Virus record (IMG/VR): IMGVR_UViG_3300025098_002390
Span: 1-26,120 of that record
Source: a virus
DNA: 26,120 bases
Direction: 5' to 3' (one strand)
Position 1 is the stretch's first letter, and the number at the start of each line of letters is the position of its first letter. Shown here piece after piece: positions 1 through 26,120 of this stretch. The position numbers and the translations under genes were made by a program. The notes beneath the pieces are model-generated. The model ran no database searches, was not told the origin of the DNA, and saw only the letters and a program-made list of their open reading frames with translations.

Positions 1-1
1 T

Positions 2-127
2 CTAAAGATTGGTATGCAAGAAGAAAAAGTAAACTATCTTGAAGCGATTATTAAAATGATTAGCAATCGTGGGTTTCAGCTTAAAACTATTGTTGATTGG
101 GAGAGATTTAGAACTGGTGCTATGTAA
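2..127 (+). CDS. uvsY: UvsY recombination mediator, C-terminal fragment
   Basis: The open frame enters from the left edge and stops at TAA 125-127, giving about 41 C-terminal residues. The end (YLEAIIKMISNRGF, then a basic/aromatic tail ERFRTGAM) resembles the T4 UvsY C-terminus (LDAIKSRGFAIKHIQDMRAFEAGK, from memory). UvsY loads the UvsX recombinase onto gp32-coated single-stranded DNA. The nearby uvsW gene fits the T4 uvsY–uvsW neighbourhood. Identification rests on a short tail plus synteny. Confidence 0.75.
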   Translation, partial: LKIGMQEEKVNYLEAIIKMISNRGFQLKTIVDWERFRTGAM

Positions 128-138
128 AACCAGAAAAT

Positions 139-146
139 CATAAATA
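139..146 (+). promoter_or_regulatory. Late-promoter-like box CATAAATA
   Basis: CATAAATA differs by one base from the T4 late box TATAAATA. It sits 60 bases upstream of the zinc-finger gene and 5 bases before a hairpin. The same box-then-hairpin arrangement occurs at 16880-16913 with a perfect box. T4 late promoters have no -35 element. The mismatch at the first position keeps confidence low. Confidence 0.35.
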
Positions 147-151
147 GAAGT

Positions 152-181
152 GTAGTTCACGGGACGGCAATCCCCAACTAC
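152..181 (+). other. Leader hairpin before the zinc-finger gene
   Basis: GTAGTT (152-157) pairs with AACTAC (176-181). Inside it GGGA (161-164) pairs with TCCC (171-174) around the loop CGGCAA, with a small asymmetric internal loop between the two stems. No T-run follows, so it is not a classical terminator. If the box at 139-146 is used, the hairpin would form the 5' end of the late transcript. Confidence 0.5.
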
Positions 182-208
182 TCTAGAAAACAAGAAGGAG
201 TTTCCAGC

Positions 209-613
209 ATGACTATTTATGATCCAATCGCAAACGCTTTAGGCTTAGATGCTATAGAGCGTACTATAGATAATTATGAACAATGTACGATATTAAATCC
301 AACACTAAATAGACAAGAGGCAATAGCTAGAAATAAGGAATCACTAACTTGCGACCGCTGCGGCGTGACTGGTGGTGGACCTAATATGTTAAGATGGCAT
401 TTTGAAAATTGTAAAAGCAAAGCAAAGCAATGTAAAGAATGTGGCAAAGATATTCCAATGCAAGGCATAAAGCCTTATCTATATAATCAAAAGAAGTTTT
501 GCAACAGAGCTTGTTATATGGAATCCAAAAAAGGAATTCCTCCTATTAAAATGACTAAAGAAGTGAGAAAGAAATTATCCGATGCCAGAAAAAGTCTACG
601 TAGAAAAGATTGA
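209..613 (+). CDS. Zinc-finger protein with NUMOD3-like tail
   Basis: 134 aa starting at ATG 209 behind a clear AAGGAG. Residues 48-68 form a Cys2-His-Cys finger (C48, C51, H64, C68), and a second cluster has C75, C78, C98 and C102. The C-terminus (about 108-130, KKGIPP followed by KEVRKKLSDARKS) resembles the NUMOD3 DNA-binding module that accompanies phage homing endonucleases. No GIY-YIG or HNH catalytic core is visible, so this is either a stand-alone DNA-binding protein or the remnant of a homing endonuclease. Its end overlaps the start of uvsW by 32 bases. The finger type is often seen in T4-like phage proteins of unknown role. Confidence 0.7.
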   Translation: MTIYDPIANALGLDAIERTIDNYEQCTILNPTLNRQEAIARNKESLTCDRCGVTGGGPNMLRWHFENCKSKAKQCKECGKDIPMQGIKPYLYNQKKFCNRACYMESKKGIPPIKMTKEVRKKLSDARKSLRRKD

Positions 614-2039
614 CAACGTATATGTGAAAGTACATGCAGAGCCATCAACTAAGATGGAGATGAGTGGATACTTTGAGTTTTACGTGCCTGGTTACAAGTT
701 CATGCCAGCATATAAAAATCGGGTCTGGGATGGTAAGCTGAGATTACTCAATACAATGACTGGTCTTGTCTATGCTGGACTTCTTCCGTATCTAGTAAAG
801 TTTTGCAAAGATCGTGACTATGAAATTACAATAGACGAACAACTATATCCTGAAAAAGTATATTACGAAAACGCAGGACATGATTTAGCAAAGGAGTTTG
901 ATAGTGCGTATGAACCAAGAGATTATCAAAACGATGCGGTTGCTCATGCATTATATAATCATAGGTCATTATTTCTGTCTCCAACCGCAAGCGGGAAATC
1001 CTTCATTATATATTTACTCGCACGGTCGCATGTAGAGCAAGGACGCAAAGTACTCATCGTAGTACCCACAACATCACTAGTGTCTCAAATGGCATCAGAT
1101 TTTGTTGAATATAATAAAGGTCGCCCTCTTGACATTCATAAGATTATGGCAGGTGTAGATAAGTCTGTTAATGCAGATTATACAGTTACAACCTGGCAGT
1201 CTATCTATAAACTACGTAAAGATTGGTATGAAAAGTTTGATGTTATCATCGGTGACGAAGCACACTTGTTTAAAGCAAAGTCTCTTACAAAAGTACTAGA
1301 GAAGACACCTCACATCAAGTATCGATATGGCTTTACTGGTACACTAGATGATAGTCAAACGCATAAGCTTGTTCTAGAAGGTTTGTTTGGACCTACAAAG
1401 CAAGTAACAGAAACAAAGAAACTTATAGACGATGGAACTCTAGCTGAGTTTGATATCAAGTCCCTAGTCTTATCATATCCCCCCGAAACAAGACAACTAA
1501 ATAAAAATAAGAGCTATCAAGAGGAAATAGATTGGATTGTTCGTAATGAAGCACGTAATAAATTTATTAGAAACCTTGCGTGGTCGCTTAAGGGCAATAC
1601 ACTCATACTTTTTCAATTCGTCGATAAACACGGTAAAGTATTACACCCACTCCTCGAGAAAGATGGAAAAACGATACATTTCATTCATGGGGGTGTTGGA
1701 GCAGAAGATAGAGAAGCAGTTCGAGGCATTGCCGAATCGACTACAGATAATATTATATTGGCTAGCTATGGTACCTTTTCTACTGGTGTTAACATTAAGC
1801 GTCTTGATAATATTATCTTTGCTAGTCCTTCTAAATCTCGTATTCGCAATTTACAATCGATTGGTAGGGTACTTAGAAAAGGTAACGGAAAAGATAAAGC
1901 AACTCTCTACGACATAGTAGATGACTTGTCATGGAAGACAAAAGAGAATTTCGCAGTAAGACATTTCAAAGAAAGAATAAAAATCTATAGTGAAGAAGGA
2001 TTTAATTTTAACATCTACAACGTTGATCTAAAGGGATAA
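582..2039 (+). CDS. uvsW: UvsW DNA/RNA helicase
   Basis: 485 aa, close to T4 UvsW (about 500 aa). The N-terminal DNA-binding part has the motif NRVWDGKLRLL (46-56). The SF2 helicase core follows: Walker A PTASGKS (134-140), DEAH box (225-228), motif III-like TGT (252-254) and motif VI QSIGRVLRKG (425-434). UvsW unwinds branched DNA and R-loops; in T4 it reverses stalled forks and ends origin-dependent initiation late in infection. The start overlaps the preceding gene by 32 bases and lacks a strong RBS, suggesting translational coupling. Confidence 0.95.
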   Translation: MPEKVYVEKIDNVYVKVHAEPSTKMEMSGYFEFYVPGYKFMPAYKNRVWDGKLRLLNTMTGLVYAGLLPYLVKFCKDRDYEITIDEQLYPEKVYYENAGHDLAKEFDSAYEPRDYQNDAVAHALYNHRSLFLSPTASGKSFIIYLLARSHVEQGRKVLIVVPTTSLVSQMASDFVEYNKGRPLDIHKIMAGVDKSVNADYTVTTWQSIYKLRKDWYEKFDVIIGDEAHLFKAKSLTKVLEKTPHIKYRYGFTGTLDDSQTHKLVLEGLFGPTKQVTETKKLIDDGTLAEFDIKSLVLSYPPETRQLNKNKSYQEEIDWIVRNEARNKFIRNLAWSLKGNTLILFQFVDKHGKVLHPLLEKDGKTIHFIHGGVGAEDREAVRGIAESTTDNIILASYGTFSTGVNIKRLDNIIFASPSKSRIRNLQSIGRVLRKGNGKDKATLYDIVDDLSWKTKENFAVRHFKERIKIYSEEGFNFNIYNVDLKG

Positions 2040-2042
2040 TAA

Positions 2043-2399
2043 ATGCAAAGATGTATCACTATCAAACTTAAAACGGGTGAAGACCTAATAGCAATCATGG
2101 ATGAAGAGTTTGATAATCGTGTTATCGTTCACAATCCTATTGAAATTAAGGTAGATCCACATCATGGGTTTTATGCTAAGTCTTGGTTACTTCTAGCTGA
2201 GAAGAACAGTGTATCCATATCTAAAGAAGACATACTCTTTTTAGATGATGCCAACATGAAAGCCATCCATCATTACGAAGAGTTCATTGATCAGACAAAG
2301 ACACATGCAACACCATTTGATGATGTAGAAGATGATCATGATGAACTAGAAGAGATGTTTACAGCAATGGTAGAGTCTAAGAACTCTAAAATGCATTAA
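2043..2399 (+). CDS. Small acidic-tailed protein, possibly Sm-like fold
   Basis: 118 aa beginning 3 bases after the uvsW stop. The N-terminal half (CITIKLKTGEDLIAIMDEEF, then a segment ending NPIEIKV) alternates beta strands in a way that recalls short Sm/Lsm-like domains, and similar proteins occur beside uvsW in marine T4-like phages. The C-terminal third (about 92-108) is very acidic (DDVEDDHDELEE). No catalytic motif is visible and the function is unknown. It ends the uvsW transcription unit. Confidence 0.75.
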   Translation: MQRCITIKLKTGEDLIAIMDEEFDNRVIVHNPIEIKVDPHHGFYAKSWLLLAEKNSVSISKEDILFLDDANMKAIHHYEEFIDQTKTHATPFDDVEDDHDELEEMFTAMVESKNSKMH

Positions 2400-2430
2400 T
2401 ATATTTCATAGATGTTATATATCATTATAC

Positions 2431-2457
2431 AGCCTTTCCTGATACCTGTCAAGGGCT
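2431..2457 (+). terminator. Possible weak terminator after the uvsW operon
   Basis: AGCCTTT (2431-2437) can pair with AAGGGCT (2451-2457), with one G-T wobble and a 13-base loop. T-rich sequence follows (2460-2477) but there is no uninterrupted T-run. It lies between the end of a gene unit and the gp55 promoter, where a terminator is expected. Confidence 0.3.
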
Positions 2458-2479
2458 AATTTACTTTTTAATTTATTCC

Positions 2480-2508
2480 TTGACAAACATTCTTTCTTAT
2501 GATATATT
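2480..2508 (+). promoter_or_regulatory. Sigma70-type promoter for gene 55
   Basis: TTGACA (2480-2485), a 17-base spacer, then TATATT (2503-2508). It lies 24 bases upstream of the gp55 start codon with an AGGAG RBS between. The host sigma70-type holoenzyme could read it early, which fits production of the late sigma factor before late transcription. Confidence 0.75.
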
Positions 2509-2532
2509 GGTACTAATTGTATAGGAGTTATT

Positions 2533-3093
2533 ATGGCAAAAAGAGCTAAGAGAAATTACGTCAACAATCCAGAGTTTTTGCAAGCAATCGTGAACTACAA
2601 AAAGAGTTGTCAAGAGGCAGAAGATTCTGGAGATGCTACTCCACCTATACCGAATTACATAGGTGAGTGCATATATCAAATATCAACCAAACTTGCAACT
2701 AAACCAAACTTCTCTGGTTATTCATATAAAGACGATATGATCAGTGACGGTTTAGAAAATGCTATTCAAGCATTAGGTAACTTTGACCCCACAAAATCTA
2801 GCAATCCGTTTGCATACTTTACGCAAATCATTTGGTATGCGTTCTTAAGACGTATCGACAAAGAGAAAAAGCAATTGTATATCAAACACAAAGTTGTCGA
2901 AAACTCTGTGATTCAAGGCACTGCTATTGAGAAGGGTCAAGACGATAAAGGTGATGCCGCATACATTGACTTAAATAATGATTACATGAATGACTTTGTA
3001 TCTACTTACGAAAAGAGAATGGATTCAAAGAAAAAGCAACAAAAGAAGACCAAAAAGGGTCTAGAGAAGTTTATGGAAAGCGATGAGAAATGA
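2533..3093 (+). CDS. 55: gp55 late-transcription sigma factor
   Basis: 186 aa, the size of T4 gp55 (185 aa). The region FSGYSYKDDMISDGLENAI and the following segment (NPFAYFTQI, FLRRIDKEKKQLYIKHK, about 71-120) is the gp55 signature, a diverged sigma region 2. gp55 directs RNA polymerase to TATAAATA late promoters, working with sliding clamp gp45 and coactivator gp33. The basic C-terminus ends with GLEKFMES, which could be the short hydrophobic clamp-binding tail expected here. The start follows AGGAG. Confidence 0.95.
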   Translation: MAKRAKRNYVNNPEFLQAIVNYKKSCQEAEDSGDATPPIPNYIGECIYQISTKLATKPNFSGYSYKDDMISDGLENAIQALGNFDPTKSSNPFAYFTQIIWYAFLRRIDKEKKQLYIKHKVVENSVIQGTAIEKGQDDKGDAAYIDLNNDYMNDFVSTYEKRMDSKKKQQKKTKKGLEKFMESDEK

Positions 3094-3254
3094 ATACTGG
3101 GTTACCTGTAGTTATAGCTGATATGATAGACAAAGTAAGTAATCAAAACATTCATCCAGAACAGCGACAACACTACGCAAGAACATTAGAAGTGATAATC
3201 GAACAGGCTCAAAAGGCCTTAAGAGTTTATGAAATGCATAGGAAACATAAATGA
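3090..3254 (+). CDS. 54-aa hypothetical protein between gp55 and gp47
   Basis: ATG 3090 overlaps the gp55 stop and the TGA (3252-3254) overlaps the gp47 start, so three genes are chained by ATGA-type overlaps. The 54-residue product is mostly helical, with HPEQRQHYARTLEVIIEQAQ (about 22-41) and a basic end (HRKHK). No domain is recognised. Reality is supported by the perfect tiling between two core genes rather than by homology. Confidence 0.7.
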   Translation: MNTGLPVVIADMIDKVSNQNIHPEQRQHYARTLEVIIEQAQKALRVYEMHRKHK

Positions 3255-4318
3255 AGATTGCTATATTGAATGATACACATTGGGGCGCACGAAATGATAA
3301 TGCTGCTATTGCAGAGCATATTATTCAATTTCATCGTGAAGTCTTCTTTCCGTATCTTATTGAGAATGATATTAAGACCATATTTCATTTAGGTGATTTG
3401 ACAGATAGACGAAAGTACATTAACTTTGTCACTGCAAAAAACTTAGAAGAAAACTTTATGAAACCATGCAATGACTTGGGTTTAGATGTTCACATCATTG
3501 CTGGTAATCATGACGTATACTATAAGAATACTAACGAGATTAATAGTCTACGTCAGTTGTATGGTGAAAGTAAATACGATAACATTAGTCTATATTGGGA
3601 CAAGCCAGTAGAGTTAGATATGGATGGGTGTAAGATTATGCTATCGCCCTGGATATGTCAAGACAATTACGATGCTTCTATTCAGGCGTTTGAGGAAACA
3701 AAGGCTCAAATCCTTATGGGTCATTTTGAGATAACTGGGTATGAGATGATGAAGGGTCAACTTTGTGATCATGGCTTGAACTCGACTATGTTTAATAAGT
3801 TTGACTCAGTGTACTCTGGTCACTTTCATCACCCATCTTCACTTGGTAACATTACGTACTTAGGCGCTCAATATGAGATGAATTGGTCTGACTTTGAGGG
3901 TTGGCGTGGCTTTAGTGTGTTTGATACAGAAACACGTGAGATAACAAAAATACAAAATCCGAATCAAATGTTTCATAAGATTATGTACGATGATGTTGAT
4001 ATGACCATAGAAGATGTGGCGAATCTTGACACTTCCCTCTTGACAAACACCTTCATAAAGGTTATAGTAAAGAATAAGACTAATCCTTATATCTTTGATT
4101 TGTTTTTAGATAGACTACAACAATCTAGTGCCGCAGACATTAAAGTCGTAGAAGACCATCAAAACCTTGATGTGATCGACGAAGATGAACTAGTAGATGA
4201 AGCACAAGATACGATGACGATTTTGACACAATACGTTCAGAACCTTGAGTTCAAAGGTGACAAGAATAAGGTAGAGCGTTTTTTGAGAGAATTATATAGT
4301 GAGGCCATGAGCATATGA
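3251..4318 (+). CDS. 47: gp47 recombination nuclease subunit (SbcD/Mre11-like)
   Basis: 355 aa (T4 gp47 is 339). Metallophosphoesterase motifs in order: NDTHWG (D8, H10), GDLTDR (48-53), GNHD (85-88), GHF (157-159) and SGHFHH (189-194). With gp46 it forms the T4 Mre11–Rad50-type complex that resects DNA ends to make 3' single strands for UvsX-driven recombination and recombination-dependent replication. It overlaps gp46 by 4 bases. Confidence 0.95.
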   Translation: MKIAILNDTHWGARNDNAAIAEHIIQFHREVFFPYLIENDIKTIFHLGDLTDRRKYINFVTAKNLEENFMKPCNDLGLDVHIIAGNHDVYYKNTNEINSLRQLYGESKYDNISLYWDKPVELDMDGCKIMLSPWICQDNYDASIQAFEETKAQILMGHFEITGYEMMKGQLCDHGLNSTMFNKFDSVYSGHFHHPSSLGNITYLGAQYEMNWSDFEGWRGFSVFDTETREITKIQNPNQMFHKIMYDDVDMTIEDVANLDTSLLTNTFIKVIVKNKTNPYIFDLFLDRLQQSSAADIKVVEDHQNLDVIDEDELVDEAQDTMTILTQYVQNLEFKGDKNKVERFLRELYSEAMSI

Positions 4319-6024
4319 TCCATTTTAAACTTGTTAGATTTAAGAATATTTTGTCTACTGGTAACGCATGGACAGAACTACCATTAGATAGTAATAAGTC
4401 TACATTGATTGTAGGTGAGAATGGCGCAGGCAAATCGACAATGCTTGACGCTATTTCATTTGCGTTGTATGGCAGAGCGTTTAGACAAATTAAGAAACCT
4501 CAGCTAATCAATTCTATCAATCAAAAAGACTTACAAGTAGAGATATTCTTTAAGATTGGTGCTAAAGATTATATCATCAAGCGTGGTGTAAAACCTAATG
4601 TGTTTGAGATATGGTGTGATGGTGAACTTATAAACCAAGACGCTGCAGCACGTGACTATCAAGCATACCTAGAAGAGAACATTCTAAAGCTAAACTTCAA
4701 GTCTTTTGGTCAAGTAGTTGTACTTGGTTCTAGTACATTTGTACCGTTTATGCAGTTAAGTGCTAAACATCGTAGAGCAGTTATCGAAGACCTTCTTGAT
4801 ATTCAAATCTTTACAACTATGAATACGTTGTTAAAGGAAAAGACAAACTCAAATAAAGATGAAATCACAGAGATTAAATATCAAATAGACCTCTTAGATA
4901 ACAAGATTGAAAGTGCAAAAGTACACAACGAAAGCATTCGTGAATTGCGTGAGGGTGAAGTTGTAAAGCTAAAAGATAAGTTACGTGAGCAGATTACACT
5001 CATTGAAGAAGAGCAAGCATCTGTAGAAGCTATCATGAATGAAGTACAGCAAATGGCTGAGGGTGTTAGTGACAAGTCAGGCATGAAAAAGAAGCTACAA
5101 GAACTGGAGAAAATCGATGGTCAACTTTCCACAAAGTTATCCAAGCTACGTAAAGACATTAGTTTCTACGAAGACCACGACAACTGTCCAACCTGCAAGC
5201 AAGGGATCGAACACGAATTTAAACAAGAAACAATCGAAGAGTCCACAGGAAAGATTGAAGAAATCGAAAAAGCCCAGACAGAACTCGACAATAGACTTGG
5301 AAGCGTAAACAAGCGACTTAGTGAGATTGATGATGTAGAGACTGAGATGGCTTCGAAGAACCTTAAGATGTCAGAGCATAACGCTAACTATAAGATGGCT
5401 ATGAACGTATGCAAGTCAATTAAAAAAGAGTTAACAGAGGCCGAAGAGCAAGTAGAAGCTATTGATAACAGTGTAATACAAGACTTAAAGACAGATTTAA
5501 CTACGTATCATACAAAGCAAAGTCAGTTGTTTGAGGATAAAGAAGTGATGTCTGTGGTATCATCTATGTTAAAAGATGGTGGTATCAAGACACGTATCAT
5601 CAAACAATACGTACCTGTTATGAACAAACTTATCAACAAGTATCTAGCGTCAATGGACTTCTTTGTACAATTTGAACTAGATGAAAACTTTAATGAAACG
5701 ATTAAGAGCCGATTCCGTGATGTGTTTTCTTATGCGTCTTTCTCTGAGGGTGAGAAACTTCGTATTGACTTAGCATTACTATTTACGTGGAGAGCCGTGT
5801 CAAAGCTACGTAACTCAACTTCAACTAACCTTTTAGTTATGGATGAGATTATGGATAGCAGTCTTGATAATGCTGGTACTGAAGAGTTTCTAAAAATTAT
5901 TAACGAAATTACCGCCGATTCAAATGTCTTCATAATAAGTCATAAGGGTGATCAACTATATGACAAATTCGATAACGTTATTAAATTTGAAAAGGTCAAA
6001 AACTTTAGCAGAATGGTCATATAG
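4315..6024 (+). CDS. 46: gp46 recombination ATPase (SbcC/Rad50-like)
   Basis: 569 aa (T4 gp46 is 560). Walker A GENGAGKST (34-42), long coiled coil from about 180 to 420 interrupted by the zinc hook CPTC (291-294), ABC signature FSEGEKLR (476-483), Walker B LLVMDE (506-511) with the following D-loop SSLD, and a switch His (SH, about 542-543). It is the ATPase partner of gp47. The hook Cys pair is intact, so metal-mediated dimerisation is expected. Confidence 0.96.
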   Translation: MIHFKLVRFKNILSTGNAWTELPLDSNKSTLIVGENGAGKSTMLDAISFALYGRAFRQIKKPQLINSINQKDLQVEIFFKIGAKDYIIKRGVKPNVFEIWCDGELINQDAAARDYQAYLEENILKLNFKSFGQVVVLGSSTFVPFMQLSAKHRRAVIEDLLDIQIFTTMNTLLKEKTNSNKDEITEIKYQIDLLDNKIESAKVHNESIRELREGEVVKLKDKLREQITLIEEEQASVEAIMNEVQQMAEGVSDKSGMKKKLQELEKIDGQLSTKLSKLRKDISFYEDHDNCPTCKQGIEHEFKQETIEESTGKIEEIEKAQTELDNRLGSVNKRLSEIDDVETEMASKNLKMSEHNANYKMAMNVCKSIKKELTEAEEQVEAIDNSVIQDLKTDLTTYHTKQSQLFEDKEVMSVVSSMLKDGGIKTRIIKQYVPVMNKLINKYLASMDFFVQFELDENFNETIKSRFRDVFSYASFSEGEKLRIDLALLFTWRAVSKLRNSTSTNLLVMDEIMDSSLDNAGTEEFLKIINEITADSNVFIISHKGDQLYDKFDNVIKFEKVKNFSRMVI

Positions 6025-6034
6025 GGGGATCAAC

Positions 6035-6202
6035 ATGGAATTTGGTAGACTGGCAGCACTGGAAAGTAAACACAAAGATTTGCATTCACGAATAGAAGCA
6101 CTTGAAGCAGAAAGAGCGCCGGACAAATACATTACTCCACTTAAGAAAGAGAAGCTTTTAGTAAAGGACTCCATAGAAAAATTGAGATTGCTTGATGAAT
6201 GA
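6035..6202 (+). CDS. DUF465/YdcH-like coiled-coil protein
   Basis: 55 aa, starting at ATG 6035 behind AGGGGG. The pattern (LESKHKDLHSRIEALE, then a proline/lysine stretch ITPLKKEKLLVKDSIEKL) matches the small two-helix DUF465 (YdcH) family: hairpin helices with a conserved LKKEKL segment. The bacterial family is of unknown function. The gene begins the block downstream of gp46 and overlaps the next start by 8 bases. Confidence 0.7.
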   Translation: MEFGRLAALESKHKDLHSRIEALEAERAPDKYITPLKKEKLLVKDSIEKLRLLDE

Positions 6203-6896
6203 TAGAAAGTTTATATTTGACGTAGACGGCACATTGACCCCAAATCGTGGTCGTATCAACAAACACTTCGGTGCTTGGTTCTCTCGATTTTGTGATAGAC
6301 AAGAAGTTTACATTGTAACCGGTAGCGATAGACCTAAAACAATTCAACAATTGGGAGAGTATATCTACTATCAATGTAAAAGGGTGTATCAATGTTCTGG
6401 TAATGATGTTTGGATAAAAGATCAAAATTTAAAATCAAACGTTATAGAAGTATCGGATGAAATGCAAGAGTTTTTTGATGCATGTTTAGCGACTAGTGAT
6501 TTTGATATTAGAACATCACCTCATGTTGAGATTAGACCTGGACTAATTAACTTTACAGTGTTGGGTAGACAATCTAATAAGTCTGACAGAAATTCCTATA
6601 TAAAGTATGATAGAGAAAATAATGAGAGAGTAGAATTTAGCAGAACGTTTAACGAAAAGTTTAATCGTTTGGGCTATGAATGTAATGTTGCAGGTGATAC
6701 TGGTATAGATATTACTCTTATGGGTAATGGCAAGGAACAAATAATACAAGACTTTACACCAAAAGATAATATTATATTCTTTGGTGATAAGACTACTCCG
6801 GGTGGGAATGATCACTCACTAGCCAGTATTATACCAGATAGTTATACAGTGAAGGGTTGGACAGATACATGGGATATTCTAAAGGAAATAGAGTAG
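6195..6896 (+). CDS. HAD-family phosphatase/phosphomutase, PMM-like
   Basis: 233 aa. HAD motifs: DVDGT (9-13; nucleophile D9 and D11), VTGSDR (41-46) and FGDKTTPGGND (196-206). The cap region EIRPGLINFTVLGRQ (about 112-126) and GIDITLMGNGK (170-180) recall eukaryotic-type phosphomannomutase and sucrose-phosphatase-type HADs, where this segment contacts a sugar phosphate. A sugar-phosphate phosphatase or phosphomutase is likely; the substrate is unknown. ATG 6195 is preferred over the adjacent upstream TTG. It overlaps the following cytidylyltransferase, so the two are probably co-translated and may act in one nucleotide-sugar or polyol pathway. Confidence 0.8.
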   Translation: MNDRKFIFDVDGTLTPNRGRINKHFGAWFSRFCDRQEVYIVTGSDRPKTIQQLGEYIYYQCKRVYQCSGNDVWIKDQNLKSNVIEVSDEMQEFFDACLATSDFDIRTSPHVEIRPGLINFTVLGRQSNKSDRNSYIKYDRENNERVEFSRTFNEKFNRLGYECNVAGDTGIDITLMGNGKEQIIQDFTPKDNIIFFGDKTTPGGNDHSLASIIPDSYTVKGWTDTWDILKEIE

Positions 6897-7318
6897 TAGG
6901 GTTTACTGCGTCAGCCTTCGATTTACTTCATGCAGGCCACATCACTATGTTAAAAGAAGCAAAAGAACATTGCGATTATTTGATTTGTGGTTTAAACATT
7001 GACCCATCTATCGATAGATTAGATAAGAACTCTCCAATACAAAGTGTGGTCGAGCGTTACATTCAACTCTCGGCCGTTAAGTATGTTGACGAGATTATTC
7101 CATATAGCTACGAAAAAGACTTGACAGAGATACTAAAATCGTATACAATAGACATTAGAATTTTAGGTGAAGAATATAAAGACCAAGATTTTACTGGTCG
7201 TGAATTGTGTGACAGATTGGGTATCAAGCTTTATTTTAATAAACGTAACCATGACTTTTCATCAAGTGAATTGAGAAAGAGAATGTATGATAGACAAAAT
7301 ATTAACAGAGATAGTTGA
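6869..7318 (+). CDS. Cytidylyltransferase-like nucleotidyltransferase (TagD/HldE type)
   Basis: 149 aa from ATG 6869. Rossmann-type nucleotidyltransferase with AFDLLHAGH (16-24; HAGH is the HxGH site) and the C-terminal SSSELRKR (131-138), equivalent to the family's ISTS signature. The closest families are glycerol-3-phosphate cytidylyltransferase and the ADP-heptose synthase C-terminal domain: transfer of CMP or AMP from an NTP to a phosphorylated substrate. Overlaps both neighbours. A role in surface-glycan or DNA-decoration chemistry is possible but unproven; similar genes are common in marine T4-like phages. Confidence 0.85.
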   Translation: MGYSKGNRVVGFTASAFDLLHAGHITMLKEAKEHCDYLICGLNIDPSIDRLDKNSPIQSVVERYIQLSAVKYVDEIIPYSYEKDLTEILKSYTIDIRILGEEYKDQDFTGRELCDRLGIKLYFNKRNHDFSSSELRKRMYDRQNINRDS

Positions 7319-8087
7319 AGAGCAAATTCCAGAAGATGAAGTTGCTGTAACACTTTCTGGTGGTGTTGATAGCCAATCTGTTGCTTTCTGTGCCCACCGT
7401 CTTGGTAAAAAAATAACTGCATATACAATGTATGTTGATGGTGCAATTAGCAAAGATGCGAAACATGCAATAGATGTAGCTGAACACTTTGGTTGGGATA
7501 TCAAACCAATAAACGTACCTGTTGACTTTGTATCAGAAGACTTTATGACACTCATTAACAAGTATAAATGTAAGAAGAAGACACAAGTAGAGTGTACATT
7601 TCCGTTTCTTTATGTGTATCCACGCATTCAAGAATCTGTTGTATTGTCTGGTTGGAGTGCTGATGGTTACTATGGTTTATCTAAGCGTTGTGCGTTACAC
7701 TTTAAAGAACCCAAAGAAAAATTTGATGAGTTTCGTGATGCCTACTTTGATGCAGAGAATGTTGTAGGTATCAATCAACAATACATGTTATCAGAAGAGT
7801 ACGATAAGCGTTTCATTGCTCCGTACATGGATAAGCGTGTCAAAGACTACATGTATCAGTACGATTGGTTTGAAATGAACAAGCCCTATCAAAAGCATGT
7901 TGTAGTAGAAGCTTTTCCTGAGTTCAAACAAATCAAAGTACGCAAGCATGAGAGTTTACAACTTGCCGCAGGTGTACCAGAAATATTTGAATCATTACTT
8001 GACAACCGTGATATTAATCTGTATAATAGAGAAAGAATCATGGATCTCGTTAGAGATTGGCAAGACGTAGGTCCAACATTATTTTGA
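7287..8087 (+). CDS. Asparagine-synthetase-like PP-loop amide ligase without glutaminase domain
   Basis: 266 aa. PP-loop SGGVDS (24-29) near the N-terminus, then SGWSADGYYG (121-130), which matches the AsnB GEGADELFGGY segment, and the AsnB-like tail APYMDKRVKDYM (178-189) and VRKHESLQ (218-225). This corresponds to the synthetase half of asparagine synthetase. The N-terminal Cys-glutaminase half is absent. The family adenylates a carboxylate with ATP and joins it to ammonia or an amine. The substrate here need not be aspartate. It lies 7 bases upstream of the cytosine methyltransferase, and an RBS-like GAGAAAGAG precedes ATG 7287. A QueC-type PP-loop enzyme is less likely because of the AsnB-like second half. 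Confidence 0.82.
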   Translation: MIDKILTEIVEEQIPEDEVAVTLSGGVDSQSVAFCAHRLGKKITAYTMYVDGAISKDAKHAIDVAEHFGWDIKPINVPVDFVSEDFMTLINKYKCKKKTQVECTFPFLYVYPRIQESVVLSGWSADGYYGLSKRCALHFKEPKEKFDEFRDAYFDAENVVGINQQYMLSEEYDKRFIAPYMDKRVKDYMYQYDWFEMNKPYQKHVVVEAFPEFKQIKVRKHESLQLAAGVPEIFESLLDNRDINLYNRERIMDLVRDWQDVGPTLF

Positions 8088-8094
8088 GGTGAAG

Positions 8095-9321
8095 ATGAAG
8101 TATATTCCATATACAGTAGAGGACGTGAAGAGAGCTTCTGCAGAAAAGAAGTTTAGTGTAATTAGTTGCTTTGCAGGCGGCGGTGGTAGTAGTACTGGAT
8201 ACCGTTTGGCAGGCGGTGATATCGTATTAGTCAACGAATTTGTTGAAGAGGCTATCGCTTCGTATAAGCAAAACTATCCAGATACACCAGTTCTTGTTGA
8301 TGATATTAAAAAGTACTCTGGTCAACATTTTCTCAACATTGCTAAAGTTAATGCAGGTGATCTAGATATTCTAGATGGTTCACCTCCATGTTCTGCATTT
8401 TCTGTTGCAGGTAAGAGAGAAAAGGGTTGGGCTGGATATCAAGAAGATACACGTAGAACTTACTTTGATGATGATGGTAATATTGTACACGAAGGTGAAC
8501 TTAAGACAAAAGAGGGCATCAAGACTTACTCTGACGGTAAAACTGTTGAGGCTATTGAAGACTTGTTTTTCGAATTCATTCGAGTTGCTAAAGATATCAA
8601 GCCTAAAGTGATTGTAGCAGAAAATGTAAAGGGTATTACATTTGGTGAAGCTAGAGAGAAGTTGTTTGAGTTTATCAACAGCTTTGAAGCTATTGGGTAT
8701 CAAGTAACGTATAAAGTGTTGAGTGCCGCAGACTTTGGTACACCACAAGCACGTGAACGTACCATTTTTATCTGTATTCGTGATGATGTTTGTGATACAA
8801 TAGGTCTTAATCTTCTTAATCTAAACGGCGTGTTTCCAGATAAAACGTATCAAGAACATGTGTCACTAATCGATGGTATTGATGGTGTCGTTAATGATCC
8901 AGAACAAGAGAAAGAACTATTTGAGTATGTACAGAACGGCTTTCAAAAGAAGTGGATTGAGATGTTACCTTTCAACCCACCACGTCATATGAAGCCAAGT
9001 GATAAGGAGTTTATTCACATCAACCCTAAACGATCACTCTTCAATATGATTAGACCAGCACCACATCTACCTTGTCCTACGATTACTCAAAGGGGCAATC
9101 AAAAGAGCGTGTCTGGTGTATTTCATCCAGCGATGAATAGAAAGTTTACTATACCAGAACTAAAACGTATTATGTCACTACCAGAAGACTACCAGTTGAC
9201 TGGTAGCTTTGATAAGCAAGCCGAGCGCATTGGTCGCATGGTTGCACCTAAGATGATGGCAGCAGTTGCCGATTCGATTTATGAAAAAGTATTGAAACCA
9301 TATAATGAGGCTACAAGATGA
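8095..9321 (+). CDS. DNA cytosine-C5 methyltransferase with altered motif X (possible carboxymethyltransferase)
   Basis: 408 aa from ATG 8095, with the SD GAGGT at 8086-8090 deciding against GTG 8089. C5-MTase motifs: I FAGGGGSSTG (26-35), IV SPPCSAFS with catalytic C99, VI ENV (176-178), VIII QARER (218-222), IX-like RPAPHLPCPTIT (320-331) and X RIGRMVAP (378-385). All catalytic motifs are intact, so an active enzyme is expected. In motif X the family's IGNxVP has Asn; here it is Arg (R381, codon CGC 9235-9237). That Asn contacts the cofactor region, and its replacement by Lys in M.MpeI is reported to allow use of carboxy-SAM. The next gene, overlapping by 4 bases, encodes a CmoA-like enzyme. 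Plain 5-methylcytosine formation remains the default alternative. The target sequence cannot be read from this. Confidence 0.93.
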   Translation: MKYIPYTVEDVKRASAEKKFSVISCFAGGGGSSTGYRLAGGDIVLVNEFVEEAIASYKQNYPDTPVLVDDIKKYSGQHFLNIAKVNAGDLDILDGSPPCSAFSVAGKREKGWAGYQEDTRRTYFDDDGNIVHEGELKTKEGIKTYSDGKTVEAIEDLFFEFIRVAKDIKPKVIVAENVKGITFGEAREKLFEFINSFEAIGYQVTYKVLSAADFGTPQARERTIFICIRDDVCDTIGLNLLNLNGVFPDKTYQEHVSLIDGIDGVVNDPEQEKELFEYVQNGFQKKWIEMLPFNPPRHMKPSDKEFIHINPKRSLFNMIRPAPHLPCPTITQRGNQKSVSGVFHPAMNRKFTIPELKRIMSLPEDYQLTGSFDKQAERIGRMVAPKMMAAVADSIYEKVLKPYNEATR

Positions 9322-10013
9322 ACGACTTTACATTTGCACACAGAGAAGAAGGCTTTGACAACCATATCGAAATGAGTATTCGTGGGTATGGTAACCTACA
9401 CGATGATATAGTGGCTATGTCACGTTACTTCGTAGATAATGAGAGTAGTGTGTATGACATTGGTTCTAGCACTGGTAAAACAATTCTTGCTATGGCAGAT
9501 CAGAACTATTCATTTGCCCCTAAATGTCATTACATTGGCGTAGAGATTGCAGATGGTTTTGAAGAAGCTATGAACGATAGAGTAGTTGAAGTTGAAGGTA
9601 AGTATCCAGATACAATCGTTTCATATCTTAAAGACGATATTCGTGAAGTTGAAATTCACAATGCAAGTCTAGTTACCTCTATCTTTACGTTACAATTCAT
9701 GCCTCGCAATGCACGTGCCGAAGTGATTGACCGTATCTATGAAGGCCTTAACGAAGGCGGCGCATTCATCTTTGGTGAGAAGACTGTAGCAACAGATGCA
9801 CGTACTCAAGACATGATGACGTTTATGTTCTATGACTATAAGCGTAAGTCTTTTAGCGAATCGGATATCATGACCAAAGAGGTCACTCTTCGTAACATGC
9901 TTAAACCAAACACTTGGGACGAATTACAAGATATGATTTATAGTGCTGGCTTTAGAACAGTGCAACCTTTCTGGCAGAACCATTTGTTCGTAGGTGCGAT
10001 TGCCATAAAATAA
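9318..10013 (+). CDS. CmoA-like SAM enzyme (carboxy-SAM synthase family)
   Basis: 231 aa (E. coli CmoA is 247). Similarity to CmoA runs end to end: DFTFAHREEGF and then RGYGNL (CmoA: DWTF, PGYSNI), SAM motif I YDIGSSTG (46-53; CmoA YDLGCSLG), NASLV then FTLQFMPRNAR (CmoA NASMV, FTLQFLEPSER), IYEGLNEGGA, GEK, and the C-terminal GFRTVQPFWQNHLFVGAIAIK (CmoA [21 protein letters not shown]), quoted from memory. CmoA converts SAM plus prephenate to carboxy-SAM, used by CmoB for wobble uridine in tRNA; no CmoB is in this window. Position 199 of CmoA (Arg, carboxylate contact) aligns ungapped with Glu, with Arg four residues later. ATG 9318 overlaps the methyltransferase stop and follows GAGG. Confidence 0.85.
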   Translation: MNDFTFAHREEGFDNHIEMSIRGYGNLHDDIVAMSRYFVDNESSVYDIGSSTGKTILAMADQNYSFAPKCHYIGVEIADGFEEAMNDRVVEVEGKYPDTIVSYLKDDIREVEIHNASLVTSIFTLQFMPRNARAEVIDRIYEGLNEGGAFIFGEKTVATDARTQDMMTFMFYDYKRKSFSESDIMTKEVTLRNMLKPNTWDELQDMIYSAGFRTVQPFWQNHLFVGAIAIK

Positions 10014-10037
10014 TTTGGTGATAAGCCAAAATAACCC

Positions 10038-10066
10038 TTGCAACCTCTCTTCGAATCGACTATATT
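10038..10066 (+). promoter_or_regulatory. Sigma70-type promoter for the sigma4-like gene
   Basis: TTGCAA (10038-10043), 17-base spacer, TATATT (10061-10066), 26 bases upstream of ATG 10093. The spacer holds the left arm of a 12-bp inverted repeat (10042-10053). Confidence 0.7.
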
Positions 10067-10088
10067 AAAGTTGTAACGAAGAGAGGTT
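10042..10088 (+). repeat. 12-bp perfect inverted repeat spanning promoter and RBS
   Basis: AACCTCTCTTCG (10042-10053) is the exact reverse complement of CGAAGAGAGGTT (10077-10088). The right arm contains the SD (AGAGAGG, 10080-10086) of the next gene. The left arm lies between the -35 and -10 elements, so it is absent from RNA started at this promoter but present in read-through RNA from upstream, where it would pair with the SD. An operator role for a dimeric repressor is the alternative. Confidence 0.8.
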
Positions 10089-10092
10089 TCTT

Positions 10093-10338
10093 ATGAAAAG
10101 CGTTGATACTAAGCTAGATATGCAAAAAGTCTTCGAAGTGATGAAGAGCAAAACAAACCGTGACTATCGTGAACAGTTTGAGCGTAACCTACAAATCTTC
10201 ATTGACCGTGTTGCATATAATGTGAGTTTGTCAGAACTCGCTAAAGAACACAATCTATCAGCTTCTCGCATTCAAGGTATTGAAGCTAAGATGATACGTC
10301 AGTTTCAACAGATTGTGAAAAAAATGAAACTAGCCTAA
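10093..10338 (+). CDS. Orphan sigma region-4-like DNA-binding protein
   Basis: 81 aa. The C-terminal part, SLSELAKEHNLSASRIQGIE (about 46-65) followed by AKMIRQFQ, matches the region 4.2 helix-turn-helix of sigma70 (pattern LeEIGkefgVtRERIRQIEAKALrkLr). Regions 2 and 3 are missing; the N-terminal 45 residues are helical and charged. It may bind the polymerase beta-flap or -35-like DNA, in the way T4 gp33 mimics region 4, or act as a small repressor. It has its own promoter and a hairpin-embedded RBS, and stands as a single-gene unit between two promoters. Confidence 0.8.
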   Translation: MKSVDTKLDMQKVFEVMKSKTNRDYREQFERNLQIFIDRVAYNVSLSELAKEHNLSASRIQGIEAKMIRQFQQIVKKMKLA

Positions 10339-10346
10339 AAAAGCCC

Positions 10347-10375
10347 TTGACATTCGAACCAAACTACGTTATATT
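10347..10375 (+). promoter_or_regulatory. Sigma70-type promoter for the DUF262–HNH gene
   Basis: TTGACA (10347-10352), 17-base spacer, TATATT (10370-10375). About 70 bases of leader follow before ATG 10445. The promoter also serves dexA and the DUF5664-like gene downstream if transcription continues. Confidence 0.8.
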
Positions 10376-10444
10376 ACAAGTCAAGATGCGCCAGAGCCAT
10401 GAGGGTGAGAGTGTATCTTAATAGCGAAACAGGAGTAATATGCT

Positions 10445-11845
10445 ATGACAAACACAAATGTACGACTAACTTGGGACCTTGAAGTAAAGACAATCTCAGA
10501 ATTTTTTCTCGAACAATCGACAATCGACGTAAATCCAGTTGGGCAACGACCAACCACAGTACGCAAAGATATTGGTGAAAACAAAGCGTCAAAATCACAA
10601 GACATTATTGCAAGTATTCTCTCTAACGGTGACGTTGGTGAGGTAAAGGTTGTGAAGATCACAGATGGGCGATATCAAGCAGAGTGTGCCGATGGTGGCC
10701 ACCGTATGCGGGCTATTCTAGGTTTCTTGCGTAACGACTTCCCTACATTTCGTTCATCAGAGTTTGGTGAGAAGTATTGTCGTGACTTGACAGACGAGCA
10801 GCGAAAATTTTTTATGAACTATCGTTTGCGTTTCATTGTATATGGTAACCATGGTGAATTGAGTGTGGCAGATAAAGCTGATATCTTTCAGAAGACAAAC
10901 ACCACTACTCCAGTGAATCCGCAAGAGTTCTTAAACTCTTTTGGTGATATTCCTATTGCAAACTTAATTCGTGAGACTTCTCGGTCTGTGTCTGGTATTG
11001 ATAACGACTGTCATGCTTTGTTTAACATGTATTACTCTGCATCAGGTAATGAGATTTATCGGAATGTTGCATTCACGAATGATCGTTTGAAGATTGATGA
11101 ACTTGTGGCACGTCTAACATATATGATTTGGTGTGGCGAGAAGCCTGCGACTGCATCGTTTGATCAGTTGTTAGAAATGTACAAGTATTCATTCACTAAG
11201 AAAGAAGTTGCATCACTCGACAAAAAGCTAAAGACACTACTAGACTTTGTTCTAAAGGTATCTGTACAGCGAAGTAATTTGGTTGGTCGTGGTTTGTTGA
11301 ATAAGCATCTTGTGATACTATCACGTATTTACTTCTACTTCAAAGAAAAGAATGGTGATTTCAAAGTAGAAGACTTTAGCGAATTCTGGTCAGAGTTTGA
11401 AAAAGCATATAACGCATTTAATCCACAACAACCAAAGCGCACAGAACTGGTAGAGAACAATCGTACTATCTACGAAGCGTTCCATGGCTATCTTGGCGAT
11501 TATACAGTACAGTGGAAAATCGATAACTCTATCAAGTGGTTCTTAGAAGAGTTTGATCTAGATAATGCTACTGTGTTAATTCTTGATAAAACACGCAAGT
11601 TTTCACGTGAGATGGTTGAGTTGAAGCTAGCAGAACAAGGGTATGTAGATTGGGTTGATGGCAAACCACTTACTATGAAGGATGCACAAGGTGGCCACAT
11701 CATTGCACACTCAAAAGGTGGTACAAGCACATATGATAATCTTGTAGTAATCAGTGCAGAACACAATCGTCGTATGCAAGACATTAACGCAAACGACTAT
11801 AAGCAGATGTGGATAGAAAACCAAAAAGTAGCAGAGGTAGCATGA
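10445..11845 (+). CDS. DUF262–HNH nuclease (GmrSD-like architecture)
   Basis: 466 aa. The N-terminal DUF262/ParB-like domain has NPVGQRPTT (30-38) and the signature CADGGHRMRAIL (81-92), equivalent to the family's DGxxR site. A helical middle part follows. The C-terminal HNH-type site is GGHIIAHSKGGTSTYDNL (416-433) with H418, H422 and N432, then EHNRRM (439-444). DUF262 proteins fused to His-Asn-His nucleases include GmrSD-type type IV restriction enzymes, which use NTP and cut modified DNA. The Cys pairs of zinc-binding HNH domains are absent. RBS AGGAG upstream. It lies just downstream of a DNA-modification block and overlaps dexA by 4 bases. Possible roles are host DNA breakdown, superinfection exclusion or a homing-like function. 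Confidence 0.8.
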   Translation: MTNTNVRLTWDLEVKTISEFFLEQSTIDVNPVGQRPTTVRKDIGENKASKSQDIIASILSNGDVGEVKVVKITDGRYQAECADGGHRMRAILGFLRNDFPTFRSSEFGEKYCRDLTDEQRKFFMNYRLRFIVYGNHGELSVADKADIFQKTNTTTPVNPQEFLNSFGDIPIANLIRETSRSVSGIDNDCHALFNMYYSASGNEIYRNVAFTNDRLKIDELVARLTYMIWCGEKPATASFDQLLEMYKYSFTKKEVASLDKKLKTLLDFVLKVSVQRSNLVGRGLLNKHLVILSRIYFYFKEKNGDFKVEDFSEFWSEFEKAYNAFNPQQPKRTELVENNRTIYEAFHGYLGDYTVQWKIDNSIKWFLEEFDLDNATVLILDKTRKFSREMVELKLAEQGYVDWVDGKPLTMKDAQGGHIIAHSKGGTSTYDNLVVISAEHNRRMQDINANDYKQMWIENQKVAEVA

Positions 11846-12474
11846 AGCAAGATTTCATCATAGACTTTGAAACTATTGGGCAGAACGCTATGAAGTGCCC
11901 AATAGTAGATGCTGCTTATGTTGTGTTTGATTGGGATCGGTTCAGCTCCGATCCCTACTCATTCTTAGAACTAACTTCACTAGTCAAGACAGATAAGTTT
12001 GATGTTAAAGACCAAGTTAATAACGGATGTTCTTTTAGTAAAGATGATCTAGCTTGGTGGCAACAGCAATCAAGTGAAGCAAAAGCAAATTTGAAACCTT
12101 CCGAAAATGACTTGACAATTGAAGAGTTTTCTGTTAATATATTCAAATATCTAAGAGAAGTTGGTAAGGTAGAATATTGGTGGTCACGTGGTAATACATT
12201 TGATCCGGTGTTACTCGAAAGAGTAATGAATAAGCTAGACAAACATCTTCTTATGAATGAGTATTTGAGATGGTGGCGTATTCGTGACATTAGAACTTGG
12301 ATTGATGCCAAGTTTGATTTCTCTACAAAGAATGGGTTTATACCTATTGCAGACGTAGAGTATTGGGAGAATACGTTTATTGGGCATGACAGTACACATG
12401 ATGTTGCTGCAGATGTTCTTAGACTTCAAGCTATTCATCGTGCAGAAAATGATTTAGAACAAGTAGAGAGGTGA
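11842..12474 (+). CDS. dexA: DexA 3'-5' exonuclease
   Basis: 210 aa (T4 DexA is 227). DEDD exonuclease motifs: DFIIDFET at the N-terminus (D/E of ExoI), RGNTFDPVLL (about 115-124, ExoII), RDIRTWIDA (about 146-154) and GHDSTHDVAADVL (about 182-194, ExoIII with the H and D residues). T4 DexA degrades single-stranded DNA from the 3' end and is dispensable. ATG 11842 is chosen since it overlaps the preceding TGA and gives the DexA-type start; an in-frame upstream extension would lie inside the DUF262 gene. Confidence 0.92.
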   Translation: MKQDFIIDFETIGQNAMKCPIVDAAYVVFDWDRFSSDPYSFLELTSLVKTDKFDVKDQVNNGCSFSKDDLAWWQQQSSEAKANLKPSENDLTIEEFSVNIFKYLREVGKVEYWWSRGNTFDPVLLERVMNKLDKHLLMNEYLRWWRIRDIRTWIDAKFDFSTKNGFIPIADVEYWENTFIGHDSTHDVAADVLRLQAIHRAENDLEQVER

Positions 12475-12477
12475 GCA

Positions 12478-12912
12478 GTGAATATTAAGAAAGACTGGGA
12501 TAAAAGCGAACATGGTGCAATGCGTGAAGCAATGAATGTGCCATATCTACGCCAAGTTCCTTTAGAAGCTGTAGCAGCTGGTGCTACTTCTTTAGAGTAT
12601 GGTGCGTTGAAGTATGACCATCGTAACTGGGAGAAGGGTCTACCTTGGCAACAAATGATTGATAGTCTTAAACGACACATCGATGATTTTGAACGTGGTC
12701 ATGAATATGATGATGGTCAAGGTGGTTCTGGTTTACATCAAGTCTGTATGATTATGGCTTCGGCTATGATGCTATCTGCATCAGTGATGCGTGGTATTGG
12801 TACAGATGATAGAATGCCAGCGATTGGAGACGAAGCACTCTCTGCAAAGCAATGTGCTACGTGGATGAAAGAGCAATTAGACAGAGCAGAAGATTTTGCA
12901 AAAAAAGCTTGA
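12478..12912 (+). CDS. DUF5664-like dNTP diphosphohydrolase family protein
   Basis: 144 aa with a GTG start at 12478 behind AGAGAGGTGAG. The core SLEYGALKYDHRNWEKGLPW (about 38-57), then DSLKRHIDDFERGHEYDDG and a GLHQVCMIMASAMML helix, matches the DUF5664 (dATP/dGTP diphosphohydrolase N-terminal-like) family, an all-alpha MazG-related fold with acidic metal ligands. A role in trimming nucleotide pools is likely. No PurZ-type gene is in the window, so a 2-aminoadenine pathway is not supported. Confidence 0.72.
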   Translation: MNIKKDWDKSEHGAMREAMNVPYLRQVPLEAVAAGATSLEYGALKYDHRNWEKGLPWQQMIDSLKRHIDDFERGHEYDDGQGGSGLHQVCMIMASAMMLSASVMRGIGTDDRMPAIGDEALSAKQCATWMKEQLDRAEDFAKKA

Positions 12913-12939
12913 CAAAATCTTTAAATTAGTGTATAAATA
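12909..12939 (+). promoter_or_regulatory. Overlapping sigma70-type and T4 late promoter of gene 45
   Basis: TTGACA (12909-12914) and TATAAA (12932-12937) are 17 bases apart, and the -10 is itself embedded in a perfect late box TATAAATA (12932-12939). The same site can therefore be read by the host holoenzyme and by gp55 polymerase. It lies 29 bases upstream of the sliding-clamp start; gp45 is needed both for replication and as late-transcription activator. Confidence 0.8.
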
Positions 12940-12968
12940 TAACATTGAAACTACAGAAGGTATTCGTA

Positions 12969-13631
12969 ATGAATTTTAGTAATGAGACTTTGAGTGTATT
13001 GAAAAACTTCTCTACAATCAATCCTAGTATCGCATTTAAGCCAGGGCAAATAGTACGTACTATTTCTCCACAAAAGACTATTATGGCGGCGGCGACTGTT
13101 CCAGAAGCATTTGACAATTCGGCAGCTATCTATGATGTATCATCGTTCTTAGCTACGTTACAATTGTTTGATGGACCAGATGTTAAATTTGGTGATGACA
13201 GGTTCACTATTCAAGGTGGGGCTGGTAAAGGTCAAAGAACAGTGAAGTATACATATGCTTCCGATAATCTTATCATCACACCACCAGATAAAGACATTTC
13301 TATTCCAGACCCAGAAGTAAACCTATCTATTTCATGGGCCGATATTGATGACGTAATTAAAGCGACTGGTATTCTTCAATTGCCAGAGGTAGCATTCGAA
13401 AGCCGTGATGGTGACGTTTATCTATCTGCGGTTAATAGTAAGAACCCTAGTGCTAATACGTTTGATATTCTTCTTGCCGAGGGCTTGGGTAAAGAAGACT
13501 TCAAGATGATTATCAAAGTCGATAATCTTAAACTAATGGCCACCGACTATGAGGTTGCACTTTCCTCAAAAGGTATGGCTCATTTCAAGTCTGAAAAAGT
13601 GCAATATTGGATTGCAATCGAATCTCGTTAA
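12969..13631 (+). CDS. 45: gp45 sliding clamp
   Basis: 220 aa (T4 gp45 is 228). Two-domain PCNA-like clamp; the N-terminal NFSNETLSVLKNFSTINPSI and the segment LSISWADIDDVIKATGILQL are typical of T4-type clamps. The trimer tethers gp43 and, loaded by gp44/62, also activates late promoters through gp33/gp55. ATG 12969 follows AGAAGG at 8 bases; the in-frame upstream codons precede the promoter-proximal RBS. Confidence 0.95.
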   Translation: MNFSNETLSVLKNFSTINPSIAFKPGQIVRTISPQKTIMAAATVPEAFDNSAAIYDVSSFLATLQLFDGPDVKFGDDRFTIQGGAGKGQRTVKYTYASDNLIITPPDKDISIPDPEVNLSISWADIDDVIKATGILQLPEVAFESRDGDVYLSAVNSKNPSANTFDILLAEGLGKEDFKMIIKVDNLKLMATDYEVALSSKGMAHFKSEKVQYWIAIESR

Positions 13632-13644
13632 TTAAGGAGTTATT

Positions 13645-13881
13645 ATGACAGAAGAGACAAACGAACAACCTGGCATTTCGCTACAACAGCTTGCCGCAGC
13701 AGTACAAATCATTGATTTGGCGGGAGAACGTGGCGCTATTAAAGGCGAAGAAATGGCCGCAGTGGGCGCTGTTCGAACTGCATTTGCAACATTTGTTGAG
13801 TATGCACAAGAGCAACAAAAAGCAAATGAGCCTCAAGGGGAACCTGAGGCAGCAAACGAAGAAGCTCCTGCAGACGCTTAA
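13645..13881 (+). CDS. Conserved marine T4-like hypothetical protein after gp45
   Basis: 78 aa, AAGGAG 5 bases before ATG. The core SLQQLAAAVQIIDLAGERGA (12-31) is followed by a GEEMAAVGAVRTAF helix, then a Glu/Ala/Pro-rich disordered tail. Proteins of this pattern sit beside the clamp or clamp-loader genes in cyanophages, as I recall. Function unknown; ends just before a strong terminator. Confidence 0.8.
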   Translation: MTEETNEQPGISLQQLAAAVQIIDLAGERGAIKGEEMAAVGAVRTAFATFVEYAQEQQKANEPQGEPEAANEEAPADA

Positions 13882-13886
13882 ATTAG

Positions 13887-13916
13887 AAAAGGGGGTTGAC
13901 AATCAGCCCCCTTTTT
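13887..13916 (+). terminator. Rho-independent terminator after the gp45 unit
   Basis: AAAAGGGGG (13887-13895) pairs with CCCCCTTTT (13907-13915). Inside, TTGA can continue the stem with TCAG (one wobble) leaving a CAA loop. A T-run follows. The -35 element of the next promoter lies within the loop and upper stem. Confidence 0.82.
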
Positions 13917-13924
13917 GCTACTAT
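13896..13924 (+). promoter_or_regulatory. Sigma70-type promoter of gene 44 embedded in the terminator
   Basis: TTGACA (13896-13901), 17-base spacer, TACTAT (13919-13924), 27 bases before the gp44 ATG with GAGGTGA as RBS. Terminator and promoter share the same bases, insulating gp44 from the gp45 unit. Confidence 0.75.
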
Positions 13925-13951
13925 ACAATTTTATTATGATGAGGTGATTGA

Positions 13952-14893
13952 ATGCAAGAAGACTTTCTATGGGTAGAACGTTATCGACCAAATACTATTG
14001 AAGATACGATACTACCAGAAAAACTTAAAGCTGTTTTTCAAAAGTTTGTAGATCAAGACAATATACCTAATCTACTTTTGACAGGTCGTGCCGGTATCGG
14101 TAAGACTACTGTTGCTAAAGCAATGCTTGAAGAAATCAACGCAGACTACATTGTAATCAATGGGTCTATGAATGGTAACATCGACACTTTACGTGTAGAC
14201 ATTGCTAACTTTGCATCTACTGTTTCTTTTACTGGTAGTCGTAAATATGTAATACTAGACGAAGCAGATTACTTAAACCCAAACTCTACTCAACCCGCTC
14301 TACGAAACTTTATGGAAGAGTTTAGTAAGAATTGTGGGTTCATTCTCACATGTAACTTTAAGAATCGTATCATCGATCCTCTTCACTCACGTTGTAGTGT
14401 TGTTGAGTTTGCCATTGGCAATGATGAGAAAGCAGATATTGCTGCTCAATTCTTTGGTCGTGTGAAAAACATTCTTAAGGAGCAAAACATTGAATTTGAT
14501 AACAAAGCTGTTGTTGAGTTGGTCAAGACTCACTTCCCAGATTGGCGCAGAACTCTTAATGAGCTACAGCGCTATTCTAGTACTGGTCGTATTGATTCTG
14601 GTATCTTAAGCAACCATTCAACTGGTAACTTAGATGGCCTAATTGACTTGATGAAGGGTAAGAACTTCACAGGTGTTCGTAAGTGGGTAGCCGAGAATAG
14701 CGACATTGATAGTTCTATGTTGTATCGTAATCTATATGATATGCTACCAGGCAAAATTAAAAGTACACAAAGTGTTGCAGATTCTATTATTATATTAGCA
14801 GAGTATCAATACAAAGAAGCATTTGTTGCTAACTCAGAGATTAATCGTGTAGCGGCTTTGGCTACAATTATGGCAGAAGTGGATTGGAAATGA
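13952..14893 (+). CDS. 44: gp44 clamp loader ATPase subunit
   Basis: 313 aa (T4 gp44 is 319). AAA+ motifs: WVERYRP (7-13), Walker A GRAGIGKTT (45-53), DEAD box (103-106), sensor 1 LTCN (132-135) and the arginine-finger SRC (146-148). With gp62 it loads the gp45 clamp using ATP. The stop overlaps the next gene by 4 bases. Confidence 0.96.
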   Translation: MQEDFLWVERYRPNTIEDTILPEKLKAVFQKFVDQDNIPNLLLTGRAGIGKTTVAKAMLEEINADYIVINGSMNGNIDTLRVDIANFASTVSFTGSRKYVILDEADYLNPNSTQPALRNFMEEFSKNCGFILTCNFKNRIIDPLHSRCSVVEFAIGNDEKADIAAQFFGRVKNILKEQNIEFDNKAVVELVKTHFPDWRRTLNELQRYSSTGRIDSGILSNHSTGNLDGLIDLMKGKNFTGVRKWVAENSDIDSSMLYRNLYDMLPGKIKSTQSVADSIIILAEYQYKEAFVANSEINRVAALATIMAEVDWK

Positions 14894-15078
14894 CTGATAG
14901 TGAAGTAGAAAAAAGAATGAGAGTATTATCTGCTCCTATTGAACGGCAAATCATGATGTGCGATTCAAGAGAAGAAATTATGATGTTAGCATCCGTCTTG
15001 TTGACTAGAGCAGTGCATATGTTTGATAGTACTATCGAAGAAGACGGTCGTAAACAAATGATGAAAAGTTATACGTGA
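14890..15078 (+). CDS. 62-aa hypothetical protein in the clamp-loader operon
   Basis: Starts at ATG 14890, overlapping the gp44 stop, and its TGA overlaps the MazG start. Sequence is helical, with IERQIMMCDSREEIMMLASV in the middle and an acidic TIEEDGRKQMM end. No domain is recognised; tiling between known genes supports it. Similar short proteins occur after gp44 in marine T4-like phages. Confidence 0.75.
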   Translation: MTDSEVEKRMRVLSAPIERQIMMCDSREEIMMLASVLLTRAVHMFDSTIEEDGRKQMMKSYT

Positions 15079-15371
15079 TGAATAAGCTTCAAGAACTTAT
15101 GGTAATCACAATGGAAGAATGTGGCGAACTTATCCAAGAATGTAGTAAGGTTCTACGTAAGGCTAAAAAGATTGAAGACATTCCAGTAGCAAACCGGCAA
15201 AAGCTTTTAGAAGAAGTTGGTGATGTGTACTGTATGATTGATCTTATAATTGATAATGGTCTTATGACAGAAGAAGAGATATATGGTCGAGCGCAGATCA
15301 AATCTGAAAAGTTAAAGAAATGGAGTAAGTTATATGGGGTGGATGAACCAACTAATTCATCGACACAATAA
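15078..15371 (+). CDS. mazG: MazG-like nucleotide pyrophosphohydrolase
   Basis: 97 aa. The MazG metal-binding pattern is clear: ITMEECGELIQECSK (EExxE-type site at about 13-18) and LLEEVGDVYCMIDLI (ExxD at about 45-49), with a basic loop between. Single-domain MazG proteins hydrolyse NTPs or dNTPs to monophosphates; in marine phages they are thought to adjust nucleotide pools. ATG 15078 overlaps the preceding stop. Confidence 0.88.
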   Translation: MNKLQELMVITMEECGELIQECSKVLRKAKKIEDIPVANRQKLLEEVGDVYCMIDLIIDNGLMTEEEIYGRAQIKSEKLKKWSKLYGVDEPTNSSTQ

Positions 15372-15522
15372 AAAGGCCACGTGTCTTATATGTGAAGAAG
15401 CTGTACTTCAAGATGCGGCTGTGATAGAATATCAATACAAAGATGGCATAGGAAAAGCATTCTTATGCCCTCGGTGTGAAAAAGAAATGAGTAAATCTAA
15501 TTTGGACTTTGATGATGAGTAA
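15334..15522 (+). CDS. Small zinc-ribbon protein
   Basis: 62 aa with two knuckles, CLICE (C17, C20) and CPRCE (C45, C48), typical of a four-Cys zinc ribbon. ATG 15334 sits 8 bases after GGAG (15322-15325); an alternative is ATG 15343. It overlaps mazG by 38 bases and gp62 by 8. Function unknown; protein–nucleic acid binding is plausible. Confidence 0.72.
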   Translation: MGWMNQLIHRHNKKATCLICEEAVLQDAAVIEYQYKDGIGKAFLCPRCEKEMSKSNLDFDDE

Positions 15523-15931
15523 TCCATTTGACTACATAAATTCTATTAACCAGAACAAGAAGAACTTAATGCGTGACAGTGAGAATGATACTCTTGCTGA
15601 GAGAGGCTATAATCCTTGGATTACTAGCAATGCATTGTCGTACTTTCCTGACACTATTCTTCATGCGAACCTAGTGAATACATATCACCAGCTAGATAAT
15701 CGACCTCAATATGAGTTTTTACTAAATAGTATTAGACCTAAGAAGCGATTTGCAAAGTGGGTTAAGAATACTGGTGATAGAGACTTAGAAATTGTCTGTG
15801 CTTATTATGGGTGCAATCGAAACGTAGGCCGAGACTATCTGTCTCTGTTGACCAGTGATCAATTAAAGATTATGGAAAAACAACAAGAAACAGGTGGAAT
15901 AAAAAATGAGTCTAATAGAAAGCTTGGTTGA
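15515..15931 (+). CDS. 62: gp62 clamp loader small subunit
   Basis: 138 aa, shorter than T4 gp62 (187) but similar to the marine-phage form. Recognisable parts: SNPFDYINSINQNKK at the start, ALSYFPDTILHAN, the segment YEFLLNSIRPKKRFAKW and LLTSDQL. It is the non-ATPase clamp-loader subunit that binds gp44. The start could be ATG 15512 or 15515. It overlaps regA by 26 bases. Confidence 0.88.
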   Translation: MSNPFDYINSINQNKKNLMRDSENDTLAERGYNPWITSNALSYFPDTILHANLVNTYHQLDNRPQYEFLLNSIRPKKRFAKWVKNTGDRDLEIVCAYYGCNRNVGRDYLSLLTSDQLKIMEKQQETGGIKNESNRKLG

Positions 15932-16301
15932 AGTTGATCTACCTAGCGATGAAAGTTTTCTTAAAGTAAAAGAAACTTTGACACGTATCGGTATCGCTTC
16001 ACGAAAAGACAAAAAGTTATTTCAATCTTGTCACATTCTTCACAAACAAGGTAAGTACTACATAGTTCATTTTAAAGAGCTGTTCATGTTAGACGGTAAA
16101 GTTAGCAATTTTGCAGACGAAGATAAAGCAAGACGAAATACCATTATTAATTTGCTAGAAGAATGGGGGCTAATTAAAGCGACTAACCCATCTAGCACAG
16201 AAGAACCTATCGCACCATTATCTCAAATCAAAGTACTACCGTACAAAGAGAAAGATCAATGGACATTAGTTGCTAAGTATAGCATCGGAAAGAAAAAGTA
16301 A
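15906..16301 (+). CDS. regA: RegA translational repressor
   Basis: 131 aa (T4 RegA is 122). The segment FLKVKETLTRIGIASRKDKK followed by QSCHILHKQGKYYIVHFKEL is nearly identical to T4 RegA; LLEEWGLI also matches. RegA binds early mRNAs around the start codon and blocks their translation, including its own. Its own start region (AGGTGGAATAAAAAATGAG) is A-rich around the AUG, as RegA targets are. Confidence 0.96.
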   Translation: MSLIESLVEVDLPSDESFLKVKETLTRIGIASRKDKKLFQSCHILHKQGKYYIVHFKELFMLDGKVSNFADEDKARRNTIINLLEEWGLIKATNPSSTEEPIAPLSQIKVLPYKEKDQWTLVAKYSIGKKK

Positions 16302-16317
16302 TATAGGATATTTTATA

Positions 16318-16884
16318 ATGAATGATGATGAACAACTAGAATTTGATTTGGGTGATACTGTAACTACTTTAGACTGGAGACCAGAACTTCTTATTTGGAA
16401 GCTTTGGGACGAAGCGCACCTCCCAGAATACGCTACTGAATGGTCTGCTTGCTTTGATTTGAAAGCAAGTCTGAGGCCTCTTGACCTTATTAAAGTTTAT
16501 GGTCGTTTGAATGGTTCAGTTACACGCCCTGTTGATGAAGACAAGAAGTTCTCACTATATCACGGTGAACGTGTTCTGATACCAACTGGCTTAGTGTTTG
16601 ATTTGGATAGAGATACTTCACTTCGTATTCATCCTCGCTCTGGACTTGCGTTGAAGAAGGGCGTAATCATTGCAAATTGTGAAGGCGTTGTGGATGCTGA
16701 CTATGTTCAACAAACATATGTGATGCTTCAAAACACTTCAGATCAAGTATTTGAAGTTAGAGACGGCGATAGAATCGCACAAGCCGAAGTCGTCCCACTT
16801 CAACAATATATTTTCGAGGTTAGCGACAGAGAACCTGAAAATAAAACGTCACGTACTGGCGGACTTGGTAGTACTGGCGTATAA
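16318..16884 (+). CDS. dut: dUTPase
   Basis: 188 aa. Trimeric dUTPase motifs: ACFDLKA (motif 1, about 44-50), HPRSGLALKKGV (motif 2, with the catalytic segment about 102-113), NCEGVVDADY (motif 3, about 117-126, catalytic Asp), GDRIAQAEVVP (motif 4) and RTGGLGSTG near the end (motif 5). Hydrolyses dUTP to dUMP, keeping uracil out of DNA. An insert of about 25 residues after motif 1 makes it longer than usual. The start follows TAGGAT. Confidence 0.92.
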   Translation: MNDDEQLEFDLGDTVTTLDWRPELLIWKLWDEAHLPEYATEWSACFDLKASLRPLDLIKVYGRLNGSVTRPVDEDKKFSLYHGERVLIPTGLVFDLDRDTSLRIHPRSGLALKKGVIIANCEGVVDADYVQQTYVMLQNTSDQVFEVRDGDRIAQAEVVPLQQYIFEVSDREPENKTSRTGGLGSTGV

Positions 16885-16887
16885 ATA
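16880..16887 (+). promoter_or_regulatory. T4-type late promoter of hsp20
   Basis: Perfect TATAAATA at the end of dut, with no TTGACA-like sequence at -35. It is 69 bases upstream of the Hsp20 start and places that gene in the late class. Confidence 0.75.
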
Positions 16888-16891
16888 AACC

Positions 16892-16913
16892 GTAAGCGCC
16901 TTATAGGGCTTAC
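16892..16913 (+). other. 5' hairpin in the hsp20 leader
   Basis: GTAAGC (16892-16897) pairs with GCTTAC (16908-16913), and CC/GG extends the stem past a bulged G to a TTATA loop. It begins about where late transcription should start, so it would cap the 5' end of the mRNA. No T-run follows, so it is not a terminator of dut. Confidence 0.6.
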
Positions 16914-16955
16914 ATAATAAAACGACAATTCTTGCTTATTAAAAGGAGAAAAGAA

Positions 16956-17423
16956 ATGAATAGTCATACACGTAATAGGTTTACAACTGATATCTTAAAC
17001 GATCCATTCTTTGTTGGTTTCGACAAAATGTTCGATAGAATGCATACAATGAATAGGGTCAACAGTTCAGCATCAAACTACCCCCCATACAATCTAATCC
17101 AAACAGGCGATGATACTTATATCATTGAGTTAGCTGTTGCTGGTTTTGATGAAGATGATTTTGATGTAGAACTACACGATAGCATTTTAACCATCAAAGC
17201 AGACATTGGCGCAACCGATGATAGTACAAACTATCTTCATAAAGGTATCGCTGCTAGAAGCTTTGAGCGTAAATTCACTCTAGCTGACACGATTAGGGTT
17301 GCTGGAGCATCTCTACATAGTGGTATGCTTACCATTAAACTAGAGAACGTTATTCCGGAAGATAGAAAGCCGAAGAAAATTACAATCGGTGGTCAACTAG
17401 AACCAGAACTTCTTACTGAATAA
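16956..17423 (+). CDS. Hsp20-type small heat shock protein
   Basis: 155 aa, RBS AAAGGAGAA. The alpha-crystallin domain spans about 45-145: YPPYNLIQTGDDTYIIELAV at its start, GFDEDDFDVEL, a GIAARSFERKFTL segment and SGMLTIKLENVIPED, which resembles the LxNGxLxIxL site. An N-terminal F-rich stretch is typical for oligomerisation. Hsp20 proteins are common in marine T4-like phages and may protect phage proteins or scaffold assembly. The late box upstream supports late expression. Confidence 0.93.
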   Translation: MNSHTRNRFTTDILNDPFFVGFDKMFDRMHTMNRVNSSASNYPPYNLIQTGDDTYIIELAVAGFDEDDFDVELHDSILTIKADIGATDDSTNYLHKGIAARSFERKFTLADTIRVAGASLHSGMLTIKLENVIPEDRKPKKITIGGQLEPELLTE

Positions 17424-17430
17424 TCGGATA

Positions 17431-17471
17431 TACGCTAGAGCGTATGATTTACACTTTTACGCTCTAGCGTA
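17431..17471 (+). repeat. 14-bp inverted repeat made of two near-palindromes
   Basis: TACGCTAGAGCGTA (17431-17444) and TACGCTCTAGCGTA (17458-17471) are perfect reverse complements, and each arm is itself a 6+6 palindrome with 2 central bases. The RNA can fold as one 14-bp hairpin (13-base loop) or two small ones. No T-run follows. It lies between hsp20 and the next gene. Confidence 0.85.
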
Positions 17472-17499
17472 ACACAAACACACAACACAGGAGAACCAA

Positions 17500-17721
17500 A
17501 TGACTAATAAGAACCCATTTGAAATTAGAGCAGACATGCTCAAACTAGCAAAAGATTATATGGATCAACAGTACCATATGAACATCCAGTTTACTGAAAA
17601 CATGATCGAACAAGGTAAGAAGAGCATTGAAGATATGCAAGAGTCTTACCAAATGTACTCCATGGATGACTTGATGACTAAGGCAAAAGAGATGTACTCT
17701 TTTGTATCTAAGAAAGATTAA
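17500..17721 (+). CDS. 73-aa conserved marine T4-like hypothetical protein
   Basis: ATG 17500 behind AGGAGAA. Helical throughout, beginning NKNPFEIRADMLKLAKDYMD with Gln/Met-rich continuation. Proteins starting NPFEIRxDxL are conserved next to hsp20 or gp43 in cyanophages, as I recall. No catalytic motif. Confidence 0.8.
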   Translation: MTNKNPFEIRADMLKLAKDYMDQQYHMNIQFTENMIEQGKKSIEDMQESYQMYSMDDLMTKAKEMYSFVSKKD

Positions 17722-17723
17722 AA

Positions 17724-17906
17724 ATGAAGCCAAACACTAAGTTTACCCTTGGTGTAAAAGATGTGGAGCATATTGAGAATGCTCTGCATCTTCTTCAAAC
17801 ATCTATCAAGGATGATACCAAGAAAAAAGAAATCGTAGAACTCAAGGCCAAATTGCATCATCAAAAGAACTGGTATAGGCCTAGAACTAATTACGTCGGT
17901 GGTTAA
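17724..17906 (+). CDS. 60-aa conserved marine T4-like hypothetical protein
   Basis: ATG 17724 starts 2 bases after the previous stop. The N-terminal strand/helix KFTLGVKDVEHIENALHLLQ is followed by a charged helix and the distinctive end KLHHQKNWYRPRTNY, a pattern I associate with small proteins upstream of gp43 in marine T4-like phages. Function unknown. Confidence 0.78.
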   Translation: MKPNTKFTLGVKDVEHIENALHLLQTSIKDDTKKKEIVELKAKLHHQKNWYRPRTNYVGG

Positions 17907-17914
17907 GTTTATAC

Positions 17915-17943
17915 TTGACAACCGTTTCTTTATTTGATACAAT
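17915..17943 (+). promoter_or_regulatory. Sigma70-type promoter of gene 43
   Basis: TTGACA (17915-17920), 17-base spacer, TACAAT (17938-17943), 29 bases upstream of the polymerase start. Confidence 0.77.
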
Positions 17944-17972
17944 GTGAACAATACGATATATTATGAGGCGAC

Positions 17973-20486
17973 ATGAGTTTTTACACATCTGCACACCGCT
18001 ATGGCAACAAGATTCTCTTTCGAGGTTACGATGCCAAGGGCAACCGCTTACACAAGCGAGTGCCATTCAAACCCACCTTCTTTCTACCATCTAAGACGCA
18101 CCAGACAGACTGGAAAGCATTAGACGGCACACCTGTTGAGCCATTTGAACTCAATGATATGAGTGAGGCCCAAGAGTTTAATAAACGATATGAAGATATC
18201 GGTAACTTCAAAGTATATGGTAACAACAACTTTGTAGCACAGTTTCTTGCTAAAGCATATCCAGAAGATATCGACTACAAGCTATCGTCTATTCGTGTGG
18301 GTAACTTTGATATCGAAGTTGCATCTGATAGTGGCTTTCCACATCCAGATCAAGCAGATCATCCAATCATTTCTATTGCTTATAGAGACAACACTGTGGG
18401 CGTGTATCATGTCTGGGGTATGGGTGACTACGACTCTAGTAAGACAGAGCTAGACACAGACTGCTTAATTCAATATCGTAAGTGTGAGCATGAGGCAGAG
18501 TTGCTTCAAAAGTTTGTTGTGTTCTGGGAGAACAATTGCCCAGACATTATCACTGGTTGGAACATTCGTCTATTCGATATTCCATATCTTATCAATCGTA
18601 TTGTGAAAGTGTGCGGCGACAAGACAGCCAAAGCGTTGTCACCTTGGGGCATATATAAGTATCGTCAGATTGGTATCAAGGGTAAGAGCATGGATGCATA
18701 TGAAATCTATGGTGTTGCTCAGATGGATTACTATGACCTAGTACAGAAGTTTGGCTTCTCTCTAGGTCCACAAGAAAGTTACTCGTTAGATCATATTGCC
18801 CATGCTGTTCTTGGTGAGCGTAAGCTATCATATGAAGAGCATGGTTCTTTGCATACGTTATATAAGAATGATTATCAAAAGTTTATTGACTATAACATCC
18901 GAGATGTAGAACTGGTTGATCGTATCGATAAGCAAATGGGTCTTATGGAGTTGGCTCTTGTTATTGCGTACAAAGGTGGTGTGAACTATCCAGATGTATT
19001 TGGCACGACTGCGATTTGGGATTCTATCATCTATCGATATCTTAATATTCGTAACATTGCAGTACCACCGAACATTCGTAAAGAGAAAGACCCGTATCCA
19101 GGTGGCTATGTGAAAGAGCCTCGTACTGGTATGACGAAGTGGTTGTGTTCGTTTGACTTGAACTCTCTTTATCCGAACTTGATTGTGCAATACAATATGT
19201 CACCAGAAACGCTATTGCGAAACCCTAGTGACAAACTACCTGGCGGCGTAGACTTCTACATGACGCCCAATGATCCTTTACATCCTGCAAACCGTGAACG
19301 TAACGTAAGTGTTGCAGCGAATGGTTCGTGCTATCGTAAAGACAAGCAAGGTGTTATGCCAACTATCATCATTGGTCTTTATGATGAACGTAGGGTGACA
19401 AAAGATAAGATGCTAGAGATAGAGCAAGAGAACGAGAAGACTCCTTCTCCTGACTTGAAGCGTGAAATCAATCGTCTTGGTAACACTCAGATGGCTATTA
19501 AGATTTTGCTCAACTCTCTTTATGGCGCATTGGGCAATCAATACTTTCGCTACTTTGAGATGGATATCGCAGAGGGTATCACGCTATCTGGTCAGCTATC
19601 TATCAAGTGGGCAGAGAAGACTATCAACAATGCTATGAACAAGATACTTAAGACTGATGATGATTACGTCATAGCAATCGACACCGACTCTATCTACGTT
19701 GATATGGGTCCGCTTGTGAACAAAGTCAATCCACCTGATCCAGTCAAGTTTCTTGATAAAGCTTGTAGTGAGAAGTTTGAACCTATTCTAGCAGATGGTT
19801 ATGCAGACCTCTTTCAACGTATGAATGCCTTTGAGAACCGCATGGTCATGGCACGTGAGGTGATTGCAGATCGTGGTGTATGGGTTGCTAAGAAGCGTTA
19901 CATTCTAAACGTTCACAATAACGAAGGTGTGCAATACGCAGAGCCTAAGGTGAAGATGATGGGTCTAGAGGCAGTCAAGTCTTCTACGCCTATGGTAGTA
20001 CGTAACAAGTTTAAAGAAGCATACTCAATTGTTCTACGTGGCACCGAAGAAGAGTTGCAACAGTTCGTACAAAACTTCTACAATGATTTTACTTCACTAC
20101 CAGCAGAAGATGTAAGTTTTCCTCGTGGTGTGAGTGAAATTGACAAGTGGAATGATCTAAATACTATATACAAGAAAGGCACACCCATTCATGTTCGTGG
20201 CTCATTGCTATTCAATAAGAAGATGAAAGAGGTAGGCCTAGACCGCTCAATGGAAGCTATTAAGAATGGCACAAAGGTCAAGTTTTGTTATCTCAAAAAG
20301 CCCAACCCTCTCATGGAGAATGTGATTGCGTTTCCGCAGTTTCTCCCAAAAGAATTTAATATGCAGCAATACATTGATTATGATTTGCAGTTTGATAAAG
20401 CGTTCAAAGAACCTCTCAAGCTAGTAACAGATGCAATGGGTTGGCAAATTGAAAAGATAAACACATTAGAAGGATTTTTCTCATGA
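17973..20486 (+). CDS. 43: gp43 DNA polymerase (family B)
   Basis: 837 aa (T4 gp43 is 898). Proofreading exonuclease site FDIEV (112-116) with further acidic motifs (NIRLFDIPYL about 197-206; the YNIRDVELV segment about 307-315). Polymerase motif A DLNSLYP (395-401), motif B KILLNSLYGALGN (510-522), motif C DTDSIY (570-575). The C-terminus ends TLEGFFS, a plausible clamp-binding tail like the hydrophobic end of T4/RB69 gp43. No intron, intein or split is seen. Confidence 0.97.
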   Translation: MSFYTSAHRYGNKILFRGYDAKGNRLHKRVPFKPTFFLPSKTHQTDWKALDGTPVEPFELNDMSEAQEFNKRYEDIGNFKVYGNNNFVAQFLAKAYPEDIDYKLSSIRVGNFDIEVASDSGFPHPDQADHPIISIAYRDNTVGVYHVWGMGDYDSSKTELDTDCLIQYRKCEHEAELLQKFVVFWENNCPDIITGWNIRLFDIPYLINRIVKVCGDKTAKALSPWGIYKYRQIGIKGKSMDAYEIYGVAQMDYYDLVQKFGFSLGPQESYSLDHIAHAVLGERKLSYEEHGSLHTLYKNDYQKFIDYNIRDVELVDRIDKQMGLMELALVIAYKGGVNYPDVFGTTAIWDSIIYRYLNIRNIAVPPNIRKEKDPYPGGYVKEPRTGMTKWLCSFDLNSLYPNLIVQYNMSPETLLRNPSDKLPGGVDFYMTPNDPLHPANRERNVSVAANGSCYRKDKQGVMPTIIIGLYDERRVTKDKMLEIEQENEKTPSPDLKREINRLGNTQMAIKILLNSLYGALGNQYFRYFEMDIAEGITLSGQLSIKWAEKTINNAMNKILKTDDDYVIAIDTDSIYVDMGPLVNKVNPPDPVKFLDKACSEKFEPILADGYADLFQRMNAFENRMVMAREVIADRGVWVAKKRYILNVHNNEGVQYAEPKVKMMGLEAVKSSTPMVVRNKFKEAYSIVLRGTEEELQQFVQNFYNDFTSLPAEDVSFPRGVSEIDKWNDLNTIYKKGTPIHVRGSLLFNKKMKEVGLDRSMEAIKNGTKVKFCYLKKPNPLMENVIAFPQFLPKEFNMQQYIDYDLQFDKAFKEPLKLVTDAMGWQIEKINTLEGFFS

Positions 20487-20749
20487 CAGATGAATTTTTT
20501 GACTTTGGCTTTACTGCTGTAGACGAACACGAACTATCAGCCGTACAAGAAGCTAAGTCAACAATTACACAAGTCTCTACTACAGCAGAGACAACACAAG
20601 AGCGATTAGATGCTTTGTATAATGCGGTCATTCCGCTACTCACAAACTTAAAAGCAAACCCAGAGAAAGAATATATTCTCTGGCCTGATCGTACCGCAAA
20701 AATTGAAATGTTTGAGTCGAAATTACTTGACATTTACCAAGGTAAGTGA
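20483..20749 (+). CDS. 88-aa conserved hypothetical protein between gp43 and uvsX
   Basis: ATG 20483 overlaps the gp43 stop. The N-terminus is rich in Phe and acidic residues (MTDEFFDFGFTAVDEHEL), the middle is a coiled-coil-like helix, and the end has the conserved pattern NPEKEYILWPDRTAKIEMFE (about 60-79). This WPxRxxKI motif recurs in small T4-like phage proteins near uvsX. Function unknown. The uvsX -35 lies inside its 3' end. Confidence 0.85.
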   Translation: MTDEFFDFGFTAVDEHELSAVQEAKSTITQVSTTAETTQERLDALYNAVIPLLTNLKANPEKEYILWPDRTAKIEMFESKLLDIYQGK

Positions 20750-20755
20750 TATAGT
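20727..20755 (+). promoter_or_regulatory. Sigma70-type promoter of uvsX
   Basis: TTGACA (20727-20732), 17-base spacer, TATAGT (20750-20755). The -10 begins right after the stop of the preceding gene, and GAGG at about 20774 precedes ATG 20786. Confidence 0.77.
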
Positions 20756-20785
20756 AGTAACAATGACTTTATAGAGGAGTATATA

Positions 20786-21865
20786 ATGTCGCTAATTGAA
20801 AAACTAATGAAAAACTCCACCAGTAAGATGACGGCACCTATCATGGACTCAAAAGTCTATGGTAAGAAAGACATGGCAACTACACCTGTACCTATGGTTA
20901 ACGTTGCTCTATCTGGTCGTGTTGATGGTGGCTTGACGCCTGGCTTGCTTATGCTTGCTGGTCCGTCTAAACACTTTAAATCTGCATTTGCATTGATGAT
21001 GGCTGCGGCTTATCAAAAGAAGTATGATGATGCAGTAATCCTATTCTACGATAGTGAGTTTGGTACACCTCAATCATACTTCGAATCTTTTGGTATTGAT
21101 ATGGCACGTGTTGTGCATACGCCAATCGTTAACGTAGAAGAACTCAAGTTTGATATCATGAAGCAATTAGATGGTATCGATAAGAATGATAGAGTTGTTA
21201 TTCTAATTGACTCGATTGGTAACTTGGCTTCGAAGAAAGAAGTTGATGATGCGATGGATGGTAAGTCCGTTGCTGATATGTCACGTGCAAAGCAAATGAA
21301 GTCATTGTTTAGAATGATTACACCACACTTGAATCTAAAAGATATCCCACTAGTAGCAGTCAATCATACTTACAAAGAGATTGGTTTGTTCCCGAAAGAT
21401 ATCGTATCTGGTGGTACTGGTGCATACTACTCTGCCGATGCAATATGGATTATTGGTCGTCAACAAGAGAAGGTTGGCACAGAGATTGAAGGTTACCACT
21501 TTGTGATTAACATTGAGAAGTCTCGCCATGTACGTGAGAAGTCTAAGATACCAATTACTGTTACATTCAATGGTGGTATCTCTAAGTGGTCTGGTTTACT
21601 AGATGTTGCAGAAAAGCTTGGTTACATCACCAAACCTAAAGTTGGTTGGTATGAAGCTGTAGACCCAGAAACTGGAGTAGTGCTAAGTGATAAGCTAATG
21701 CGAGCCAAAGAAGTCAATAGTAACGGAGACTTCTGGAAAATGATGTTTACAGAAACAAACCTTGCGGAAGCAATCAAAACCCGCTATACTGTAGGTGGTA
21801 AGGCTCTTATGGCTGATGACGTACAAGTAGACGAAACTATTGAGGAAGTGGTAGAAAATGATTGA
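20786..21865 (+). CDS. uvsX: UvsX RecA-like recombinase
   Basis: 359 aa (T4 UvsX is 391). The Walker A variant GPSKHFKS (59-66) is the UvsX form; the Walker B region VVILIDSIGNL follows, then VNHTYKEIG and VSGGTGAYYSADAIW. It forms filaments on single-stranded DNA and drives strand exchange, loaded by UvsY. The acidic C-terminal tail (VDETIEEVVEND) fits RecA-type proteins. Overlaps gp41 by 8 bases. Confidence 0.96.
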   Translation: MSLIEKLMKNSTSKMTAPIMDSKVYGKKDMATTPVPMVNVALSGRVDGGLTPGLLMLAGPSKHFKSAFALMMAAAYQKKYDDAVILFYDSEFGTPQSYFESFGIDMARVVHTPIVNVEELKFDIMKQLDGIDKNDRVVILIDSIGNLASKKEVDDAMDGKSVADMSRAKQMKSLFRMITPHLNLKDIPLVAVNHTYKEIGLFPKDIVSGGTGAYYSADAIWIIGRQQEKVGTEIEGYHFVINIEKSRHVREKSKIPITVTFNGGISKWSGLLDVAEKLGYITKPKVGWYEAVDPETGVVLSDKLMRAKEVNSNGDFWKMMFTETNLAEAIKTRYTVGGKALMADDVQVDETIEEVVEND

Positions 21866-23279
21866 AAGTGTTATCCTTGCTAATCTAACATACAATGAAG
21901 AATATGCAAGAAAGGTAATACCATTTTTAAAAGAAGATTATTTTGATGCTCAGTCATACAAGATAGTCTACAAAGAAATTGTATCATACGTTGATACATA
22001 CAATGGGCTTCCTACAAAGGAAGCTCTACGTATCTCTATTGATGAGAAAGAAAATCTAAACGAGGAACAATACAAAGATGTTAACCTCGTTATAGACAAT
22101 CTTAAACAAGAAGATGCACCAGATAGTGACTGGCTAGTTGATAAGACAGAAAAGTTTTGTCAAGATAAAGCTATCTACAATGCAGTACGTGAAAGTATTC
22201 TAGTACTAGATGGTAATCACAAAGAGCTAGACAAGGGTTCAATACCAGAACTCTTGTCAACGGCTTTGGGTGTATCGTTTGATAGTAGTATTGGTCACGA
22301 CTTTCTTGATAACTTTGATGAACGCTATACGTTCTATCATACAAAAGAAGATAAGATACCTTTTGACCTTGAGTTATTGAATAAGATTACAAAAGGTGGT
22401 CTGTCTCGTAAATCTCTAAGTGTTGCTCTTGCAGGCACTGGTGTAGGTAAAACTTTGTTCATGACCCATTGTGCATCAGCGAATATGATGCAGGGTTTGA
22501 ATGTTTTATATATAACAATGGAGATGGCAGAGGAACGCATTGCAGAACGCATTGACGCTAACCTTCTTGATTTGACTATTGATGAACTTAAAGAGATACC
22601 AAAAGATGTCTATGTTAAGCGTATTAATCGTGTAAAGAACAAGACAACAGGTAAACTTATCGTCAAAGAATATCCAACTGCAAGTGCTGGATCTGCTCAT
22701 TTTCGTCACTTACTAAATGAACTACGTCTAAAGAGAAACTTTATACCAGACGTTGTGTATATCGACTATTTGAATATCTGTACTTCTTCACGTATGAAGT
22801 ATGGTGCGAATGTGAATTCATACACTTTGATTAAAGCAATAGCAGAAGAACTTCGTGGTCTGGCGGTAGAGTTTAATATTCCTATTATGTCAGCTACGCA
22901 AACAACAAGAACTGGCTATAGTAGTTCAGACTTAGGTCTGGAAGATACGTCAGAGTCTTTTGGTCTACCTGCAACAGCAGACTTTATGATTGGTTTAATT
23001 TCTACAGAAGAGTTAGAAAGTCTTGGGCAACTTATGGTTAAACAACTTAAAAATCGATGGGGTGATACTAACTATCTCAAAAGATTTGTTGTTGGTATTG
23101 ACCGATCTAAGATGCGTTTATTCGATGCAGAAGAGAATGCACAAGACTTAATGGATGACACCCCAACTATGGATCGAGGCGCTGTAGGTGAAAGAATGGG
23201 TGCAGAGCGTGAAGACTTTGGCGAAGTTGTTAGTTTCAAGAAGGGTAAAAGGCCTCTGGCATTCGAAGGGTTTAGTTAA
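21858..23279 (+). CDS. 41: gp41 replicative helicase (DnaB-type)
   Basis: 473 aa (T4 gp41 is 475). An N-terminal helical domain, then the RecA-like core with Walker A GTGVGKT (193-199), the DnaB segment LYITMEMAEERIAERIDANL, Walker B VVYIDYLNI, SATQTTR (H3-like) and GIDRSKMR near the end. It unwinds the T4-type fork 5'-3' on the lagging strand and works with primase gp61, which is not in this window. Confidence 0.96.
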   Translation: MIESVILANLTYNEEYARKVIPFLKEDYFDAQSYKIVYKEIVSYVDTYNGLPTKEALRISIDEKENLNEEQYKDVNLVIDNLKQEDAPDSDWLVDKTEKFCQDKAIYNAVRESILVLDGNHKELDKGSIPELLSTALGVSFDSSIGHDFLDNFDERYTFYHTKEDKIPFDLELLNKITKGGLSRKSLSVALAGTGVGKTLFMTHCASANMMQGLNVLYITMEMAEERIAERIDANLLDLTIDELKEIPKDVYVKRINRVKNKTTGKLIVKEYPTASAGSAHFRHLLNELRLKRNFIPDVVYIDYLNICTSSRMKYGANVNSYTLIKAIAEELRGLAVEFNIPIMSATQTTRTGYSSSDLGLEDTSESFGLPATADFMIGLISTEELESLGQLMVKQLKNRWGDTNYLKRFVVGIDRSKMRLFDAEENAQDLMDDTPTMDRGAVGERMGAEREDFGEVVSFKKGKRPLAFEGFS

Positions 23280-23467
23280 TGTCTTACAGAGTAGAAGAAG
23301 ACTCTAAAGAAAAAAAGTTCAAAGTAATAGAGAAAAACACAGAAATTGTTTTGTATAAAAGCGAATGTAGCAAAGACGCAAGATCGATGTGTAGGTCTTT
23401 AAATCTAGGTAGTGGCTTTAATGGATTATCGCCAAGATTTTTTTCATTAGAATGTCGACCAAAGTAA
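23279..23467 (+). CDS. 62-aa hypothetical protein after gp41
   Basis: ATG 23279 overlaps the gp41 stop. Beta-rich start (YRVEEDSKEKKFKVIEKNTE), a helical RSMCRSLN part and a conserved-looking end (GSGFNGLSPRFF) that I associate with marine T4-like small proteins. No known function. It ends directly before a bidirectional terminator. Confidence 0.8.
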   Translation: MSYRVEEDSKEKKFKVIEKNTEIVLYKSECSKDARSMCRSLNLGSGFNGLSPRFFSLECRPK

Positions 23468-23470
23468 ACA

Positions 23471-23500
23471 AAAAAGGCGCCCCAATGGAAGCGCCTTTTT
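23471..23500. terminator. Bidirectional Rho-independent terminator
   Basis: AAAAAGGCGC (23471-23480) pairs perfectly with GCGCCTTTTT (23491-23500) around a 10-base loop. The A-run and T-run on the two sides make it work in both directions: it closes the uvsX–gp41 unit on the + strand and the small minus-strand gene. Confidence 0.87.
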
Positions 23501-23582
23501 ACTTTACTTGATACGTGGCAGGCCCGAACCCCACGGACATACTTGATGTGACACCTGCTATTCCTTTTGTGATTTTTCTCAC
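23499..23582 (-). CDS. Candidate 27-aa late micro-protein on the minus strand
   Basis: The minus-strand frame runs from GTG 23582-23580 to TAA 23501-23499. AAGAGG (23593-23588) lies 5 bases before the GTG, a TATAAATA late box (23634-23627) lies 45 bases upstream, and the stop abuts the bidirectional terminator. The product is basic at the start (RKITKG), with GVTSSMSVGFGP in the middle and ends TYQVK. No family is recognised. An overlapping upstream frame, ATG 23611 to TGA 23579, gives 10 residues and could be a leader peptide. The unit could instead be a small RNA. Support comes from the complete set of signals, not from homology. Confidence 0.5.
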   Translation of the reverse strand: MRKITKGIAGVTSSMSVGFGPATYQVK

Positions 23583-23626
23583 ACTTGCCTCTTACGTTGT
23601 TTCACGTACATACACGCACCCGATGT

Positions 23627-23634
23627 TATTTATA
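23627..23634 (-). promoter_or_regulatory. Minus-strand T4-type late promoter
   Basis: On the minus strand the box reads TATAAATA exactly. It lies in the only gene-free + strand stretch of about 250 bases (23468-23714) and faces the small frame at 23582-23499 and its terminator. T4 late boxes need no -35. Confidence 0.62.
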
Positions 23635-23656
23635 CAAATTAAGTCCTAACTTTTCC

Positions 23657-23685
23657 TTGACAAGGCCAAAAAAATACTATATAGT
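23657..23685 (+). promoter_or_regulatory. Sigma70-type promoter for the 23.7 kb gene pair
   Basis: TTGACA (23657-23662), 17-base spacer, TATAGT (23680-23685), 29 bases upstream of ATG 23715. It diverges from the minus-strand late box at 23627-23634. Confidence 0.77.
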
Positions 23686-23714
23686 TAACTATGAAACAAC
23701 AATAAGGGTCTCTC

Positions 23715-24026
23715 ATGGACGAGGAAAATCTAGATAAGTATTGTATGGAAATAGTTGATGATAACATTAATATGACTGTACCATGGTATTTGATAGCATC
23801 ATTTGCTTACTACAATCAGGACAATCCTGTATTAAGCGATGGCGTTTTTGATAAACTAGGTCGTAAAATGTTAGCAGCATGGGATAAGATAGAACACCAT
23901 CATAAGGAGTTAATCACAGAGGACGATTTAAAAGCAGGAACATTTTTGGGTGAATACCCTAGTAGAGTTGAAAGTGCAGTTAATCATGTAAGGGAATCAT
24001 GTCTTGGAAAACAAAAGCGTAGGTGA
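23715..24026 (+). CDS. 103-aa hypothetical protein with ligase-Ia-like motif
   Basis: The stretch SFAYYNQDNPVLSDGVFDKL (about 29-48) followed by KMLAAWDKIE resembles the Ia domain of NAD-dependent DNA ligases (YYxxDxPxxSDxxYDxL) and small phage proteins carrying only this motif. No nucleotidyltransferase core is present, so ligase activity is not expected. The start follows AAGGGTCTCTC, with AGGG as a weak RBS. Confidence 0.75.
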   Translation: MDEENLDKYCMEIVDDNINMTVPWYLIASFAYYNQDNPVLSDGVFDKLGRKMLAAWDKIEHHHKELITEDDLKAGTFLGEYPSRVESAVNHVRESCLGKQKRR

Positions 24027-24168
24027 ATTAATTAGAGATGCTTTACGAGAAGCTAGTCTTTTAGAAAGCGGAGTCGATAGTGTTGACGAAGGACGTATGT
24101 TGTTTATTGCTCAAAAATTGAGTGGTGCGCCATACTCCTTTGTAGAACAAGTATACAGAAATAATTAA
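24004..24168 (+). CDS. 54-aa hypothetical protein with a TTG start
   Basis: The frame is open from a TAA at 23989 to the TAA at 24166-24168. TTG 24004 is the best start: AAGGGA (23990-23995) lies 8 bases upstream and no ATG is available near it. The product begins ENKSVGELIRDALREASLLE and ends SFVEQVYRNN, helical and acidic. It overlaps the preceding gene by 23 bases and is followed at once by a terminator. Function unknown. Confidence 0.6.
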   Translation: MENKSVGELIRDALREASLLESGVDSVDEGRMLFIAQKLSGAPYSFVEQVYRNN

Positions 24169-24194
24169 AAAAAAGGGCTTTCGGGCCCTTTTTT
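24169..24194 (+). terminator. Rho-independent terminator
   Basis: GGGC (24175-24178) pairs with GCCC (24185-24188) around TTTCGG, extended by six A-T pairs (24169-24174 with 24189-24194). It directly follows the stop of the 54-aa gene and comes 3 bases before the next -35. Confidence 0.87.
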
Positions 24195-24197
24195 CTA

Positions 24198-24226
24198 TTG
24201 ACATTACCCGAATCATATACTATATT
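24198..24226 (+). promoter_or_regulatory. Sigma70-type promoter, first copy of a duplicated leader
   Basis: TTGACA (24198-24203), 17-base spacer, TATATT (24221-24226). About 55 bases from here are nearly identical to 24755-24805, with shared CCCGAATCAT in the spacer and TATATTATAAGAGTAAC downstream. Confidence 0.82.
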
Positions 24227-24256
24227 ATAAGAGTAACAACAGAGAAAGTGATTCAT

Positions 24257-24526
24257 ATGTTTAACATTCCTAGTTTTTATAAAGAAGAAGTTTCGTTTCA
24301 AGATGCATGGAACACAATCAAGTCATATGGTCTTGGTGATGCATTAGCCGGTATGAACGGCATGGACGATGCTTGGGATCAATATATCGCAAGTCAAAAC
24401 GCTTTCTTCAACGGCGAAATTCAAGTTGTCGCTTTTGAAGACGATGATGATTTCTTCGAGTATTACGGTGCTGAGTGTAATGCTTATAACAAAGTATTCG
24501 AATCAATGAAACCTATGTTTGCTTAA
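24257..24526 (+). CDS. 89-aa acidic hypothetical protein
   Basis: ATG 24257 is preferred over GTG 24248. The protein is acidic and aromatic-rich: FQDAWNTIKSYGLGDALAGM and later VVAFEDDDDFFEYYGAE. No domain is recognised. Short, acidic, strongly promoted proteins like this are typical of phage early regions that tune host functions, but nothing here shows a target. Confidence 0.78.
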   Translation: MFNIPSFYKEEVSFQDAWNTIKSYGLGDALAGMNGMDDAWDQYIASQNAFFNGEIQVVAFEDDDDFFEYYGAECNAYNKVFESMKPMFA

Positions 24527-24538
24527 GGAGAACTTTTA

Positions 24539-24748
24539 ATGAATATGTTTGAAATCGGTATGGGTGTAATTCGTCAGTATGTTGGTTATGTTGCAAAAGG
24601 TGAAATCACTTCTATTCACGATGATAGCGATGGTGAAACTCTTATCACTGTCATGTATGATGATGGTGCAGTAAAAACTTACACTGAGAACTGCATTAAG
24701 CAAAACTTAGGTCGTCGTATGATTGTTACCGAAGAAGTTATTTGGTAA
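24539..24748 (+). CDS. 69-aa hypothetical protein, beta-rich
   Basis: ATG 24539 follows AAGGAG. The sequence alternates strands: YVGYVAKGEITSIHDDSDGE, LITVMYDDGAVKTYT and RRMIVTEEVIW, suggesting a small beta-barrel (Tudor/SH3-like is possible). Shares a transcript with the previous gene. Function unknown. Confidence 0.78.
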   Translation: MNMFEIGMGVIRQYVGYVAKGEITSIHDDSDGETLITVMYDDGAVKTYTENCIKQNLGRRMIVTEEVIW

Positions 24749-24754
24749 TAGCCC

Positions 24755-24783
24755 TTGACATTGCCCGAATCATGCATTATATT
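24755..24783 (+). promoter_or_regulatory. Sigma70-type promoter, second copy of the duplicated leader
   Basis: TTGACA (24755-24760), 17-base spacer, TATATT (24778-24783), 29 bases before ATG 24813. Sequence from the -35 through AGAGTAACGACAGAGAAAG repeats the block at 24198 with few changes. Confidence 0.82.
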
Positions 24784-24812
24784 ATAAGAGTAACGACAGA
24801 GAAAGAATCATT

Positions 24813-25160
24813 ATGAAATATACAGTGTATCAAATCAGCTATACAGATTCAGACATTGATGCTATCAATGCAGGTGTGTCTAATGCAAAGCGTGATGTTA
24901 AATCAGGTATGAGCATGGATTTTAGAGGTGAAAAAACAGTGGGTCTCGCAGAGAGAGCATTGCATGAAGGTCTTTACACTGGTGTAGCTATTATCGAAGC
25001 TAATGATCTAGATCAAGTATTTGAAATCGGTAACATTGGTCCAGAGACTAATATTACTCGTTTGAATCGTATGCATTCTATTTCTGTTGGTGATCTTATC
25101 GAAGACGAAGATGGTAACCGTCATGTTGTTGCTAGTTTTGGTTTTAAGGAGGTAGCGTAA
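24813..25160 (+). CDS. 115-aa conserved phage hypothetical protein
   Basis: The N-terminus MKYTVYQISYTDSDIDAINA is followed by a central part and the distinctive end DLDQVFEIGNIGPETNITRL, then MHSISVGDLIEDEDGNRHVV. This VGDxIxDxxGxxxVV pattern is widespread in small proteins of marine and enterobacterial T4-like phages. No enzyme motif is seen. It overlaps the next start by one base. Confidence 0.85.
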   Translation: MKYTVYQISYTDSDIDAINAGVSNAKRDVKSGMSMDFRGEKTVGLAERALHEGLYTGVAIIEANDLDQVFEIGNIGPETNITRLNRMHSISVGDLIEDEDGNRHVVASFGFKEVA

Positions 25161-25363
25161 TGTTACAAGAAATTGGTGAAGAAGTAAATCGTATTAATGC
25201 TCAGCCTGTTCAAGGTGAGCAATCGACTATGATTGAACAAGAATTTGAATCATGGGTTGTTGCAAAATTACGTGCTGAATATGAGTACATAGATAATGCC
25301 GATGCTTTTGCAAAAGCACGTGGCTGGACACAACCTGATCTAAATGAAATGGAGACTTACTAA
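25160..25363 (+). CDS. 67-aa hypothetical protein
   Basis: ATG 25160 shares its A with the preceding stop; AAGGAGG lies upstream. Mostly helical and acidic (FESWVVAKLRAEYEYIDNAD), ending DLNEMETY. No family recognised; part of a tightly tiled operon. Confidence 0.76.
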   Translation: MLQEIGEEVNRINAQPVQGEQSTMIEQEFESWVVAKLRAEYEYIDNADAFAKARGWTQPDLNEMETY

Positions 25364-25764
25364 TGGCTTATACTTATTCAGACGATCTATTCTCAGACTT
25401 GCATAAAGACGTTTATGGGTATCGTCCTCGTGGCTGGAAGCTAGATGATTGGAATGCAATGAACGCTGATCAAAAGCAAGAGATGTGGGATACTCTTTGT
25501 GATCAGCTTGAAGAGAATAGCGAAAACGAAAAGAAGATTGAAGCGATGAAGGTTGAAGAGTTCAAAGAACGTATTCACCAAGCACAGACTTATGGTGCTG
25601 CAGATTACTGGGATGCTCTTCGTTGGATTACAGGTCGTGAAACTTTTTACCATATTCAAGATGTTGAGCATTTTGTGTGGGAGCAAGGGATTTTGTTTAC
25701 TCAGTATGGTAAACAACTTATTAAAGATATTGCCAAGGTGGTAGAGTATAAGGAGTATGCATAA
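25363..25764 (+). CDS. 133-aa conserved phage hypothetical protein
   Basis: The N-terminus YSDDLFSDLHKDVYGYRPRG (4-23) is a recurring signature of a small protein family found in many T4-like and other phages. The middle is a charged helix and the C-terminal part contains GAADYWDALRWITG. Its function is not known to me. The stop shares its last base with the next start. Confidence 0.85.
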   Translation: MAYTYSDDLFSDLHKDVYGYRPRGWKLDDWNAMNADQKQEMWDTLCDQLEENSENEKKIEAMKVEEFKERIHQAQTYGAADYWDALRWITGRETFYHIQDVEHFVWEQGILFTQYGKQLIKDIAKVVEYKEYA

Positions 25765-25844
25765 TGAGTATTAAAAATATGATCTTTTGGGGTATAGCTA
25801 TGGGGCTTCTTCTAATCATGATTGATCCATTGGGGATTATCTAA
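25764..25844 (+). CDS. 26-aa single-span membrane peptide
   Basis: ATG 25764 follows AAGGAG (25750-25755) at 8 bases. After SIKN the chain is hydrophobic (MIFWGIAMGLLLIMI), then DPLGII: one predicted transmembrane helix with a short tail. Tiny membrane peptides occur in T4-like early regions. It overlaps the preceding stop by one base and ends one base before the next ATG. Confidence 0.62.
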   Translation: MSIKNMIFWGIAMGLLLIMIDPLGII

Positions 25845-25845
25845 G

Positions 25846-26031
25846 ATGTGGTGGTCAAGTAAAGAAATCGATGAGATTAATTTCGATAACGATGTTGCTC
25901 CTGTAGAATTAAAGTCGCTTGTAAATGGTCAAAAAGAGTTGACAATGAAAGAGCAGTTAGATATTTTAATGCATCAACTTGATCGAATTGAAGAAAAAAT
26001 TGATGGGTTGCTAAAAGAAGGAAAGTTATAA
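25846..26031 (+). CDS. 61-aa hypothetical coiled-coil protein
   Basis: ATG 25846 is chosen because the in-frame upstream codons lie inside the membrane-peptide gene. Starts MWWSSKEIDEINFDND; the C-terminal half MKEQLDILMHQLDRIEEKID is a heptad-like amphipathic helix. Function unknown; possibly a partner of the membrane peptide just upstream. Confidence 0.72.
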   Translation: MWWSSKEIDEINFDNDVAPVELKSLVNGQKELTMKEQLDILMHQLDRIEEKIDGLLKEGKL

Positions 26032-26032
26032 T

Positions 26033-26120
26033 ATGTGGTATGTCGAAGCTCGGATAAATGATAAATATGAACGTTGGGAAGGTTTAACAGAAGAACAGTC
26101 CTATGCAGTTTATAAAATGT
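26033..26120 (+). CDS. Hypothetical protein, N-terminal fragment
   Basis: ATG 26033 behind AAGGAAAG, 1 base after the previous stop. The frame is open to the window edge (29 full codons). It begins MWYVEARINDKYERWEGLTE. No family can be assigned from this fragment. Confidence 0.65.
   Translation, partial: MWYVEARINDKYERWEGLTEEQSYAVYKM

Follow-up and report, generated by a model that had tools for sequence, protein, structure and literature searches.

The window analysed here is the whole of a 26,120-base virus record from a T4-like phage, recognisable as such by its genes for DNA polymerase (positions 17973-20486), UvsX (20786-21865) and the gp41 replicative helicase (21858-23279, plus strand; PHROG 19, E = 4.9e-124). 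Among the named phages listed, the best matches to its gp41 are approximately 57-62% identical. Nearly all long open frames of the window lie on the plus strand, so the first-pass annotation was fair in calling the minus strand otherwise empty. Past gp41, the minus strand carries in order a T4-type late promoter, TATAAATA (23634-23627), the motif GGGTGCGTGT, the motif TAAGAGGCAAG (23593-23583), a GTG frame of 27 codons (MRKITKGIAGVTSSMSVGFGPATYQVK, 23582-23499) and an intrinsic terminator (23500-23471) consisting of a GC-rich hairpin with a 13-bp stem and a T run. The annotation had described a miniature late gene with a perfect promoter and a stop codon touching the terminator, which could encode either a tiny protein or an RNA; these landmarks are all present. 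On the plus strand the terminator likewise has a T run, which faces the gp41 unit, and it can therefore serve both directions.

The length of the 27-codon frame is not remarkable. Exact copies of TATAAATA number three in the window, against 2.3 expected at its composition (the other two, at 12932-12939 and 16880-16887, are on the plus strand). This number is not above chance, and the case therefore rests on relatives of the locus. The window also contains plus-strand sigma-70-like promoters at 17915, 20727, 23657, 24198 and 24755, with 11 of 12 consensus matches and a 17-nt spacing. The promoter at 23657 is directed away from the late promoter, so the minus-strand unit comes after the gp41 unit has ended and before the next early unit starts.

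Relatives retain the promoter and the terminator

We gathered relatives from loci with a related gp41 and by scanning viral contigs for the pattern GGGTGCGTGT N{8,36} AGAGGCAAGTG, which occurred in at least 119 stretches with a nearly identical layout. A covariance model, R1, found more distant members 3' of gp41 on the same strand, and a second pattern scan returned more than 70 distinct members of this kind, which we term type B. R1 matched all 48 type-B members tested, with E values from 5e-13 to 0.015. As the scans used motif patterns, these figures, and the total of well over a hundred distinct relatives that they yielded, are lower bounds. Type A, to which the window belongs, lies on the opposite strand and faces gp41; it was found past gp41 in 119 of the 125 listed loci, 120-1,500 nt beyond the stop codon. 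Type B shares the strand of gp41 and is found downstream of it. The observation that the unit runs against gp41 transcription thus holds for the window and its clade, but it is a clade trait and not a general one. Each of 13 long contigs held a single copy.

An exact TATAAATA stands 5-9 nt before the first GGG of the RNA in 64 of the 66 distinct type-A members listed, whereas the background density of this motif in the same loci is 0.14 per kb. This recurrence indicates that the combination of promoter and RNA is real. Among the type-B members listed, 70 of 72 distinct sequences have TATAAATA, CATAAATA or CTAAATA. The published late promoter of phage S-PM2, NATAAATA, is close to the TATAAATA of T4 and KVP40 (PMC2984593). 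As in T4-type late units, the promoter in both types is found at a fixed distance from the predicted start. Downstream of the RNA, a terminator-like hairpin is present in 62 of 64 members listed for type A and 64 of 68 for type B, compared with 60 of 300 random pieces when scored with the same loose detector. Promoter and terminator are thus conserved together with the RNA, which is what an independent transcript would look like at the level of sequence. Given a promoter 5-9 nt upstream and a terminator of its own, the RNA should start within a few nucleotides of the predicted start and measure about 150 nt overall. We predict transcription to begin at or near G23621, and the RNA is probably transcribed late in infection.

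Covariation points to a six-helix RNA

The predicted structured core occupies 110 nt of the minus strand (23621-23512) and matches the covariance model with 111.6 bits. Helix P1, formed by UGCGUG (23618-23613) and CACGUA (23517-23512), closes a multibranch junction holding P2, P3 and P4, and P4 in turn holds P5 and P6. Hairpin P2 (UACGU-GAAACA-ACGUA, 23608-23593) lies directly 5' of a purine box, AGAGGCAAG(U) (23592-23583), which is predicted to be single-stranded. Next come hairpin P3 (UGUGA-GAAAAA-UCACA, 23583-23568), the loop of which is free to vary in length among relatives, and a GGAANA element between P3 and P4 (23566-23559) that is kept in both types. P4 (GCAGGU/GCCUGC, 23558-23518) encloses P5 (ACAU-CAAGU-AUGU) and P6 (CCG-UGGGGUU-CGG), the latter with an invariant 7-nt loop. 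The minimum-energy fold computed from the window sequence alone consists of exactly these six helices. The energy of the core is not more stable than that of shuffled sequences (z = -0.34); with the terminator included, z is -2.5.

We examined covariation in three alignments. In the first (A1), 34 distinct type-A members were aligned with MAFFT with no structure supplied. RNAalifold predicted 22 pairs from it, 15 of which had changes on both sides. When the six-helix structure was laid on A1, 94.5% of cells were paired, and 154 cells showed double changes, whereas shuffling gave 46.5 and sliding the partners no more than 25. The second (A2) comprised 79 sequences of both types and was fitted to the covariance model, which favours the structure; here all 29 pairs had double changes, with 524 such cells against 126 when shuffled and at most 78 when slid. 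The third, type B aligned alone with MAFFT, was like A1 not fitted to the model, and it recovered P1, P4 and P6. In type B, P1 is highly variable yet paired; because P1 hardly varies in type A, this constitutes independent support for the helix.

The individual helices show the same behaviour. P4, P5 and P6 are paired in 99.4%, 100% and 99.6% of cells, respectively, and every pair in them has compensatory changes. The pairs of P2 covary, as in UACGU/ACGUA versus UGUGU/ACACA. P3 is the weakest helix, with 84% of cells paired, and has double changes in five of its five pairs. P1 is nearly invariant in type A, and all six of its pairs become compensatory once type B is included. Type B has no P5, and its P1 (for example, AUAUGU/CAUAUU or GACUGG/CCAGUC) and P2 differ from those of type A, whereas GGC, GGAA-A and UGGGGUU are the same. 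Indeed, conservation across both types is confined to unpaired bases, namely AG-GGC in the purine box, GGAA-A and the UGGGGUU loop of P6. Cells with G-U number 96 and those with A-C 12, a difference to be expected if the functional folded molecule is the transcribed minus strand. Taken together, the sequences make it very probable that the locus is a structured non-coding RNA gene, with a predicted core of about 110 nt plus a terminator and a primary transcript of about 150 nt.

The reading frame is not conserved

The competing possibility raised by the annotation is that the transcript is an mRNA for a 27-residue late protein, with a GTG start behind an AAGAGG Shine-Dalgarno sequence. An open frame with such a box does exist, and among 55 distinct close type-A relatives 33 retain the window's frame at both motifs. 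However, a conserved peptide should have been kept through synonymous changes, and the remaining 22 relatives shift or lose the frame through changes in loop length while retaining the RNA (19 have another open frame at the motifs and three have none). The distance from GGCAAG to GGAA takes 14 different values in type A, from 19 to 37 nt and in all three phases, and GGAATAG...GCAGGTGGGGTTCC is translated as GITGVASRMQVGFLP, HRRNSRGSILYAGGVPLDH or SRSKARKSRCRPYGPLGL depending on the member. Even in a same-length subset of 19 members in which the frame is mostly open, there is no codon-position bias, with 18, 20 and 15 variable sites at positions 1, 2 and 3. Of the type-B members listed, 27 of 72 have no frame that crosses the motif and reaches 20 codons. 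The AAGAGG sequence is present, but it lies inside the invariant unpaired element of the RNA, whose AG-GGC core persists in type B. Base pairing explains the variation instead: between the window and one close relative (L002), only two changes fall within the RNA, and both preserve the pairing of P4, although one would replace Pro with Ser. A tblastn search of named phages for a homologue of the peptide gave no match. As judged from these alignments, relatives share nucleotides and not a reading frame, and this is not protein-like evolution. We consider the peptide scarcely credible and judge the 27-codon frame to be an accidental one within the RNA; of the two products that had been proposed for this late unit, it is the RNA that is borne out.

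The RNA occurs in two clades of T4-like phages

To place the RNA among T4-like phages, we compared its presence with a gp41 tree of 143 loci, in which deep branching is weakly supported. The RNA is found in all 51 loci of clade A, all of them type-A carriers (support 0.992), and the type-B RNA in 55 of the 57 loci of clade B. On the side of the tree that holds cyanophages and Melnitz, it was detected in none of 30 loci. Searching the whole records of 14 named phages (S-SM2, Melnitz-3, Syn30, S-IOM18, DLP6, HTVC008M, S-PM2, P-SSM2, T4, Syn9, P-SSM4, phiM12, KVP40 and pf16) with a covariance model, R2, gave no match below E = 0.2, and nothing convincing emerged when the gp41 regions of S-SM2, Melnitz, Syn30 and S-IOM18 were searched without filters. 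One locus on the cyanophage side (L033, 6270-6510) has TATAAATA, GGGTGAGTGTT, GGAAAAG, a GGGGUU loop and a terminator downstream of gp41. It is a candidate for a very divergent relative, with covariance-model E values of just 0.06-0.3 in larger searches.

When single members were compared by DNA similarity with 50,697 phage records, the matches were all short (22-46 nt) and attributable to chance. Seven members linked by N into one query gave no match in the phage records, a result that the query length makes uninformative. Among 84,980 bacterial and archaeal genomes, a motif biased towards type B had one match, which appears to be due to chance; it lies in a GC-rich Gemmatimonas MAG and has no promoter, P2 or terminator. 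On present sequences, the RNA is a phage gene of two clades and is near-universal in both of these large aquatic clades of uncultivated T4-like phages. In cyanophages it may have been lost or changed past recognition, or it may have been transferred between clades; the data do not decide between these histories.

Comparison with known RNAs

We compared the RNA with 4,227 families of Rfam 15 and found no gathering-level match in 17 sources; searches by E value gave weak, sub-threshold chance matches. Ribozymes known to Rfam were rejected on structure or context. In the literature covered, mostly non-subscription papers, we did not find the RNA described; the comparison took in structures with an Rfam entry, which Ocean-VI (PMC2864571) does not have. 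Like the present RNA, CfrI of S-PM2 is a short non-coding RNA of a T4-like marine phage, approximately 225 nt long and expressed during infection (PMC2984593, PMC12197685). CfrI, however, runs antisense to two genes, psbA and one for a homing endonuclease, whereas the present RNA does not overlap gp41, has a conserved fold and flips its orientation between clades. The R2 search found no match to the present RNA in S-PM2.

Strongly covarying structures are also known from T4-like marine phages and metagenomes, namely manA (RF01745), wcaG (RF01761), PhotoRC-II (RF01717) and glnA (RF01739) (PMC2864571, PMC9964418). Those are cis-regulatory and were placed in 5' UTRs by their authors, whereas the present RNA comes with a promoter and terminator of its own; in the Rfam search, none of the four matches it. 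Late units of T4 have the same promoter motif in the same place relative to the start, but they make protein. The product of the present unit would be non-protein, and T4 does not have the RNA by the R2 search. GOLLD, an RNA associated with phages, is similar in being a stand-alone, orphan structured RNA whose function is not known; it spans several hundred nucleotides, compared with about 110 nt plus a terminator for the present RNA, which has no Rfam match. A phage small RNA is therefore a known kind of molecule, and it is the family, the predicted fold and the apparent near-universality in two clades that we did not find described.

Possible modes of action

Considering that the RNA is self-contained in transcription, that its structure persists where its orientation to gp41 is flipped, and that it has a separate promoter and terminator and no overlap with gp41, we propose that it acts in trans. 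It would be transcribed late by RNA polymerase carrying the phage late sigma factor and the sliding clamp, and would accumulate as a stable folded molecule whose helices display the three invariant unpaired elements as contact sites. Because no neighbouring gene is specific to the RNA, its function has to be inferred from these features. Three invariant unpaired elements carried on freely changing helices suggest a protein or ribonucleoprotein partner rather than a short mRNA seed. If the RNA does act in trans, we lean, with about even confidence, towards contacts between these elements and a single conserved protein or ribonucleoprotein, from either phage or host; on the same premise, a base-pairing regulator is a possible but clearly less favoured reading, and a ribozyme or other activity is less favoured again.

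A base-pairing small RNA would use the UGGGGUU loop or the purine box as its seed, with phage or host mRNAs or the 16S rRNA anti-Shine-Dalgarno sequence as targets. The loop and the purine boxes are invariant and predicted to be unpaired, and AAGAGG and AAGGAA resemble Shine-Dalgarno sequences. Yet the phage loci collected show no enrichment of AACCCCA, which is complementary to the loop (14 sites versus 27.5 expected, and 22 versus 24.2), and three separate invariant elements in a six-helix fold exceed what a seed needs, so that across all readings we regard this one as rather unlikely. In the same count of complement sites, CTATTCC was modestly high (51 versus 29.6 and 50 versus 36.1). Alternatively, the RNA could belong in cis to the gp41 unit, as an antisense RNA, a 3' UTR stabiliser or an elaborate terminator for gp41 or the next small gene. 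It does lie downstream of gp41, and in clade A it and the gp41 unit point towards each other, with a terminator hairpin that can work both ways. But the RNA is retained although its orientation to gp41 is reversed between the clades, in clade A it is separated from gp41 by 120-1,500 nt and sometimes by other genes, and it has its own promoter and terminator on a conserved strand that does not overlap gp41. An action in cis is thus improbable. Specifically, an antisense of gp41 in the manner of CfrI was rejected on the basis of this distance and of the shared strand in clade B, and a 3' UTR element was rejected on structure or context. We give even less weight to conservation at the level of DNA, for example in an origin of replication or a hairpin for recombination next to the helicase gene. 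The single copy and the adjoining replication genes uvsX and gp41 are consistent with such an element, but promoter and terminator flank the structure precisely, the excess of G-U over A-C cells marks one strand as a folded RNA, and all invariant bases fall within predicted RNA loops.

Returning to the trans-acting RNA, a more ambitious version of this proposal is that it forms the core of a new late phage ribonucleoprotein or ribozyme needed for lytic growth by both clades, with UGGGGUU and the purine elements as its active or binding site. We put this forward tentatively, as a possibility well short of a favoured one. Short UGGGGU RNAs form four-stranded G-quadruplexes, and in a bolder form of the proposal the RNA may, by analogy, assemble into multimers through its UGGGGUU loop. 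Near-invariant loops over such distance imply a strong, shared target, and that target, if found, would reveal a step of late T4-like infection that T4 omits or does differently. Independently transcribed structured phage RNAs are rarely recognised, and gene finders miss them or call false peptides, as at this locus. With two covariance models in hand, the RNA can be searched for at once in existing seawater metatranscriptomes.

Genes around the RNA

When the neighbouring genes were clustered, no protein family proved to be restricted to loci carrying the RNA, the syntenic replication genes apart. The recurrence of gp41, uvsX and a small protein of the 62-residue type is ordinary synteny of the replication region. 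Among the clusters that recur most often next to the RNA, this clustering brought no recognisable reverse transcriptase to light. The 62-residue protein of the window (23279-23467, plus strand), which contains the motif LNLGSGFNGLSPRFF, sits between gp41 and the RNA. Its only PHROG match is marginal (phrog_29065, E = 0.005), and Pfam gave none; members of its cluster occupy the same interval in 33 loci of type A and 64 of type B. This protein could be a candidate partner of the RNA.

Other genes occur near the RNA in some loci. In one type-A locus (L175) and about ten others, the interval between the RNA and gp41 contains a gene for a NifU/IscU-type iron-sulfur scaffold, at 100-550 nt from the RNA; the first 70 residues of its product match PF01592 with E = 6e-30. 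Seven type-A loci may encode an IscA-like protein; the fragment tested had no Pfam match. On the far side of the RNA, the window encodes a 103-residue protein (23715-24026, plus strand; phrog_19233) with weak likeness to the N-terminal NAD+-binding domain of NAD-dependent DNA ligase (PF22745, just under the cut-off; phrog_6466), and this protein is perhaps a stand-alone remnant of the ligase Ia domain.
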